From: Erythrobacter dokdonensis DSW-74
GTDB taxonomy: Bacteria; Pseudomonadota; Alphaproteobacteria; Sphingomonadales; Sphingomonadaceae
Direction: 5' to 3'
Length of the DNA stretch: 64,000 nucleotides
Assembly: GCF_001677335.1 (NCBI RefSeq)
Contig: NZ_LZYB01000004.1
Coordinates: 186,001-250,000, forward strand
Below the pieces are notes generated by a model. That model was not told where the DNA came from. It was given only the letters and a program-made list of their open reading frames with translations, and did not search any database. Shown one piece after another: positions 1 to 64,000 of this stretch (position 1 is the first letter of the stretch; each line of letters opens with the position of its first letter). A program made the position numbers and the translations under genes.

Positions 1-1
1 C

Positions 2-1480
2 CTGGCACAAGGCTATCTCGGCGCCGATTTCGTCGCTGCGCGCATTGCCGAGCTTGACCGGATGCAGGGCGACATCGACACGCTGCAGGGGCGCATCGCT
101 GCGATTCGCAGCTGGGCTTACATTTGCCAGCGGCCTGACTGGGTGCTGGCGCGGGACGAAATGGCCGCACGCGCACGCGCGGTCGAGGCGAAGCTCTCGG
201 ATGCGTTGCATGCGCGACTGACCGAGCGCTTCGTCAACCGGAGGACGACACTCTTGATGAAATCGCTGGGCCAGGACGCGGGCGCGCTGCCCGTCACGCT
301 CGAACCTGACGGCCATCTGACGGTCGAGGGCGAAAGCATCGGGCGGCTCGAAGGCTTCCGTTTCCATGTTGATCCTGACGCAGGCGTGGCCGATCGCCGG
401 ATGCTGCTGGCGGCAGGCGAGAAAGCGCTGCCCGCGCTGCTGGCCGAACGGGCCGACTGGCTGCTGTCGCGGGGCTTTGCAGAGCTGGAGATTTCCGGCG
501 GCGCGATCCGCTGGCAGAACCGCACCCTGGCGGACATTGCCTTTCCGGGCCAACCGGGCGCGGGCAATTTCGGGACGCCGAGGCTGACCCTTTCCCGCGA
601 CCTCGCGCTGTTGCCCGAAGGTGCGCGGACGAAGCTCGAGGCCAAGCTTGCGGCGTGGCTGGAACAGCAGCTCGAACCGCTCGAACCCTTGCGCAAGCTG
701 GCCGAGGCTGCCCGCGATCCCGAGGCCGGGCCGGAGGCACGCGCGGTCGTCATCGCGCTGATCGAGGCGCGCGGCGTGGTGGGACGCGAGGAAGCGCGGC
801 TCGAACACCTGCCCAAGGAGATGCGGCCTTACCTGCGCAAGCTGGGCGTCACTTTCGGTACACTCGACATCTTCGCTGCACCGATTTTGAAGCCCGCGCC
901 GCGCCGGTTGCTGCACGCGCTCGGGCTTGATCCGCGCAGCCTTCAGGAGGCGATGCTGCCGGTGCTGGCCGAGGGCAGCTGGCCGAAGGGCCGCCTGCCG
1001 GCCGGTTACCGGTTGGCCGGGACGCAAGCCATCCGGGTCGATCTGGCCGAAAAGATCCTGCGCGCCGCCTTTGAAGCTCGCGGAAAGGTGGCGGCCGCTC
1101 GCCCGAAGGACCGCAACATCCGCTTCGCGCTGGATCTGGCGCTGGCAGTCTCGATCGGATTGCAGGAGGACAATGCCCGCCGTCTGCTGGGCAGCGCGGG
1201 GTTCCGCTGCGATCGCGCCCGCGCTCTGCCCGAAGGCGCCCATGGTGCGCCCGCGCCCGACCGCTGGCACTGGCGCCCGCGCCGGCCCGACGAGGCGAGG
1301 CGGGAGCGGCATGATCGGCCGGCCAAGCACGCCGGCAAGGGCGAAGGCCGCGACCGGGCCGGACACAAGGGCCGGTCCGATAGCCGCCGGGCAGGGCCAC
1401 GCCCCGCCCCCAAGCCCGATACCGGCCCGGCCCGCGCCGGCGGTGCATTCGACAAGCTGGCGGACCTGCTCAAGCGATGA
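2..1480 (+). CDS. Helicase-related protein, C-terminal part (5' end outside window)
   Basis: An open frame enters from the left edge and ends in TGA. About 492 C-terminal residues are visible; they carry no helicase motifs, which would lie upstream. The body is Ala/Leu/Arg/Glu-rich and helical. The last 75 or so residues form a basic, low-complexity tail rich in R, K, G and P, typical of nucleic-acid-binding extensions. The call rests mainly on order: in many alphaproteobacteria a large DEAD/DEAH helicase-related gene precedes an S4 gene, fdxA and carD, exactly as here. The stop overlaps the next start as ATGA, so the two are translationally coupled. The exact helicase family cannot be judged from this fragment. 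Confidence 0.6.
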   Translation: MAQGYLGADFVAARIAELDRMQGDIDTLQGRIAAIRSWAYICQRPDWVLARDEMAARARAVEAKLSDALHARLTERFVNRRTTLLMKSLGQDAGALPVTLEPDGHLTVEGESIGRLEGFRFHVDPDAGVADRRMLLAAGEKALPALLAERADWLLSRGFAELEISGGAIRWQNRTLADIAFPGQPGAGNFGTPRLTLSRDLALLPEGARTKLEAKLAAWLEQQLEPLEPLRKLAEAARDPEAGPEARAVVIALIEARGVVGREEARLEHLPKEMRPYLRKLGVTFGTLDIFAAPILKPAPRRLLHALGLDPRSLQEAMLPVLAEGSWPKGRLPAGYRLAGTQAIRVDLAEKILRAAFEARGKVAAARPKDRNIRFALDLALAVSIGLQEDNARRLLGSAGFRCDRARALPEGAHGAPAPDRWHWRPRRPDEARRERHDRPAKHAGKGEGRDRAGHKGRSDSRRAGPRPAPKPDTGPARAGGAFDKLADLLKR

Positions 1481-1845
1481 GCGAAAGCGAGGGTGCAGGT
1501 TCGATCCGGATCGACCGGCTACTGGTCTATCTGCGCTTCGCCCGTACCCGTTCCGCCGCGCAGGCGCTGATCGATGCCCATGCCCTGCGGCGCAACCGCA
1601 AGCACGTGCTGCGCGGGTCCGAACAGGTCCGTATCGGCGATGTCCTGACGCTGGCCCAGGGAGAGCGCGTGCGGGTCATCGAGTTGCTGGCGCTGCCCGG
1701 CCGCCGTCTTTCGCCCGCGCTTGCGCTTTCGCATTATCGTGAGGTTGACGCTGGCAATCTTGACCCTAAAGGGCAAAAGTCCCTAGCAGCGTCGCCTCTC
1801 ATGGCTGCCAGCCAGCCGCCCGACGTTCCCGAAGACCTCGTGTGA
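1477..1845 (+). CDS. S4-domain RNA-binding protein (HslR-like)
   Basis: A 122-residue protein. Residues about 8-70 match an S4 RNA-binding domain: [19 protein letters not shown] followed by the LI-ALRRN-K segment and a VRIGDVLTL strand. Proteins of this size resemble HslR, which binds stalled 50S subunits carrying peptidyl-tRNA, but the substrate here is not known. The C-terminal 45 residues are variable. The start overlaps the upstream helicase-related stop (ATGA), and fdxA follows after 10 nt, so it is part of one transcription unit. Confidence 0.85.
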
Positions 1846-1855
1846 AAGAGCCGCA

Positions 1856-2194
1856 ATGACCTACGTCGTCACCGAAGATTGTATCAAGTGCAAGTACACC
1901 GATTGCGTGGAAGTGTGCCCGGTCGACTGCTTCTACGAAGGCGAGAACATGCTGGTGATCAACCCCAGCGAATGCATCGATTGCGGCGTGTGCGAGCCGG
2001 AATGTCCCGCCGAGGCGATTCTGCCCGATACCGAGGACGGGCTGGAAAAGTGGCTCGAGCTGAACACCAAGTATTCGGCCCAGTGGCCCAACATCACGAG
2101 CCAGAAGTCCCCGCCCGACGATGCCGACGAGCACAAGGGCGAGACCAACAAGTTCGAGAAGTATTTCAGCCCCGAGCCGGGCGAGGGCGACTGA
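1856..2194 (+). CDS. fdxA: FdxA-type 7Fe ferredoxin
   Basis: A 112-residue soluble electron carrier with one [3Fe-4S] and one [4Fe-4S] cluster. The cysteine pattern matches Azotobacter ferredoxin I: C9, C17 and C50 fit the 3Fe cluster, and C21, C40, C43 and C46 fit the 4Fe cluster. C12 and C25 are extra. The C-terminal 55 residues, with WLELN and a hydrophilic tail, are usual for alphaproteobacterial FdxA. It is probably cotranscribed with the S4 gene 10 nt upstream. The redox partner cannot be inferred from the window. Confidence 0.93.
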
Positions 2195-2270
2195 CACGCC
2201 AAGCGAGGTTGCCAATCTGCAAAGGCTTGTGAACCTTCGCAATCCCTGACTCGCAATTTTGTTGCGGGTG

Positions 2271-2281
2271 TGCTATATAAT
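2271..2281 (+). promoter_or_regulatory. Putative extended -10 promoter for carD
   Basis: TGCTATATAAT contains a perfect TATAAT (2276-2281) and a TG-n element suited to an extended -10; no good -35 lies at 16-18 nt. It sits in the 276-nt gap between fdxA and carD and would give carD a leader of about 180 nt. I see no other gene in this gap. Confidence 0.5.
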
Positions 2282-2470
2282 CTATGAACCGCGCGGGCCA
2301 AGGCAGATGGCTGGGGCTCGCGCAGGCGTTGAAACCAGGAAGGCTACACACCAGCAACCCCCGCAGGTCAGTCCGCTCCCGGCGCTTTCCCTCTTTCGAG
2401 GGCGGGTCGCGCCGCCGGGATCATGGCCCCTCTCTCCCGTTGCCGGAACGGCCCACAGAAAGGAACTTGC

Positions 2471-3004
2471 ATGGCAAGCACCGCGAACGCATTCACCGTC
2501 GGCGATTATGTTGTCTACCCCAAGCACGGCGTGGGGCGGGTTATCGAACTGCAGAGCGAGGAAATCGCCGGAATGCAGCTCGAACTTTATGTCCTGCGTT
2601 TCGAAAAGGAGCGCATGACCCTGCGGGTGCCGGTCAACAAGGTCGAATCGATCGGGATGCGCAAGCTGTCTTCCGACAAGACCCTCAAGCAGGCGATGGA
2701 AACCCTTAAGGGCAAGCCCAAAGTGAAGCGCACGATGTGGTCGCGCCGCGCGCAGGAATATGAAGCGAAGATCAATTCGGGCGACCTCGTGTCGATCGCC
2801 GAAGTGACTCGCGATCTGTTCCGCCCGGAAGACCAGCCGGAGCAGTCCTATTCGGAACGCCAGATCTTCGAAGCGGCTTCCAGTCGCCTCGCCCGCGAAC
2901 TCGCGGCGATGGAGGAAACGGACGAGCCCACCGCGCTCGGCAAGATCCTCGACGTGCTGCGCGAACACGCACCGCAATATTACGACAGCGCCGAAGAAGC
3001 CTGA
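2471..3004 (+). CDS. carD: CarD/CdnL-family RNA polymerase-binding transcription factor
   Basis: A 177-residue protein. An N-terminal CarD/TRCF Tudor-like domain (residues about 7-65, FTVGDYVVYPKHGVGRV and the following strands) binds the RNA polymerase beta subunit. A helical C-terminal domain follows, which in this family contacts promoter DNA at the upstream edge of the bubble and stabilises open complexes, often at rRNA promoters. I start at ATG 2471 because AAAGGA lies 7 nt upstream; the frame is open further upstream but lacks a site. Own promoter upstream, strong terminator downstream: a single-gene unit. Confidence 0.95.
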   Translation: MASTANAFTVGDYVVYPKHGVGRVIELQSEEIAGMQLELYVLRFEKERMTLRVPVNKVESIGMRKLSSDKTLKQAMETLKGKPKVKRTMWSRRAQEYEAKINSGDLVSIAEVTRDLFRPEDQPEQSYSERQIFEAASSRLARELAAMEETDEPTALGKILDVLREHAPQYYDSAEEA

Positions 3005-3031
3005 GGCTTAGCCGCAGCGCGCAAAACAAAG

Positions 3032-3057
3032 GGGCCGTCCTTCGGGGCGGCCCTTTT
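3032..3057 (+). terminator. Rho-independent terminator of carD
   Basis: Nine-bp stem GGGCCGTCC / GGGCGGCCC (one G-T pair) closed by a TTCG tetraloop (3041-3044), followed by TTTT. It lies 27 nt after the carD stop. Confidence 0.88.
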
Positions 3058-3069
3058 CATTTGTCCGGC

Positions 3070-3106
3070 TTGCACCTCCCGGATTAGTGTATTATATCGG
3101 CAATAC
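3070..3106 (+). promoter_or_regulatory. Promoter and palindrome upstream of the DUF2807 gene
   Basis: -35-like TTGCAC (3070-3075), 16-nt spacer, -10-like TTATAT (3092-3097). An inverted repeat GTATT-N8-AATAC (3089-3106) overlaps the -10. The same GTATT-N8-AATAC layout recurs on the pcm promoter at 35.7 kb, so it may be an operator for a shared regulator. Confidence 0.45.
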
Positions 3107-3123
3107 GCCAAGGAGAGAAAAGC

Positions 3124-3897
3124 ATGATGCACCGCCTGTTCAAACACATGGCCCCGCTCGCCGTGCTCGCGCTCGGCACAGCGCTGTCGGGCTGCGATGG
3201 CGCAGACATCGAGATCAACGGACAGAAAGGTGTCCCGCTCGCCGAACTGGACATGAGCGGCCCCGCGCCCACCGAGCTGGTGTTGTCCTCGGGCGACGAG
3301 GTGATCCTGACCGAAGGACAGACCTTCGATCTGACGGTCGAGGGCGAAGGCACCGATAGCTTGCGCTTCGTTCGCGACGACAAGCTGATCGGCATCACCC
3401 GCAAGGACGGCTGGAACGGCGAAGGCAAGGCCACGATCCGCATCACCATGCCCCCGCCGGAAGAACTGGTGATCGCCGGCAGCGGCAGCGTGAAGGCGCA
3501 GTCGCTGGCCAGCACCTCCTCGATCAATATCGGCGGATCGGGTTCGGTCGATTTCGCCAGCGTCGCGGCTAAGACCTTCGAGGTCAACATCGGCGGCAGC
3601 GGCAAGATCAAGGGCGCCGGCACAGCCGAACGGCTCGAGATCAATATCGGCGGATCGGGCGATGTCGATCTGGCCGCGCTCAAGGCCGACAGGGCGGAGG
3701 TCGCGATCGGCGGATCGGGTGATGTCGCGTTTGCATCGGATGGAACGGTTGAAGCCAGTATCGCCGGCGCGGGTGATGTGAAGGTGACCGGCAATGCCAA
3801 GTGCACCGTCAATGCCTTCGGGTCCGGCACACTGACCTGCAATCCGGCGGCAGACAGCCCCGCACCGGCTCTGACAGCGGAAGAACCCGCAGAATAA
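3124..3897 (+). CDS. DUF2807 (head-GIN domain) lipoprotein
   Basis: 257 residues. Residues 1-24 look like a lipoprotein signal ending in lipobox LSGC, so it is probably anchored in the outer membrane. Residues about 120-240 hold four copies of an IGGSG-type turn spaced roughly 20 residues (IGGSGSVDF, IGGSGKIKG, IGGSGDVDL, IGGSGDVAF). This is the right-handed beta-helix repeat of DUF2807; the DNA of these turns is repeated too. Family function is unknown. AAGGAGAG precedes a double ATG at 3124/3127, and either codon could start it. A promoter with a palindrome lies just upstream. Confidence 0.85.
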   Translation: MMHRLFKHMAPLAVLALGTALSGCDGADIEINGQKGVPLAELDMSGPAPTELVLSSGDEVILTEGQTFDLTVEGEGTDSLRFVRDDKLIGITRKDGWNGEGKATIRITMPPPEELVIAGSGSVKAQSLASTSSINIGGSGSVDFASVAAKTFEVNIGGSGKIKGAGTAERLEINIGGSGDVDLAALKADRAEVAIGGSGDVAFASDGTVEASIAGAGDVKVTGNAKCTVNAFGSGTLTCNPAADSPAPALTAEEPAE

Positions 3898-3937
3898 TAT
3901 TTGATTTTCGGCAAGGAGCGCGCGACACCTTCGCATC

Positions 3938-4270
3938 ATGCGCGCTCCTGCCCTTCTGGCCCTCGGCCTCGCCTCGCTCGCCCTGCAGGGCTGCCTTGCC
4001 CGTGCGGCGGTGGATGTCGTCACCCTGCCGGTCAAGGCGGTCAGCGCCGGGGTCGATGCGGCGACCACCAGCCAGTCCGAAGCCGACGAAAAGCGCGGGC
4101 GCGAAATCCGCAAGCGCGAGGAACGGCTGGGCGCGCTCAACCGGGAGCTCGAAAAGCAGGCCGAGCGCTGCGCCGATGGCAATGATCGGGCCTGCGAGAA
4201 GACCCGCTCAATCGCAGCGGAGATCGAGTCCCTCCTGCCCGAGTTACGAATAAAGCCGGACGCTTACTAA
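3938..4270 (+). CDS. Small putative lipoprotein with coiled-coil segment
   Basis: 110 residues, not recognised as a named family. The N-terminus is hydrophobic and ends in lipobox LQGC (cysteine at residue 19). Residues about 48-75 are charged and heptad-like (Lys/Arg/Glu-rich), suggesting a coiled coil. Two further cysteines lie in the ERCADGNDRACEKT segment. The nearest Shine-Dalgarno-like AAGGAG is about 21 nt upstream, so translation may be weak or the start may differ. It follows the DUF2807 gene by 40 nt and may be cotranscribed. Its TAA overlaps the TAG of the convergent tsaC gene. Confidence 0.65.
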   Translation: MRAPALLALGLASLALQGCLARAAVDVVTLPVKAVSAGVDAATTSQSEADEKRGREIRKREERLGALNRELEKQAERCADGNDRACEKTRSIAAEIESLLPELRIKPDAY

Positions 4271-5205
4271 GCCGCCGGTGCCGCCGCGCGCCGCAGCCGG
4301 TCATTGATGGCGCGGCCCACGCCATCGTCCGGCACCGGGGCCACCGCAATGCGCGGCTGCGGGGCGCGCGCTGCCTCGTGCAGACAGGCATAAAGCCGGG
4401 CTGCCGCTTCGCTGACGTCGGCGCTGGCCGACAGCGTGACGTCACCTTTCACCGCGCCGAACCCGATAAGGAATTCGTCCGGCGCAGCCTCACTCGCCTC
4501 CAGCCGCACCGGCTTGCCCGGCGCATAGTGGCTGGCAAGCTGGCCCGGAGCCTCGATGCGCGCCGCGATGCCCTTTCCTTCGCCGTGCACTCCGATTGAG
4601 AGCGGCCCGGGGCGCAGTTCCTCCACGCTCCCATCATAGCGCACCGCGACAATCGTCGATTCCACGCCTGCCGTGGTCGGCCCGCCGTCGAGCACGAGAT
4701 CAATCCGGCCGTCGAGCGAGGCGAGCACGTGCTTCGCTGTGGTCGGGCTGATAAAGCCGCTACGGTTGGCCGAGGGCGCGGCGAGCGGGAAGTCCACGGC
4801 TTCCAGCAGCGCGCGCATCGCCGGATGGGCTGGCGCGCGCAGGGCCACCGTCGGCAGTCCTGCCGTCACGGCTTCGGCCAGCCCGGCCTCCGCCCGGCGC
4901 GGCAGCACGAGCGTCAGCGGGCCGGGCCAGTGCGCTTGCGCCAGGGCCAGCGCGGCGGGCGAAAACGCGGCATAGCGCGCCGCCTGCTCCACATCGCGCA
5001 CATGGACGATCAGCGGATTGAAATCGGGGCGGCCCTTGGCGGCGTAGATCCGCGCCACCACCTCAGGCGAATCGGCCCTTGCGGCGAGGCCATAGACCGT
5101 CTCGGTCGGCACCGCGACCAGCCCGCCCGATTCGAGGATGCGCGCCGCCTTGGCGATCCCCTCAGGCCCTGCCAGCACCACTTCCGTAACGTTCTTGCCG
5201 CTCAT
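4267..5205 (-). CDS. tsaC: L-threonylcarbamoyladenylate synthase (Sua5/YrdC type)
   Basis: 312 residues. It makes threonylcarbamoyl-AMP from threonine, bicarbonate and ATP for t6A37 modification of ANN-decoding tRNAs. The YrdC core includes PTETVYGL (33-40) and KGRP (57-60), both part of the catalytic pocket. A linker with APGQLASHYAPGKP joins a C-terminal Sua5 domain, so this is the long Sua5 form rather than short TsaC. ATG 5205 is preferred over an in-frame codon at 5241 because the family begins near the first helix. It is divergent from the acyl-CoA dehydrogenase gene across 86 nt. Confidence 0.92.
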   Translation of the reverse strand: MSGKNVTEVVLAGPEGIAKAARILESGGLVAVPTETVYGLAARADSPEVVARIYAAKGRPDFNPLIVHVRDVEQAARYAAFSPAALALAQAHWPGPLTLVLPRRAEAGLAEAVTAGLPTVALRAPAHPAMRALLEAVDFPLAAPSANRSGFISPTTAKHVLASLDGRIDLVLDGGPTTAGVESTIVAVRYDGSVEELRPGPLSIGVHGEGKGIAARIEAPGQLASHYAPGKPVRLEASEAAPDEFLIGFGAVKGDVTLSASADVSEAAARLYACLHEAARAPQPRIAVAPVPDDGVGRAINDRLRRAAAPAA

Positions 5206-5291
5206 GGTCCTCGCGCTATAGACTGGCGCACGGCCTGCCAAGTGCGGCCGTCTCTCACCCCGTTTCCGACCACCCGAAGGACGCCCCGCAA

Positions 5292-7034
5292 GTGACCCCC
5301 TTTACCCCGCCTACCGCCGACCAGCTGCTCGCCATCCGCGTCAATGCCGGGATCGACGAACTGGCGCAAAGCGAACGCTTCGCCCATGCCGAGCCCGATC
5401 TGGTCGAAGCGATCGTAGAAGGTGTGGGCCAGTTTGCGGCCGGCGAATTCGCGCCGCTCAACCGCAAGGGCGATCTGGAGGGCGCGAAACTCGAGAACGG
5501 CGTCGTGCGCCTGCCCGAAGGGTTCGAGGCTGCTTACAAGGCCTATGTCGAGCAGGGCTGGAACGCGATTGCCTCTCCGGTGGCGCATGGCGGACAGGGC
5601 CTGCCCTTCACGCTGGCCTGCAACGTGCTCGAAAACCTTGGCGCGGCCAACATGGCCTTCACGCTGTTACCGATGCTGAGCGTCGGGGCGATCGAGGCAC
5701 TGGAACATCACGGGTCGAAGGACCAGCAGGCGAAATATCTCCCCAACCTCGTAAGCGGGAAGTGGTCGGGAACGATGAACCTGACGGAGCCTGCCGCCGG
5801 AAGCGATGTCGGCGCGCTGCGTTCGACGGCCGAGCCGATCACCGAGGGGCCGAATGCAGGCAAGTATCTGATTGCCGGACAGAAAATATACATCACCTGG
5901 GGTGAACACGATCTCGCGGAGAACATCATCCACCTCGTTCTCGCCCGCCTGCCGGGCGCGCCCGAAGGATCGCGGGGAATCTCGCTGTTCGTGGTGCCCA
6001 AGTATCACGTGAATGACGACGGCTCGCTCGGCCCGAAGAACGACCTCAGGTGCGTCAGCCTCGAACACAAGCTCGGCATCAATGCCTCGCCCACCTGCGT
6101 CATGTCCTACGGCGATAATGGCGAATGCATCGGCGAACTGGTCGGCCAGCCGAACAAGGGCCTCGCAGCGATGTTCACGATGATGAATAATGCGCGCATC
6201 AATGTCGGCAACCAGGGCGTGCAGATCGGCGAGCGGGCCACCCAGCAGGCGCTCGCCTATGCCCGCGACCGGGTCCAGTCGGCCCGCGCGGGTTCGCCCG
6301 ACAAGACTCCTGTGGCGATCATCGAGCACCCCGACGTGCGCCGCATGATCCTGCGGATGAAGGCGTTGACCGAAGGCAGCCGCGCGTTGCTCTATTACTG
6401 CGCCGGCCAGGTCGATCGCGGCAATCTGGGCGACGAAGCTGCCCGCGCGCGCGGCGAGATCATCGTCCCGCTGATCAAGGCGTGGGGCACCGATATCGGC
6501 GTGGAAGTTGCCGGCCTCGGCATCCAGATCCACGGCGGCATGGGCTTTGTCGAGGAAACCGGCGCAGCGCAGCATTGGCGCGATTCGCGCATCGCCCCGA
6601 TCTACGAAGGCACCAACGGGATTCAGGCCGCCGACCTCGTCACCCGCAAGCTCGGGCTCGAGGGCGGCGAGGCGATGGTGACGCTGTTCGAAACCATTGC
6701 GCGGGACACTGCGGAGGAATTCGCGCTCTCCGCGCTCGCGCGCGACTGCGCCAACGTCGCCTGCTGGATGCGTGACGATGCGAGCCTCGACGATCGCCTC
6801 GCAGGCAGCGTGCCGTTCTGCACCATGGCCGCGGTCACTGTCGCCGGCTGGCAACTGATGAAGCAGGCCGAGGCGGTCGCGGCAGGCGCAGCGCCGGAAC
6901 TCGCAGGCACCAAGCCGGTGACGGTGCGTTTCTTCCTCGACCGGATCGTGCCTGAAGCGGCCGGCCTGAAGGCAGGTGCGGTTGCCGGGGCCGATCTGCT
7001 TTACACTCTCCCCGCCGAGGCGCTGGTCGGCTGA
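5292..7034 (+). CDS. Acyl-CoA dehydrogenase (long form with extra C-terminal domain)
   Basis: 580 residues, longer than the 380-400 of classical enzymes, as in the DmdC/AcdA-like group with an added C-terminal helical domain. FAD-dependent alpha,beta-desaturation of an acyl-CoA thioester is expected. The family signature YEGTNGIQ is present, with the likely catalytic base at E439. NLTEPAAGSDVGALRSTA, near residue 160, is the flavin/substrate loop. The start is GTG at 5292. The gene ends 1 nt before the DUF815 gene. Substrate is undetermined: family members act on fatty acyl-CoAs or methylmercaptopropionyl-CoA. Confidence 0.9.
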   Translation: MTPFTPPTADQLLAIRVNAGIDELAQSERFAHAEPDLVEAIVEGVGQFAAGEFAPLNRKGDLEGAKLENGVVRLPEGFEAAYKAYVEQGWNAIASPVAHGGQGLPFTLACNVLENLGAANMAFTLLPMLSVGAIEALEHHGSKDQQAKYLPNLVSGKWSGTMNLTEPAAGSDVGALRSTAEPITEGPNAGKYLIAGQKIYITWGEHDLAENIIHLVLARLPGAPEGSRGISLFVVPKYHVNDDGSLGPKNDLRCVSLEHKLGINASPTCVMSYGDNGECIGELVGQPNKGLAAMFTMMNNARINVGNQGVQIGERATQQALAYARDRVQSARAGSPDKTPVAIIEHPDVRRMILRMKALTEGSRALLYYCAGQVDRGNLGDEAARARGEIIVPLIKAWGTDIGVEVAGLGIQIHGGMGFVEETGAAQHWRDSRIAPIYEGTNGIQAADLVTRKLGLEGGEAMVTLFETIARDTAEEFALSALARDCANVACWMRDDASLDDRLAGSVPFCTMAAVTVAGWQLMKQAEAVAAGAAPELAGTKPVTVRFFLDRIVPEAAGLKAGAVAGADLLYTLPAEALVG

Positions 7035-7035
7035 G

Positions 7036-7851
7036 ATGGACAAGGAGGGCGAACTGGCACGGATCGCCGCCGCTCTCGAGCGGCTCGCGCCGCCGCCCCC
7101 GCCGCCGACCGACTGGCTGGCCCATCCAGCCTATGTCTGGGAAAGCGATCGCGCCCGCGCCGTGCCGGTACTTGATGCGCTGCCCCTGTCGGGCCTGCAC
7201 GGAATCGACGCCCAGAAAGTCGCGCTGCGCAACTTGTGCGCGCGCCTTGCTTCGGGTGCCGCTGCGCATGACGCGCTGCTTTGGGGGGCGCGCGGCATGG
7301 GCAAATCGGCGCTGGTGCGCGCCTGCGTGGCGGACATCCAGGCCGAAACGAACGCTCTCGCGCTCGTCCAGCTCGCCCCCGGCACCCTGCCTTCCTTCCC
7401 CGCGCTGATCGCCGAACTGGCGAGCCAGCGCCGCGCCTTCCTGCTGTTCATCGACGATCTGGGCTTCGGGGAGGACGGCCGCGCGGAGATGCTCGCCTTG
7501 CGCAGCCTGCTCGACGGGGGCATTGATCCGCGCCCGGCGCATATCCGCATTGCCGTGACCGCCAACCGCCGCTCCATCGTTGAGCGCGAGGATACCTCTG
7601 CCGCGATCCACGAACGCGACGAGCGTGACGATGCATTGGCGCTGGCCGACCGCTTCGGGCTGACGCTGGGCTTTCACCCGGCGGACAGGGACACCTATCT
7701 CGCGATTCTCGAGAGCTACACCGCGCCGCTCGGCCTTGCCTTTGATTCCGAAGAGGCGCTGGCCTTCGCAATCCAGCGTGGCAACAGGTCTGGCCGCACC
7801 GCGCTGCAATTCGCGACGGAGCTTGCGGGACGCGCGGGACTGGCGCTCTAG
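7036..7851 (+). CDS. DUF815 AAA-type ATP-binding protein
   Basis: 271 residues, matching DUF815, an AAA+-like ATPase family of unknown role. Walker A is GARGMGKS (84-91) and Walker B LLFIDD (136-141). A proline run at residues 19-24 separates the N-terminal helix from the ATPase core. ATG 7036 starts 1 nt after the acyl-CoA dehydrogenase stop, so the pair is probably one operon, although no functional link is known. The stop is shared in the palindrome CTAG with the convergent dehydrogenase-like gene. Confidence 0.88.
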   Translation: MDKEGELARIAAALERLAPPPPPPTDWLAHPAYVWESDRARAVPVLDALPLSGLHGIDAQKVALRNLCARLASGAAAHDALLWGARGMGKSALVRACVADIQAETNALALVQLAPGTLPSFPALIAELASQRRAFLLFIDDLGFGEDGRAEMLALRSLLDGGIDPRPAHIRIAVTANRRSIVEREDTSAAIHERDERDDALALADRFGLTLGFHPADRDTYLAILESYTAPLGLAFDSEEALAFAIQRGNRSGRTALQFATELAGRAGLAL

Positions 7852-9329
7852 TTCGCCTTCTGCCCCGCTTGCTGGCGCAGGTAATCTTCCTCAAACACCG
7901 CGCGCGGATCGCGCAGCTCGCGTTGCGGGGGAAGCCGTTCGCTGGTCAGGCGCGCAATGCCCGGCGCAGGCGAGGCCGATGGCGAGCGCACCCGCCAGAT
8001 AATCCCGGCCGTATCGTCAGACACCAGCAGCGCACCGTCGTCAGCCCATTCGACCCAGGTCGGACGCCCGCGGGTGGTACCGTTGTCCTGCAGGAATCCG
8101 GTCAGCACCGGTTTCGGTTTGCCCACCGGATTGCCGCGCGCATCGAACTCGACGAAAACCACGTCATATCCCGAGGGCGGCTTGCGGTTCCACGAACCAT
8201 GGCGGGCAATGAAGGCTCCGCTGGCGAAATCCTTGCCCATGACGTTGCCTTCCTTGCTGAACACCAGCCCCAGCGCCGCCACATGCGGGCCAAGCGCAAA
8301 TTCGGGGTTGCGGACATATTCCATGAGGAAGCGCGGCATGGGTGCCTCGACCCGGCGATCGATGTTGGTCTTGTAGTAGACCCAGGGCCAGCCGTATTGC
8401 GCGCCGACGGGAACGTTGGTCAGGTAGTCCGGCACGAGGTCGGAGCCGAGCATGTCGCGTTCGTTCACCGTGGTCCACAGCTCGCCGGTCCAGGGGCTGA
8501 AGTCCATGCCGTTGGGATTGCGCAGGCCGACGGCGAACTGGCGCTGACGATCGGTTTCGAGGTTATACTCCCAGATCATTGCCCGGCCCTCTTCGACCTC
8601 CATCCCGGATTCGCCGATATTGCTGACCGATCCGACAGCGACGAACAGGCTCTTACCGTCCGGGGAAAGCTCCATGTTGCGCATCCAGTGGCCGCCGCCG
8701 CCCGGCAGGTCCATCAGCTTGCGCGGGCTGCCCGTGACCTTGTCGCTGCCGAGGGTGTAGGGAAAGGCCAGCACGGCATTGTGGTTGGCAACATAAAGCG
8801 TGTCATCCTGCCAGCTCATGCCGGAGGGCGATTCGAGCCCCTCCTCGAGAATCACGATCTGCTTTTCCGCACTGCCGTTGCCGTCCTCGTCGCGCAGCAA
8901 CACGACCTGGTTCGCGGATTCGCCTGCCGATCCGGCTTTCTCGAACAGGGCGGCCGCAATCCAGCCGCGGATCGTGTCCATCAATCCGCCACCCTCGCCC
9001 GCACTTTTGGGCGCGCGGGTCAGCGTCACCAGCACATCGCCATTGGGCAGGGCATAGAGGACGCGCGGATGATCAAGCCCTTCGGCAAATCGCCCGACTT
9101 CAAGGCTCTGGGCCGGTAGCGGCGCTTCGCCTTCCGCCCAGCCCACCGGCTCGGCGATCTGGACAGTGGGGAAGCTCTGCGGATCTCCTTCCTGGAGCAC
9201 CGGATCGGTGCCAGCGACTTCCTCGACCGAAAGATCGGCGGTGTCGCCGCGTGAAAGCCAGAACAGGCCGGCAGCACCAATCACAAGGATGATGCCGAGA
9301 GCGATTGCGATTTTGCGGAAGATTGCCAT
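7848..9329 (-). CDS. Sorbosone/glucose dehydrogenase-family beta-propeller protein
   Basis: 493 residues. The N-terminus is a single membrane anchor (IAIALGIILVIGAAGLFWL), placing the rest in the periplasm. The body matches the GSDH/sorbosone dehydrogenase propeller family, often PQQ-dependent: HPRVLYALPNGDVLVT near the first blade, GGGHWMRNMELSPDGKSLFVAVGS mid-protein, and ARHGSWNRKPPSGYDVVFV late. Expected activity is oxidation of an aldose or sugar lactone precursor, unproven. ATG 9329 places the anchor at residue 4; an upstream in-frame codon at 9365 would only add a Pro/Gly stretch. Confidence 0.85.
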   Translation of the reverse strand: MAIFRKIAIALGIILVIGAAGLFWLSRGDTADLSVEEVAGTDPVLQEGDPQSFPTVQIAEPVGWAEGEAPLPAQSLEVGRFAEGLDHPRVLYALPNGDVLVTLTRAPKSAGEGGGLMDTIRGWIAAALFEKAGSAGESANQVVLLRDEDGNGSAEKQIVILEEGLESPSGMSWQDDTLYVANHNAVLAFPYTLGSDKVTGSPRKLMDLPGGGGHWMRNMELSPDGKSLFVAVGSVSNIGESGMEVEEGRAMIWEYNLETDRQRQFAVGLRNPNGMDFSPWTGELWTTVNERDMLGSDLVPDYLTNVPVGAQYGWPWVYYKTNIDRRVEAPMPRFLMEYVRNPEFALGPHVAALGLVFSKEGNVMGKDFASGAFIARHGSWNRKPPSGYDVVFVEFDARGNPVGKPKPVLTGFLQDNGTTRGRPTWVEWADDGALLVSDDTAGIIWRVRSPSASPAPGIARLTSERLPPQRELRDPRAVFEEDYLRQQAGQKAN

Positions 9330-9394
9330 GTGGGGGGAGATAGAGCCGCCCAAGCCCGGCGGCAACTGCCAAGCAAGGGAAGGCCGAAAGCGCC

Positions 9395-9895
9395 ATGTAC
9401 GATTTCAAACCCGATCCGGCGTCCGATGCAGGCGAAATCCACCGCCAGCTTCTTGGCGCGGCCGATGCCCTCACTTCGGGCGAGCCGGACGCGATTGCCA
9501 ACATGGCCAACGTCGCCGCGCTCTTGTGGGAATTGCTGCCCGATCTCAACTGGGCCGGGTTCTACCGCGTCGCGCCGGACAAGAACGGTGCGGGGCGCGA
9601 ACTGGTGCTTGGGCCGTTCGTCGGCCGTCCGGCCTGCATCCGCATTCCCTTTGGCAAGGGCGTGTGCGGCACCGCAGCGGAAAGTCGCGCGGCGCAACTT
9701 GTGGAAGATGTCCATGCCTTCCCCGGGCATATCGCCTGCGACGCGGCCAGCCGGTCGGAACTGGTGGTGCCGGTATTGCGCAATGGCGAGGTGATTGCGG
9801 TCATCGACCTCGACAGCCCCTCGCCCGCCCGCTTCACGCCGGACGATGCGGAGGGCATTACCGCCCTGGCAGAGCTGCTTTCGACGCGGATCTGA
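9395..9895 (+). CDS. msrC: Free methionine-(R)-sulfoxide reductase (GAF domain)
   Basis: 166 residues, one GAF domain. It reduces free methionine-R-sulfoxide with thioredoxin as reductant. The three cysteines of the E. coli enzyme (84, 94, 118) correspond to C81, C91 and C115 here, in ACIRIPFGKGVCGTAAES and HIACDA, so the enzyme should be active. The C-terminal VIDLDSPSPARF strand is also typical. It is divergent from the propeller gene across 65 nt and has no downstream partner. Confidence 0.92.
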   Translation: MYDFKPDPASDAGEIHRQLLGAADALTSGEPDAIANMANVAALLWELLPDLNWAGFYRVAPDKNGAGRELVLGPFVGRPACIRIPFGKGVCGTAAESRAAQLVEDVHAFPGHIACDAASRSELVVPVLRNGEVIAVIDLDSPSPARFTPDDAEGITALAELLSTRI

Positions 9896-10021
9896 CAGAT
9901 TCGGGCGCGCAAGCTTCCCGAAACGGGACAGCCTCCGCAGCACTGCTTGGGAGCCCGGGCGAGTCGATGATAAGCCCTTGGTAACCATCAGCCCGACCTG
10001 GCTGCCTCAGGGGGAATCACC

Positions 10022-10888
10022 ATGCCCAAGCGTCTGCCCACTCTTCCTCTCGCCGCATTTGCTCTTGCCCTTCCGGCGCTGGCGCAGGCGCAGGATTACA
10101 GCGACCTCCCGCCGCTGGCCCCGCTCAGCGAAGCCGAGGTTCGCACCCTGCCACCGGAGTACCGTACCGCTCCGGCCGCTGCAGGGCAGGTCGTGCAGAC
10201 GACCGAGACGGTCACCAATGTCGACGGTGTGGAGACCATCACCCGGACCCGCCGGATCGAACTGCCCGCCGAGCCGGCTCAGGGAGCTGTGCGCCAAACC
10301 TACGGCTACGCGCCGGCGATGGCCTATGCGCCGGCGCCCGTGGTGTTCGAACGCGACCAGTGGATCGAGGAATGCCGCCGCCGGACTGCCGGACGCAGCA
10401 AGAACGACACCGGCACGATCATCGGCGGCTTGCTCGGCGCGATCGCGGGTGGCTTTGCCGGCTACGAGATCGCCGGCGCGGGTGACCGCGTGCTCGGCAC
10501 GGCGCTTGGCATAGGCGGCGGGAGTCTTCTCGGCGGGCTGATCGGCAGCCTGTTCAACGGCGACAAGAAGAAGAACCTGTATGATTGCGAGGCCGCACTC
10601 GACAGTTATCTGACCCAGTATGGCGCGCCGACGACACGCATCGCCAGTCGCACCATCCCTTATGCGCCCTATCCTTCAGCCCCGGCTTACACCTATGGAT
10701 ATGGCTATCCGGCAAGCTACGGCTATTCCTATGCTCCGCCGCCGCAAATGGTCATGGTGCCGGTGCGCAGCGAGATGCAGCAGCAAGTGGTGGTGCGCGA
10801 GACGGTGCGCGAGGAAAGCTACACCGTTCCCGGCGCCGCAAGGATGATCCCGGCGCCCTCGCCGAAGATGATCAAGCTGGAGCGCTAA
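10022..10888 (+). CDS. Secreted glycine-zipper protein, function unknown
   Basis: 288 residues. A signal peptide (residues 1-24, cleavage after AQA) directs export. Residues about 136-182 hold a glycine zipper (IGGLLGAIAGGFAGYEIAG and GGGSLLGGLIGS), as in Rick_17kDa/2TM-glycine-zipper envelope proteins. The C-terminal third is rich in Tyr, Pro and Ala. GGGGGAATCACC gives a good ribosome site. The membrane or peptidoglycan partner is unknown. It ends in a strong terminator. Confidence 0.7.
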   Translation: MPKRLPTLPLAAFALALPALAQAQDYSDLPPLAPLSEAEVRTLPPEYRTAPAAAGQVVQTTETVTNVDGVETITRTRRIELPAEPAQGAVRQTYGYAPAMAYAPAPVVFERDQWIEECRRRTAGRSKNDTGTIIGGLLGAIAGGFAGYEIAGAGDRVLGTALGIGGGSLLGGLIGSLFNGDKKKNLYDCEAALDSYLTQYGAPTTRIASRTIPYAPYPSAPAYTYGYGYPASYGYSYAPPPQMVMVPVRSEMQQQVVVRETVREESYTVPGAARMIPAPSPKMIKLER

Positions 10889-10920
10889 TACGCTCCCTTG
10901 AGCGCATGGAAGATACACGA

Positions 10921-10961
10921 AGCCCCGGAAGTCGGCACAGCGCGGACTTCCGGGGCTTTTT
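10921..10961 (+). terminator. Rho-independent terminator of the glycine-zipper gene
   Basis: Perfect 13-bp stem AGCCCCGGAAGTC / GACTTCCGGGGCT (10921-10933 with 10945-10957) with an 11-nt loop, running into five T's. It separates this gene from convergent parB. Confidence 0.92.
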
Positions 10962-10988
10962 GCTATTCAGTCCAGCCAGTTGAGCAGG

Positions 10989-11960
10989 TCAGAACTCCCC
11001 GCCCGTGAGGCGCTGGCAGACCAGATCCAGCTGATCCAGCGTCGTATAGCGGATCGTGATCGTGCCCTTTCGGGGGTCGGCCTCGGGCTTGATCTTAACG
11101 CCAAGTCCCAGAAATTCCTCGAGGTGTTGTTGAACGGCAAGAATATCCGCATTCTCGGCAGATTCGGTGCGGGACCCTGGCGCCTTGCCCGCGCTCTTGC
11201 CCTTGGCAAGCTTGCGGCTGAGCACTTCGATATCGCGTACCGAGAGCCCCTCCTTGACCGCGATCTCAGCCAGCTCGGCAGCATCGGTCCGCCCCACCAG
11301 TGCACGGGCATGACCGACCGACAGCGCGCCCTGTTCCACCAGATCGAGCACCCGATCCGGCAAGGTCATCATCCGCATCATGTTGGCGACGTGGCTGCGC
11401 GATTTCTCGACCATCTTGGCGATGTCGACCTGGATCATCCCTTCCTGTTCTGACAGGCGGTGATAGGCGCGCGCTTCCTCGACCGGATTGAGATCCTCTC
11501 GCTGGAGGTTCTCGATCAGGGCCAGCGCCATCACCTCGCGCTCGGACAGGTCGCGTACCAGCGCCGGAATTTCGTGCAGGCGGGCCTTCTGCGCCGCCCG
11601 CCAGCGCCGCTCGCCCGCGACCAGCTGGAAGCCGCTGCCGTCGGGATGGGGGCGCACGATGATCGGCTGGATCACCCCGCGCGCCGCGATCGAGGCGGCA
11701 AGCTCGTTCAGCGCATCCTCGTCGAAATGCTTGCGCGGGTTGCCCGGAAGCGGCTTGATATTGGCGAGCGCGAGCATTCGCAGCATCGATCCGGCAGACG
11801 AAGGCGGGCCATCGATTGGTTCCTCGCGGCGCACCAGCGGCTCTTCACGACGGGTCTCGCCCAGTAGCGCCCCAAGCCCCTTGCCAAGGCGCCGTGGTTT
11901 ATCCGCCGAAGTGCGTGAAGTGGACGAAATATCAGATGGTTGGGTGGTATTTTCGGTCAT
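10989..11960 (-). CDS. parB: Chromosome partitioning protein ParB
   Basis: 323 residues. ParB is a CTP-dependent DNA clamp that loads at parS and spreads, organising the origin region. The N-terminal Arg-rich segment (about 22-48, LGKGLGALLGE) is the usual ParA-stimulating tail. ParB/Srx domain with GERRWRAAQ at 116-124, the CTP-binding C-motif; a central helix-turn-helix for parS (about 165-225); and a C-terminal dimerisation domain. Its ATG overlaps the parA TGA (ATGA). Five parS sites lie 0.9-4.1 kb upstream on the same strand. Confidence 0.97.
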   Translation of the reverse strand: MTENTTQPSDISSTSRTSADKPRRLGKGLGALLGETRREEPLVRREEPIDGPPSSAGSMLRMLALANIKPLPGNPRKHFDEDALNELAASIAARGVIQPIIVRPHPDGSGFQLVAGERRWRAAQKARLHEIPALVRDLSEREVMALALIENLQREDLNPVEEARAYHRLSEQEGMIQVDIAKMVEKSRSHVANMMRMMTLPDRVLDLVEQGALSVGHARALVGRTDAAELAEIAVKEGLSVRDIEVLSRKLAKGKSAGKAPGSRTESAENADILAVQQHLEEFLGLGVKIKPEADPRKGTITIRYTTLDQLDLVCQRLTGGEF

Positions 11961-12733
11961 GCGGCCTGCCTTTCTGCAGGGAATCGTCCGATCAGCTCGC
12001 GCGCCAGGGCCATATAGGCGCGGCTGCCCGTGCAGTGCTGGTCATAGACCAGCGCGGGGAGCCCATGGCTCGGCGCCTCGGACAGGCGGACGTTGCGGGG
12101 AATCACCGTGTCGAACACCAGCTTGCCGAGGCAGTCGCGCACATCATCGGAAACCTGGTCGGTCAGACGGTTGCGACGGTCAAACATCGTCAGCGCGACG
12201 CCAATGATGCCGAGACGCGGATTGAAGCGCTGCTGGACCTGATCGACCGTCTGGAGCAGCTGCGAAAGCCCTTCGAGAGCGAAAAACTCGCATTGCAGCG
12301 GCACCAGCAACGTATCGGCAGCGCACAGCGCGTTGAGCGTCAGCAATCCGAGCGAAGGCGGGCAATCGATGAAGGCGATATCATGGCCCGTATGGTTCTC
12401 CAGCGCATGACGAAGGCGTGCGGTGCGTTCTTCAACCGAGACCAGTTCTACCTCGGCGCCGGAGAGATCGACTGTCGCCGGGACGATATCGAGCCGCGGG
12501 ATGCTGGTGGGAACGACCGCGTCTTCCAGCGCAACCTCGTCAACCAGCAGGTCATAACTCGAAACCTCGCGCGCAGCGGAATGGACGCCCAGGCCGGTCG
12601 AGGCGTTCCCTTGCGGATCGAGGTCGATGAGCAGGGTACGCCAGCCCGTCGCCGCCATCGCCGTTGCAATGTTGATTGCAGTGGTCGTCTTGCCAACTCC
12701 ACCCTTCTGGTTGGCGATCGCGATGGTCAGCAT
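11957..12733 (-). CDS. parA: Chromosome partitioning ATPase ParA
   Basis: 258 residues. A deviant Walker A ATPase that binds DNA as a dimer and pulls ParB-parS complexes. Deviant Walker A KGGVGKTTT at residues 10-18, switch region LIDLDPQGN (35-43) and D-CPPSLG further on. ATG 12733 puts the Walker motif at the usual distance; the frame is open upstream, but that sequence is intergenic or antisense. It lies 59 nt after rsmG and is coupled to parB by ATGA. Confidence 0.97.
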   Translation of the reverse strand: MLTIAIANQKGGVGKTTTAINIATAMAATGWRTLLIDLDPQGNASTGLGVHSAAREVSSYDLLVDEVALEDAVVPTSIPRLDIVPATVDLSGAEVELVSVEERTARLRHALENHTGHDIAFIDCPPSLGLLTLNALCAADTLLVPLQCEFFALEGLSQLLQTVDQVQQRFNPRLGIIGVALTMFDRRNRLTDQVSDDVRDCLGKLVFDTVIPRNVRLSEAPSHGLPALVYDQHCTGSRAYMALARELIGRFPAERQAA

Positions 12734-12792
12734 GATGCGTCCGTCCTTCCCGCGCGGGGGATTCCCGTTGAATCCGAAGCGCCTTTCGCGTG

Positions 12793-13419
12793 TCAGGCCT
12801 TCACAATGATTCCCGCGTCGGGATCGGTCAAGGAATGTTTCACGTGAAACATTGCCCGAATCGAAGGCTTCAAGCTCTCCAATTCCTGCGCCGCGGAACG
12901 TCCCTTGGGCAAGACGTAGGCGGTTTGCCTTGTGGAGAAGGGTGCGGACAAGCTGAGCAGCTTTGCCAGCGGAGCAAAGGCGCGTGCCGAAATGGCGCGG
13001 GCAGGGAACGGTTCGACGCGCTCGAGCCTTTGCCCCTCGACCCGGCATTTGCGCAAGCCGAGTGCGGCGATCGCGGATTCGAGGAATTCCACGCGCCTCG
13101 CGCGGGATTCAACCAGCACCACGGGCATATTGGGGCAAAGCGCCGCGATCACCAGCCCGGGAAAGCCCGGCCCACTGCCCAGATCAAGCCACGGCCCCTG
13201 CGCATTCGGTCCCAATGTTTCACGTGAAACATTTTCCAGAAGCTGGGCCGAATCCGCGATGTGGCGCTGCCAGATATGCGGTTCGGTTGCCTTGGCGATA
13301 AGATTCTGGCGCTGGTTTTCCGCGAGCACCAGCGCAGCGAATTGCTCGAGGCGGGCCATACCCTCGGCATCGGTCAGCCCGGCCACATAAGCGCGGGCGT
13401 CGTCCTCGGTGATAATCAC
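12793..13419 (-). CDS. rsmG: 16S rRNA (guanine527-N7)-methyltransferase RsmG (GidB)
   Basis: 208 residues. It methylates G527 of 16S rRNA with S-adenosylmethionine. The SAM motif [13 protein letters not shown] is at 78-90. The GTG start overlaps the mnmG TGA (GTGA). Two parS palindromes are written into the gene. One encodes NVSRET (63-68), just before the methyltransferase core; the other encodes MFHVKH (190-195) in the C-terminal tail. Neither disrupts a known motif. Confidence 0.95.
12836..12851. other. parS: parS site 1 (inside rsmG)
   Basis: Exact match to the consensus TGTTTCACGTGAAACA, part of a 20-bp perfect palindrome (12834-12853). Read on the minus strand it encodes MFHVKH in the rsmG tail. 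Closest parS to parAB. Confidence 0.95.
13216..13231. other. parS: parS site 2 (inside rsmG)
   Basis: Exact TGTTTCACGTGAAACA in the same 20-bp palindrome (13214-13233). Here the coding frame is shifted and reads NVSRET. Confidence 0.95.
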
Positions 13420-15266
13420 GCCGCAATCCGGCGACGGGCATGGACCAGCAGCGCCGAGAGCGCCGCAGGCGTAACGCCGGGCACGCGTCCTGCGGCCGCC
13501 AGCGTCCCGGGCGCCGCCCTGGTCAGGCGCTCGACCATTTCATTCGACAGCCCGGGCACCTCGGCATACGGAAAATCGGCCGGCAGCGGCAGCGCCTCGC
13601 TCGCGCGAAGGTCACGCAGTTCGGCGTCCTGCCGCGCCAGATAGGGCGCATAGGCCGCATCCTCGGCCATTTCCTCGGCCAGAAGAGGGTCAAGGGTGGT
13701 CACTTCCTCAAGCCAGGGCGCGAGCGCAGCCGGAGTCACCCCGTCATGGCGAAGCCACTCGGACAGCGCCTTCTCTCCATGATCCCGGCGGACCGGCAGG
13801 CCGAGTTCGGCCAGTTCGCGCGCGTGAACCTTCGTGGAATGTTTCACGTGAAACATTTCCCGCACGTCTTCGCGGCGCTCCCACCATGCACGGCGCTGCG
13901 GACCGATGCACCCCGCCTCGATCCCGAGGCCGGTCAAGCGCGTGGCAGCATTGTTGGCGCGCAGCCGCAGCCGGTATTCGGCGCGCGCGGTAAGCATCCG
14001 GTAGGGCTCGGTCACCCCTTGGAGGGTGAGATCGTCAACCATCACCGCGATATAGGAATTGGCGCGGTCAAGCTGGGGAGCGGCCTTGCCGAGAACCGCA
14101 GCCGCGGCCTCCAACCCGGCCACCAGACCTTGCGCAGCGGCTTCTTCATATCCGGTCGTACCGTTGATCTGTCCGGCGCAATAGAGCCCCGGAATCGCGC
14201 GCAACTGGAGGTCGGGCGTCAGCGCGCGCGGATCGATGTGGTCATATTCAACCGCGTAGCCCGGCTGCACGATTGCCACCCTCTCGCAGCCGGGCATGGT
14301 GCGCACCACGGTCTCCTGCACATCGACGGGAAGCGAGGTGCTGATGCCGTTGGGATAGACGAGATGGGTGTCGAGCCCCTCGGGCTCAAGAAATACCTGA
14401 TGCCCCTCACGGTCGCCAAAGCGGTGGATCTTGTCCTCGATCGACGGGCAATAGCGTGGCCCTGCTGCCGCAATCGCGCCGGAGAACAGCGGCGAGCGGT
14501 GGAGATTGGCGCGGATCGCGTCATGCCCGGCCTGCATCGTGCGGGTGATCGCGCAGAACACCTGCGGATTAACCCGGCGCGGCGTGAGTGGAGACATCGT
14601 CCACTCCTCGCCATCAGAAGGCTGTTCCTCCAACGCCGCCCAGTCAATCGTGCGTCCATCGAGGCGGGGAGGCGTTCCCGTCTTGAGCCGAGCCATGGGC
14701 AGATCGGCCGCGCGCAACTGCTGCGCAAGGCGCTTGGCCGCGTTCTCGCCGATGCGCCCGCCTTCGAAGCGTTCCTCGCCGCGATAGAGGATCCCGCCAA
14801 GAAAGGTCCCGGTGCACAGGATAACCCGCGGCGCATCAAGCACCGTCCCATCGGCCAACTCCAGCCCCGCAACCACCCCGCTCTTCAGCACCAGCGCAGC
14901 AGCCTCGCCCTGAACCAGCGTCAGGTTGGCCTGCGCACGCACCGTTCGCTGCACCGCCGCCTTGAACCGCACCCGGTCGGCCTGCACGCGCGGACCCCAC
15001 ACGGCACTGCCCTTGGAGCGGTTGAGCATCCGGTAATGGATCGCCCCCGCATCCGCTGCGCGCCCGATCACGCCGTCGAGCGCATCGACTTCACGCACCA
15101 GGTGGCCCTTGCCCAGCCCGCCAATGGCAGGATTGCAGCTCATCGCGCCGATGGCATCCAGGTCAAAACTCACCAACGCTGCACGCACACCCATCCGCGC
15201 CGCCGCGCAGGCGGCTTCGACCCCGGCGTGACCGCCGCCGATGACAAGGACATCGTAGTGGTGCAT
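13416..15266 (-). CDS. mnmG: tRNA uridine-5-carboxymethylaminomethyl modification protein MnmG (GidA)
   Basis: 616 residues. With MnmE it installs the cmnm5/nm5 group at U34 of certain tRNAs, using FAD, NADH and methylene-THF. The dinucleotide-binding motif [12 protein letters not shown] is at 8-19. The family blocks [23 protein letters not shown] and [13 protein letters not shown] are intact. ATG 15266 begins [12 protein letters not shown]; the in-frame extension to 15332 runs into parS site 4. A third parS encodes MFHVKH at 471-476, in a variable region of the C-terminal helical part. Confidence 0.96.
13840..13855. other. parS: parS site 3 (inside mnmG)
   Basis: Exact TGTTTCACGTGAAACA in the 20-bp palindrome 13838-13857, encoding MFHVKH at mnmG codons 471-476. 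Confidence 0.95.
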
Positions 15267-15332
15267 GGCCGCGCAAATAAGGTGCGCAAGGGGAATCGTC
15301 AAAGCGGATTTGGATACGCTGCGCGCTTCCAA

Positions 15333-15348
15333 TGTTTCACGTGAAACA
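15333..15348. other. parS: parS site 4 (mnmE-mnmG intergenic)
   Basis: Exact TGTTTCACGTGAAACA in the 96-nt gap between the mnmE stop and the mnmG start, 66 nt upstream of mnmG. It is the only intergenic copy. Confidence 0.95.
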
Positions 15349-15362
15349 TTTTGCCGCCAGCA

Positions 15363-16649
15363 TCACTTGCCGATGCAGAACCGCCCGAACAGTGTGTCGA
15401 GCATGTCCTCGGTTGTCGCCCGCCCGATCAGGCGGTCGAAAGCAAGCCGGGCGCGGCGCAGCTCTTCGGCAATCAGAAGCGGGTCCGACAACCCCTGCGC
15501 CCCCTCCAGCGCCTCAGCCGCCTCCGACAGGCGCGCATGCTGGCGGGCATTGAGCGCCGCCTCTCCCGGCTTGGGCAGAGCATCGCGCGCCGCCTTGACC
15601 AAGCCTGACTTGAGTGCGCCCAGTCCCTCGCCCGAGGTTGCCGACAAGGTGAAGCTGGCCGATCGCTTGGGCACGAACCCATCGCGATCCGCCTGGGCGG
15701 CAATTTCCCAGGCACCCGGCGGTCCCCCGCCCTCCGGCCCGAGCCAAAGTACAAGATCGGCGCGGGCGAGCTGGCTCTTGGCGCGGTCAATTCCGATCGA
15801 CTCGATCTCGTCGGCCAAGCCATCATCGCGCAGACCGGCTGTATCGACAAAGGTGAACGGCACGCCGCCAATCGCAACCGAGCGTTCGATGACATCGCGG
15901 GTCGTGCCGGCAATCGGCGAGGTGATGGCTGCTTCACTCTCGGTCAATGCATTGAAAAGAGTTGATTTCCCTGCATTGGGAGGCCCGGCGAGCACCACCC
16001 GGAAACCCTCACCGAGCCGTTCCGAGCGCGGGCGCGCCAGCCATTGGCGCAGATCCTGGGCCAGGGCGGCAATGTTCCACGTGAAACATTCCGGCAGGTC
16101 AGCAGAATCCTCCTCGTCAGAGAAGTCCAGCACCCCTTCGACCTCCGCCGAAAGACCCAAGACACGTTCACGCCAACCCTCGACCTGGCGCGACAAGGCC
16201 CCACCAGCATTGGCGAGCGCAGCGGCACGGGCAAGCTCGGTTTCGGCGGCGAGCAGATCGCCCAGCCCTTCGGCCTCGGCCAGGTCGATACGCCCATTGG
16301 CAAAGGCACGGCGCGTAAATTCTCCCGCCTCGGCCCGGCGCAGGCCGGGAATTGCGGCCAGCGCCCGCTCCACAGCCGCAACCACCGCGCGGCCCCCATG
16401 GCAATGGAACTCTGCCAGATCCTCTCCTGTGGCGCAGTCGGGGCCCGGAAACCACAACACTAGTGCAACGTCGAGCAGACCTCCGACACCGTCGCGCAAA
16501 TGCGCCAACGAAGCCCGACGGGGCGGCGGCACCCTGCCCGCCAGATTCTCCAGAGCCATACGCGCTGCGGGGCCGGAGACACGGATTATACCGACCCCGG
16601 CAGGCGGCGCGCCGCTCGAAAGTGCGAAGATGGTCGGCCCGTCGCTCAC
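15363..16649 (-). CDS. mnmE: tRNA modification GTPase MnmE (TrmE)
   Basis: 428 residues. Partner of MnmG in U34 modification. An N-terminal THF-binding domain (1-115) is followed by a helical domain interrupted by the G domain: G1 GPPNAGKST (222-230), the GTTRD switch (248-252) and DTAG (269-272). The C-terminal CIGK with catalytic C425 is present. The start is GTG, 4 nt after the DUF6489 stop. A variant parS at codons 188-192 (CFTWN) lies in the linker before the G domain. Confidence 0.96.
   Translation of the reverse strand: MSDGPTIFALSSGAPPAGVGIIRVSGPAARMALENLAGRVPPPRRASLAHLRDGVGGLLDVALVLWFPGPDCATGEDLAEFHCHGGRAVVAAVERALAAIPGLRRAEAGEFTRRAFANGRIDLAEAEGLGDLLAAETELARAAALANAGGALSRQVEGWRERVLGLSAEVEGVLDFSDEEDSADLPECFTWNIAALAQDLRQWLARPRSERLGEGFRVVLAGPPNAGKSTLFNALTESEAAITSPIAGTTRDVIERSVAIGGVPFTFVDTAGLRDDGLADEIESIGIDRAKSQLARADLVLWLGPEGGGPPGAWEIAAQADRDGFVPKRSASFTLSATSGEGLGALKSGLVKAARDALPKPGEAALNARQHARLSEAAEALEGAQGLSDPLLIAEELRRARLAFDRLIGRATTEDMLDTLFGRFCIGK
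16073..16088. other. parS: parS site 5, one mismatch (inside mnmE)
   Basis: TGTTCCACGTGAAACA differs from consensus at one base. On the mnmE strand the word reads TGT TTC ACG TGG; the consensus would read TGT TTC ACG TGA, a stop. The mismatch is thus the minimal change that keeps mnmE open. Confidence 0.85.
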
Positions 16650-16653
16650 CTGC

Positions 16654-16905
16654 TCAATCGGAAGACTTCGAACCCGATGCAGCCTTCATCCCGCCTTCGA
16701 CAAAGCTCTGGAACAGCTTGAGCCCCACCTGTCCCATCGGCGCGAGCGCGGCGGCATATTGCTGGAGCTGGTCGGGGCTGGAAACGCCCTGCATCGCCTT
16801 GGCGATATTCTCGACATAGATATTATTGGCCGCACTGACATCCGGCAGGCCAAGAAAGCTGCGAGCCTCCTCTGGTGTGCAGTCAAACTCGATGGTGATC
16901 TTCAT
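16654..16905 (-). CDS. DUF6489-like small protein
   Basis: 83 residues, beginning MKITIEFDCTPEEARSFLGLPD, which I associate with the alphaproteobacterial DUF6489 family. An N-terminal strand, a D-TPEEAR-FLGLPD helix and a C-terminal helix GLKLFQSFVEGG are visible; function is unknown. AGGAGG lies 8-9 nt before ATG 16905, deciding against the longer frame to 16959. The gene ends 4 nt before the mnmE GTG, so it heads the mnmE-mnmG-rsmG-parAB cluster. Confidence 0.75.
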   Translation of the reverse strand: MKITIEFDCTPEEARSFLGLPDVSAANNIYVENIAKAMQGVSSPDQLQQYAAALAPMGQVGLKLFQSFVEGGMKAASGSKSSD

Positions 16906-17006
16906 GGGGCGCTCCTCCTGCCTCCTCACCCATTTGGGCTTGGCAGGCCGCCAAGGCAAGAGATAGGGGTTGCGACAGAGACCCCCGCAAAAGCGAGAGA
17001 GAGACC

Positions 17007-17705
17007 ATGAGCCTCAACCAAACCATTCCCACCCTAGAAGGCGATGCCAGCTTCGGTGCCTATGTCGCCGCGCCGGAAGGCACGCCGCGGGGTGCAATCA
17101 TCGTCATACAAGAGATTTTCGGGGTAAACCCCGGTATCCGCCAGAAATGTGATAAGCTAGCCGCAGATGGCTACCTCGCGGTCGCACCGGATCTGTTCTG
17201 GCGGTTGGAACCGGGAGTGGAATTCGATCCCGATGTGGAAGCCGAGTTCCAGACCGCGCTCGAGATGATGGGGCGGTTCGATCAGGACGCAGGCATCCGC
17301 GATATCGAGGCGACCATCCACCACATCCGCCGCACGCTCGGCGTCGCCAAAGTCGGCTGCGTGGGCTACTGCCTTGGCGGGCGGCTCGCCTACATGACCG
17401 CAGCGCGCACCGATATCGATGCGAGTGTAGGCTATTACGGGGTCGGCATCGACGGCCTGCTGGGCGAAAAGCACGCCATCGCCAATCCGCTGATGCTGCA
17501 TATTCCCACCGCGGACGGTTTCGTCCCGCCCGAAACGCAAAAGGCAATGCACGAGGGCTTGGACGATCACCCGCGCGTGACCCTGCACGATTACGAAGGG
17601 CTAGACCACGGGTTCGCCACCGAGCACGGCAAGCGCCGGATCGAGGATGCGGCAAACCTTGCCGACAGCCGCACCGCCGCCTTTTTCGCCGAGCATCTGG
17701 GATGA
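17007..17705 (+). CDS. Dienelactone hydrolase family protein
   Basis: 232 residues, alpha/beta hydrolase of the dienelactone hydrolase family. The triad C122 (in GYCLGG), D170 and H201 (in LDHGF) falls within one residue of Pseudomonas carboxymethylenebutenolidase (C123, D171, H202). An active enzyme is expected; the natural substrate is unknown because no aromatic catabolic genes are nearby. GAGAGAGA precedes the ATG. The stop overlaps the next start by ATGA. Confidence 0.9.
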   Translation: MSLNQTIPTLEGDASFGAYVAAPEGTPRGAIIVIQEIFGVNPGIRQKCDKLAADGYLAVAPDLFWRLEPGVEFDPDVEAEFQTALEMMGRFDQDAGIRDIEATIHHIRRTLGVAKVGCVGYCLGGRLAYMTAARTDIDASVGYYGVGIDGLLGEKHAIANPLMLHIPTADGFVPPETQKAMHEGLDDHPRVTLHDYEGLDHGFATEHGKRRIEDAANLADSRTAAFFAEHLG

Positions 17706-18097
17706 GCCGGACCAATCTTGCCCGATGGCATGCCTATATGGAGGGGGGCGGCGATCCTGCCCTCCTGTCAGACCTGCTGGCCGATGACGCAGTGTTCCAC
17801 TCGCCGGTGGTCCACACGCCCCAGGCCGGCAAGGCAATCGTCATGGCCTATCTCGTGGCTGCCAGCCACGTGCTCGGAAACGACAAGTTCCACTATGTCC
17901 GCGAGCTGGTCGACGGGGACGAGATGATGCTCGAATTCGTGACCGAGATCGATGGGATCAGCATCAACGGGGTCGATATCATCCGCTTCAACGAAGATGG
18001 AAAGATTACCGATTTCAAGGTGATGGTCCGACCACTCAAGGCGATCAACAAGGTCTGGGAGATGATGGGCGCGCAGCTTGCGAAGGCGAAGAGCTAG
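17702..18097 (+). CDS. NTF2-like (SnoaL-type) protein
   Basis: 131 residues with the cone-shaped NTF2-like pattern: an N-terminal helix with ARWHAYMEGG, the LLADDAVFHSPV strand, and a C-terminal sheet ending IDGISINGVDIIRFNEDGKITDFKVMVRP. Such proteins are small-molecule isomerases, cyclases or binding modules; no catalytic Asp-His pair can be assigned. It is translationally coupled to the dienelactone hydrolase (ATGA), so a related small-molecule role is possible. It ends 3 nt from the convergent BLUF gene. Confidence 0.8.
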   Translation: MSRTNLARWHAYMEGGGDPALLSDLLADDAVFHSPVVHTPQAGKAIVMAYLVAASHVLGNDKFHYVRELVDGDEMMLEFVTEIDGISINGVDIIRFNEDGKITDFKVMVRPLKAINKVWEMMGAQLAKAKS

Positions 18098-18100
18098 CGA

Positions 18101-18511
18101 CTAGTTCAGCACCGCGAAGTTGACGATCATCTTGCGCACTTCGGGGTCGAGCGCCTCTGGCAGGTCGCGTTCGAGCATCTCGCGGCGCGCCTCGATGCTT
18201 TCGGCGATCATCACCCGCTTCATCGCCCAGTCAGGGCAGGTGCGCACATCGATCCCGCGGCGATCGAGCACCGAGACACCCGAATGGCGCGGATCGGCGG
18301 TGATCTTTTCCATCAGGACCGCCACTTCGCCCTCCTCGCCTTCCAGCAACTGGAGGAAGTTGCGGCCGTTGAACAACAGCAGACCGGTGATGCCACGCGC
18401 CGGATTGTTCCGCGCGCTGGTGGCAAGGATCGCGTCGACTTCCTCGCGCGGCAAAGTCGGCGCGGTGCTGATATAGAGATACTGGCTAAGCACTTTTCCC
18501 GACCCGTCCAC
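18101..18511 (-). CDS. BLUF-domain blue-light sensor protein
   Basis: About 136 residues, a short BLUF protein with no output domain. FAD-binding residues match AppA: Y13, N36 (in NNPARGITG) and Q54 (in FLQLLEG), with W and M in CPDWAMKRVM. Light rearranges the Tyr-Gln hydrogen bonds; signalling would need a partner. There is no ATG: GTG 18511 is chosen, but GTG 18493 and TTG 18526 are also possible, and the open frame runs on into rho. It follows rho by about 38 nt on the same strand. Confidence 0.8.
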   Translation of the reverse strand: MDGSGKVLSQYLYISTAPTLPREEVDAILATSARNNPARGITGLLLFNGRNFLQLLEGEEGEVAVLMEKITADPRHSGVSVLDRRGIDVRTCPDWAMKRVMIAESIEARREMLERDLPEALDPEVRKMIVNFAVLN

Positions 18512-18549
18512 TGTCCGTTCTCGCAACGCACCCCCCGGCGCGCGCAACC

Positions 18550-19815
<1,266 letters not shown>

Positions 19816-20015
19816 TGTGTATTTCCGAAAGCAGGAGTGGCCGGATGGTCAGTACCTCTGGGCGACAGAGGCGCCCCTTGTGCGCGGGGCCGGGCTTGGA
19901 GAAAGCAGACCTGACGAGGCGGGAATTGCCCCGGTCACCGGAATGGTGGAACGCGAAATAGATGCACCGCGCGGCGCGGTCAATCGCGGAAAATGCGCTT
20001 CGAGCGCAGCGGGCT
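19816..20015 (-). promoter_or_regulatory. rho leader with two small hairpins
   Basis: 200-nt gap upstream of rho. CCTCTG / CAGAGG (19855-19871) and GCCCC / GGGGC (19873-19890) can fold as adjacent hairpins in the leader RNA. rho autoregulates by termination in its own leader in other bacteria; whether these hairpins take part is inference. No promoter is convincing by eye. Confidence 0.35.
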
Positions 20016-20459
20016 TCAGAACGGCTTCAGATAGACCAGAGCCACGATCAGGATCAGCAGGATACCAGGCAGTTCACCCAGCAAGCGCAGCCGCGCCTCG
20101 GTCAGCGGGCGTTCCCCGCGGGCCATCTTCTTGGTCTGCGCCACCAGCCAGCCGTGAAAGCCCGTCATCACCAGAACCAGAGCCAGCTTGGCATGGAGCC
20201 AGCCCGCGCCGACAAAATGATTGCCCGCAATCGCCATGGCAAGCCCGAGCACCCACACGATGATCAGCGCCGGGGTGAGAATGATCTTGCGCAGCTTGCC
20301 CATCCGCACCGCCCATTTGGCCTCACCTTCGGACCCCGGCGCGTGATCGAGCATGTAGATGCACTGGCGCGGGAGCATGAAGAGCCCGGCCAGCCAGAAA
20401 ACCATGAAGATCACATGGCCGATCTTGAGGAAAGGATAGATGGTAAGCAGGGAATCCAT
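20016..20459 (-). CDS. hemJ: Protoporphyrinogen IX oxidase HemJ
   Basis: 147 residues, four predicted membrane helices. HemJ oxidises protoporphyrinogen IX to protoporphyrin IX in the inner membrane. Conserved features seen are H15 in LKIGHVIFMVFWLAGLFMLPR, the LR-IILTPALI segment and a C-terminal LPGILLILIVALVYLKPF helix. It lies 6 nt downstream of hemE on the same strand, a common alphaproteobacterial pairing of haem genes that supports the call over generic CopD-like. Confidence 0.92.
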   Translation of the reverse strand: MDSLLTIYPFLKIGHVIFMVFWLAGLFMLPRQCIYMLDHAPGSEGEAKWAVRMGKLRKIILTPALIIVWVLGLAMAIAGNHFVGAGWLHAKLALVLVMTGFHGWLVAQTKKMARGERPLTEARLRLLGELPGILLILIVALVYLKPF

Positions 20460-20465
20460 CGCGTT

Positions 20466-21482
20466 CTAACCCCTCAATGCAGCCAGCAGTTCCTCGACAT
20501 GGGCGATCGGCGTGTGCTGCCCGATCCCGTGGCCGAGGTTGAAGACATGCGGACGATCCTCGAAAGCGGCGATGATGGTGCGTACCCGCTCGGGCAGCGC
20601 CCGGCCGCCAGCCTCCACCAGCAGCGGATCGAGATTGCCCTGGACCGGCATGCCTTGCGGAAGGCTCTGATGCGCCCAGACCGGATCGAGCGTCTCGTCA
20701 AGGCCGACGGCGTCCACACCCGTCTCGCGGGCATAGGCGGGCAGTTTCGCCCCCGCGCCCTTGGGAAAGCCGATCACAGGGGTGTCCGGATGGCTTTCCT
20801 TCAGCTTCGCGGTGATCGCGGCGTTAGGCGCCACCACCCACTTTTCGAACTGGTCGGGGGCAAGGCTGCCGGCCCAGGAGTCGAACAGCTGCACCGCTTC
20901 GGCGCCCGCATCGATCTGGCCGCGCAGGTAAGTGACCGAAACCTCGATGATGGCATCCACGATCGCCTGAAGCCGCTCCGGATCGCGATAGGCCAGCAGT
21001 CGCGCCGGCCCCTGATCCTTGGAACCCTCGCCAGCGATCATGTAGGTGGCGACCGTCCAGGGGCTGCCCGCAAAGCCAAGCATGGTCACCTCCGGCCCGA
21101 TCTGCTGGCGGGTGAGGCGCACGGTTTCATACACTGGTTCGAACCGCTCGAAGGCGGGGGTGAAGCTATCAAGACCCACTTCGAGCAGGGTAGGGGACAG
21201 CTTCGGCCCTTCGCCAGCCATGAAGGCAAGACCCTGCCCCATGGCGTGCGGTACGATCAGGATGTCGGAAAACAGGATCGCTCCGTCAAAGCCGAAACGC
21301 CGGATCGGCTGCACCGTAATTTCGGCGGCGGCTTCGCTGTCATAGACGAGTTCAAGGAACCCGCCCTTTTCCGCGCGCAACTCCCTGTATTCGGGAAGAT
21401 AACGTCCTGCCTGGCGCATGAGCCAGACGGGGGCGACGTCCTGACGGACACCTTTGAGCGTATCGAGAAGCGGACCGGGCAT
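20466..21482 (-). CDS. hemE: Uroporphyrinogen decarboxylase
   Basis: 338 residues. It converts uroporphyrinogen III to coproporphyrinogen III. The N-terminal signature WLMRQAGRYLPEYRELR (20-36) and the later GFAGSPWT and FPKGAG motifs are intact. ATG 21482 gives the family start MPGPLLDTLKG; the open frame to 21692 runs through the candidate origin and is not coding. In Caulobacter hemE flanks the chromosomal origin on this side. Confidence 0.97.
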   Translation of the reverse strand: MPGPLLDTLKGVRQDVAPVWLMRQAGRYLPEYRELRAEKGGFLELVYDSEAAAEITVQPIRRFGFDGAILFSDILIVPHAMGQGLAFMAGEGPKLSPTLLEVGLDSFTPAFERFEPVYETVRLTRQQIGPEVTMLGFAGSPWTVATYMIAGEGSKDQGPARLLAYRDPERLQAIVDAIIEVSVTYLRGQIDAGAEAVQLFDSWAGSLAPDQFEKWVVAPNAAITAKLKESHPDTPVIGFPKGAGAKLPAYARETGVDAVGLDETLDPVWAHQSLPQGMPVQGNLDPLLVEAGGRALPERVRTIIAAFEDRPHVFNLGHGIGQHTPIAHVEELLAALRG

Positions 21483-21807
21483 GGCGTTCCTTAAAACAAA
21501 ACAAATCAAATTATAAAAGGATTGATGGAGTCTGTTGGCCCTGTGGAAAGTGGGAATTACCGGTTCCTGCCCGATTAACCCCCCGTTGCACAACCCCGAT
21601 TGACGACCACCGAATCCGCCGGGAATCGACGTCAAGCGGGCTTTATCCCCACTCTTCCCAGCCTGTCGACAACACTTGTCCCGTGTCGACAAATGCTCCG
21701 GTGAAAAGCCTTGCAGCGGGCAGGAAATTCGCTCCGCAGCTTGTTCGGCATCCCCTCCCGTGGTTTATGCGCCTGTCTGTCCACAGCCCCCGCCGAGCCT
21801 CACGCGC
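21483..21807. other. oriC: Candidate chromosomal replication origin (oriC)
   Basis: A 325-nt gene-free gap between divergent hemE and ppsR, the same pair that flanks Caulobacter Cori. It has an AT-rich block at 21489-21523 (unwinding element candidate) and DnaA-box-like words one base from TTWTNCACA at 21542-21550 (minus) and 21643-21651. Weaker words lie at 21584-21592 and 21777-21785. TGTCGACAA occurs at 21664 and 21684, and GANTC sites at 21528, 21612 and 21623. Genes read away on both sides. The gap must also hold both promoters. Confidence 0.72.
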
Positions 21808-22653
21808 ATGAACCGACTCAACCTTCACCTGGTATCGGATTCGACCGGCGAAACGCTGGAAATGATCGCCAAGGCGGCGCTCGCGCAGTTCGACAATCCT
21901 GACATCAGCCGCCATTTCTGGCCGATGGTGCGCTCGCTCCAGCATCTCGACCGGATCGTGCCCGATCTCGCCGCCCATCCCGGGCTGGTGCTTTACACGC
22001 TGGTCAATCCCGAGACGCGCAAGCGGCTGGAGGAACATTGCCGCCACCTGGGCCTGCCGGCCGTTCCGGTGCTCGATCAGGTGACCGCCGCGCTCGAGGC
22101 GCAGCTCGGCGAGGAGGCGCACGGGCGCCCCGGCCGCCAGCACGCGATGGACGAGGACTATTTCCGCCGGGTCGAGGCGATCCAGTACACCATCGCCCAT
22201 GATGACGGCATCGGTTACGAGGAGTGGGAAGAGGCCGACATCGTGCTGGTCGGCGTATCGCGCTCGTCCAAGACGCCGACGAGCATCTATCTCGCCAACC
22301 GCGGCTACAAGGTCGCCAATATTCCGCTCGTGGTGGAAAGCCCGCCGCCCAAGGCGCTCTACGGCCTGCGCCACCCGCTGGTGGTGGGGCTGACCACCAG
22401 CCCCGAACGGCTGGTGCAGATCCGCCGCAACCGGCTGCTGTCGCTGAACGAGGCGACCGAGACCGCCTATGTCGACAATGACCGGGTGAAGGCCGAACTG
22501 CAATTCGCTCGCCGGATGTTCGGCGATAATGGCTGGCCGGTGATCGACGTCACCCGCCGCTCGATCGAGGAGACCGCCGCCGCGATCATCCGGCTGGTGC
22601 AGGAACGCGGGCGGCGTCCGGCCGGGACTGCGGGGCAGGGCAAACCGATATGA
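21808..22653 (+). CDS. ppsR: Bifunctional kinase/pyrophosphorylase of PEP synthase (DUF299)
   Basis: 281 residues, DUF299. Members use ADP to phosphorylate, and phosphate to dephosphorylate, a Thr of PEP synthase or pyruvate phosphate dikinase. The P-loop-like motif GVSRSSKTPTS (149-159) and the C-terminal RSIEETAA are present. The ATG has a weak ribosome site. It opens a four-gene run with maf, aroE and coaE, each overlapping by ATGA, next to the candidate origin. Confidence 0.93.
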   Translation: MNRLNLHLVSDSTGETLEMIAKAALAQFDNPDISRHFWPMVRSLQHLDRIVPDLAAHPGLVLYTLVNPETRKRLEEHCRHLGLPAVPVLDQVTAALEAQLGEEAHGRPGRQHAMDEDYFRRVEAIQYTIAHDDGIGYEEWEEADIVLVGVSRSSKTPTSIYLANRGYKVANIPLVVESPPPKALYGLRHPLVVGLTTSPERLVQIRRNRLLSLNEATETAYVDNDRVKAELQFARRMFGDNGWPVIDVTRRSIEETAAAIIRLVQERGRRPAGTAGQGKPI

Positions 22654-23249
22654 CGGACGCGCCGCGGCTGATCCTCGCCAGCAAAAGCGCCTCGCGCCGG
22701 GCGATGCTCGATGCGGCAGGGGTCGTCTATGAGAGCATCCCCGCCGATATTGACGAACGCGCGGTGGAGGCCGGGCTGGAAGGCGCCGACCCTGCCGAAG
22801 TGGCCGAAGCGCTGGCCGTAGCCAAGGCGGCTGCCGTGGCCGTGCTTCACCGCGAGGCGCTGGTGCTGGGATCGGATTCGCTGGTGGTCTGCGCGGGCCG
22901 CCGTTTCGACAAGCCGCGCAGCCGGGATGAGGCGGGAGAGCATCTGCGGTTCTTCTCGGGCCAGCTGATGGAGCTTCACTCCGCCGCCGCGCTGGTGCGC
23001 GGAGACGGGTGCGAATGGAGCCACGCCAGCATCGCCCGCCTGCATGTGCGCGACCTGTCCGAGGACTTCATCGAACACTACCTCACTCTCGAATGGCCGG
23101 CGATCGGCCACACCGTCGGCGCCTTCCGCATCGAGGGGCCGGGGGTGCAATTGTTCGAAAGGATCGAGGGCGACCAGTTCACCGTGCTCGGCATGCCGCT
23201 GCTGCCCTTGCTCGGCGCGCTGCGGGAGGAAGGGGTGCTGCTGGCATGA
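22650..23249 (+). CDS. maf: Maf-family nucleoside triphosphate pyrophosphatase
   Basis: 199 residues. Maf proteins hydrolyse non-canonical or modified NTPs/dNTPs. The N-terminal ILASKSASRRAML matches the phosphate-binding motif S-S-RR, and the later D-LV (LGSDSLVV) supplies the metal Asp. It is coupled on both sides by ATGA to ppsR and aroE. Substrate subclass (dTTP/UTP versus m7GTP) is not decided by eye. Confidence 0.93.
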   Translation: MTDAPRLILASKSASRRAMLDAAGVVYESIPADIDERAVEAGLEGADPAEVAEALAVAKAAAVAVLHREALVLGSDSLVVCAGRRFDKPRSRDEAGEHLRFFSGQLMELHSAAALVRGDGCEWSHASIARLHVRDLSEDFIEHYLTLEWPAIGHTVGAFRIEGPGVQLFERIEGDQFTVLGMPLLPLLGALREEGVLLA

Positions 23250-24103
23250 CCTGCCCTTATGCCGAGGTGATCGGTGATCCCATCGCCCAATCCAAGTCCC
23301 CCGCGATCCACAACTTCTGGCTCGGCAAGCTGGGGATCGAGGCGGAATATCGCGCGTGCCATGTTCGCCCGGAAGAACTGGCCGACTATCTCGCCGCGCG
23401 CCGTGAAGACCTCGACTGGCGCGGCTGCAACGTCACCATGCCGCACAAGCAGGCGGTGATGCCGTTGCTGTACAGCCTGGAGCCGCCCGCCGGGACCATC
23501 GGCGCGGTGAACACCATCTATCCCGCTTTTGATCGGTTGCTGGCCGGAACGAATACCGACGCGGCAGGCTTCCTCGAACCGCTCAGCCACGAATTGGCCA
23601 AGACCCATTACTTCCGCATGGCGCGCATCATCGGCACCGGCGGGGCGGCGCGGGCGATCATCGCGGCGCTCGCCTGCGAGGGCTTCACTCTGGTCGTCGC
23701 GGGGCGCGATCCGGCCAAGGCGCGCGCTCTGCTGGATGAACTGGCACCGAAGGGCGAGCATCATGCGATTGACCTCGCCCATTTCGCCGACCCGACCGAC
23801 TTTGCTTTCGACGACCGCGAGGGATGCCTCGATCTTGTCGTCAATGCGTCCAGCCTTGGCATGCTGGGCCAGCCCCCCCTCGCCTTCGACTGGAGCCACG
23901 CCCCGCCCGGCAGCATCGCCTATGACATCGTCACAGCCCCGCTGGACACGCCCTTCCTGCAAGACGCACGCGCAGCGGGCCACCGCACCATTGATGGGCT
24001 TTCCATGTTGATCGGACAGGCGGCAGTGGCTTTCGAGCGGTTCTTCGGCGCACCTCCGCCGCGCGAACACGATGCCGAACTTCGCCGGATACTTACCGTA
24101 TGA
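23246..24103 (+). CDS. aroE: Shikimate dehydrogenase
   Basis: 285 residues. NADPH-dependent reduction of 3-dehydroshikimate. The shikimate site is AQSKSPAIHN (14-23), with catalytic Lys in VTMPHKQAVMPLL (near 71) and the TDAAGF segment. The nucleotide domain begins around IIGTGGAARAII. The start ATG 23246 overlaps the maf stop; a longer frame to 23009 is antisense-like and rejected. It is coupled to coaE by ATGA. Confidence 0.95.
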   Translation: MTCPYAEVIGDPIAQSKSPAIHNFWLGKLGIEAEYRACHVRPEELADYLAARREDLDWRGCNVTMPHKQAVMPLLYSLEPPAGTIGAVNTIYPAFDRLLAGTNTDAAGFLEPLSHELAKTHYFRMARIIGTGGAARAIIAALACEGFTLVVAGRDPAKARALLDELAPKGEHHAIDLAHFADPTDFAFDDREGCLDLVVNASSLGMLGQPPLAFDWSHAPPGSIAYDIVTAPLDTPFLQDARAAGHRTIDGLSMLIGQAAVAFERFFGAPPPREHDAELRRILTV

Positions 24104-24684
24104 CCAAACCGAAGATCATCGGCCTCACCGGCTCCATCGGCATGGGCAAGTCGACCGTCGCGGCGATGTTCGCCGAGGCGGGCATTCCGGTGTTCGATGC
24201 CGATGCCGAGGTGCGCCGCATGCAGGGGCCGGGCGGCGAGCTTGTCCCCGCCATCGAAGCCGCCTTTCCCGGATCGACCGGGCCAGACGGCGTTGACCGC
24301 GACAGATTGGGCCATCAGGTCTTTGCCGACAAAGCCGCGCTCGCCCGGCTGGAGGCCATCGTCCACCCCGCCGTCGCCGCGCGCCGCGCCGCCTTTCTCG
24401 AACGCCATGCCGACAAGCGCGCCGTGGTATTCGACATTCCGCTGCTGTTCGAGCGCGGCGGGCACGAGAGCGTCGACATGATCGTGGTCGTCTCCGCGCC
24501 CGAAGAGGTGCAACGCGCGCGCGTGCTCGCACGTCCCGGCATGACCGTGGACAAGTTCGAACATATCTATGGCCTCCAGCTCCACGATTCGGAGAAACGC
24601 GAGCGCGCCGATCATGTCATCGACACCGGCACCAGCCTTGAAGAAACTCGCGCCGAGGTGGCCGCGCTGATCGCTTCACTTTGA
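24100..24684 (+). CDS. coaE: Dephospho-CoA kinase
   Basis: 194 residues. Last step of CoA synthesis, ATP-dependent 3'-phosphorylation. Walker A GLTGSIGMGKST is at 8-19; VFDADAEV and the later VFDIPLLFE core are intact. It is the last gene of the ppsR-maf-aroE-coaE run, with dnaQ 49 nt downstream; the coaE-dnaQ order next to the origin is common in alphaproteobacteria. Confidence 0.95.
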   Translation: MTKPKIIGLTGSIGMGKSTVAAMFAEAGIPVFDADAEVRRMQGPGGELVPAIEAAFPGSTGPDGVDRDRLGHQVFADKAALARLEAIVHPAVAARRAAFLERHADKRAVVFDIPLLFERGGHESVDMIVVVSAPEEVQRARVLARPGMTVDKFEHIYGLQLHDSEKRERADHVIDTGTSLEETRAEVAALIASL

Positions 24685-24733
24685 CGGCAAGCGCCTCTTG
24701 CCAGCGGCTGATCTTGGGCAGATAGTAGAGCAA

Positions 24734-25426
24734 ATGCGCGAGATCATCTTCGATACCGAAACCACCGGGCTCGATCCCAAATCCGGGGATCGCATGGTAG
24801 AGATCGGCTGCATCGAAATGGTCGGGCGGGTCGAAACGGGCCGCACCTTCCATGCCTATTTCAACCCCGAACGCGACATGCCGGCCGAGGCAGAGCGTGT
24901 CCACGGCCTCAGCGCCGCCTTCCTTTCCACCAAGCCGCGCTTTGCCGAAAGCGCCGACGAATTGCTCGAATTTCTCGGCGATGCTCCGCTGGTGGCGCAT
25001 AATGCCGGCTTCGATTTCGGCTTTCTCAATGCCGAGCTTGAACGCATCGGCCGCGCGCCCGTCGCCATGGACCGGATGGTTGATACCGTCGCCATTGCCC
25101 GCAAGAAGCATCCCGGCGCCAAGAACTCGCTCGATGCGCTGTGCACCCGATACGGCATTGATCGCTCGCACCGGGTCAAGCACGGCGCGCTGCTCGACGC
25201 CGAATTGCTGGCCCAGGTCTATGTCGAGCTGACCGGCGGGCGGCAGATCGGGCTCGGCTTGGTCGAGAGCGAAAGCGTGACGGCGGTCGAGACAGCGGTG
25301 GTCGTCACCGCTCCTGTTGCCGGACGACCCGTGCGTGCGCCTCGCCCCCATGCGCCCAGCGAGGAGGAGTTGGAGCGCCACCGCACGTTCATTGCCGGCA
25401 TCGAAAAAGCCATCTGGGCGCGCTGA
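24734..25426 (+). CDS. dnaQ: DNA polymerase III epsilon subunit (3'-5' proofreading exonuclease)
   Basis: 230 residues. DEDD-type exonuclease: Exo I FDTETTG with D7 and E9, Exo II HNAGFDFGFLN, and Exo III H-ALLDAELL. The C-terminal tail is variable and would carry the alpha-subunit contact. ATG 24734 gives MREIIFDTETTG, the normal family start; an earlier in-frame TTG at 24698 adds 12 unlikely residues. Confidence 0.96.
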   Translation: MREIIFDTETTGLDPKSGDRMVEIGCIEMVGRVETGRTFHAYFNPERDMPAEAERVHGLSAAFLSTKPRFAESADELLEFLGDAPLVAHNAGFDFGFLNAELERIGRAPVAMDRMVDTVAIARKKHPGAKNSLDALCTRYGIDRSHRVKHGALLDAELLAQVYVELTGGRQIGLGLVESESVTAVETAVVVTAPVAGRPVRAPRPHAPSEEELERHRTFIAGIEKAIWAR

Positions 25427-25481
25427 GGGGTCGGCGCGCGGGACTACAAGCGAACGCCATCTTGGACGGGAGGGCAATGAC

Positions 25482-26048
25482 ATGGATATACGGATTTCGG
25501 GCCACCAGGTTGATACGGGTGCCGCCCTGCAGGAACATGCGGCCGAGCGGCTCGGCGGCGTGGTGGACAAGTATTTCGACAAGGCCCTTTCCAGCCACGT
25601 GACCTTCGGCAAGGCGCCCGCCGGGGCGTTTACCTGCGATATCGTGACCCATGTGATGCAGGGCCTGATCCTCAAGGCGCAGGGCTCGGCCCATGATGCC
25701 CACGTCGCGCTCGACGATGCGGCGGCCAAGATCGACAAGCAGCTGCGCCGCTACAAGCGCCGCCTCACCGATCGCCACGAACAGGCCGATCATGCCCGTG
25801 ACGAGGAAGAGGCGGCCTACACTATCTTCGCCATCGATCAGGACGAGGAGGAAGAGGTCGCCGCCGATGCCCCGCTGGTGATCGCCGAGACCCGCGTCGA
25901 CATCCCCACCGCCTCGGTCGCTGACGCGGTGATGCTGATGGATCTGAGGAATACCCCTGCGCTGTTCTTCAAAAACGCTGGCACCGGACGGCATAATATG
26001 GTTTATCGGCGCGCCGATGGTTCGATTGGATGGGTCGAGCCGAGATAG
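25482..26048 (+). CDS. hpf: Long-form ribosome hibernation promoting factor
   Basis: 188 residues, long HPF. The N-terminal domain (1-100, MDIRISGHQVDTGAALQEHA) binds the 30S decoding centre. The C-terminal domain (about 130-188, ADAVMLMDLRNTPALFFKNAGTG and a YRR-DG-IGWVEP end) promotes 100S ribosome dimers. GGGAGGG lies 8 nt before ATG 25482, fixing the start. As in other proteobacteria, ptsN follows. Confidence 0.94.
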   Translation: MDIRISGHQVDTGAALQEHAAERLGGVVDKYFDKALSSHVTFGKAPAGAFTCDIVTHVMQGLILKAQGSAHDAHVALDDAAAKIDKQLRRYKRRLTDRHEQADHARDEEEAAYTIFAIDQDEEEEVAADAPLVIAETRVDIPTASVADAVMLMDLRNTPALFFKNAGTGRHNMVYRRADGSIGWVEPR

Positions 26049-26165
26049 AGTCCGGGCAAGCCGCGGAGGGGCGGTTTCAATGCAAGGCACAGGGCTCACG
26101 CGGCAGCAGCAGGAGGGGCAATCGCCCCGGCCGGCAGGAGCATTTGCCAACCTGTCAGGCCGGTC

Positions 26166-26191
26166 TTGCACTGCATGCAGGCAATTTTTTT
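26166..26191 (+). terminator. Terminator-like hairpin between hpf and ptsN
   Basis: TTGC-A-CTGCATGCAG-GCAA (26166-26184) folds into a bulged stem and is followed by seven T's. It ends only 16 nt before the ptsN ATG, so it could end hpf transcripts or attenuate read-through into ptsN. The remaining 26049-26165 stretch shows no gene. Confidence 0.6.
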
Positions 26192-26207
26192 CGGGATTCG
26201 CAATACA

Positions 26208-26669
26208 ATGGACGTCAACCTCGCTCTTTCCCCGCAAGCGATCCTGTTCGACCGGATCGACAGCAAGCCCAAGGTGCTCGCTGCGGTCGCGCAGCTGCTG
26301 GCCGATGCCTACGGGCTCAACGCGCACGAGGTGCTCGAGAACCTCGAAGCGCGCGAGGCGCTTGGCAGCACGGGTTTCGGGCGCGGGGTGGCGATCCCGC
26401 ATTGTCGCAGCAAGGATGTGCGCCGGCCAAGCCTCGCACTGATCCGGCTTGAGGCGCCGATCGATTTCGCTGCGGCCGATGCCCGGCCCGTGACGCTGAT
26501 CTGCGGTCTGGTCTCGCCCGAGAATGCCGGGGCAACCCACCTGCATGCGCTTGCCGCAATCTCGCGCCTGACCCGTGACGAAGCGAAGCTGCAGATGTTG
26601 GCTGATGCGCCCCATCCCGAAGCAGCCTATGCGCTGCTCACCCACCAGTTCGAACGGGATGCCGCCTGA
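26208..26669 (+). CDS. ptsN: Nitrogen PTS phosphocarrier EIIA(Ntr)
   Basis: 153 residues, PTS EIIA type 2 domain. The phosphorylated histidine is H65 in GVAIPHCRS, equivalent to H73 of E. coli PtsN. It takes phosphate from NPr and regulates rather than transports, for example K+ channels and carbon/nitrogen balance. ATG 26208 is chosen as the family start; it lacks a clear Shine-Dalgarno site and sits just after a U-tract. Extensions to 26166 would translate the hairpin. Confidence 0.93.
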   Translation: MDVNLALSPQAILFDRIDSKPKVLAAVAQLLADAYGLNAHEVLENLEAREALGSTGFGRGVAIPHCRSKDVRRPSLALIRLEAPIDFAAADARPVTLICGLVSPENAGATHLHALAAISRLTRDEAKLQMLADAPHPEAAYALLTHQFERDAA

Positions 26670-26685
26670 CGCGTGTGACCCGACC

Positions 26686-27162
26686 ATGAGCCACGCCGAT
26701 CATGCAGCCCCCGCCACCGGGGCGGAGGGCCATTACCGCGCGTTGGAGCGGCTCTATGCCTCCGCGCCGGTCAACGCCAAGTTTGCAAGCGCGCTCCAAA
26801 TTCCGGGAGAAGGCCGTTCGCGGCTGACCTTCACTGTAAGCCCCGAGGATTACCACGCGGCGGGTGCGGCGCATGGCACGATCTATTTCAAGATGCTCGA
26901 CGATGCGGCCTTCTACGCGGCGAACACGCTGGCAACCGATCGTTTCCTGCTCACCACCAGCTTCAACCTGCACTTCACCAAGCCCGTGCGCGAGGGCACT
27001 GTCATCGCCGAGGGGCGCTGGGTAAGCGGGCGGCGTCGGGTGTTCGTGGCCGAAGCGCGGCTGGTGGATGCGGAAGGCGATGAAATCGGGCGCGGCACCG
27101 GCACCTTCATGCGCTCGCGCATCGCGCTCTCCAGCCTGCCGGGCTATGCATCGGACGGCTGA
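26686..27162 (+). CDS. PaaI-family hotdog thioesterase
   Basis: 158 residues. Single hotdog domain with HAAGAAHGTIYFKMLDDAAFYAANTL around the central helix, and FTKPVREGTVIAEGRWVSGRRRVFVAEARLVD for the strands. It probably hydrolyses an acyl- or aryl-CoA; the substrate is unknown. Either ATG 26686 or ATG 26659, overlapping ptsN, could start it; the first is preferred because it matches usual length. It follows ptsN closely. Confidence 0.85.
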   Translation: MSHADHAAPATGAEGHYRALERLYASAPVNAKFASALQIPGEGRSRLTFTVSPEDYHAAGAAHGTIYFKMLDDAAFYAANTLATDRFLLTTSFNLHFTKPVREGTVIAEGRWVSGRRRVFVAEARLVDAEGDEIGRGTGTFMRSRIALSSLPGYASDG

Positions 27163-27177
27163 GGCGGGCGCTTCGGG

Positions 27178-27519
27178 ATGAGCCAACGCCTGCCGGCGCA
27201 TCTTGAAGTAGGCGCGATCCTGCGCCTGGCCGAATCGCAGGGCGGCTTTGCCACGGTGCTTGCCCGCGGCGAGCGCGATGCCGGGACGATCCTGCTGGTA
27301 ACCACATGTCGTGGCAAAGCAGCAAGACTTTACGAAAGAATGCCCAACCTCGACGGTTCGCGCAGCTTTGTTACGACAAAAGAGGAAGATCCTGAAAAAC
27401 AGCAGGATTTTTCCGAATATCTGGCGCGGAGGCGGCGTCAGGATGCCGATATCTGGCTGATCGAGGTGGATATCGACGTTCCGGAACGCTTCGTCGCGCA
27501 AATCGATACGTTAACTTGA
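27178..27519 (+). CDS. DUF1491 family protein
   Basis: 113 residues. RLPAHLEVGAILRLAESQGGFATVLARGERDAGTI and the DADIWLIEVDI-VPERFV end fit DUF1491, a small alphaproteobacterial family of unknown function. The mid-region (codons about 40-80) is less G+C-rich than its neighbours. It starts 15 nt after the thioesterase stop, so it is likely cotranscribed. Confidence 0.82.
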   Translation: MSQRLPAHLEVGAILRLAESQGGFATVLARGERDAGTILLVTTCRGKAARLYERMPNLDGSRSFVTTKEEDPEKQQDFSEYLARRRRQDADIWLIEVDIDVPERFVAQIDTLT

Positions 27520-27711
27520 CCTCTCGCCATTTGCCGCTAATGGCCCGCGCACTTCCTCGCGCAGGCTGACGGGTGGCAATCCGGTTGCCCGGGCAGCACG
27601 CAGACGGGGAGCCGCCGGCAGGCATTTTGAACCCCCCTCTCTCAAGCGAACACAATCGCACAGGGTTTCCGCCTGCGTCGGAGCGCGCTCACCGCCCGAA
27701 TTGTAGAGTAC

Positions 27712-28380
27712 ATGAGTCGCAAGACCGTTTCGATGATTGCCCTCGCCGCCGTGGCGACCGCAACCATTACCTTTCCCGGCGTCGATGGCGCCGCGGTTCT
27801 GGCCCAAAGCGCACAAGCGCAGGCCGATGGGCAGTTCGCCCTGTCCGGTGCGGCCGATCCGGCCCCGGCGACCGAGCTGGTTCCCGAAACCCCCGTTTTC
27901 ATTTCCGAGGAAGTGGTGCAGCCGCTTCCCGAGGTGGCCCAGGCGCCGGTGCTGACCGAGGCGGGTTCACTGCACGAGCTGGTCCGGATGGTCGATACCG
28001 CCGCCCCGCTGAACGAAGAAATGCACTGTCTTGCAGGCGCGGTCTATTTCGAGGCCCGCGGCGAGCCGCTCGCCGGCCAGTTGGCCGTGGCGCAGGTGAT
28101 CATCAACCGTTCCGAGGATAACCGCTTCCCCGAAAGCTATTGCGGCGTGGTGCGCCAAAAGGGGCAATTCTCCTTCATGCGCGGCACGCGGATGCCTCAG
28201 ATCCGCACTGGTTCGCCTGCGTGGACCCGCGCTGTCGCAATCGCCGCAATCGCCCACCAGGGCCTGTGGGAATCCGAAGCGGGCGAGGCGGTGTTCTTCC
28301 ACGCCAAGTATGTCCGTCCCGGCTGGAGCCACCGCAAGACGCGCCTCGCCCAGATCGACACGCATATTTTCTATCGTTGA
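27712..28380 (+). CDS. SleB-type cell wall hydrolase
   Basis: 222 residues. An N-terminal hydrophobic signal (6-32, cut near AQS/AQA) exports it. The Hydrolase_2/SleB domain spans about 100-222, with HCLAGAVYFEARGEPLAGQLAVAQVIINR (likely catalytic E114) and GQFSFMRG. Expected activity is a lytic transglycosylase or amidase on peptidoglycan. The middle (35-95) is an Ala/Pro/Glu linker. The preceding 192-nt gap shows no other gene. Confidence 0.88.
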   Translation: MSRKTVSMIALAAVATATITFPGVDGAAVLAQSAQAQADGQFALSGAADPAPATELVPETPVFISEEVVQPLPEVAQAPVLTEAGSLHELVRMVDTAAPLNEEMHCLAGAVYFEARGEPLAGQLAVAQVIINRSEDNRFPESYCGVVRQKGQFSFMRGTRMPQIRTGSPAWTRAVAIAAIAHQGLWESEAGEAVFFHAKYVRPGWSHRKTRLAQIDTHIFYR

Positions 28381-28384
28381 GGGA

Positions 28385-28411
28385 AAGTTGCAGAGCCTAG
28401 CTCTGCAACTT
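28385..28411. repeat. Perfect hairpin spanning the xthA stop codon
   Basis: AAGTTGCAGAGC (28385-28396), 3-nt loop CTA, GCTCTGCAACTT (28400-28411). The loop is the TAG of xthA on the minus strand. It lies between convergent ends and has no U-tract, so it is a block or RNA-stability element rather than a canonical terminator. Confidence 0.6.
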
Positions 28412-29191
28412 CACCCACACCGGCGCATGATCGCTCGCCTTCTCGCGCCCGCGATGCGCCTTGTCGACGCCCGCCGCTTCCAGCCGGTCGGCACATTCGG
28501 GTGACAGCAGGATGTGATCGATCCGGAAGCCGTGGTCGCGCTGCCACGCTCCGGCCTGGTAATCCCAATAGGTCCACACGCCCCCGCGCGGGTTGTGGGC
28601 GCGGATCGCGTCGGTCCAGCCGTCGGCGAGCAGGCGCGCATAGGCCGCGCGCGATTCGGGCTGCATCAGCGCATCGTCCCGCATCGCCTTCACCGACCAA
28701 ACGTCATCGTCATGCGGGATGACGTTGAAATCGCCGAGCACCACCGCGGGCACTTCCTCGGCCCAGATGGCGGCCATGCGCCCGCGAAGCTTTTCCATCC
28801 ATGCCAGCTTGTAGTCGAACTTCGGCCCCGGCTGCGGGTTGCCGTTGGGCAGGTAGAGGCAGGCGATGCGCACGCCGTTCACATCGGCTTCGAGATAGCG
28901 CGCCTGTTCACCCTCCCCGTCCTTCGGCCCGTCGATACCGAGCCCGCGCCGGACTTCGGTGATGTCGTACCCTGCCTGCCTGTCGGCGAGGATCGCGACC
29001 CCGTTGAAGGCCTTCTGTCCGTGCCAGATCGCGGCATAGCCCAGCGCTTCGATATCGGCGGCGGGGAAGCCTTCGTCCTGCGACTTGATTTCTTGCAGGC
29101 AGGCGACCGCCGGGCGGGTTTCTTCCAGCCATTCGACGAGGCGCGGCAGGCGCGCCTTGATGCCGTTGATGTTGAAGGTGGCAATTTTCAT
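28397..29191 (-). CDS. xthA: Exodeoxyribonuclease III
   Basis: 264 residues. AP endonuclease and 3'-5' exonuclease of base-excision repair. Endonuclease/exonuclease/phosphatase fold: MKIATFNINGIKARL with metal-ligand N7, LQEIKSQD with E34, the GDFNVIPHDDDV block, and DHAPVW with the catalytic His near the end. Full family length. The stop lies inside a perfect hairpin shared with the end of the convergent SleB gene. Confidence 0.95.
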   Translation of the reverse strand: MKIATFNINGIKARLPRLVEWLEETRPAVACLQEIKSQDEGFPAADIEALGYAAIWHGQKAFNGVAILADRQAGYDITEVRRGLGIDGPKDGEGEQARYLEADVNGVRIACLYLPNGNPQPGPKFDYKLAWMEKLRGRMAAIWAEEVPAVVLGDFNVIPHDDDVWSVKAMRDDALMQPESRAAYARLLADGWTDAIRAHNPRGGVWTYWDYQAGAWQRDHGFRIDHILLSPECADRLEAAGVDKAHRGREKASDHAPVWVKLQS

Positions 29192-29229
29192 GGGGCTACT
29201 GATGCCCCAAACCGCTGCGCGGGTCTAAC

Positions 29230-29562
29230 CTAAATCCCGAAGCTTGCCCCGCAGCCGCAGCCGGCAGCAGCCTGCGGGTTTTCGACCTTGAAGGCCGCAC
29301 CGCCGAGCGATTCGACGAAATCCACGGTGCTGCCCGCGATCAGATCGAGGCTCACCGGATCGACCACCAGCTTCACACCATCAGTCTCGGAGATTGAATC
29401 ATCCGCCTCGGGCGCTTCGGCGAGGTCGAACTTGTACTGGAAGCCCGAACAGCCCCCGCCTTCCACTGCCAGACGCAGGATCGCCGGGCGCGATTGCTTG
29501 CTTGCAATGAAGGCCACACGCTTGGCGGCCGACGAAGTCAGGATCAGGGGTTCAGCGCTCAT
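29230..29562 (-). CDS. erpA: Iron-sulfur cluster insertion protein ErpA
   Basis: 110 residues, HesB/IscA fold. The three cluster-binding cysteines are C38 (GGGCSGFQY), C102 and C104 (GCGCGASFGI). FQYKFDLAEAP is typical of ErpA rather than SufA, and a distinct SufA lies at 61.8 kb. It delivers Fe-S clusters to apoproteins. Upstream of xthA on the same strand, 38 nt apart. Confidence 0.92.
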   Translation of the reverse strand: MSAEPLILTSSAAKRVAFIASKQSRPAILRLAVEGGGCSGFQYKFDLAEAPEADDSISETDGVKLVVDPVSLDLIAGSTVDFVESLGGAAFKVENPQAAAGCGCGASFGI

Positions 29563-29600
29563 GCTGCCAATCTAGGGCGAGAGCCGCGCGCGCTCAAGGC

Positions 29601-30032
29601 CTACACCGCCTGGATGTAGTTGCGCAGCGCCTCTGCCTCGTGCTGGACCTCGTCGATCTTGTGCTTCACGAGGTCGCCGATCGAGATGAAGGCGACCAGC
29701 CTCCCGTCGTCCACCACCGGAAAGTGGCGGAAACGCCGGCGGGTCATCATCGCCAGCGCATCGTCGATGGTGGTCGAAGGCTCGACCGTTACCGCGGGCG
29801 AGGTCATGATCTGTTCGACGCGCATCGACAGGCAGGCCTCGCCGTGGTCGGCAAGCCGGTAGATCACGTCCCGCTCCGACACGATGCCCGCCACGCGCCC
29901 ATCGCGCAGCACCGGCAGGGCGCCAATACGCTTGCTGGCAAGGACGCGCACGGCGTCTGCGACCGGGGTCGCAACGTCGCATGCGATGATATCGGAGGCG
30001 CCGCGCAGGGCGATGATGCTGGCAATGTTCAT
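29601..30032 (-). CDS. CBS-domain pair protein
   Basis: 143 residues consisting of two CBS motifs (about 12-60 and 72-125), with RIGALPVLRDGRVAGIVSERDVI and RRRFRHFPVVDDGRLVAFISIGDLV. Stand-alone CBS pairs bind adenine nucleotides and act as energy sensors or regulatory subunits; the partner is unknown. GGGAG upstream of ATG 30032 decides against the longer frame to 30113. Confidence 0.9.
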   Translation of the reverse strand: MNIASIIALRGASDIIACDVATPVADAVRVLASKRIGALPVLRDGRVAGIVSERDVIYRLADHGEACLSMRVEQIMTSPAVTVEPSTTIDDALAMMTRRRFRHFPVVDDGRLVAFISIGDLVKHKIDEVQHEAEALRNYIQAV

Positions 30033-30179
30033 GGCCGACTCCCTCTCTCTGGGGAATGGAAAATGCCATGTCCGCACACAAAAAGCGAATCTGTGCACAG
30101 TGGCAGCTTGCATGGCGCGAACCGGTGCTTGCGGCTTTTGCGCGTTGCAATGCGGTCATGCGCGGGCCATGTCGGGCCC

Positions 30180-30491
30180 ATGACCCGCAAATCCCCGCTC
30201 GATGATCCCGTGAATGCGGCCCATGCCTGGGCCCGCTATCGCCAGATCATGAAGCTGCTGCTGGCGGTGACGGTGCTGGTGGTGGCGGTCGCGATGGGGC
30301 TGCTGTTTGCCTATAATGGCATGATTTCCGTGCATTTCTACATCGCGGTCGCGCTCGGTATCAGTCTCACCATGCTGCTTGGCGGAGGGCTGATGGGCCT
30401 TGCCTTCCTGTCCAACGGAACGGGGCATGACGAATCGGTCGATAACCGGATGCCTGCCCGCGACGAATTGTGGATGCCCCCTGAAGACTAG
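30180..30491 (+). CDS. Small membrane protein, function unknown
   Basis: 103 residues with two hydrophobic segments (about 25-45 and 54-76, the second Gly/Met-rich: LLGGGLMGLAFL). The N-terminus is basic and the C-terminal 25 residues are acidic and probably cytoplasmic. I do not recognise the family. It is divergent from the CBS gene across 147 nt. Its TAG is palindromic with the TAG of the convergent ferredoxin-like gene (CTAG). Confidence 0.65.
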   Translation: MTRKSPLDDPVNAAHAWARYRQIMKLLLAVTVLVVAVAMGLLFAYNGMISVHFYIAVALGISLTMLLGGGLMGLAFLSNGTGHDESVDNRMPARDELWMPPED

Positions 30492-30898
30492 GGTGGGGTA
30501 AGGCGGTAATCCTCCACCGGCACGCCGCCTACCAAGTGCTCCTGGATGATCCGTTCCAGCACCTTGGGCGAGCAGGAGTGGTACCATACCCCGTCGGGCC
30601 ATACGACCGCGACCGGTCCGGCCGCGCAGATCTGCAGGCAATCGGCCTTGCTGCGCTGGATACCGCCGCCCGGACCGCGCTTGCTGTCCTCACCCCGTTG
30701 CGGGCCGACAAGGCCCAGTTCCTTCAGCCGCGACTTGAGAAACTCCCATGCCTCCTCGCCCTCAGCGCGCGAACAGCATTTCTGCTTGTCGGACACCGCG
30801 CACAGCATGATGTGGCGGGTGATCGCGGTTCCCTTGGCCGGATCGCCGTAATGCTTGGCCAGCGAGGTTTGCGCCGAAAGCAGCTCCTGCCGGCTCAT
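30488..30898 (-). CDS. Thioredoxin-like [2Fe-2S] ferredoxin domain protein
   Basis: 136 residues. Cysteines C33, C41/C42, C87 and C91 fit the C-x(7-12)-C...C-x3-C pattern of thioredoxin-like 2Fe-2S ferredoxins, as in NuoE and the cobaltochelatase-associated small ferredoxins. HIMLCAVSDKQKCC and DCLQICAAGPVAVVWPDGVWY flank the cluster loops. Role is unknown. Its ATG overlaps the S9 peptidase TGA (ATGA). Confidence 0.88.
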   Translation of the reverse strand: MSRQELLSAQTSLAKHYGDPAKGTAITRHIMLCAVSDKQKCCSRAEGEEAWEFLKSRLKELGLVGPQRGEDSKRGPGGGIQRSKADCLQICAAGPVAVVWPDGVWYHSCSPKVLERIIQEHLVGGVPVEDYRLTPP

Positions 30899-33069
30899 TC
30901 GGGCGCGTCCTGCTTCAGCCAGCGATCAAGCCACGCGAAGACCGTATCATGCCATTGCAGCGAATTCTTCGCGCCCAACACCCAGTGGTTTTCATCCGGG
31001 AACACCAGCAATTGCGAGGGAATGCCGCGTTCCTGCAGCGCGGTGAAGCTTTGCAGCCCCTGGGTATAGGGCACGCGGAAATCGCGCTCGCCGGTCACCA
31101 CCAGCATCGGCGTTTGCCATTTGTCGATGTGGTTGGCGGGGTTCCACTTCTCGTAGATCTCGCGCGCCTGCGCATAGGAACCGCCGAAATCCCAGCGCGG
31201 GAACCACAATTCCTCGGTGGAATAATAGAAGCTGCGAGTGTCGAAGATGCCATCGTGCTGAACGAGGCAATCGAAGCGGTCGGCCCACTGCCCCGCGATC
31301 CAGTTGACCATGTAACCGCCATAGCTTGCGCCCATCGCGCAGGCGCGGGTTCCGTCGATCCGGCTATCGAGCGCGAGCGCGGCTTCGAGGCCTTTCTTGA
31401 GGTCTTCCAGCGGCTTGCCGCCCCAATCACGGTTGATCGCATCGGTGAAGGCCTGGCCGTATCCGGTCGAGCCGTGGAAATCGACCGATATCACCGCATA
31501 GCCCCGGCTCGCGACGACGCGCGGGTTCCAGCGGCTCGACCAGGCGTCGTTGAAGCTGCCCTGCGGCCCGCCGTGGATATACAGGATGGCGGGGATCGGC
31601 CCGGTCTGGTCGGCAAGGCGCGTGATCTGACCCCACACCGTGCCGCCGTTCGCGCCTGCAAAGCTGAAACGGCGGGTGACGATGTTCGCAAGGCCGCCCA
31701 TGCGGGTCGTGGCGACATCTGTCAGCGGGCGACCCTTCTGCCCTGCATCTGCCAGATAGAGCTCGGACGGTGCGCCGAGCGAATCCCGGGTGAACAGCAG
31801 CCGCCCGCCGGGCAGCGCGGCGAGGTTGGCGATATGCGCCTCGTTACCCGCCATGAGATTGAGCTCGGTCACGCTGCCGGTCTGCGGATCGATGCGAAAG
31901 GCGGGGGTGTCCAGAACCTTCTGGGCGGTGGCGATCAGGTGCTTGCTGTCGGCTGTCCACGTCAGGGTGCCAAAGCTGAGATCGGTGTTTGCGGTGAGAT
32001 TGCGCAGCTTGCCGGTCTTGAGATCAAGCAGGCGCACCGAAAGGCGATCAGCCTCGTAGGTCGGCCGCTCCATCGCCAGCCACGCGAGATAACGCCCGTC
32101 GGGCGAGGGCGTGGGCGCGGTGTCCGTGGCGGCATTGTTCGCCGTCAGCAGCACCGGCGCGCCGCCTGACAGGTCCGATACATAGATGTCGAGATTGGTC
32201 GAGCCCGGCTCCGTGCCATCGGCCTTGCGGGCGACAAAATAGACCTGCTCGCCATCGGGCGAGAAAGCGATGTCCTCGCCCCCGCCAAAAGGCATGGTGG
32301 GGGTGTCGGCGACGAGGCCGGTTGCAGGGTCGGTGCCGTCGACGGCAACCCCGTCGCCGACTGCCTTGCCATCCTCCAGCCCGAACACGAAAACGCGGTT
32401 GGGCGTGCCTGGCGTGGCCCAGCGGTCCCAGTGGCGATAGAAGCCGTCAGCCCCGTCGTAGAGCCGCCCGGTGCCTGGGCCGGGCAGGTGGGCGGGTGCC
32501 ACGTCGGGGCAACCGAAGCGCGGGCAATCGCGCGGCACCTCGCCCCACAGCGCAATCGCCTTCCCGTTCGGCGCGAGCTTGAAGCCGGCGATTTCGGTGC
32601 CCGGAATATCGGCAACCACCTCCGGCTTGCCGCTGCGCCCGTCCTTGCCGGGGCTCACCCGCCACACGCGGCTGCGGCTCTCGGCCTTCTTGTCGGTATG
32701 TTCGCCGCTGAGGAAATAGACTGCGCCATCCGGCCCGAAAGCCAGACCGGACGCCTTGAGCCCGAAGTCGAGCGCCACCGGCTTCGCTCCCGGGCGGGTC
32801 AGATCGATGAGGTAATGCCGCGGGCTGCGCACAAGGCTTTCCGGGTCAGTCACGGTGACCGTGTAGGCTGCGATTGTACCCGCCGCATTGACCGTGGGCG
32901 CGCCGAGGCGAGGGAGCGTGACGAGGTCGCGCGCGCTCATCGGTGCAGCAGAGACACCGGGAACGGACTCGTTTTCGGCGGCGACGGGTGCAGGGCCATC
33001 CTGCGCGACGACTGGTGCGGAAAAAAGGGCGGCGGCGATCAGGGTGCCGGAAAAGGTATGGTTTCGCAT
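30895..33069 (-). CDS. S9-family prolyl oligopeptidase-like peptidase, secreted
   Basis: 724 residues. A signal peptide (1-22, cut after VAQ) puts it in the periplasm. The N-terminal beta-propeller is followed by an alpha/beta-hydrolase domain with triad S582 (GASYGGYM), D663 (GERDFRVPY) and H695 (ENHWVLG). It should cleave short peptides, as dipeptidyl or acylaminoacyl peptidases do; specificity is not readable. It is coupled to the 2Fe-2S gene downstream. Confidence 0.92.
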   Translation of the reverse strand: MRNHTFSGTLIAAALFSAPVVAQDGPAPVAAENESVPGVSAAPMSARDLVTLPRLGAPTVNAAGTIAAYTVTVTDPESLVRSPRHYLIDLTRPGAKPVALDFGLKASGLAFGPDGAVYFLSGEHTDKKAESRSRVWRVSPGKDGRSGKPEVVADIPGTEIAGFKLAPNGKAIALWGEVPRDCPRFGCPDVAPAHLPGPGTGRLYDGADGFYRHWDRWATPGTPNRVFVFGLEDGKAVGDGVAVDGTDPATGLVADTPTMPFGGGEDIAFSPDGEQVYFVARKADGTEPGSTNLDIYVSDLSGGAPVLLTANNAATDTAPTPSPDGRYLAWLAMERPTYEADRLSVRLLDLKTGKLRNLTANTDLSFGTLTWTADSKHLIATAQKVLDTPAFRIDPQTGSVTELNLMAGNEAHIANLAALPGGRLLFTRDSLGAPSELYLADAGQKGRPLTDVATTRMGGLANIVTRRFSFAGANGGTVWGQITRLADQTGPIPAILYIHGGPQGSFNDAWSSRWNPRVVASRGYAVISVDFHGSTGYGQAFTDAINRDWGGKPLEDLKKGLEAALALDSRIDGTRACAMGASYGGYMVNWIAGQWADRFDCLVQHDGIFDTRSFYYSTEELWFPRWDFGGSYAQAREIYEKWNPANHIDKWQTPMLVVTGERDFRVPYTQGLQSFTALQERGIPSQLLVFPDENHWVLGAKNSLQWHDTVFAWLDRWLKQDAPE

Positions 33070-33109
33070 GGCGGCAGGATTAGCCCGCCGCGCTCGCCTG
33101 CGCCAGCCT

Positions 33110-33607
33110 TCAGGACTTCTTGCCGACGATCCGGGCGATTTCCGCCTGGACCAGCTTTTCGACCATGGCGGGCAGGTTTGCCTCGAGCCATTGGGCCAGC
33201 ATCGGGCGCAGCAATTCGCGGGTCAGCCCCTCCAGCGAGGTCTCGCCCGAACGCACGATCTGCGGCTTGGCGCCCGGTTCGGCGAGCATTGCCAGCGCGG
33301 CGAGATTTTCCTGCATCGCGCTGCGCACGGCATCGGCGATCAGCGGGGTTTCGTCGCCGGTCGCCTGACCGCTGCCGAGCGGCATCGCGCTGGCTTCGGT
33401 CTCCGGCGAACATTCCATGTCAGCCAGATCGAGCACTTCGTCCTCGTCGCGCGCCTGCGATGCCGGCTGCGGCGCCGCTTCGCTTTCGTCGGCTGCGAGT
33501 TCGCGGCGGCGACGGGCTTCGAGCGCCACGGCACGATTGTCGCGCGCGATCACCTTCTTGATCGATTCAAGGATTTCCTCGACCGACGCTTCGCCTTCGT
33601 GACTCAT
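33110..33607 (-). CDS. popZ: Polar organizing protein PopZ homologue (DUF2497)
   Basis: 165 residues. The three-part PopZ plan is visible: an N-terminal helix SVEEILESIKKVIARD (6-21); a Pro/Glu/Asp-rich central region with DEDEVLDLADM; and a C-terminal assembly region (124-165) with TRELLRPMLAQWLEANLPAMVEKLV, close to Caulobacter VRELLRPLLKEWLDQNLPRIVE. In Caulobacter PopZ forms a polar matrix that anchors ParB-parS. The order pcm-tolC-popZ also fits. ATG 33607 is chosen over an upstream frame to 33628. Confidence 0.88.
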   Translation of the reverse strand: MSHEGEASVEEILESIKKVIARDNRAVALEARRRRELAADESEAAPQPASQARDEDEVLDLADMECSPETEASAMPLGSGQATGDETPLIADAVRSAMQENLAALAMLAEPGAKPQIVRSGETSLEGLTRELLRPMLAQWLEANLPAMVEKLVQAEIARIVGKKS

Positions 33608-33648
33608 TTTCCACCCTTGTGACGCCACCCGGCGTCCCGAATCGGGAC

Positions 33649-35115
33649 TTACTTTTCGCCGGGCAGGAGTTGCGGGCCGATTGTTGCGTCGGGGGCCGGA
33701 ATGTCAACGGTTCTGGTCGATTTGGCCTGCGGTTCGGGATCGCGGTCCCAGTCCCACATCTTGCTGCTGACCCGGTCGGCGTTGATTGTGGGATCGTAGA
33801 GCACGCCTTCGATATCGAGATTGAGATCGCGCGCCTCGGCCTTGCCCATCAACGCCAGCAGGTTGAACCCGGCGACATAGGCATTGCGCCGCGCGGTCAC
33901 GAGCTGCGCGCGGGCGCTGACCAGTTCCTGTTCGGCGTTGAGCACTTCGATGATCGTGCGGTTGCCGATCGAGTTCTCCGCGCGCACGCCTTCAAGGCTG
34001 AGTTCGGCGGCTTCGACCGCAGCCTGCGCGCTCTTGATGACGGCATTGGCGGCCTGCCAGTTCGACCAGGTCGAGCGGGTTTCGGCGACGATCTGGCGTT
34101 CCGAGGCGATCACGTCTTCCAGCGCGGCAGATTCGCGTGCTCCGGCCTGACGCTGGCGGGCGGCGGGCAGGCCGCCCTGGAACAGTGGCACGGTCACCCG
34201 CACCCCGGCATTGGCGGTCACCTCGCGCTGGACGAGCCCGGGGAAGTTGCTGACCAGCGTGCCGAAGAAGTCGCTGTACTGGCCGTTGACGAACAGCCCG
34301 ACTGTCGGCAGCCGCCCGGCGCCTGCGACCTTGGTGTCGAATCCGGCGGCCTCGGCGCGCAGCTTGGCGGCTTCGAGATTGGGGTTGTTTTCGAGCGCGC
34401 TCACGATCGCCTCGCCCACCGTGTCGGGCAGGCCTGGCAACGGCGGCGGCGCTTCGAGCGCGGCCGGGGCGCTGCCGACAAGGCGGATGTAGGTTTCACG
34501 CGCGGCGATCAGGTTGGCCTCGGCCGATTGCAGATCGCCTTCTGCCACAGCGAGGCGCGAGCGCGACTGGGCGACATCGGTGATGGTCAGATCGCCGATC
34601 TGGAAGCGGTCGCTGGTGGCTTCGAGATTGGTCCGCAGCACCGCGACATTGTTTGCCGCCAGCGCCGCGAGCGCCTCGGTCCGCAGCACGTCCATATAGG
34701 CGGCAACGACCTGCGCGAAGATCGTGCTTTCGGTATTGCGCAGGTCGGCCTGCCCGGCCTCGACCCGTTCCTTGGCTGCGGCGATGCCGTTGCGCACCGC
34801 TCCGCCCGAATAGACCGGCACCAGCAGCGCGGTCGTCACGCCGAGGTTACGTTCCGGCGGGGCGAAGGCGTTGGCCGACTGGCGGATGAATTCGATATGG
34901 GTCGCAGTGACATCGACCGAAGGCAGGCCGGGCGCACGCTGGATCGGCACGCCTTCATCGGTTGCGCGCTGGTTGGCGCGTGCCGCTTCGAGCGTGGGGT
35001 TGGTCGTATAGGCCTGTACCAGCGCCTCGCGCAGATTGTCCGCTTCCGCAGGCGAGGACAGCGCCAGCAGGCTCGCCGAAGCGGTCCGGAGCAGTGAGGC
35101 GGGCAGACGTGTCAC
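33649..35115 (-). CDS. tolC: TolC-family outer-membrane efflux protein
   Basis: 488 residues. Two outer-membrane-factor repeats make a trimeric beta-barrel and periplasmic alpha-tunnel for type I secretion and RND/MFS efflux. NTEIL-like N-terminal LREALVQAYTTNPTLEAARANQRA and long Ala/Gln/Glu-rich helices with VTVPLFQGGLPAAR are seen. A signal-like segment covers the first 25 residues. The start is GTG overlapping the pcm TGA. popZ lies 41 nt downstream, so the three genes probably share the promoter at 35.73 kb. Confidence 0.93.
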   Translation of the reverse strand: MTRLPASLLRTASASLLALSSPAEADNLREALVQAYTTNPTLEAARANQRATDEGVPIQRAPGLPSVDVTATHIEFIRQSANAFAPPERNLGVTTALLVPVYSGGAVRNGIAAAKERVEAGQADLRNTESTIFAQVVAAYMDVLRTEALAALAANNVAVLRTNLEATSDRFQIGDLTITDVAQSRSRLAVAEGDLQSAEANLIAARETYIRLVGSAPAALEAPPPLPGLPDTVGEAIVSALENNPNLEAAKLRAEAAGFDTKVAGAGRLPTVGLFVNGQYSDFFGTLVSNFPGLVQREVTANAGVRVTVPLFQGGLPAARQRQAGARESAALEDVIASERQIVAETRSTWSNWQAANAVIKSAQAAVEAAELSLEGVRAENSIGNRTIIEVLNAEQELVSARAQLVTARRNAYVAGFNLLALMGKAEARDLNLDIEGVLYDPTINADRVSSKMWDWDRDPEPQAKSTRTVDIPAPDATIGPQLLPGEK

Positions 35116-35708
35116 GCGAAAGACCAGCCCTTCGGTGCGTCAAAGGCGTGGAGCACCGGAATTCCCATATCCTCCACCGGCTGGAGCGCGATCCTCCCGC
35201 CGACCTTGCGGCCTGATGCGAGCCGGGTGACCTGTCGCAGCAGCAGGCCCGAAACGATCCGGCCATCCTCGGCCAGCAGCGCGGTGAGGGCTTCGGGCAA
35301 CTGCTCGATCGCGCCGTCGACAAGGATCAGCGAATAGCTGCCCGCAGGCGCCTCGCCTGCCGCGGCATCGGCGGCGGTTGCGGTTGCGACGTCGGCAACC
35401 AGCGGGCGTAGCAGCTGCGCCAGATAGCCCGTGCCGCCTTCGACGACCAGCACCCGGTCATCGCTCCCGGGAGCCGCCTCCGTGAGCAGCTTGCCATAGA
35501 ACAGCGGTGCACCAAGGTGTCCACCAGCGCCCATCATCACAGCGCGGTCGATATAGGCCAGCGCGCTCTTTTCAGCAGGCAGGAAATCCTCGCGCGGCAC
35601 GGCCAGCATCCGCGCCAGAACATATTCCTCGTTCACGCCGCTGGTGCGCAGCTGGCTGTCGATCATCGCGCGGCGCGCTGTCGCGCTGTCGGGCAGGGTC
35701 ATGGTCAT
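35112..35708 (-). CDS. Protein-L-isoaspartate O-methyltransferase-like protein
   Basis: 198 residues. It has the PCMT fold with MIDSQLRTSGV-DEYVLARM-PRE-FLP at the N-terminus and VVEGGTGYLAQLL as a degenerate SAM motif. Alphaproteobacterial copies next to tolC often lack canonical motif I (here EGGTGY rather than E-G-GSGY), so activity is uncertain. ATG 35708 is used; GTG 35717, only 5 nt after GGAG, is an equal candidate. It overlaps tolC by GTGA. Confidence 0.82.
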   Translation of the reverse strand: MTMTLPDSATARRAMIDSQLRTSGVNEEYVLARMLAVPREDFLPAEKSALAYIDRAVMMGAGGHLGAPLFYGKLLTEAAPGSDDRVLVVEGGTGYLAQLLRPLVADVATATAADAAAGEAPAGSYSLILVDGAIEQLPEALTALLAEDGRIVSGLLLRQVTRLASGRKVGGRIALQPVEDMGIPVLHAFDAPKGWSFA

Positions 35709-35732
35709 GATGTTCACGTCGTCTCCGCGAGA

Positions 35733-35762
35733 CTGTATTATGTATGCAATACAGCCCGTCAA
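35733..35762 (-). promoter_or_regulatory. Promoter of pcm-tolC-popZ with palindromic operator
   Basis: On the minus strand, -35 TTGACG (35757-35762), 16-nt spacer, -10 TAATAC (35735-35740). An inverted repeat CTGTATT-N8-AATACAG (35733-35754) covers the -10. Its core GTATT-N8-AATAC also occurs at 3089-3106. Confidence 0.65.
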
Positions 35763-35924
35763 CCCTTCCTTAGACGCGCGCGCCGCCGGTTCCAAGGCCT
35801 TTGGACCGCGCTCCGGTGCCAGATGCGCTGGCGATTTTACACCTTTGACCTCGCCGCGCACCGGTGCTTAGGGAAGCGCCGGTTCCTGCGGGATTCCATA
35901 TCGACTTAGTGAGGGATGGCTTCG

Positions 35925-37340
35925 ATGAGTGACATGACGGCGAATGGCGAAGACGTGCGGATCGAGACCGATTCGCTGGGCGAGGTGGCGGTTCCCGCGC
36001 ATGTCCACTGGGGCGCGCAGACACAGCGCAGCATCGTCAATTTCCCGATCGGCGGGGAAAAGATGCCGCCCGCGCTGGTGCGTGCGCTGGGGATCCAGAA
36101 GCTTTCGGCAGCGAAGGCCAACATGAAACTGGGCGTGCTCGATGCCAGGCTGGGCGAAGCGATCGTCGCCGCCGCGCGCGAGGTTATCGACGGAACGCTG
36201 GCCGACCAGTTCCCGCTGGTGGTGTGGCAGACCGGCAGCGGCACCCAGTCGAACATGAACGCCAACGAGGTGATCGCCAGCCGCGCCAACGAGATTCTCA
36301 CGGGGAAGAAGGGCGGCAAGAGCCCGGTCCATCCGAATGACCACTGCAACATGGGCCAGTCGTCGAACGACACTTTCCCCACCGCGATGCACATCGCCGC
36401 GGCAGGCGAGGCGATCGAACATCTGGTCCCCGCGCTCAGGAAGCTTCACGGCGCGCTCGACGCCAAGGCGACCGAATTCGCGACAATCGTCAAGATCGGC
36501 CGCACCCACCTGCAGGATGCGACCCCGATGACGCTGGGGCAGGAATTCTCCGGCTACGCCAAGCAGATCGAATATGGCATCGCCCGCGTCGAGGCGGCGC
36601 TGCCGCGCGTGCTCGAGCTAGCGCAGGGCGGCACCGCCGTGGGTACGGGCATCAACGCCAAGGTCGGCTTCGATACCGCCTTTGCCGCCGAAGTCGCCGC
36701 CGAGACCGGCCATGCCTTCGTCACCGCGCCCAACAAGTTCGAGGCGCTGGCTGCACATGATGCGATGGTCGAGATGTCGGGCGCGCTCAACACGATCGCG
36801 GTCAGCCTGATGAAGATCGCCAACGACATCCGCCTGCTCGGCTCCGGTCCGCGCTCGGGCCTCGGCGAATTGTCGCTCCCCGCCAACGAACCCGGTTCCT
36901 CGATCATGCCGGGCAAGGTCAATCCGACCCAGTGCGAGGCCATGACCATGGTCTGTGCGCAGGTGATGGGCAACAATGTCGCGGTCAGCGTCGCCGGATC
37001 GCACGGCCACCTGGAATTGAACGTGTTCAAGCCGGTGATCATCTACAACGTGCTGCAATCGATGAAGCTGATCGCGGACGCATCGCATGCCTTCACCGAC
37101 AACTGCGTGGTCGGGATCGAGGCCAACCAGACCCGCATCACCCAGCTTCTGAACGAAAGCCTGATGCTGGTGACCGCGCTCAATCCGCATATCGGCTATG
37201 ACAATGCAGCCAAGATCGCCAAGAAAGCCCATGCCGAGGGCACCACGCTGAAGGAAGCCGCGCTGGCGCTGGGCCTGCTCACCGAAGAACAGTTCGCCCA
37301 GTGGGTAGTGCCTTCCGAGATGATCAAGCCGCGGGCATGA
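35925..37340 (+). CDS. fumC: Class II fumarate hydratase
   Basis: 471 residues. TCA-cycle hydration of fumarate to malate; soluble, iron-free homotetramer. The superfamily signature [11 protein letters not shown] is intact, as are [14 protein letters not shown] and the HPNDHCN segment. ATG 35925 is preferred because GAGGG lies at the right distance; ATG 35916 abuts that GAGGG and would be poorly placed. No terminator is seen downstream. Confidence 0.96.
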
Positions 37341-37442
37341 TCGGTGCGTCCGCGCCTTTCGACCAAGGCCTGACCCTGCCCGACGACAAGCGCCCGCCCC
37401 GGTAGCATTCGCTGCGCCGGAGCGGTATCGCTGGACGACATA

Positions 37443-38717
37443 ATGGCAACGATCCTTTCCCGCGATGCGGCCCCACAGGGCTCTGGCGCCACTGTGCCCT
37501 TCCGCACGGTGCTGTTCTCGATGGTGGTGCTGTGGGCGACCTATTTCGCGCTCACCACCATCCGCAGCCTGGTGATGGATTTCGATTTCCAGTTCGAGCT
37601 GGGATGGCGTCGGCTGGTCGTTACCGCAGCCGGCGTCGCCTTTACGCTGGTGCTGTGGCTGCTGCTGCGGCTGTTCGACGCCCGCCCGCTGTGGATCAAG
37701 ATTTCCGCCGGCATCGCGCTCGCCTTGCCGGTCGCGCTGGCGATCGGGCAGATCAACTACCTTGTCTTCAAGGACATGGAGGCCGCCTATGAGCAGGCCT
37801 ATGCCGACCGGTTGAACCTCAACGTGCGGCGCGACGAGGCCGGTAATCTGCTGGTCGATGTGCCGGTAAGGCGCTTCAGCCAATCGGTGCCGGGCACCAC
37901 GGCCCCCGACAACCAGCAGGGCGAGGTGGTCGGCTCCGAAAGCGTGATCATCGCGCCGGCCGAAACCTATGCCGATTTCTGGCGCAAGCTGCTCGACGTG
38001 GCGCTTGGCCGCTACTTCCTGCTGCTGGCCTGGGCCTCGACCTATTTCGCCTTGCTTGCCGGCGTGCAGGCGCGCGCCTCGCAGCGCCGCGAGGAACAGT
38101 TCCGCTCGGCCGCCAAGGCCGCCGAATTGCGCAGCTTGCGCTATCAGGTGAACCCGCATTTCCTGTTCAACACGCTCAATTCGCTCTCCGCGCTGGTGAT
38201 GACGGGCAAGGCGGACCGTGCCGAGAAGATGATCCAGACGATCAGCCGCTTTTACCGCCACAGCCTGGCCAACGAGCCGACCGCCGACGTCTCGCTCAAG
38301 GACGAGTTCGACCTGCAACGCCTCTATCTCGATATCGAGGCGGTGCGCTTTCCCAAGCGGCTGGTGCCGGTGTTCGATCTGCCGGTCGAACTGGAGGATG
38401 CCCGCGTGCCCGGCATGATCCTGCAGCCTCTGGTCGAAAATTCGGTCAAGTACGCGATTTCCGCTGTCGCCCGTCCGGTCACCATCACACTCGCCGCGCG
38501 CGAGGAGTTCGACCGGCTGGTCATTACCGTCAGCGATGACGGCCCCGGCGTGCCGAAAAATGCAAAACACGGTTTCGGCATCGGCCTCGCCAATGTCCGC
38601 GACCGGCTGGAAGCCCGCTTCGGCCCCGACATCGGCTTCACCTCCGCCCCGGTGCCGGGCGGCTATCGCACCGAGATCCGCATTCCCCTGACCCGGACCG
38701 CGAACCGCCATGACTGA
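37443..38717 (+). CDS. LytS/AlgZ-type sensor histidine kinase
   Basis: 424 residues. Four membrane helices in the first 215 residues, with a periplasmic loop between helices 3 and 4. The His_kinase domain follows, with LRYQVNPHFLFNTLNSLSALV and phospho-acceptor H239. A GHKL ATPase domain with N box PLVENSVKYAI and G boxes DDGPGVP and GFGIGLANV completes it. It should phosphorylate the LytTR regulator whose start overlaps its end by 8 nt. Signal unknown. Confidence 0.92.
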   Translation: MATILSRDAAPQGSGATVPFRTVLFSMVVLWATYFALTTIRSLVMDFDFQFELGWRRLVVTAAGVAFTLVLWLLLRLFDARPLWIKISAGIALALPVALAIGQINYLVFKDMEAAYEQAYADRLNLNVRRDEAGNLLVDVPVRRFSQSVPGTTAPDNQQGEVVGSESVIIAPAETYADFWRKLLDVALGRYFLLLAWASTYFALLAGVQARASQRREEQFRSAAKAAELRSLRYQVNPHFLFNTLNSLSALVMTGKADRAEKMIQTISRFYRHSLANEPTADVSLKDEFDLQRLYLDIEAVRFPKRLVPVFDLPVELEDARVPGMILQPLVENSVKYAISAVARPVTITLAAREEFDRLVITVSDDGPGVPKNAKHGFGIGLANVRDRLEARFGPDIGFTSAPVPGGYRTEIRIPLTRTANRHD

Positions 38718-39465
38718 TACCGAAACCGAACCCGCCGCGCTCAGAACGCTGATTGTCGATGACGAACCGCTCGCGGTCGAGCGGGTGCAGGTGATCTGCG
38801 CCGAAATCCCCAGCGTGCGGGTGATCGGCACTGCCAGCGACGGTGCCGCCGCGCTCAGGCTGGCAGAAAAGCTCGAGCCCGATCTTGTGCTGCTCGACAT
38901 GACCATGCCCGAACTCGACGGGCTCGGCGTGGCGCGCCAGCTGGCCGAGCAGGAACAGGCGCCGGTGGTCATCTTCGTCACCGCGCATGATCATTTCGCG
39001 GTCGAGGCCTTCGATTGCGAGGCGGTCGACTATGTGTTGAAGCCGGTCGCCGCCGACCGGCTTGAACGCGCGATCGAACGCGCGCTTGCCCGGCGCGGGC
39101 AAAGGCGGCAGAAATCGAGCCGCTATCTCGACGAATTGTGGGTGCCGCACCGTTCCGAACTGCTTCGCATCGCTGTGAGCGAGGTGCATCAGATCGATGC
39201 CGAGCGCGACTATGTGCGGCTCCACGTCGGCAGCGAAGACGCACCGCGCTCCTACCTGCTGCTCCAGACTATCGCCGGGCTGGAAGCGCGGCTTGATCCC
39301 GAACAGTTCATCCGCATCCACCGTTCGACCATCCTCAGGCGCGACAATATCCGCGGCCTCAGGCACGACGGGCTGGGTGTGTGGTCGGTGGAACTTCAGA
39401 ACGGCGAGGCACTGCGGATCGGGCGCACCTATCTCGCCCGCGTCAAGGCGATGGCAGGGCGTTGA
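38710..39465 (+). CDS. LytTR-family response regulator
   Basis: 251 residues. Receiver domain (12-125) with the acidic pair DD (17-18), phospho-acceptor D63 in LLDMTMPELDG and conserved Lys in YVLKPV. The LytTR DNA-binding domain covers about 140-250 (VHQIDAERDYVRLHV, FIRIHRSTIL, LRIGRTYL). LytTR proteins bind direct repeats near promoters; its targets are unknown. It is cotranslated with the kinase. Confidence 0.93.
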   Translation: MTDTETEPAALRTLIVDDEPLAVERVQVICAEIPSVRVIGTASDGAAALRLAEKLEPDLVLLDMTMPELDGLGVARQLAEQEQAPVVIFVTAHDHFAVEAFDCEAVDYVLKPVAADRLERAIERALARRGQRRQKSSRYLDELWVPHRSELLRIAVSEVHQIDAERDYVRLHVGSEDAPRSYLLLQTIAGLEARLDPEQFIRIHRSTILRRDNIRGLRHDGLGVWSVELQNGEALRIGRTYLARVKAMAGR

Positions 39466-39519
39466 TTTCCCGGTCGCTACCGAACCGCAGACTTTCCGTT
39501 CCCGCGTGATCGAAAGCAG

Positions 39520-39560
39520 AAAACGGCCCGAACCCCAGGGACTGGAAGGGTTCGGGCCGT
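39520..39560 (-). terminator. Bidirectional terminator between the LytTR and UrcA genes
   Basis: Perfect 13-bp stem ACGGCCCGAACCC / GGGTTCGGGCCGT (39523-39535 with 39548-39560). The TTTT tract (39520-39523) lies on the minus-strand side, so it is strongest for the UrcA transcript. Confidence 0.85.
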
Positions 39561-39603
39561 AGCACTGCACCGCGGGGTGGAGGTGCAGGTCAGGGTGCGT
39601 GGT

Positions 39604-39915
39604 TCAGCCGCCGCGCTTGCCGGTCTCGGCCACCAGTGCGGCGACTTGCTGGCGCGCTTCGGCGCGGGCCTTTGCGACACAGGCACGGGCGCTGTGGTCC
39701 ATGATTCTGGTGCCGGTCCGCACTTCGGTGACGCGGCATACCGTGCGCGCGGCTTGCTCGATCCGCCTGTCGAGCACTTCCTGACCCTTCGGGCTCGCAA
39801 GATCGATGTCGTCGAGCTCGATGGTCATGGTCGCCTTTTCGTCACTGCCGGCGAAAGCGGGGGTCGTGGTGCAGGCCAAGCCGATTGCGGCGGCCGCCAG
39901 AGCAAATGTTTTCAT
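39604..39915 (-). CDS. UrcA family protein
   Basis: 103 residues. Signal peptide (1-22, cut after AFA), then a compact domain with TMTIELDDIDLASPKGQEVLDRRIEQAARTVC and ARACVAKARAEA, as in UrcA proteins of sphingomonads and caulobacters (periplasmic, function unknown). Two cysteines probably form a disulfide. GGAGG lies 7 nt before ATG 39915 and fixes the start. It ends in a terminator. Confidence 0.85.
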   Translation of the reverse strand: MKTFALAAAAIGLACTTTPAFAGSDEKATMTIELDDIDLASPKGQEVLDRRIEQAARTVCRVTEVRTGTRIMDHSARACVAKARAEARQQVAALVAETGKRGG

Positions 39916-40056
39916 GTCATCCTCCATCGGCAGGGGCCTGTGATCGTGCGGGGTGCCGATCCGGGGGTTGGCAGACCCGCTGCCGAATTGAGGAATAGAC
40001 TGATCAGGCGGCGCTTTCAGTCGGCTCTCGACAAACCCCCGCAGACCGTTCGACCG

Positions 40057-40413
40057 ATGGACGGCGTTCAGGATGGACGGTTTTCGCCTGCCGACAAATG
40101 GCGGTTCCCATCCGACCGGCGCATCGCCATAGTGGCGGTGATGGGACTGGCGACATTCGTGATCTTTCTGGCAGGCGTGGCTAACTTCGCGCTCAACCGG
40201 GCCGTATTCGAAAGCGGCCACCCGCTGCTCGTCCGTCTGCCACGTTCGAGCCGGTTGCTGGGCACACGCGTCGCGCTGCTGACCGAATTCGCGGTGCTGT
40301 TTTTCGCGCTGCTGCTTTCGGTGGAAGGCTGGCCGGCATTCGCCTGGGCCTATCTTGCCTACACGAGCTTCAACGCCGTCGCTGCATGGCTGATCCTGAG
40401 CCGCAAGGTCTGA
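40057..40413 (+). CDS. Small membrane protein upstream of metallophosphoesterase
   Basis: 118 residues, family not recognised. A hydrophilic N-terminus of about 27 residues precedes three hydrophobic segments (about 28-50, 70-85, 88-112). ATG 40057 is the first sensible start; no clear Shine-Dalgarno site is visible and the frame is open much further upstream, opposite UrcA, which I treat as non-coding. It ends 7 nt before the metallophosphoesterase, so probably cotranscribed. Confidence 0.6.
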   Translation: MDGVQDGRFSPADKWRFPSDRRIAIVAVMGLATFVIFLAGVANFALNRAVFESGHPLLVRLPRSSRLLGTRVALLTEFAVLFFALLLSVEGWPAFAWAYLAYTSFNAVAAWLILSRKV

Positions 40414-40420
40414 CCCGCGC

Positions 40421-41176
40421 ATGACCACCCGACTGTTCCATATCAGCGACGTGCATTTCGGGGTCGAGAACCGCGCCGCGCTCGACGAGGTGGCGCGAGC
40501 CGTGGCCGCCGAACGGCCCGATGCCGTCGTGTGCACAGGCGACCTCACCCAGCGTGCGAAGCATTCCGAATATGCCCGCGCTGCCGAATGGTTCGCCGCG
40601 CTCGGCGTGCCGGTGGTGCTCGAGCCGGGCAATCACGACATGCCCTATTACAATCCCTGGGAGCGCTTTACCGATCCCTTCCGACGCTACAACCGGCTGC
40701 GCGAGGCAGTGGCGACGACCTTTGTCTCGAACGATGTTGTGCTGGTGCCGCTGCTCACGACGGTGCGCGCCCAGACCCGCTTTCCCTGGTCTGACGGCGT
40801 GATAAAGCCTGCCGCCCTCGCTCAGACGCTTGCCAGGCTCGAAGCACTGAGGGGCGATTCGCGCAGCATCGTCGTGACCGCGCATCATCCGCTGCTGGGC
40901 CCGCGCGACGGTGAAAAGAATCCCACCATCGGAGGCGATGCCGCCTTTGCCGCCATTGCTGCGGCAGGCGCGCATGCGGTCATGTCGGGTCATGTCCATG
41001 TGCCGTTTGACGAGGTGCGCACACGCGGCGGACGTGCGATGCGGATGATTGGAGCCGGTACGCTGTCGACCAGGCTGCGGCATGGCGCTCCGCCTTCGTG
41101 GCGGGTGGTCACCTGCGAGCCGGGCGGAGTGATCTCGAGCGAGCTCCGGCTCGTCACCGAGGCCGCTCCGGCGTAA
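40421..41176 (+). CDS. Calcineurin-like metallophosphoesterase
   Basis: 251 residues. Metal-binding motifs appear in order: FHISDVHFG (D10, H12), CTGDLTQR, EPGNHDMPYY, then TAHHPLL and SGHVHVP. The fold resembles CpdA-type phosphodiesterases that cleave cAMP, but class assignment needs alignment. It follows the small membrane-protein gene by 7 nt. Confidence 0.9.
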   Translation: MTTRLFHISDVHFGVENRAALDEVARAVAAERPDAVVCTGDLTQRAKHSEYARAAEWFAALGVPVVLEPGNHDMPYYNPWERFTDPFRRYNRLREAVATTFVSNDVVLVPLLTTVRAQTRFPWSDGVIKPAALAQTLARLEALRGDSRSIVVTAHHPLLGPRDGEKNPTIGGDAAFAAIAAAGAHAVMSGHVHVPFDEVRTRGGRAMRMIGAGTLSTRLRHGAPPSWRVVTCEPGGVISSELRLVTEAAPA

Positions 41177-41319
41177 TCTGAGAGCGCCTTGCTTTAACCT
41201 TTTCCCTAGGGTTCGTATTAAGACTTTGTTGGTGAGATGGCGGTCGCCGACCGGGCCCATCGCTTGCGCCTGAGGCGGCAACCTTTCTCGCTACTCTCTC
41301 TTGGTCCGGAGGTACGGAG

Positions 41320-41517
41320 ATGGAATTTCTTAAGGCGATCACGCTTGGCGCGATCCTGTCCGCGACGGTCGGGCTGTTGATCGGATCCCAAGGCACCAGT
41401 GCAGGCCCGTTGGCGATCCATCTTGTTTCGATCGCCGATGCGCAGATTTACTGGTCATGGCCGGTCTTCCTGTCGGGCAGCGGCCTTGCCTGGGGTCTGA
41501 TGCTGCTGCAACGCTGA
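41320..41517 (+). CDS. Short two-helix membrane protein
   Basis: 65 residues with two hydrophobic helices (about 5-24 and 44-62) and a short loop with SQGTSAGPLAIHLVSIADAQIYWSWP. A strong GGAGG-type ribosome site precedes the ATG, which is why I accept it despite its size. Family unknown. It stands alone with the rpsI terminator hairpin 26 nt downstream, and the 143 nt upstream hold no other gene. Confidence 0.65.
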   Translation: MEFLKAITLGAILSATVGLLIGSQGTSAGPLAIHLVSIADAQIYWSWPVFLSGSGLAWGLMLLQR

Positions 41518-41540
41518 GCCCTGCCGGCGCTGCACCACAG

Positions 41541-41572
41541 AAAAGGGCGGCTCCCTTTCGGGGGCCGCCCTT
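41541..41572 (-). terminator. Terminator of rplM-rpsI
   Basis: Stem GGGCGGC / GCCGCCC extended by G-C and G-T pairs to 13 bp (41543-41572), running into TTTT on the minus strand. It can also end the plus-strand transcript of the 65-residue protein. Confidence 0.85.
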
Positions 41573-41597
41573 GCTGTATCCGCAGAAGGTGCGAGCC

Positions 41598-42113
41598 TTA
41601 GCGCTTCGAGAACTGGAAGCTGCGGCGGGCCTTGGCCTTGCCGTACTTCTTACGCTCGACCACACGGCTGTCGCGGGTGAGGAAGCCTGCTGCCTTGACG
41701 GTGGAGCGCAGCTCGGGCTCGTACTTCGAGAGCGCCTGCGCGATGCCGTGCTTCACCGCGCCGGCCTGGCCCGACAGGCCGCCACCACGGACAGTGGCGA
41801 CGACGTCGTACTGGCCGCTGCGATCGGTGATGCCGAACGGCTGGTTGATGATCAGACGCAGGGTCGGACGCGCGAAGTAGACTTCCTGGTCGCGGCCGTT
41901 GATGGTGATCTTGCCGCTACCGGGCTTGACCCATACGCGGGCGACCGCATCCTTGCGCCGGCCGGTGGCATAGGCACGGCCCTGCTTGTCGAGCTCCTGC
42001 TCGCGCAGCGGCGCGGCGTTGCGGGCGATTTCGACAGCGTCACCCTGCGGGGCGTCGCCGGCGATGTCCTTGAGATCGGCGAGATCCGAGACGGTGGTGG
42101 TTTCGTCAGCCAT
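41598..42113 (-). CDS. rpsI: 30S ribosomal protein S9
   Basis: 171 residues. The S9 core (about 45-171) has [21 protein letters not shown] and the C-terminal [23 protein letters not shown], whose final Lys-Arg contacts the P-site tRNA. An acidic N-terminal extension of about 40 residues is usual for alphaproteobacteria. Its ATG overlaps the rplM stop as TAATG. Confidence 0.97.
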
Positions 42114-42592
42114 TACGCGGTGACCTTGTTCTTGCGATTCATGGAAGCGACGTCGAGCACGGCGGGCTTCTGCCCGTCATGCGGGTGCTCGGTGCCGGCG
42201 TAGAGATGCAGCGCCTTCATCTGCTGGCGACCGAGGGGGCCGCGCGGAATCATGCGTTCCACAGCCTTTTCCAGCACGCGTTCAGGGAAGCGCCCGCCCA
42301 GCACCTTGGCCGGGGTCGTTTCCTTGATGCCGCCGGGGTGGCCGGTGTGCTTGTAATAGACCTTGTCGCCCATCTTCTTGCCGGTGAACTGCACCTTGTC
42401 GACGTTGATGACGATCACGTGATCGCCGCAATCGACATGCGGGGTGTAGCTCGGCTTGTGCTTGCCGCGCAGGATGTTGGCGACGATCGCGGCGAGACGG
42501 CCGACGACGAGACCATCGGCATCGATGATGTGCCAGTTCTTCTCGACCTCGGCCGGCTTGATCGACCGGGTCTGTTTGCTGAGCGCCTTCAT
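42113..42592 (-). CDS. rplM: 50S ribosomal protein L13
   Basis: 159 residues. [30 protein letters not shown] and HTGHPGGIK are diagnostic. ATG 42592 with AAGGA about 10 nt upstream is chosen over an in-frame extension. It is cotranscribed with rpsI. A leader of about 140 nt lies between the probable promoter and the start. Confidence 0.96.
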
Positions 42593-42733
42593 GGCTTTGG
42601 TGTCCTTGGTTCGAAACATGTATCCGGGCGAGGCCCGGAGAATCGCTCCCGCAACCGTCAGGCTGTGGGGCAAGTGGCGGCGCAAATGTCGTTCGGGGGG
42701 CGGAAAGTCAAGCAAAACCGCGCTTCCCGCATG

Positions 42734-42769
42734 CGGTAAAATAATACCGTATGTCCGGATCAATGTCCT
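42734..42769 (-). promoter_or_regulatory. Probable rplM-rpsI promoter with palindrome
   Basis: Minus strand: -35 AGGACA (42764-42769), 17-nt spacer, -10 TATTAT (42741-42746). A palindrome CGGTA-N6-TACCG (42734-42749) overlaps the -10. Confidence 0.5.
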
Positions 42770-42775
42770 TTCAGG

Positions 42776-43510
42776 TCAGGCAGGGCGTAGTCGCCAGACC
42801 TCCAGCGAGCGCCGTTCCATGCCTTCGAGGCGTGTTATGACCCTGCGCTGCCCTTCGGCCAGCCAGCCTGCCCCGGCCACTTTGCGCGCTTCCCATGTCA
42901 GTTCGAACTGGCCGGTCCGGCCTTCCGGCAGGGCCACTGTCTCTATCCGGTGCAGCGGCGAGCCGGAGGGAAACAGCAGGTCGGCCGGCAGGCGGTCGAA
43001 TTGTCCGGCGCCGGCGCGGTCCATCTCGGCCAGATAGCGGCGGACGGCATCGCGTCCGGACGGTGATCCGGGCAGACGGGCCACAAGCGCTTCGGCGGTG
43101 CGCACCACTGCGGCCAGATCGGTCGGTGAGACCATCGTTCTGCCGTGCGACACGATCAGACCGGTGTCGGACAGCATGATCGGGAACAGCCCCTGCTCCT
43201 CGCGTTGCTGCTCGAGCCGGGCCAGTTCGGCGAGGGCTGGCGGGGCGTCCACGCTGGCGCCCACCTGCGTGCCTGTCACGACGGCGCCGCGCCCTTGCGG
43301 GCTGAAGGCGATCCGCCATTCACGCCGCACTGTGATGGCCGCCGACCCGCCGAGCCCGCGCACCAGACTGCGTTCGAGCAGCATCTCCGTTGCGGGCAGG
43401 CGCAGCCCTTCGTCGGCAGCGCGCAGCACCTTTCCGCGCAGTGCAAGGCTGCCTGCCATTCCTGTTCCCAGAAGTCGGGCCAACAGCGTCCGGCGCGTGC
43501 TCCCGGCCAT
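42776..43510 (-). CDS. Exported protein, function unknown
   Basis: 244 residues. The N-terminus (STRRTLLARLLGTGMAGSLAL) has a twin arginine and a hydrophobic run, so it may be a Tat or Sec substrate. The rest is alpha/beta with LLERSLVRGLGGSAAITVRREWRIAF and, at the C-terminus, RRVITRLEGMERRSLEVWRL. I do not recognise a family. ATG 43510 is the first start giving this leader. It lies 25 nt downstream of cutA. Confidence 0.65.
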   Translation of the reverse strand: MAGSTRRTLLARLLGTGMAGSLALRGKVLRAADEGLRLPATEMLLERSLVRGLGGSAAITVRREWRIAFSPQGRGAVVTGTQVGASVDAPPALAELARLEQQREEQGLFPIMLSDTGLIVSHGRTMVSPTDLAAVVRTAEALVARLPGSPSGRDAVRRYLAEMDRAGAGQFDRLPADLLFPSGSPLHRIETVALPEGRTGQFELTWEARKVAGAGWLAEGQRRVITRLEGMERRSLEVWRLRPA

Positions 43511-43535
43511 GCGACAAATCCCCCCTCTGCGGCCG

Positions 43536-43907
43536 TCAGTCGCCGCGCTCCTCCGGAAAATCACCAAGGGCAGAACCGGAACAAGCAGCGCTGAGCCAGG
43601 TCAGTGTTGCCGGATGCGCCGCGTCGCAGCGCCACCCGATGACGGCGGGTGTATCATAGGGGTGCAGCTTGCCCAACCGTGCGACAGCCTCGTTCAGCCG
43701 GGCAGCGGTGGTCTTGAACAGCACACCGGTTTCGCTGCCGGTGCCCTGCGTGCCCTGCCAGACGAAAAGGGATTCGACTTCGCCGATGATATTGGCGCAG
43801 GCGACAAGCCGCTCGTCCAGCAGCTGCCCCGCGATCGCGCGTGCAGCCTCGCGGTCGGGGAAGGGACACCAGATCAGCGCCGCATCCCGGACGTTGGCGG
43901 TGGTCAA
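43536..43907 (-). CDS. cutA: CutA-type divalent-cation tolerance protein
   Basis: 123 residues, ferredoxin-like trimer family. WCPFPDREAARAIAGQLLDERLVACANIIGEVESLFVWQG and KLHPYDTPAVIGW match CutA1. No ATG fits: TTG 43907 overlaps the ctaA TGA (TTGA) and gives the right length. The biological role of CutA is still debated (copper binding, possible signalling). Confidence 0.87.
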   Translation of the reverse strand: MTTANVRDAALIWCPFPDREAARAIAGQLLDERLVACANIIGEVESLFVWQGTQGTGSETGVLFKTTAARLNEAVARLGKLHPYDTPAVIGWRCDAAHPATLTWLSAACSGSALGDFPEERGD

Positions 43908-44989
43908 GCCGCCGCCCCGTATTCGCGGCGCGCGGTGCCGTTGCTGTGCATTGCCCAGGCCGTCGCCGCCACGGTCAGCGCGCCGACCAGCTGGTGCGCG
44001 GCCGCGACCCACAGCGATACCTCGCTCATGACCGTGGCAATGCCGAGCAGCACCATCGTCCCGATCGCGGCATTGAGTGCGACGCTGGCGAACCGGTCGC
44101 TCGGGCGCACGGCCCTTGCCAGCCACACCAGCGCCGCCGCCGCGACCCAGGCCCACCAGCGGTGCAGGAATTGAAGCAGGAACGGATCATGGGTCGCGGC
44201 CCATAGCATTCCTTTCGACCAATCGGCCTCGGGGAGGAATTGCCCGTTCATCAGCGGCCAGTCATAGGCGGCGTGCCCGGCATTGAGCCCGGCTACCCAT
44301 GCGCCGAGCAGCAGCTGGATGAACAGCACCCCGCCTGCCAGCGCAGCAGCGCCGGTAAGCGGCGCGGGCGCGCTGTCCGTATTACGCGCAAGCCGCCGCA
44401 GGTCGCGTGCCGTCCATACCAGTCCGCCGAGCAGAAACAGCGCGGTCAGCAGGTGCGCGGAAAGCCGGAAATGGCTGACATCGGTAAGGTCGGTGTCGCC
44501 CACGCCGGAAGACACCATGTACCAGCCCAGCGCGCCCTGCCCGCAAATCAGCGCGAACATCGCTCCGAGCCGCCAGCCATAGCCCGCTGGGATTGCCCGC
44601 CTCCAGGCGAAGACTGCCAGCGGCAGCAGGAACGCAAGGCCGATCACCCGGCCGAGGATGCGGTGGAACCATTCCCAGAAGAAAATGAACTTGAACGCCG
44701 CCAGATCCATCCCCGCCGGGCCGCTTTCATAGCGGAATTCGGCGGTCGCCTGATATTTGGCGAACTCGGCTTGCCACGCCGCCTCGCCAAGCGGCGGGAG
44801 AATGCCGGAAACAACATTCCATTCGGTGATCGACAGCCCGCTTTCGGTCAGGCGGGTTATGCCGCCAACGACGACGATGGTCACCACCAGCACTGCGACC
44901 GCCTCAAGCCAGCGCGCCAGCGCGAGCGGACGCGCCGAGCCGCGCGCCCATGGCGCGAACAGATTCGATACAGAGGCAGAGCTTGCCAT
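43904..44989 (-). CDS. ctaA: Heme A synthase (COX15/CtaA family)
   Basis: 361 residues, eight membrane helices. It oxidises haem O to haem A for aa3-type oxidases. Haem-ligand histidines lie in FFWEWFHRILGR, DVSHFRLSAHLL, FLQFLHRWWAW and AAAHQLVGAL. GGITRLTESGLSITEW near the first helix is a strong family marker. GGGAGG lies 6 nt before ATG 44989. It is divergent from the MerC gene across 133 nt. Confidence 0.94.
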   Translation of the reverse strand: MASSASVSNLFAPWARGSARPLALARWLEAVAVLVVTIVVVGGITRLTESGLSITEWNVVSGILPPLGEAAWQAEFAKYQATAEFRYESGPAGMDLAAFKFIFFWEWFHRILGRVIGLAFLLPLAVFAWRRAIPAGYGWRLGAMFALICGQGALGWYMVSSGVGDTDLTDVSHFRLSAHLLTALFLLGGLVWTARDLRRLARNTDSAPAPLTGAAALAGGVLFIQLLLGAWVAGLNAGHAAYDWPLMNGQFLPEADWSKGMLWAATHDPFLLQFLHRWWAWVAAAALVWLARAVRPSDRFASVALNAAIGTMVLLGIATVMSEVSLWVAAAHQLVGALTVAATAWAMHSNGTARREYGAAA

Positions 44990-45090
44990 GGCCTGCCTCC
45001 CTTGTGCCGGAGAAGCCGCTTGCGCAAGCCTGTTCAGCGCAAGCGGCGATGCGGGTGGCGCAATCCTGTGTGCTTTCCTTCCCTTGCAGA

Positions 45091-45110
45091 ATGTAACAAC
45101 ATAACATATG
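45091..45110. promoter_or_regulatory. Possible Zur/Fur-family box upstream of merC
   Basis: ATGTAAC-AAC-ATAACAT (imperfect palindrome) in the ctaA-merC divergent gap. The right half ATAACATAT matches Zur-type boxes; the left half is poor. MerC-domain genes are often zinc-regulated in this class. Confidence 0.35.
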
Positions 45111-45122
45111 TGCCGGAGCGCT

Positions 45123-45512
45123 ATGACCGTGCCTCCCAATCTCCCCGCGAGTCGGATGTCGTTTCGCCGTCGGCTCGATCTCGTCGGGATCGGGCTTGCC
45201 GGATTGTGTGCCATCCACTGCCTTGCCACGCTGGTTGTCGTCTCGGCTCTGGGACTGGGCGGGCATTTCCTGCTGGAAGAAAATATTCACCGCATGGGCC
45301 TTGCGCTCGCGCTGGCGGTTGCGGTTGTCGCGATCGGCTGGGGGCTGATACGCCATGGCCGCCCGCTGCCCTTCGCGGTTGCATCGGCTGGTCTCGCCTT
45401 CATGGCCTGGGCGCTGGTGGTGCCGCACGGCACGAACGAATTGCTGCTGACCCTGCTTGGGGTCACACTCGTGTCTGTCGGCCACTTGCTGAACCTGCGC
45501 GCCGCGCGCTGA
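45123..45512 (+). CDS. MerC-domain membrane protein
   Basis: 129 residues with four membrane helices. The metal-binding pair C29/C33 in [11 protein letters not shown] marks the first helix, as in MerC. In mercury operons MerC imports Hg2+; here there is no mer operon, so a housekeeping metal such as zinc is more likely. GGAG precedes ATG 45123; ATG 45108 upstream is an alternative inside the putative operator. Confidence 0.85.
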
Positions 45513-45570
45513 GCACATCCTCGCCAAACTCGTGGTTGCACGCCGTGGTCGAGCGCCTATGTCTCGCGCC

Positions 45571-46548
45571 ATGACCAAGAGCATCACCCTTAACGGCGCA
45601 CCGCATCGCTCGGCTGCCGCCACCATTGCCGATCTGGTGCGCGAACTGGAGCTTGTGCCCGAAAAGGTCGCGGTCGAGCGCAATGGTGCAATCGTCCCGC
45701 GTTCAACTCTGGCCGAGGCACCGCTGGCCGAGGGCGATGTGCTGGAAATCGTGCACTTCGTCGGCGGGGGTGAGGAGGTGGGCGATACCTGGAAGGTAGC
45801 AGGCCGCACCTTTCGCAGCCGGCTGATTGTCGGCACCGGCAAGTACAAGAGCTTCGAGCAGAACGCGGCGGCCGTGGAGGCTTCGGGTGCTGAGATCGTT
45901 ACGGTCGCGGTGCGACGCGTGAACGTCAGCGATCCTAAGGCGCCGATGCTGACAGACTTCATAGACCCCAAGAAAATCACCTACCTGCCCAACACCGCGG
46001 GGTGCTTCACCGGTGACGAGGCCGTGCGCACGCTGCGGTTGGCGCGCGAGGCGGGAGGCTGGGATCTGGTCAAGCTGGAGGTGCTGGGCGAGGCGCGCAC
46101 CCTCTATCCCGACATGCGCGAGACGCTGAAGGCGACCGAAGTGCTGGCCAAGGAGGGCTTCCTGCCGATGGTCTATTGTGCCGACGATCCGATTGCGGCG
46201 AAGCAGCTTGAGGACGCGGGCGCGGTGGCGATCATGCCGCTGGGCGCGCCGATCGGCTCGGGGCTGGGCATCCAGAACCGCGTGACGATCCGCCTGATCG
46301 TCGAGGGCGCCAAGGTGCCGGTGCTGGTCGATGCGGGCGTGGGCACGGCGTCCGATGCAGCGGTCGGCATGGAGCTGGGCTGCGACGGCATCCTGATGAA
46401 CACCGCTATCGCCGAGGCGAAAGACCCGATCCGCATGGCCCGCGCGATGAAGCTGGCGGTCGAAGCCGGGCGCGAGGCCTATCTGGCAGGCCGCATGGCG
46501 CGGCGGATGTATGCCGATCCGAGCAGTCCCCTCGCCGGTTTGATCTGA
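45571..46548 (+). CDS. thiSG: Fused sulfur carrier ThiS - thiazole synthase ThiG
   Basis: 325 residues. Residues 1-67 are a ThiS ubiquitin-like carrier ending in GGG (65-67). Residues 74-325 are ThiG, a TIM-barrel that condenses deoxyxylulose phosphate, dehydroglycine and sulfur from ThiS thiocarboxylate into the thiazole of thiamine. VKLEVLG carries the Schiff-base Lys, and [18 protein letters not shown] the phosphate site. Free ThiS needs a C-terminal Gly, so a fusion is mechanistically odd. ATG 45559 is another possible start. Confidence 0.93.
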
Positions 46549-46683
46549 ATCCCCCCAAGCATGTGGTGTTGGATCGGCTGCGTAAGCAGCCGCAAGGTCG
46601 ACCGGCCGCCCGCAGCGACGCGAACGTCAGGTCGCGTGAGCGAGGATTTCGAAGCCCGGATGGGCTGCGGACACGAAAAACGC

Positions 46684-46698
46684 CTAACCCTAAATTAA
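46684..46698 (+). promoter_or_regulatory. CtrA-box-like word
   Basis: CTAA-N7-TTAA, one base from the CtrA consensus TTAA-N7-TTAA, 42 nt upstream of the uncharacterised gene at 46740. A single degenerate hit, so weak. Confidence 0.25.
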
Positions 46699-46739
46699 CC
46701 ACGTCATGCGACGTTCTCCTCACACAAGGAGAAGGGTCG

Positions 46740-47252
46740 ATGATGATGCCGATTGCCGAGATGCGCGAGTTTGCCGGGTTCGCTCCGGCCGAGCAGCGTT
46801 ACATCAAGCGGAGCCTTGATATCGGCCTCGCCCGCACCGATGCCTTCCGCCGCTGGGGCCGCAGCGAGGCGGAGAATGTCGCGATCCGCCGGCAATATGT
46901 CGCCTATCAGGACCTGAAGGCCTTGCGCGCTCTGATCCCGGTGGAGGGCACGCCGAACGAGATCGAACGCTTCCTCGGCAAGCTGGTTCGCTGTGCGGCC
47001 TTCGATCTGGAGCAGGAAAGGCTCGCAAGCTTTTCCGCTTTCCGCTTTCTCTATGAACGCCTGCTGGGCGCCAAGGTGCGACCTTACCTTCCGGCGGCCT
47101 TCTGCGCCGCCAGCGCCCTCCCCGCAATCCGCCCCGAACGGCGCAAGGTGCTGCTGCAATCCTTAAGCGAAGCCGCCGCTACCGCCCCCGGCTGGTCCGA
47201 GCGGGAGCCGGGGTTCTATCCCGAGTATGTCGACGATTTCGAGGCGGCGTAG
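46740..47252 (+). CDS. Uncharacterised helical protein
   Basis: 170 residues, no family recognised. MREFAGFAPAEQRYIKRSLDIGLARTDAFRRWGRSEAENVAIRRQYVAYQDLKALRALI suggests a mainly helical, basic, cytoplasmic protein; a proline-bearing C-terminus ends acidic. AAGGAG is well placed before a triple ATG at 46740/46743/46746. The 190-nt upstream gap holds a CtrA-like word at 46684-46698 and no other gene. Confidence 0.6.
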   Translation: MMMPIAEMREFAGFAPAEQRYIKRSLDIGLARTDAFRRWGRSEAENVAIRRQYVAYQDLKALRALIPVEGTPNEIERFLGKLVRCAAFDLEQERLASFSAFRFLYERLLGAKVRPYLPAAFCAASALPAIRPERRKVLLQSLSEAAATAPGWSEREPGFYPEYVDDFEAA

Positions 47253-47272
47253 CGCCCTGCAGGCATGCCCCA

Positions 47273-47291
47273 GGCGACTACGTCAGTCGCC
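47273..47291. repeat. Short hairpin spanning a stop codon
   Basis: GGCGACT / AGTCGCC (7 bp, 5-nt loop) between convergent genes, overlapping the minus-strand stop at 47283-47285. No U-tract. Confidence 0.45.
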
Positions 47292-47894
47292 GCGCGCGGC
47301 CATGACCATGGCATCCCACTTGTCCCAGGCGATGGCCCGGCCGGGATAGGCAACGTTTCTGAACGGCCAGTCGCGGGCGATCCACTGCTGGGTCCATGTA
47401 TAGAGCTCGGCGTCGAAGCCCGCGTCATATTCCGCCTGCGTCACCCACAGGCGCACCTCTGCGTCATGGCCGCCAACCTTGCTGGGATAGACATAGACAC
47501 AGCCCCTCTCGCGGCTGCCGTCTGGTGTCAGCACCGCATAGGCGAAGGATTCGCGCCGCTCGAACCGGCCCTGTTCGGTCTGCATGTCGAGCATGGCCTC
47601 CTCTGCGGTGATCCCTTCGCGCGGCCAGCTGGTGCTTCGGGTGAAGGTCTGCTGGAGATGCGCGATCGAGGACATGTAGGCCTGATAGTCGACGTCCACC
47701 AAGGCGGGCCCGAGCGGGACGAGCTTGAAGCCAGGCCCTTCGACCAGCGCCGGAACGGCGAAATCGGCGGCGATCCACGAGCCGGCCGGGGCGGCGCCCG
47801 GCGCGGTTTGTGCCCCTGCCGGCACCCCCACGGTGGCGGCGAGCAGGAGGGCCGCGACCATTTTCATGCTTGCCAGTCCGGCGCGGCTCGCCAT
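47283..47894 (-). CDS. Secreted protein, function unknown
   Basis: 203 residues. The signal peptide includes MKMVAALLLAATVGVPAGAQ (about residues 10-29). The mature part has VYVYPSKVGGHDAEVRLWVTQAEYDAGFDAELYTWTQQWIARDWPF, giving a mixed alpha/beta domain with Trp/Tyr clusters; family not known to me. GGGTGAG before ATG 47894 supports that start; MKM at 47867 is the alternative. It lies 5 nt after the acyl-CoA ligase stop. Confidence 0.68.
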   Translation of the reverse strand: MASRAGLASMKMVAALLLAATVGVPAGAQTAPGAAPAGSWIAADFAVPALVEGPGFKLVPLGPALVDVDYQAYMSSIAHLQQTFTRSTSWPREGITAEEAMLDMQTEQGRFERRESFAYAVLTPDGSRERGCVYVYPSKVGGHDAEVRLWVTQAEYDAGFDAELYTWTQQWIARDWPFRNVAYPGRAIAWDKWDAMVMAARGD

Positions 47895-47899
47895 TCTGC

Positions 47900-49759
47900 T
47901 CACCCCCTGTAAAGCCCGTCGATCCGGTCCTGATAGCGCTCGCGGATCTTGTGTCGCCTGATCTTCATGGACGGCGTCATTTCCTCGTTCTCGATGGTGA
48001 AGGCCTCGTCCGCGAAAGCGAACTGGCGGACCTTCTCGATTACCGAGAGATCGGCATTGGTGCGATCCACCGCCGCGCGCACCGCGTTCTTGAAGGCAGG
48101 GAGCTGCTGAAGTGCGGCAAGGTCGAACTTCTCGCCATTGGCCCGCGCCCATTCCAGCGCCCATTCGGCATCCGGCACGATCAGGCCCACGACATAGGGC
48201 CGCTTGTCCCCGCTCACCATCGCCTGCGCGATTTCGGGCTGGAGCGTCAGCATGCCTTCAACCTTCTGGGGCGCGATATTGTCGCCCTTGTCGTTGACGA
48301 TCATGTCCTTCTTGCGGTCGGTGATGACGATCCGCCCCTTGCGATCAATATGCCCGATGTCGCCGGTGTGGAGCCAACCGTCCTTGAGCGTGCGCGCGGT
48401 CTCCGCCTCGTTGCGCCAGTAGCCGTGCATGACCAGCTCGCCGCGCACGAGGATTTCGCCATCCTCCGCGATTTTCACCTCGACCCCCCGCAGCGGCGGG
48501 CCGACCGTGTCCATCTTCAGCCCCACCTTGGGACGGTTGCAGCTGATCACCGGCCCGGCTTCGGTCTGGCCATAGCCTTGCAGCATGGTGAGGCCCATCG
48601 CATCGAAGAAATTGCCGACTTCGGGATTGAGCGGCGCACCGCCCGACACCATCGCCTTGATCCGCCCACCGAACTTGGCGCGGATCTTGGGCCGCAGGGT
48701 CTTTTCCACGAGCAGGTCCAGCGGCTTGTCGCGCAGGCGCTTCTTGCCGTCCTTGGAGTGCTCGGAAATCTTCAGGGCGGCATCCATCATGAAGTTGGCT
48801 ACCTTCCCCTGCTTTTCGACCTGCTTCATGATCCGCGTGCGCAGCACCTCGAACAGGCGCGGGACGACGACCATGATGGTGGGACGGGTTTCCTCGATAT
48901 TGCTGGCCAGCTTTTCGAGGCCCTCGGAATAGAAGATCTCCGCGCCAACCCCGATCGGGAGATATTGTCCGCCACTGTGCTCGTAGGCGTGGGAGAGCGG
49001 CAGGAAGGACAGGAAACGTTCGTCGGTAATGCCGAAATCATTGATCAGAACCTCGGCCGCGCCAGCCACATTGCACAGGATCGCGCCGTGGTGCTGCATC
49101 ACGCCGCGCGGTGCGCCGCCGGTGCCGCTGGTGTAGATCAGGCAGGCGGTTTGCGAGCGCTCGATCCCGCTGATGCGTTTGTCGACCTCCGCCCGTGCGC
49201 TGGCCGGGTCGCCGGTGATCAGGGCCTGCCAGTCGTGATACTCGAAACTGCCCGATTGCTGGCGTTTCAGATCGTCGATCCCGATCACGTGTTCGACCAT
49301 GCCGGTCTGTCCGATCGCGCCGACCAGCGGGGCAAGCAGCTTCTCGGTCGAGACGAACACGGCCCGAGCGCCCGAATTGTCGAGGATATGGGCATGATCG
49401 CGCCGGGTGTTGGTGATGTAGGTCGGAACGGTGATGCACCCGGCGGCCATGATCGCAAGGTCTGCGATGCACCATTCGGGACGGTTTTCGCTGACCAGCG
49501 CTACCCGGTCACCATCCTTCAGGCCCATCCGGCGCAGGCTTTCCGCCAGCAGGCACACCTTCTCCGCTGCCTCGCGCCAGCTCTGGGTGACCCATTGCCC
49601 GTCCGCCTTGTGGCCGAGAAAGGGCGCATCGCCTTTCTGGTCGGCGCGCTTGAGAAACAGTTCGACGAGGTTCTGCGCACCGTCGATGTCCTGCAACAGC
49701 GGATCATCCGCCGGATTGACGGTGGGGCGCGAAGCGTGCGGCGAGGCGGGGGATTGCAC
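47900..49759 (-). CDS. Long-chain fatty-acid-CoA ligase (AMP-forming)
   Basis: 619 residues. ATP-dependent activation of a fatty acid through an acyl-AMP. The P-loop YTSGTGGAPRGV (A3), the GYGQTEAGP motif, HTGDIG, and DRKKDMI with the C-terminal Lys region are in order, as in the FAA1/FadD15 type. GTG 49759 is used because AGGAG lies 9 nt upstream; the open frame continues to 49852 without a site. Confidence 0.92.
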   Translation of the reverse strand: MQSPASPHASRPTVNPADDPLLQDIDGAQNLVELFLKRADQKGDAPFLGHKADGQWVTQSWREAAEKVCLLAESLRRMGLKDGDRVALVSENRPEWCIADLAIMAAGCITVPTYITNTRRDHAHILDNSGARAVFVSTEKLLAPLVGAIGQTGMVEHVIGIDDLKRQQSGSFEYHDWQALITGDPASARAEVDKRISGIERSQTACLIYTSGTGGAPRGVMQHHGAILCNVAGAAEVLINDFGITDERFLSFLPLSHAYEHSGGQYLPIGVGAEIFYSEGLEKLASNIEETRPTIMVVVPRLFEVLRTRIMKQVEKQGKVANFMMDAALKISEHSKDGKKRLRDKPLDLLVEKTLRPKIRAKFGGRIKAMVSGGAPLNPEVGNFFDAMGLTMLQGYGQTEAGPVISCNRPKVGLKMDTVGPPLRGVEVKIAEDGEILVRGELVMHGYWRNEAETARTLKDGWLHTGDIGHIDRKGRIVITDRKKDMIVNDKGDNIAPQKVEGMLTLQPEIAQAMVSGDKRPYVVGLIVPDAEWALEWARANGEKFDLAALQQLPAFKNAVRAAVDRTNADLSVIEKVRQFAFADEAFTIENEEMTPSMKIRRHKIRERYQDRIDGLYRG

Positions 49760-49885
49760 TGGCAAAGGCTCCTGATCCCTTCGAGCGTGTTGCCGGGGCT
49801 CTGGAGCGGCCCCGCAAAGTTCAAGATTAGAAGGTGAAGTTCCCAGCGGCAAGCGCCCGCATGGCTATCAATACCGTGATGCCGG

Positions 49886-51601
49886 TCAGGGTGTCACGAC
49901 ACTGGCAAGGCGCGGCTCGGTCGCCACTTCCCAGCTGCCGTCGGCCCGCCGCCCCAGTGCGTTTGCCTTGATCGGCGCGGGGGCGACGCGGATCGTCCGG
50001 TGGCCGAGCGCGGCGAGATCATCGCTGATCGCTTCCAGCGCAGAGCCTTCCTCGATCAGCAGGGTGTCGCCGAATGCCATCGCGAAGGGCATCGCCAGCG
50101 CGTCTTGCGCGCCGAGCCCGAAATCGAGCACGCCGATGATCGCGCGGGTCACGGTGACCGGAATCGTCGGCCCGCCGGCCGCGCCGATTACCAGCAACAC
50201 CTTGCCGTTCTTGTCATAAACGATGGTTGGCGCCATCGACGAACGCGGGCGCTTGCCACCTTCGACCCGGTTGGCGACCGGCTTGCCATCCGCCTCGGGC
50301 GTCAGGGTGAAATCGGTCAGTTCGTTGTTGAGGTAGAAGCCGCGCCAGTGCAGGCCCGAGCCGAATGCGCCTTCGATTGTAGAGGTGTAGCTGACCGCGT
50401 TCCCATTGGCATCCACCACCGAGAAATGGGTCGTGCCATTTTCCTCGACTTCCGGCCCGAGACCGCGCGCCAGCGGAGCGCCGGGAGGCATACCGGCTTC
50501 GGGCTTGGCAATCCTGGTGTCGGGCGAAATCAACGTCGAGCGGGAGCGCAGATAGCCCGCATCCACAAGACCGGCGACCGGCACTTCGACGAAATCCGCA
50601 TCGGCCAGATAGAGCTCGCGGTCGGCATAGGCGAGGCGCTGGCTTTCGATGAACAGGTGCCAGAACTGCGGGCTGTCAGGGCCGAGGCTGGCGAGCTCGA
50701 ATCGTTCAAGCTGGCCCAGCATCTGGAGCACCGCAATCCCGCCCGATGACGGCGGACCCATGCCGCACACCTTGTATAAGCGATAGGAGCCGCACACCGG
50801 CGCGCGCTCCTTGGCGGTGTAGGCGGTGACATCGCCGGGGGTCATACGACCGTCCTGCGGCGTTTCGGCGGCGACATAGGCGGCGAGCGCTGCTCCGGCT
50901 GCGCTGCCATACACTGCTTCCGGGCCGTCGGCTGCAATAGTGCGCAAGGTGGCGGCGAGTTCGGGCACGCGGATCGTGGTGCCAAGCGGTAGCGGCTCGC
51001 CGTCCGCGCCGTAGAACACTGCTTTCGCGGCTGCGCTCTTGTCCGCGCGCCCCTTGTTGCCTTGAAGCGATGCCTGGAGCCGCCGGTTCATCACAAAGCC
51101 GTCTTCGGCGAGCGCGATCGCGGGCTCAAAAAGCTTGGCCCAGGTCAGCGTGCCATGTTCGGCATGGGCCTTGGCGGCGAGCGCGAGATTGCCCGGAACG
51201 CCGACACTGAGGCCCGAGAACACGCGGGTTTCGCGCGGGAGAATCTTGCCGTCATCGCCAAGAAAACGGGTCGGCGTTGCTGCCGCAGGAGCCGTCTCGC
51301 GCCCGTCATAGGTGACAAGCGTGCCGCTCGTGGCATCGGCGCGCAACATGAAGCCGCCGCCGCCGATGCCGGAGCTCTGTGGCTCGACCACCGTCAGTGC
51401 GAGCATCACCGCGATCGCTGCATCGACCGCCGATCCACCCTGCGCAAGGATTGCCTCGCCCGCTTGGGTCGCGCGCGGATCGGCGCTGCTGACCGCGCCG
51501 TTTCCTGTCAGGGGGGCGGTAGCGGCTTCAGGTGGAGGAGTGGCCGCACAGCCCGACAGGGCCAGCGCGAGCGGAGCGAACAGGGGAACAAGAAAGCGCA
51601 T
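49886..51601 (-). CDS. ggt: Gamma-glutamyltransferase
   Basis: 571 residues. An Ntn hydrolase that cleaves glutathione and gamma-glutamyl amides. It is made as a proenzyme; cleavage before the Thr of ENGTTHFSVVD (about 390) frees the nucleophile and splits large and small subunits. GSAVDAAIAVMLALTVVEPQSSGIGGGGF is the family signature. The N-terminus has lipobox LSGC (cysteine near 18), so it is probably lipid-anchored in the periplasm. ATG 51601 is preferred to TTG 51607. Confidence 0.93.
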   Translation of the reverse strand: MRFLVPLFAPLALALSGCAATPPPEAATAPLTGNGAVSSADPRATQAGEAILAQGGSAVDAAIAVMLALTVVEPQSSGIGGGGFMLRADATSGTLVTYDGRETAPAAATPTRFLGDDGKILPRETRVFSGLSVGVPGNLALAAKAHAEHGTLTWAKLFEPAIALAEDGFVMNRRLQASLQGNKGRADKSAAAKAVFYGADGEPLPLGTTIRVPELAATLRTIAADGPEAVYGSAAGAALAAYVAAETPQDGRMTPGDVTAYTAKERAPVCGSYRLYKVCGMGPPSSGGIAVLQMLGQLERFELASLGPDSPQFWHLFIESQRLAYADRELYLADADFVEVPVAGLVDAGYLRSRSTLISPDTRIAKPEAGMPPGAPLARGLGPEVEENGTTHFSVVDANGNAVSYTSTIEGAFGSGLHWRGFYLNNELTDFTLTPEADGKPVANRVEGGKRPRSSMAPTIVYDKNGKVLLVIGAAGGPTIPVTVTRAIIGVLDFGLGAQDALAMPFAMAFGDTLLIEEGSALEAISDDLAALGHRTIRVAPAPIKANALGRRADGSWEVATEPRLASVVTP

Positions 51602-51612
51602 CGGCAAGGGTG

Positions 51613-52668
51613 CTATTCGCTTCCCACCGCTTCGGCAATGCTGGCAAAGCCATCGCGCCGCATCAGTTCTCCCAGCCCCTTGACGATCCGCGCGCCGAGA
51701 CCGGGCCCTTCATAGACCATCGCCGAATAGAGTTGCACCAGCGAAGCGCCCGCACGGATGCGCTCCCAGGCGTGTTCGGCGCTGGCGATGCCGCCAACAC
51801 CCACCAGCGGGATCGCGCCGCCGGTGGCCTTGCGGAAATCGCGCAGCCTTTGCAGCGCGAGGTCGCGCAAGGGCGCGCCCGATAGCCCGCCGGTCTCGCC
51901 CGCATGGTGCGAACGCAGGTCCGGTCGGCTGATCGTGGTATTCGAAACCACCAGCGCGCCGAGCTGCCTGTCCATCGCAATGCGGGCGATCGCGTCGATA
52001 TCCGCCGGTTCCAGATCGGGGGCCACCTTGAGGAACACCGGCGGCGGCGAATCGGGACCCGATGCCGGCACGGCCTCGTCGCGCGCCGCGATCACCGAAT
52101 CGATCAGTGCGGCCAGTGCGCTTTCATCCTGCAGCGCGCGCAGGCCGGGCGTATTGGGAGAGGATACGTTGACGCAGAGATAGCTGGAAACCGGAGCCAT
52201 TTTCCGGGCCATCACCGCATAGTCGGCGATGCGGTCGGTCGAGTCCTTGTTCGCGCCGATATTGACACCCACGATCCCGGGCCGCCCGGCACGCGCCCTC
52301 AGCCGCGTAAGCGCTGCCTCGGCACCGGCGTTGTTGAACCCCATGCGGTTGATAACCGCCTGATCCTCAACCAGCCGGAACAATCGCGGCCTGGGGTTGC
52401 CCGCTTGCGGTAGCGGGGTGATCGAGCCGACTTCGGTGAAACCGAAGCCGAGGCCCAGCAGCGCGTCTGGCACTTCGGCGTCCTTGTCGAATCCGGCGGC
52501 AACCCCAACCGGATTGGGGAAGGCAAGCCCCGCGACCTCGATCCCTAGCATCCCCGGGACAGGCATCGGGCCATGCAGCGGCAAGGCTTTCAGGCCGCCG
52601 ATCGCCAACCGGTGACCGGTCTCCGGATGGAGCGCAAACAGGGCGGGCTTGAGCAGACGGAACAGCAT
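51613..52668 (-). CDS. pyrD: Dihydroorotate dehydrogenase (quinone), class 2
   Basis: 351 residues. FMN enzyme of pyrimidine synthesis on the inner membrane. The N-terminal amphipathic helix (MLFRLLKPALFALHPETGHRLAI) marks class 2 and takes electrons to quinone. NPVGVAAGFDKDA, INRMGFNN, NVSSPNTPGLR with the catalytic Ser, and VSNTT are present. ggt lies 11 nt downstream, so the pair may be cotranscribed. Confidence 0.96.
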   Translation of the reverse strand: MLFRLLKPALFALHPETGHRLAIGGLKALPLHGPMPVPGMLGIEVAGLAFPNPVGVAAGFDKDAEVPDALLGLGFGFTEVGSITPLPQAGNPRPRLFRLVEDQAVINRMGFNNAGAEAALTRLRARAGRPGIVGVNIGANKDSTDRIADYAVMARKMAPVSSYLCVNVSSPNTPGLRALQDESALAALIDSVIAARDEAVPASGPDSPPPVFLKVAPDLEPADIDAIARIAMDRQLGALVVSNTTISRPDLRSHHAGETGGLSGAPLRDLALQRLRDFRKATGGAIPLVGVGGIASAEHAWERIRAGASLVQLYSAMVYEGPGLGARIVKGLGELMRRDGFASIAEAVGSE

Positions 52669-52783
52669 CGCACGCGCCTATGGCAGGCAATGCGCCCTGT
52701 CGAGCGCACATGTGCCAGAACCGCGCAAACCCTGCTTTCCGGGTACGCATTCCCTGTTCAGGGGATGACCCTTGTCGCTTGCA

Positions 52784-52908
52784 TACAATCGCCGTGGCGA
52801 TTCGCTCGCTATATCCCCTTCTGCGACCCGAAGGGCTCGGAGCAGTAATGCAATGAGTTCCTCAACTTCGACGGGCGGCGCCTCTTTACCGGAGCGCCGC
52901 CTTTTTTT
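52784..52908 (+). ncRNA. Candidate small RNA (5' end uncertain)
   Basis: The 291-nt divergent gap between pyrD and the AraC gene ends in a strong plus-strand terminator although no plus-strand gene precedes it. A transcript from a -10-like TACAAT (52784-52789) or TATATC (52810-52815) would be about 70-120 nt. A short open frame from ATG 52852 runs through the terminator and looks non-coding. Confidence 0.45.
52874..52908 (+). terminator. Rho-independent terminator in the pyrD-araC gap
   Basis: GGCGGCGC / GCGCCGCC (52874-52881 with 52894-52901), 12-nt loop, then seven T's. On the minus strand there is no U-tract. Confidence 0.85.
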
Positions 52909-52959
52909 GCGCGTTTTTCGGGCGGGAAACTTTGCCTTCGTTGAGCGTATCGGGTCGCG

Positions 52960-53886
52960 ATGGACGCCGATACGCCCCTGCCCCAATCCTCGTCCGGTGA
53001 CGCGGCCTTGGCCCATGCCAATGCGCTGACGCCTGCGGCACTGATCAGCATCGACTACATCGCTCCGCCCGAGGCGGTCGCGCCTTACATCACCACCCTT
53101 TACCATTTCCGCTGCGACGAGCCGGTAATCCGCGATATCCAGCCGGCTGCGATCGGGCAGATATGCCTGTTTCCGCATGGCCGTGGAGAGATGCATTTCG
53201 CCGACGGCCGCCGCGATCCCAATCATGAAGTGGGTCTGCTCACCCCGCTCTCGCGGGCGACGCCGATCGTCGTTGAAGGGCCGTTTCATGCCTTTGGCGC
53301 GGCGCTGACCCCCCTGGGCTGGGCGGCCCTGACCGGCCTTCATGCGGGGGAGTATCGCGACCGGCTGCTTCCCGCGGCCACGGTATTGGGCCGGGACTTC
53401 GGCGAACTCGGGCAAATCCTGCTCGAAGCCTATCGCAATGGCACCATGACCGGTCCTGCCTGCGCGCGCGCGGTCGGCGATTTCGTTGCCCGCCATGCCC
53501 GTCCGGTCAATCCGCGCCACCTCGAGTTGATCATCGCTGTGGGCCGCTGGCTGGGTGCCTCCTTCAATCCCGATCTGGCCGACCTCGATGGCGTGGCAGG
53601 TTATTCCGTGCGTCAGGTCCAGCGCCTTGTTGAGCGGTATTTCGGTCTCCCGCCGCGGACGCTGGCCCGCAAGTATCGCGCCTTGCGCGCTGCAGCCCTG
53701 CTTTCCGGCCCGGCCCTGGCCGACCAGGCCGAGGCAGAGTTGGCCGAGGCATTCTTCGACCAGTCGCACGTGATCCGCGAGATAACCCGCTTCGTAGGCC
53801 GCACCCCGGCCCGGCTGACCGATCCGTCGACGCCCTATCTGGCGGAGATGATCGCGCCGAAGAATCTGCGCGAACTGAATGGCTGA
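52960..53886 (+). CDS. AraC-family transcriptional regulator
   Basis: 308 residues. An N-terminal effector-type domain (about 30-170, with YIAPPEAVAPYITTLYHFRCDEP) precedes a C-terminal AraC helix-turn-helix pair (about 205-300). The second helix-turn-helix has the usual SVRQVQRLVERYFGLPPRTLARKYR and DQSHVIREITRFVGRTPARL. The ligand and target are unknown. The ATG lies 51 nt after the sRNA terminator; the DUF885 gene downstream is a possible target. Confidence 0.88.
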   Translation: MDADTPLPQSSSGDAALAHANALTPAALISIDYIAPPEAVAPYITTLYHFRCDEPVIRDIQPAAIGQICLFPHGRGEMHFADGRRDPNHEVGLLTPLSRATPIVVEGPFHAFGAALTPLGWAALTGLHAGEYRDRLLPAATVLGRDFGELGQILLEAYRNGTMTGPACARAVGDFVARHARPVNPRHLELIIAVGRWLGASFNPDLADLDGVAGYSVRQVQRLVERYFGLPPRTLARKYRALRAAALLSGPALADQAEAELAEAFFDQSHVIREITRFVGRTPARLTDPSTPYLAEMIAPKNLRELNG

Positions 53887-53985
53887 AACCGCCTCTTGCC
53901 TGCCCTGCGGTTGTCATCTCCAGCGCGTCGCGGCTAGACCGCCACGCAAGCCGGCCGCCGCCACCGCCGATAATGAGGAAGTCCG

Positions 53986-55803
53986 ATGACGCTTGCCCGA
54001 ATCTTCGCCGCCCCCGTTTCCGCGCTTGCGATCGCCGCAGCGCTTGGCTGCACCGGTTTGCCCGCCCCGCTCGCTGCGCAAGGTGCTCCCGCCGAGATAT
54101 CCCGGGCCGAGGCCGATATCGACGCGCTGTTCGCCGCCTATGACGATGCCCAGCTCGCCATGTCGCCGCAGAGCAAGGCCTATCGCGGCATCCGCGACGC
54201 GGATTACGGCAAGTGGGACGATCCTTCGGATGCCGCCGAGCAACGCGGATATGTCCTGCTTGAGCAGACGCTTGCGGCGATGCGCCGTCGCTACAATCCG
54301 GCGGCCCTGCCCGAACAGCAGGCGCTGTCCTACCGCCTGTTCAATGCGATGGCCGCGCGCCGGGCGAGCCTGTGGCCCTATCGCGATTACGGCTACATCT
54401 TCGACCAGATGAACGGCGCGCAGAGCCGGATGCCTGCCTTCCTCATCAACATCCACCGGGTCTCCGGCGAGGCGGACGCGCTTGCCTATGTCGAGCGGAT
54501 CGCCGGCATGGGCTCCCAGCTCGATGCGCTCACCGCCCAGGCGCGTGAGCGGGCCGACAAGGGCATCATGCCCCCGAAATGGGTCTACCCCTATGTCATC
54601 TCCGATATCCGCAACCTGCTTGATGCGGGCGACGGCAATGCGGTGCTTGTCGATCTTGCGGGCAAGCTCGACAAGCTTGATCTCGACGCTGACGTGAAGG
54701 CAGGGATCACCGGCGGGGCGAGGGATCTCTGGTGGGACAGCGTCGTTCCCGCCTATCAGCGACTGCTCGCCGAGATGGAGCGCCAGCAGGCCATCGCCCC
54801 GACTGATGACGGTGTGTGGCGACTGCCGCAGGGCGACGCCTATTATGCCGCGCTGCTGAAGAACTATACCACCACCGATCTTACCGCCGACGAAATCCAT
54901 GCGATCGGGTTGCGGGAAACGGCACGCATTCACGGTGAAATGCGGGCGATCATGAAGAAGGTCGGCTTCGAGGGCACTCTGCAGGAGTTCTTCGAATATA
55001 CCCGCACCGACCCGCGCTTCTACCACACCAGCCGTGCGGACTATCTCGCCGAGGCCGAGGCGCATCTGGCGCGCATGACCGCCAAGCTGCCCGAATTCTT
55101 CGCCACGCTGCCCAAGGATCCGCTGGTCATCAAGCCGGTCGAGGCCTTCCGCGAAAAGAGCGCAGGCAAGGCCTTCTACCAGAGCCCGGCCCCCGATGGA
55201 TCGCGCCCCGGCACCTATTACGTGAACCTCTACGATCTTCGCGACATGTCGAAGAACGAGATCGAGGCGCTGGCCTATCACGAGGGCCTTCCCGGCCACC
55301 ACCTGCAACGCTCGATCCAGACCGGGCTGGGCAACCTGCCTGCCTTCCGCCGTTTCGGCGGGGTGACGGCCTATTCGGAAGGCTGGGGCCTCTATACCGA
55401 GGAACTGGGCAAGGACATGGGCTTCTACACCGATCCCTACTCCGATTTCGGGCGGCTGGGCATGGAGCTGTGGCGCGCGGGGCGGCTGGTGGTCGACACC
55501 GGCATCCACCACAAGCGCTGGAGCCGCGAGCAGGCGATGGGCTGGCTGACCGAGAATACCCCCAACCCGCCCGGCGACATCGAAAAGGCGATCGAGCGCT
55601 ACATCGTCTATCCGGGGCAGGCGACAGCCTATATGATCGGCAAGCTCAAGATCATGGAACTGCGCGAGAAAGCGCGCGCGGAGCTGGGCGATGCGTTCGA
55701 CATCCGCGCCTTCCACGATGTGATCCTGGTCAACGGCCCGGTGCCGCTTTCGATTCTGGAGGAGAATGTCGACCAGTGGATCGAGGCCCGCCGCGCTTCG
55801 TGA
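53986..55803 (+). CDS. DUF885 family secreted peptidase-like protein
   Basis: 605 residues. Signal peptide (1-31, cut after LAA/AQG). DUF885 fold with a zinc-peptidase-like motif HEGLPGHHLQ (H432, E433) and a downstream EGWGLYTEEL that supplies a third ligand, resembling M32/M2-like gluzincins. Probably a periplasmic metallopeptidase; the family is still numbered as unknown. GAGGAAG precedes the ATG. It is the last gene before the suf promoter. Confidence 0.85.
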   Translation: MTLARIFAAPVSALAIAAALGCTGLPAPLAAQGAPAEISRAEADIDALFAAYDDAQLAMSPQSKAYRGIRDADYGKWDDPSDAAEQRGYVLLEQTLAAMRRRYNPAALPEQQALSYRLFNAMAARRASLWPYRDYGYIFDQMNGAQSRMPAFLINIHRVSGEADALAYVERIAGMGSQLDALTAQARERADKGIMPPKWVYPYVISDIRNLLDAGDGNAVLVDLAGKLDKLDLDADVKAGITGGARDLWWDSVVPAYQRLLAEMERQQAIAPTDDGVWRLPQGDAYYAALLKNYTTTDLTADEIHAIGLRETARIHGEMRAIMKKVGFEGTLQEFFEYTRTDPRFYHTSRADYLAEAEAHLARMTAKLPEFFATLPKDPLVIKPVEAFREKSAGKAFYQSPAPDGSRPGTYYVNLYDLRDMSKNEIEALAYHEGLPGHHLQRSIQTGLGNLPAFRRFGGVTAYSEGWGLYTEELGKDMGFYTDPYSDFGRLGMELWRAGRLVVDTGIHHKRWSREQAMGWLTENTPNPPGDIEKAIERYIVYPGQATAYMIGKLKIMELREKARAELGDAFDIRAFHDVILVNGPVPLSILEENVDQWIEARRAS

Positions 55804-55821
55804 CCGGGGGCCTGTTTGCGG

Positions 55822-55850
55822 TTGAAATGCGAACGGATCGGTCTTAATTG
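55822..55850 (+). promoter_or_regulatory. suf operon promoter
   Basis: -35 TTGAAA (55822-55827), 17-nt spacer, -10 TAATTG (55845-55850), 40 nt upstream of sufR, followed directly by the palindromic operator candidate. Confidence 0.55.
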
Positions 55851-55851
55851 G

Positions 55852-55876
55852 AAATCGGAACGATTCTGTCCGATTT
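55852..55876. promoter_or_regulatory. Candidate SufR/IscR-type operator
   Basis: Inverted repeat AAATCGGA-N9-TCCGATTT, 25 bp, perfect arms, just after the -10 and 14 nt before the sufR ATG. Size and place fit autoregulation by the Rrf2-type repressor encoded next. Confidence 0.65.
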
Positions 55877-55890
55877 GAGAACCGCTCGCA

Positions 55891-56315
55891 ATGCGCCTGT
55901 CCAACCTAGCCGATTACGCGGTGATCACGATGTGCCAGGCCGCCATGCATTGTGGTGACGGGCGGGTCAGCGCGGCCGAACTCGCGGCGGAGACCGGCCT
56001 GCCGGTGCCGACCGTGCAGAAACTGGTCTCCAAGCTGACTGCGGCGGGCCTTTTGCGCTCGGTGCGCGGCGCGCATGGCGGCTTGCAGCTCGGTCGCCCG
56101 GCGGCGGCGATTACGGTGGCGGATATCGTCGAGGCGGTCGAAGGGCCAATAACGCTCACCGCCTGCATCGATCACGGCCCGTGCGATTTCGAGGTCGGGT
56201 GCAGCATGAAGCCGCACTGGCCGATCATCAACGACGCGCTGCGCGGCGCGCTGGCGGGGATCAGCCTCGCCCAGCTGCGCAGCCCGCGTCCCATCACTCT
56301 CGAGGAGCATCCGGC

Positions 56316-56319
<4 letters not shown>
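55891..56319 (+). CDS. sufR: SUF-system Rrf2-family regulator (IscR-like)
   Basis: 142 residues. N-terminal winged helix ([19 protein letters not shown]..., recognition region [26 protein letters not shown]). Three cysteines C92, C98 and C104 match IscR's 2Fe-2S ligands, so it likely senses cluster supply and represses suf when holo. It overlaps sufB by ATGA. A 25-bp palindrome directly upstream is its likely operator. Confidence 0.93.
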
Positions 56320-57796
<1,477 letters not shown>

Positions 57797-57797
<1 letters not shown>

Positions 57798-58117
57798 TGC
57801 CCCGGTTCACTAGTCAGGACGAACTTCCTTCGGCCATGCAAGGCGCCTGGTTTGATCCAAACGATGGAGCAACGCTCGTGGTCTCGGGCAGCGATGCCGT
57901 CTTTCAAGACGCGGCCATCCGGTATGACTGGTTCGAAGTCGAAGAGAAAAGCGGAGCCTTGTGCGTGAATTTCGGGATCGACGATCCTGCGCGTGAAGAT
58001 AGCTTCGCAAGAGAGAACCTTGTCGGCCTTGTGATTGATCCGGAAGGAAACTTTCACGGCTTCAACACGAGATTTGGCTGCACCTTTGTCAGAAATCAGG
58101 CGAGCACAAGTGACTGA
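57797..58117 (+). CDS. Orphan gene inside the suf operon
   Basis: 106 residues, no family recognised. Sequence such as LPSAMQGAWFDPNDGATLVVSGSDAVFQDAAIRYDWFEVEEK suggests a small beta-rich cytoplasmic domain. Codons are clearly less G+C-rich than in its neighbours, hinting at acquisition or weak expression. It starts at ATG 57797 (TGATG with sufB) or GTG 57794, and overlaps the DUF559 gene by 8 nt. Coupling on both sides argues that it is translated. Confidence 0.65.
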
Positions 58118-58655
58118 ACGCAAAACCCTCGCCCTCAACCCCGAGGCTGCCTCCTCCGCCGAAGCCCCCGCGCTCAAGAAGAAGGGCCGCGGGTGGGAGA
58201 TTTCGGAGAAGCGGCTCGATGCCCTGCACGAACAGGCGCGCGAGTTGCGGCGGCATTCGTCCGAGGCGCACAAGGCGCTCGCCGCGAAGTTCGCCGCCGC
58301 CGACATGGGCCGATATACCTTCAAGCGGCACGCCGTGGTCGGCAGCGCGATCGTCGATTTCAACTGCCACAACCTCGGCCTCGCGCTGGCGATCGACGAG
58401 GAGGGGCAGAACGACACCCTCGCCAAGCGGCGCGACAAGAGCCTCGAAGCGGTCGGCATCAAGGTGATGCGCATCGCCGCCGCCGATATCCTCACCGACA
58501 TGGACGCGGTGCTCAAACAGCTCACGCAGGTGATGCGCGACCGGATCGAGGAGCGCAAAGCCGCGGCCCGCGCGCACAAGGCGGCCAACCCCAAGCAGAC
58601 CTATTCGCGCCCCAAGTCGGGCGAAGACGGCAAACGTCCCCCAAGGAAGTACTGA
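58110..58655 (+). CDS. DUF559 (Vsr-like endonuclease fold) protein
   Basis: 181 residues. Residues about 40-150 match DUF559, related to very-short-patch endonucleases (PD-(D/E)XK fold): RRHSSEAHKALAAKF, YTFKRHAVVGSAIVDFNCHNLGLALAIDEEGQND. The VDF and ID...GQ positions are kept, while the usual GQH is GQN, so nuclease activity is doubtful. The start is GTG. Such genes between sufB and sufC recur in sphingomonads (from memory); the link to Fe-S assembly is unknown. The C-terminus is Lys/Arg/Pro-rich. Confidence 0.8.
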   Translation: MTERKTLALNPEAASSAEAPALKKKGRGWEISEKRLDALHEQARELRRHSSEAHKALAAKFAAADMGRYTFKRHAVVGSAIVDFNCHNLGLALAIDEEGQNDTLAKRRDKSLEAVGIKVMRIAAADILTDMDAVLKQLTQVMRDRIEERKAAARAHKAANPKQTYSRPKSGEDGKRPPRKY

Positions 58656-59398
58656 TGCTCGAAATCACCAATCTCCACGCGAATGTCGGCGATAAGCCGA
58701 TCCTCAAGGGCCTGACCCTCTCCATCCCTGCGGGCGAGGTCCACGCGATCATGGGCCCCAACGGCGCGGGCAAGTCGACGCTGGCCCATGTGCTGGGCGG
58801 CAAGCCCGGCTACGAGGTGACTGAGGGCAGCGTCACCTTCCGGGGGCAGGACTTGCTCGCGCTGGAACCCCACGAACGCGCCGCCGCCGGGCTGTTCCTC
58901 GGCTTCCAGTACCCGGTCGAGATTCCCGGCGTCTCCAACGTCCAGTTCCTGCGCGAGGCCTTGAACGCCCAGCGCAAGGCGCGCGGCGAGGAACCGCTGA
59001 GCGGCGGCGAGTTCCTGAAGCTCGCCAAGGACAAGGCGGGCCTGCTCAAGATGGACATGGAAATGCTCAAAAGGCAGGTCAATGTCGGCTTTTCGGGCGG
59101 CGAGAAAAAGCGCGCCGAGATGGTGCAGATGGGCATTCTCGACCCCGCCTTTGCGGTGCTGGACGAGACCGACTCGGGCCTCGATATCGACGCGCTCAGG
59201 ATCGTCGGCAACGGCATCAACGCGATCATGCGCAGCCCCGACAAGGCGGTGCTGCTGATCACGCACTACCAGCGCCTGCTCGACGTCGTGGCGCCCGACA
59301 AGGTCAGCATCCTTGCCGGTGGGCGCATCGTCGAGACCGGCGGACCGGAACTCGCGCTCAGGCTCGAAGCCGAGGGCTATGACGCGGTGATGGCGTGA
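58655..59398 (+). CDS. sufC: Fe-S cluster assembly ATPase SufC
   Basis: 247 residues. ABC-type ATPase of SufBCD. Walker A GPNGAGKST (34-42), signature FSGGEKKRAEM, Walker B AVLDETDSGLDIDAL and switch THYQRLL are complete. TGATG overlaps at both ends couple it to DUF559 and sufD. Confidence 0.97.
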   Translation: MLEITNLHANVGDKPILKGLTLSIPAGEVHAIMGPNGAGKSTLAHVLGGKPGYEVTEGSVTFRGQDLLALEPHERAAAGLFLGFQYPVEIPGVSNVQFLREALNAQRKARGEEPLSGGEFLKLAKDKAGLLKMDMEMLKRQVNVGFSGGEKKRAEMVQMGILDPAFAVLDETDSGLDIDALRIVGNGINAIMRSPDKAVLLITHYQRLLDVVAPDKVSILAGGRIVETGGPELALRLEAEGYDAVMA

Positions 59399-60162
59399 TG
59401 GGTGAGGCTGCAACCCTGACCCTTCCCACCCGCCGCGACGAGGCGTGGCGCTATGCCGATATGGACGCACTCGCGCGGCTGGGTGCCGGGGCGCTCGACC
59501 AGTGGCAGACAGTGGATGTGCCCGCAGGCGAGAGCCTGATGCGCTGCATGATCGTCGGCTCCGATGCGCCCGAGGTGCACCGCATCCGCGTGACGCTCGG
59601 CGAAGGGGCCAGCGCTGCCTTTTTCGTGACCAATGCGGGCGGCGATTACACCCGTGTCGAAGTGGAAGTGCGGCTCGCCAGGGGTGCCCATTTCGAATTC
59701 GGCGGCGTGACCATCGGCGGCGGGGATGCAACCCGCGAATTCGTCACGCAGGTCACCCATGCCGAGCCTGAGGCGACCAGCAACCAGACCGTGCGCAGCG
59801 TCCACTGGAACAGCGGCATCGGTAATTTCCTCGGCGAAATCAAGGTCGCGCGCGATGCGCAGAAGACCGATGCGGCGCAGGACTTCAAGGGCCTGCTGCT
59901 CGAAGCAGGCGCCAGCGCCAATGCCGTCCCGCAGCTCGAAATCTTCGCTGATGATGTGAAATGCGCCCACGGCGCGACGGTCGGCGAGCTCGACGAAGGC
60001 GCGCGCTTCTACATGATGGCGCGCGGGGTCGATCCGGCGAGCGCGCAGCGCCTGCTGGTGCAGGCCTTCATCGGCGATGCCTTCGTGGCGCTGGAAGACG
60101 AGGGCGAGCGTGAGCGCTTGCTTGAAGCCGCGCTGGCTGCGCTGGAGGGGGCGAAGCTGTGA
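59398..60162 (+). CDS. sufD: Fe-S cluster assembly protein SufD
   Basis: 254 residues, shorter than the roughly 420 of E. coli SufD, as often in sphingomonads (N-terminal region reduced). The parallel beta-helix core shows FEFGGVTIGGGDA, GNFLGEIKVARDAQKTDAAQDFKGLLL and CAHGATVGELDE, in which the conserved cluster-relevant His (CAHG) is kept. ATG 59398 overlaps the sufC stop; its TGA overlaps sufS as GTGA. Confidence 0.92.
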   Translation: MGEAATLTLPTRRDEAWRYADMDALARLGAGALDQWQTVDVPAGESLMRCMIVGSDAPEVHRIRVTLGEGASAAFFVTNAGGDYTRVEVEVRLARGAHFEFGGVTIGGGDATREFVTQVTHAEPEATSNQTVRSVHWNSGIGNFLGEIKVARDAQKTDAAQDFKGLLLEAGASANAVPQLEIFADDVKCAHGATVGELDEGARFYMMARGVDPASAQRLLVQAFIGDAFVALEDEGERERLLEAALAALEGAKL

Positions 60163-61385
60163 ACGCACCCGCCACCATCACCCGCGATCTGCGCGCCGAT
60201 TTCCCCGGCATGGTGACGGGCGAAGGCAAGGCGTGGCACTATCTCGACACCGCTGCCACCGCGCAAAAGCCGCGCGCGGTGATCGATGCGATGGCGCGCG
60301 CTCTGGGCGAGGATTACGCGACCGTCCACCGCGGCGTCTATGCCCGCTCGGCCGAAATGACGCTCGCCTACGAGGCGGCGCGGCGGACCATCGCCAAGTT
60401 CATCGGCGGGCACGAGGACGAGGTCGTGTTCACCCGCGGCGCGACGGAAGCGATCAATCTCGTCGCGCAGACGTGGGGGCGCGCGAACCTGAAGGCGGGT
60501 GACCGCATCCTGCTCTCGCAACTGGAGCACCATTCGAACATCGTGCCTTGGCAGATGGTGGCGGCAGAAGTCGGGGCGCATATCGATGTCTGCCCGCTGA
60601 CCGATGATCACCGGATTGACCTCCATGCCGCCGAAGCCATGCTGACCGAGGCGCACAAGCTGGTCGCGCTCGCCCATGTTTCGAACGTGCTCGGCTCGGT
60701 GCTCGACGCTCGCCAAGCCGCCGCGCTGGCGCACAAGGTCGGCGCGAAGCTGCTGCTCGACGGATGCCAGAGCGCGCCTCACATGGGGGTCGATGTCGCG
60801 GCGCTGGACTGTGATTTCTACGTCTTTTCAGCGCACAAGCTCTACGGCCCGACCGGGATCGGGGCATTGTGGGCACGCAAGGAACTGCTCGCCGACATGC
60901 CTCCTTACCAGGGTGGCGGCGCGATGATCGACCGGGTGACGTTTGAACGCACCACCTATGCCGACGGCCCGCAGCGCTTCGAAGCCGGCACGCCCGCAAT
61001 CACCGAGGCGATCGCCTTCGCCGCTGCCGCCGACTACGTCAGCGCCATCGGCCCCGGGCGTATCCACGCGCATGAGCAACAGCTGGTCGCCCGCCTGCGC
61101 CGCGAACTCGGCGCCATGAATGACGTGACCCTGTTCGGCCCCGATGACAGCGCCGGGATCGTCAGCTTCGCCATCGACGATATTCACCCCCACGACCTCG
61201 GCACCATCCTCGACGAGAGCAACGTCGCGATCCGTGCCGGGCACCACTGCGCCCAGCCGCTGATGGATTATCTCAAGGTTCCGGCCACCGCCCGCGCCAG
61301 CTTCGGGCTCTATTCGACTGAGGCCGATATCGACGCGCTGATCGCCGGGATCGCCCGTACCCGCCGGATTTTTGGAAAAGGATGA
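60159..61385 (+). CDS. sufS: Cysteine desulfurase SufS
   Basis: 408 residues. Type II PLP enzyme supplying sulfur for clusters. PLP Lys is K227 in FSAHKLYGPTGIG and the persulfide Cys is C364 in AGHHCAQPLMD. GTG start overlapping sufD. Its usual activator SufE/SufU is not in this window. Confidence 0.97.
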   Translation: MNAPATITRDLRADFPGMVTGEGKAWHYLDTAATAQKPRAVIDAMARALGEDYATVHRGVYARSAEMTLAYEAARRTIAKFIGGHEDEVVFTRGATEAINLVAQTWGRANLKAGDRILLSQLEHHSNIVPWQMVAAEVGAHIDVCPLTDDHRIDLHAAEAMLTEAHKLVALAHVSNVLGSVLDARQAAALAHKVGAKLLLDGCQSAPHMGVDVAALDCDFYVFSAHKLYGPTGIGALWARKELLADMPPYQGGGAMIDRVTFERTTYADGPQRFEAGTPAITEAIAFAAAADYVSAIGPGRIHAHEQQLVARLRRELGAMNDVTLFGPDDSAGIVSFAIDDIHPHDLGTILDESNVAIRAGHHCAQPLMDYLKVPATARASFGLYSTEADIDALIAGIARTRRIFGKG

Positions 61386-61828
61386 GAGCGATGGACAGCT
61401 CGACCGAAAAGCCCCCCCGCGCCCGCGTCGAAGATGCCGTGGACACCGATGCGCCGCGCACCCGCGACTATCTCGACGGCTTTCTCGCCGCCAAGCCTGC
61501 CGAGAATCCGGTCGGCGGGGCGGGTAGCGACTTGCAGGCCGAAGTGATCGAGGCGCTGCGCGAAATCTATGACCCGGAAATTCCGGTCAACATCTATGAT
61601 CTTGGCCTGATCTACGGGGTCGAGGTGGACGAGAATTCGGACGCCACCGTCACCATGACGCTCACCACCCCGCATTGTCCGGTGGCCGAGACCATGCCGG
61701 GCGAGGTCGAACTGCGCGTGACCTCGGTGCCGGGGATTCGCGATGCCGAGGTGGTTCTGGTATGGGATCCGCCATGGGGTCCGCACAAGATGAGTGACGA
61801 GGCCCGGCTCGAACTGGGGATGCTGTGA
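61382..61828 (+). CDS. sufT: SUF-system protein SufT (DUF59/MIP18 family)
   Basis: 148 residues. DUF59 domain from about 50 with AEVIEALREIYDPEIPVNIYDLGLIYGV and TTPHCPVAETMPGEV, whose Cys is the reactive residue in this family. An N-terminal disordered segment of about 45 residues precedes it. It helps cluster maturation under high demand. ATG 61382 overlaps the sufS stop (ATGA); ATG 61391 is possible. Confidence 0.92.
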   Translation: MRAMDSSTEKPPRARVEDAVDTDAPRTRDYLDGFLAAKPAENPVGGAGSDLQAEVIEALREIYDPEIPVNIYDLGLIYGVEVDENSDATVTMTLTTPHCPVAETMPGEVELRVTSVPGIRDAEVVLVWDPPWGPHKMSDEARLELGML

Positions 61829-62193
61829 TGACGCAGACAACCACAACCGCCCGCCCTGCGCCCAAGGCCGCCGTGACGTTGACGCCGAGCGCCGAGGCCC
61901 GCATCGCCGAACTGATGAGCAAGGCTCCCGAAGACGCGATCGGCGTCAAGCTGTCGACCCCGCGCCGGGGCTGTTCGGGCCTGGCCTATTCGGTCGACTA
62001 CGTCACGACCGAGGCGAGGTTTGACGAGAAGATCGAAACGCCCGGCGGCACCTTCTATATCGACGGGGCCAGTGTGCTCTATCTTATCGGCAGCGTGATG
62101 GACTGGCGCGAGGACGATTTCACCGCCGGGTTCGTGTTCGAGAATCCCAACGCCAAGGGTGCCTGCGGCTGCGGCGAGAGTTTCATGGTCTGA
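61828..62193 (+). CDS. sufA: A-type Fe-S carrier SufA
   Basis: 121 residues, HesB/IscA fold. Ligand cysteines C49 (RRGCSGLAY), C113 and C115 (GACGCGESF). It carries clusters from SufBCD to targets. ATG 61828 overlaps the sufT stop (TGATG); GTG 61825 is an alternative. Distinct from ErpA at 29.2 kb. Last recognised suf gene. Confidence 0.93.
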   Translation: MTQTTTTARPAPKAAVTLTPSAEARIAELMSKAPEDAIGVKLSTPRRGCSGLAYSVDYVTTEARFDEKIETPGGTFYIDGASVLYLIGSVMDWREDDFTAGFVFENPNAKGACGCGESFMV

Positions 62194-62197
62194 GCCC

Positions 62198-62668
62198 ATG
62201 GCACTGGTCGCGCTGACCACCACGCTTGCCTGCACGTCTGATGAAGCCTGGGCACGGGTGCGCACCTCGGCCTTGCTGCTGCACCTCGCCGCACCGCTGA
62301 TCCGCTTCACGCCCAAGGGAGACCGGGCCTTTCCCGCGATCTGGGAGCCTGGCGAATATCGCGCATGGATGTGGCTGTTCGGCGTGCTGCCGATCGGCTG
62401 GCAGGCGGTGGTGATCAGCGAGCCTGAACCGCAGGGGGACACCCGCTACATCCGCGACAACGGCTATGGCCCGCTGATCAGGCGCTGGGACCACTGGATC
62501 GAAATTTCTCCCGGTGCGAACGGCACTACCACCTACACCGACCGGGTCGCCATCGAGGCGGGGCTGCTCACCCCCCTGATCGCCGGATTTGCGCGGGTGT
62601 TCTACGCGCATCGCCAGCGCCGCTGGCGGCGGCTGGCGCAGACCGGATTTGCGGCCCTGAAGGGCTGA
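62198..62668 (+). CDS. Uncharacterised protein following sufA (possibly SRPBCC-like)
   Basis: 156 residues. RTSALLLHLAAPLIRFTPKGDRAFP, GDTRYIRDNGYGPLIRRWDHWIEISPG and TYTDRVAIEAGLLTPLIAGFARVFYAHRQRRWRRLA suggest a START/SRPBCC-type ligand-binding fold, from pattern only. It starts 4 nt after the sufA stop, so it is likely the tail of the suf transcript. It ends 4 nt from the convergent repeat-protein gene. Confidence 0.6.
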   Translation: MALVALTTTLACTSDEAWARVRTSALLLHLAAPLIRFTPKGDRAFPAIWEPGEYRAWMWLFGVLPIGWQAVVISEPEPQGDTRYIRDNGYGPLIRRWDHWIEISPGANGTTTYTDRVAIEAGLLTPLIAGFARVFYAHRQRRWRRLAQTGFAALKG

Positions 62669-62672
62669 CCCG

Positions 62673-63614
62673 TCAGTTTCCGGCCGCGATCCGGGCGAGC
62701 AGGCGACTTTCCAGCTCGTCTACCTCGCCATCGGCGGCGATCATCTTTTCGAGCCATTCGTTTTCGTGATCGGTCACCGCCTCGCCCTTTGCCGCGAGCG
62801 CGGCGTAGTCCGGGCCGCCCTCGCGCTTGCCGAACACCTTGCCGAAATGATTGCCGACCTGCGGCACCTCGCGCGCAACCTTGCCCATGAAGCGGGCCAC
62901 GTTGGGTGTGTTGTCCGCGACGAAGGCTTCCAGTTCCAGTTTGCGTTCGTGGCTGACCTGCGCGTTCTGGAGTGTGAAGCCCTTGAGGAAGTTGGCGACA
63001 CCGTCAATGAACAGTTCGTCCCACTCGGCGGCGTTTTCCTCGGCGAGGGTTTCATCCTTCAGGCGGAACAGCATTTCGGCATCGAAGCGAGTGACCGCGG
63101 CAGGGCCATGGCCGCCGCTGGCGAAGATCACGCGGCGGATGATGCGGCATTCGGCTGCGCTGATGTGGGTCGCGGAAAGCTCGCCGCCGCAGCGGGTCGG
63201 GCCGGCGCCGGTCAGCACCTCGCGCTCGACAACGCCAAGCACGTAGTTCTTGAGCCGGTCGGGCGTATTCTCGGCGCGCTCGATGATGCGCACCATGCAT
63301 TCGAGTTCGGCCATGCTTTCGACCGTGCCATCATGGTCGATCTGCCCGATCAGCCATTCGGCCTCGGCATCCGAGCATTGCAGGCGCGGCGGCGCGCCAT
63401 TGAGGACATATTCGCCGATCGCCTCGACGAAGAAATCGACCCACTCCTCGCTGCGCTCATCCAGCGCATTGTTGAGCGCGAAAAGCGCTTCGGCCTCGGC
63501 GCGGGTGATGATCCCGTCGCCCCAGCCTTCGCGGCGGAGCGCCAGCAGTTCGTCCGCAGTCACGCGCCCCTCGGCGGCGGCGGCTCTGGCAAGCTCGATG
63601 AAATGCGTCGTCAT
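62673..63614 (-). CDS. Uncharacterised acidic helical protein with internal repeats
   Basis: 313 residues, no named family recognised. Two segments repeat: TRAEAEALFALN...EEWVDFFVEAIGEYVLNG (37-73) and TRFDAEMLFRLK...AEWDELFIDGVANFLKG (175-212). A second repeated element, EWLIGQIDHDGTVESMAELECMVRI (87-110), resembles EWLEKMIAADGEVDELESRLLARI (286-309). The D-DG-V elements look EF-hand- or TerB-like. ATG 63614 is used (open to 63650). Confidence 0.65.
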   Translation of the reverse strand: MTTHFIELARAAAAEGRVTADELLALRREGWGDGIITRAEAEALFALNNALDERSEEWVDFFVEAIGEYVLNGAPPRLQCSDAEAEWLIGQIDHDGTVESMAELECMVRIIERAENTPDRLKNYVLGVVEREVLTGAGPTRCGGELSATHISAAECRIIRRVIFASGGHGPAAVTRFDAEMLFRLKDETLAEENAAEWDELFIDGVANFLKGFTLQNAQVSHERKLELEAFVADNTPNVARFMGKVAREVPQVGNHFGKVFGKREGGPDYAALAAKGEAVTDHENEWLEKMIAADGEVDELESRLLARIAAGN

Positions 63615-63674
63615 GGCCCGTTCGGTTCCTCCGGTTTCGACCAGAGCCATGGCACGAACAGGCTTAAGACGGGG

Positions 63675-64000
63675 TTACCGTTTCTCCACCTCGCGGATGC
63701 AGGCGCCGCGATCGACCGCTGCTCCGCCCTGTCGCAGCCGCGCTTCGACGTGAGCTGCGACTGCCTCGGTTCCCGGTCGCAGCGGATAAAGGTATATGTC
63801 GAGCACGCAGGTCGTCCCGCCGAACTGCAGCTTGCGCGCATCGCCTTCCAACACATCCAGCCGCGGATTGCCGAAGCGCCGGGTGAGCGTGCCGGCCGGC
63901 GAGCCGATCACGCCTTCGAGCCCCTGTGGTGCCATAACCTGCGGCACCCGCACGACCCCGCTGCGGGAAGGCGGCGCGGCAGGCGCGGGCTTGCTGCCGC
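63675..64000 (-). CDS. Partial protein, 5' end beyond window
   Basis: The C-terminal 108 residues or so of a gene entering from the right edge. A Pro/Ala/Ser-rich linker is followed by PQVMAPQGLEGVIGSPAGTLTRRFGNPRLDVLEGDARKLQF and CVLDIYLYPLR, ending near GACIREVEKR. Two cysteines (in TTCVLD and GACIRE) may pair. The pattern suggests an exported protein, perhaps a lipoprotein; nothing firmer can be said from this part. Confidence 0.6.
   Translation of the reverse strand, partial: GSKPAPAAPPSRSGVVRVPQVMAPQGLEGVIGSPAGTLTRRFGNPRLDVLEGDARKLQFGGTTCVLDIYLYPLRPGTEAVAAHVEARLRQGGAAVDRGACIREVEKR

Follow-up and report, generated by a model that had tools for sequence, protein, structure and literature searches.

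A parS site inside mnmE of Erythrobacter dokdonensis that probably owes its single mismatch to the reading frame, and dispersed parS copies in its relatives

The window, a 64,000-nucleotide stretch of the Erythrobacter dokdonensis DSW-74 genome, contains four exact copies of the parS palindrome TGTTTCACGTGAAACA and a fifth copy with one mismatch, which lies inside mnmE. We consider it very probable that this fifth copy functions as a parS within the centromere cluster at parAB, that it has been selected as DNA, and that its mismatch was forced on it by the reading frame. The site would then be a single stretch of DNA subject to both a binding code and a reading frame, with the conflict between the two settled at one base. 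This result is right and modest in scope; the dispersed parS network to which the site appears to belong (see below) is more surprising.

The five copies lie among five genes that are all encoded on the minus strand: parB (10989..11960; Pfam ParB_N, HTH_ParB, and ParB_C), whose product is the presumed binder of all parS copies; parA (11957..12733; AAA_31 and CbiA); rsmG, also called gidB (12793..13419; GidB); mnmG (13416..15332; GIDA from residue 27); and mnmE, encoding the tRNA modification GTPase (15363..16649; TrmE_N, MnmE_helical, and MMR_HSR1, with an alignment to the solved MnmE 9hip). The mnmG coordinates are those of the open frame from its first start, and the true start is probably farther inside. 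A dienelactone-hydrolase-family gene follows on the plus strand (17007..17705) and carries no parS in this genome. The exact copies, for which no strand is assigned, are located in the rsmG 3' end region (12836..12851, phase 1, ATG TTT CAC GTG AAA CAT, MFHVKH), inside rsmG (13216..13231, phase 2, GTT TCA CGT GAA ACA, VSRET), inside mnmG (13840..13855, phase 1, MFHVKH), and in the mnmG/mnmE intergenic region (15333..15348). With the mnmE copy in phase 3, parS is indeed found in all three coding phases, as the initial annotation stated. When matches with up to three mismatches were counted in 100 shuffles, 0.05 were expected by chance, compared with the 5 found, and no shuffle contained five. 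Every copy adjoins parAB, within about 5 kb of parA/parB, and has the sequence of the 16-bp palindrome TGTTTCACGTGAAACA or of a near variant. In both the palindrome and its clustering beside parAB the window resembles the parS of Bacillus, Caulobacter, and Pseudomonas; the ParABS consensus given in PMC7383237 is TGTTTCAC-GTGAAACA.

The mnmE copy occupies positions 16073..16088 (minus strand), where the coding strand reads TGTTTCACGTGGAACA, i.e., parS with a change of A to G at position 12 (A12G). It is translated in phase 3 as TGT TTC ACG TGG AAC (C188 F189 T190 W191 N192) and extends to the first base of codon 193. In this phase the consensus would place TGA at codon 191, where the actual codon is TGG. 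A perfect copy is thus impossible in this phase because the 16-bp consensus contains a TGA there, and the mismatch is, as had been proposed from the sequence of the window, exactly the base that avoids the stop. The site falls within the helical domain, ahead of the G domain, and the variable segment that holds it could be aligned to solved MnmE chains with low confidence only.

We aligned 86 mnmE rows, taken from 80 named loci (the best 80 of 154, a set biased towards the site segment, which was included in one of the six search patterns) and five further genomes; two rows, G220 and L067, come from one genome. The expectation that phase-3 parS always carries TGG held in 39 mnmE rows and in six copies from another lineage (L093, L094, L095, L101, L105, and L109), which lie in a 576–617-aa gene downstream of mnmE, presumably mnmG by its place and size, and encode CSTWN or RSTWN. 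The absence of TGA from phase 3 is partly self-evident, stop-bearing sites being invisible within intact genes. The evidence is nevertheless informative, because there are eight single changes that turn TGA into a sense codon and the phase-3 copies use just one of them, A12G; none of the other seven was found, though the finder admitted them as one mismatch. A second phase-3 candidate in the window genome, L040, was dropped: a likely ATG with a purine-rich leader lies downstream of the site, its counterpart in the relative G161 (L156) is called intergenic, and L040 itself is probably non-coding.

Comparison with neighbouring copies argues that the frame imposes the mismatch. At 33 loci with a TTTC-type site, 162 of the 187 neighbouring copies (up to two mismatches, within 4.5 kb) are perfect, whereas all 33 mnmE copies are imperfect, 30 with one mismatch and three with two. 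Among the 25 imperfect neighbours, 18 share a single coding location, in the dienelactone-hydrolase gene at its FVPPETQ segment. In the relative G226, five copies (up to one mismatch) within 5 kb of the mnmE copy are all perfect and the mnmE copy alone is mismatched. The dienelactone-hydrolase gene carries parS at the FVPPETQ segment in many relatives (as FVPRETQ or FVSRETQ); the T5C change yields Pro there, and Pro is also present in several relatives without parS; this may be the same coding-constraint principle. Another candidate, L058:2558, had been listed as a phase-3 copy and was dropped, being this same dienelactone-hydrolase position on the opposite strand.

The competing reading that survives best supposes that the TTTC/GGAA half-variants are equal to the consensus, so that the mismatch is neutral and calls for no coding explanation. 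We regard it as improbable, though half right. Variant copies do occur in non-coding places: among the 28 non-coding copies of the window genome, T5C/A12G is one-sided in 8 and two-sided in one, and two phase-1 calls near gene starts bear T5C. Copies near mnmE in non-expanded relatives (G198, G200, and G202) are also often TGTTTCACGTGGAACA. Yet the predominance of perfect neighbours at TTTC-type loci shows that the consensus is preferred there. Tolerance explains which base is used, because T5C/A12G is a generally tolerated parS variant, and the reading frame explains why there is any mismatch. The initial annotation ascribed the mismatch to coding constraint and not to decay; its claim stands insofar as the frame forces a mismatch and falls short insofar as the same variant is tolerated in 8 of 28 non-coding copies. 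Taken together, the preferred reading is that mnmE-mnmG-rsmG-parAB would form a centromere cluster of which the mnmE copy is one member, held by selection inside coding sequence; that the in-frame TGA bars a perfect copy, and A12G, a variant tolerated elsewhere in the group, would be used instead; and that A12G, through TGG, would impose Trp on a variable MnmE segment, relatives without the site lacking this Trp. Judging by sequence, ParB should bind the mnmE copy, A12G should cost little ParB affinity, and the site would serve segregation.

The sharpest test of the frame explanation is provided by the relative G179, where the binding code itself has apparently changed. This genome contains 52 exact copies of TGTTCCACGTGGAACA (0–3 in each of the 113 remaining genomes of the genus), but of the old (TTTC) type it has just 3 copies when one mismatch is allowed. 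The new set (G179 loci L182 and L195–L225) is found both beside parAB and far from it. G179 had been taken for a genome without dispersed parS, wrongly, as its 52 copies are of the TTCC/GGAA type. In phase 3, TGTTCCACGTGGAACA reads TGG, and the G179 mnmE copy is perfect (TGT TCC ACG TGG AAC, CSTWN). The absence of a mismatch once the consensus lacks the stop supports the frame explanation: as far as sequence can tell, the conflict between frame and binding disappears where the binding code is different. Other coding copies near mnmE read MFHVEH twice (mnmG and rsmG) and NVPRGT (rsmG). The dienelactone-hydrolase copy, also close to mnmE, retained A12 (FVPRET); changing A12 would convert Glu to Gly at a position where 64 of 71 rows have an acidic residue.

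G179 and G161 have copies at 18 common places. C5 and G12 are present in G179 at all 18 (17 exact; L205 has one further mismatch), 13 of which were fetched for being of the new type, so that the unbiased part consists of the five found via arrays. At the same places G161 has T5 and A12 in 16 and is one-sided in two. Since 13 of the 18 were selected by type, the argument for a concerted change rests on the genome-wide counts, the G161 genome having 63 copies within one mismatch of the old type and no exact TGTTCCACGTGGAACA.

These counts also bear on the possibility, which we consider quite unlikely, that some other protein, and not ParB, binds the palindrome. The dozens of copies that lie far from parAB beside GGGTC arrays are unlike ordinary parS and would fit such a protein. 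Against this, the sequence is canonical parS and adjoins parAB; the type counts of G179 and G161 span copies near and far from parAB, which argues for one binder; at the shared places all 18 G179 copies have C5 and G12 (13 type-selected, 5 via arrays); and the ParB of the clade has residues of its own. A one-residue insertion (G110) is present in 31/31 ParB rows of the expanded clade and in 0/45 others, and I176, V178, and M194 of the HTH domain in 29–30/31 and 0–2/45, respectively. This comparison drops L065 (incomplete) and L116 (frame trouble), and L183 and L067, both among the 45, are one genome. As the rows share descent, the sequences show an association only between these residues and the expansion. 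The HTH region of G179 ParB differs further (SHIANMHR, GHAKTL). The window genome encodes a second PF02195 (ParB_N) protein at L125 (G000:C5:13244-13432), ParB being the first.

In the mnmE alignment, Trp191 is present in 39 of 86 rows, every one of which reads ACG TGG AAC, and in 0 of the 47 rows without the site; the initial annotation's view that the CFTWN segment would be absent where parS is absent is borne out for Trp. The segment is otherwise variable across relatives without the site. At 78% mnmE identity or more, 36 of 38 rows have Trp191, both exceptions being the one genome G220 = L067; three additional Trp191 rows fall under 78%. The mnmE copy of G220 = L067 has decayed to GGTTTCATGGGGAACA, and the site is therefore dispensable there. 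A protein tree built from 55 rows requires three changes of the site label, possibly through one gain and two losses, and the 39 site-bearing rows are related, so these counts are not numbers of independent events.

Synonymous positions within the site are frozen. Codon 190 is ACG in 39/39 rows (compared with 34% for Thr in the rest of these genes) and codon 192 is AAC in 39/39 (46% elsewhere); Cys188 is TGT in 34/34 (18% elsewhere) and Ile193 is ATT in 34/38 (23% elsewhere). Codon invariance is found in just 3 of 270 residue-conserved columns, two of which belong to the site, though the clade was picked by codons 190–191, which makes the test circular for those two codons. The Thr190 count is still valid given Trp191, because no Trp191 row has a Thr codon other than ACG. 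Because of this codon invariance and of the perfect neighbouring copies, we conclude that the available sequences show selection acting on the DNA of the mnmE site and not on the peptide; the proposal that a parS-like site is retained by selection in mnmE is thereby upheld.

The same data make it very unlikely that MnmE function selects for the CFTWN peptide, and chiefly for Trp191, with the likeness to parS as a by-product. The occurrence of Trp191 in 36 of 38 close rows would suit such a peptide. Selection on the peptide would leave the frozen synonymous positions unexplained; moreover, Phe is Ser in G179, matching its changed parS consensus, and the segment varies freely in relatives without the site and aligns to solved MnmE with low confidence. 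Hardly any weight is left for ordinary drift in a decaying parS, which the single mismatch and the one truly decayed relative (G220 = L067) might suggest, as the ACG TGG AAC core is common to 39 rows while neighbouring codons vary, the surrounding copies are mostly perfect, and the copy of G179, whose consensus is compatible with the frame, is free of mismatches. Selection on the mnmE site as DNA, with a mismatch forced by the frame, thus remains our reading. In Qipengyuania sphaerica (L120), a parS-like site is found at nt 556 of mnmE; it shares the variable segment but is read in phase 1 (MFHVEL), and is apparently an independent gain.

The mnmE site is one of many in its genome. With up to two mismatches allowed, 44 copies were found in the window genome (loci L005–L043 and the window), compared with 1 for a reversed control pattern. 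At a limit of one mismatch, the 114 genomes of the genus split into 47 with 9–86 copies and 67 with 0–4, with none between; these counts are of the TTTC type and miss TTCC/GGAA, for which reason alone G179 falls in the low class. The high-copy class falls among Erythrobacter and 'Porphyrobacter' records (named loci matched by coordinates). Elsewhere in the family, exact Y/R copies were counted in 291 genomes from other genera; all but seven (13, 13, 9, 8, 7, 6, and 5) have 0–4. Genus g95 (G101, G290, G338, G375, and G408) is a second genus with a raised parS number (5–13).

For 26 of the 39 dispersed copies of the window genome, G161 has a copy in the corresponding place. In G161 (63 copies) and G226 (47 copies), each assembled as one contig, copies are found all round the chromosome. 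Perfect copies are closer to mnmE than copies with one mismatch: the mean distances are 0.57 Mb vs 1.15 Mb in G161 (P = 0.0008) and 0.15 Mb vs 0.86 Mb in G226 (P = 1e-5), and the effect persists when the parAB cluster is removed (P = 0.002 and 0.0006, respectively). In this comparison mnmE served as a proxy for the origin, the mnmE copy was left out, the length of G226 was rounded to 3.3 Mb, and G262 was left out.

Most parS sites lie close to the origin, with 22 sites near it in Streptomyces coelicolor and Listeria innocua, according to PMC5815017, and PMC7022226 places the vast majority within the origin domain. The dispersed copies of G161 and G226, as distinct from the mnmE copy, are not so confined, and with up to 86 copies per genome the clade departs from the ordinary chromosomal parS of these sources and contradicts the rule that parS lies near the origin. 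PMC7022226 also describes Pseudomonas aeruginosa ParB at many non-origin places via heptamer half-parS sites; in contrast, the sites here are full palindromes, and many recur at equivalent positions in more than one species. In a literature search on Erythrobacter, Sphingomonadales, and Porphyrobacter and on dispersed or counted parS, with most subscription journals outside its scope, no such dispersal was reported.

A ParB-family palindrome that is spread widely over the chromosome is known from Bacillus, where it is bound by Noc. The copies described here share this wide spread but are parS: each matched parS with two mismatches or fewer, whereas NBS (consensus TATTTCCCGGGAAATA) differs from it at 4 of 16 bases. 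The NBS consensus given in PMC7383237 is TATTTCCC-GGGAAATA.

In the genomes that were read closely, most dispersed copies adjoin a one-sided array of GGGTC, spaced mainly by 11 bp and often placed between convergent genes; the five window copies are without an array. Within 120 bp of the 44 copies of the window genome the motif GGGGTCTGG was counted 25 times, as against 0 times in the 233 kb compared (the window plus fetched flanks more than 300 bp from any copy). At least two GGGTC stand beside the copy in 24/39 cases in the window genome, 42/55 in G161, and 26/27 in G179, where 8 of the 27 regions had been picked by their arrays. A spacing of 11 bp accounts for 31/45, 53/79, and 39/49 intervals in these three genomes, followed mostly by 21, 22, and 32 bp. 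Non-genic copies lie between convergent genes in 15/28, 25/45, and 11/17 cases, respectively, compared with 10/71 neighbour pairs in the window (gene calls for this count came from a codon-usage script).

Taking these features together, we give about even chances to a wider reading, in which one Erythrobacter clade ('Porphyrobacter' and relatives) has a genome-wide parS network: dozens of full palindromes whose positions are conserved along both arms, most with a one-sided GGGTC array near helical register (mainly 11, also 21, 22, and 32 bp), strongest near parAB and fading with distance, served by one ParB that has clade-specific residues, with a doubly coded member on the parAB side in mnmE, and changed in concert as a whole set in G179. 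Such a network could mean that ParB acts in a polycentric or Noc-like way or organises the nucleoid, and a second protein on the array could confine ParB. With this clade it becomes possible to test how cells cope with dozens of sites at which ParB is loaded, and how a centromere protein comes to change jointly with about 50 sites.

Arrays also occur without parS. Among 20 array-chosen regions, 11 have no copy with up to two mismatches (L186–L188 in the window genome, L189, L191–L194, L196, L202, and L204); 9 of the 20, in the window genome and G161, had been picked for having no listed copy, and one of these, L190, has a copy with two mismatches. The best parS match near the 11 parS-free arrays has 4–8 mismatches, the same as in random 400-bp pieces (4–8). 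An orientation of arrays along the replichores was rejected by eye, as G161 arrays face both ways on both arms. In tandem contexts the array-side gene points at the array in 17/23 cases (4/5, 9/13, and 4/5), a weak leaning towards arrays as RNA (rut-like) elements read from the adjoining gene. The spacings of 21 and 32 bp speak rather for a helical register on DNA, though 22 bp also occurs.
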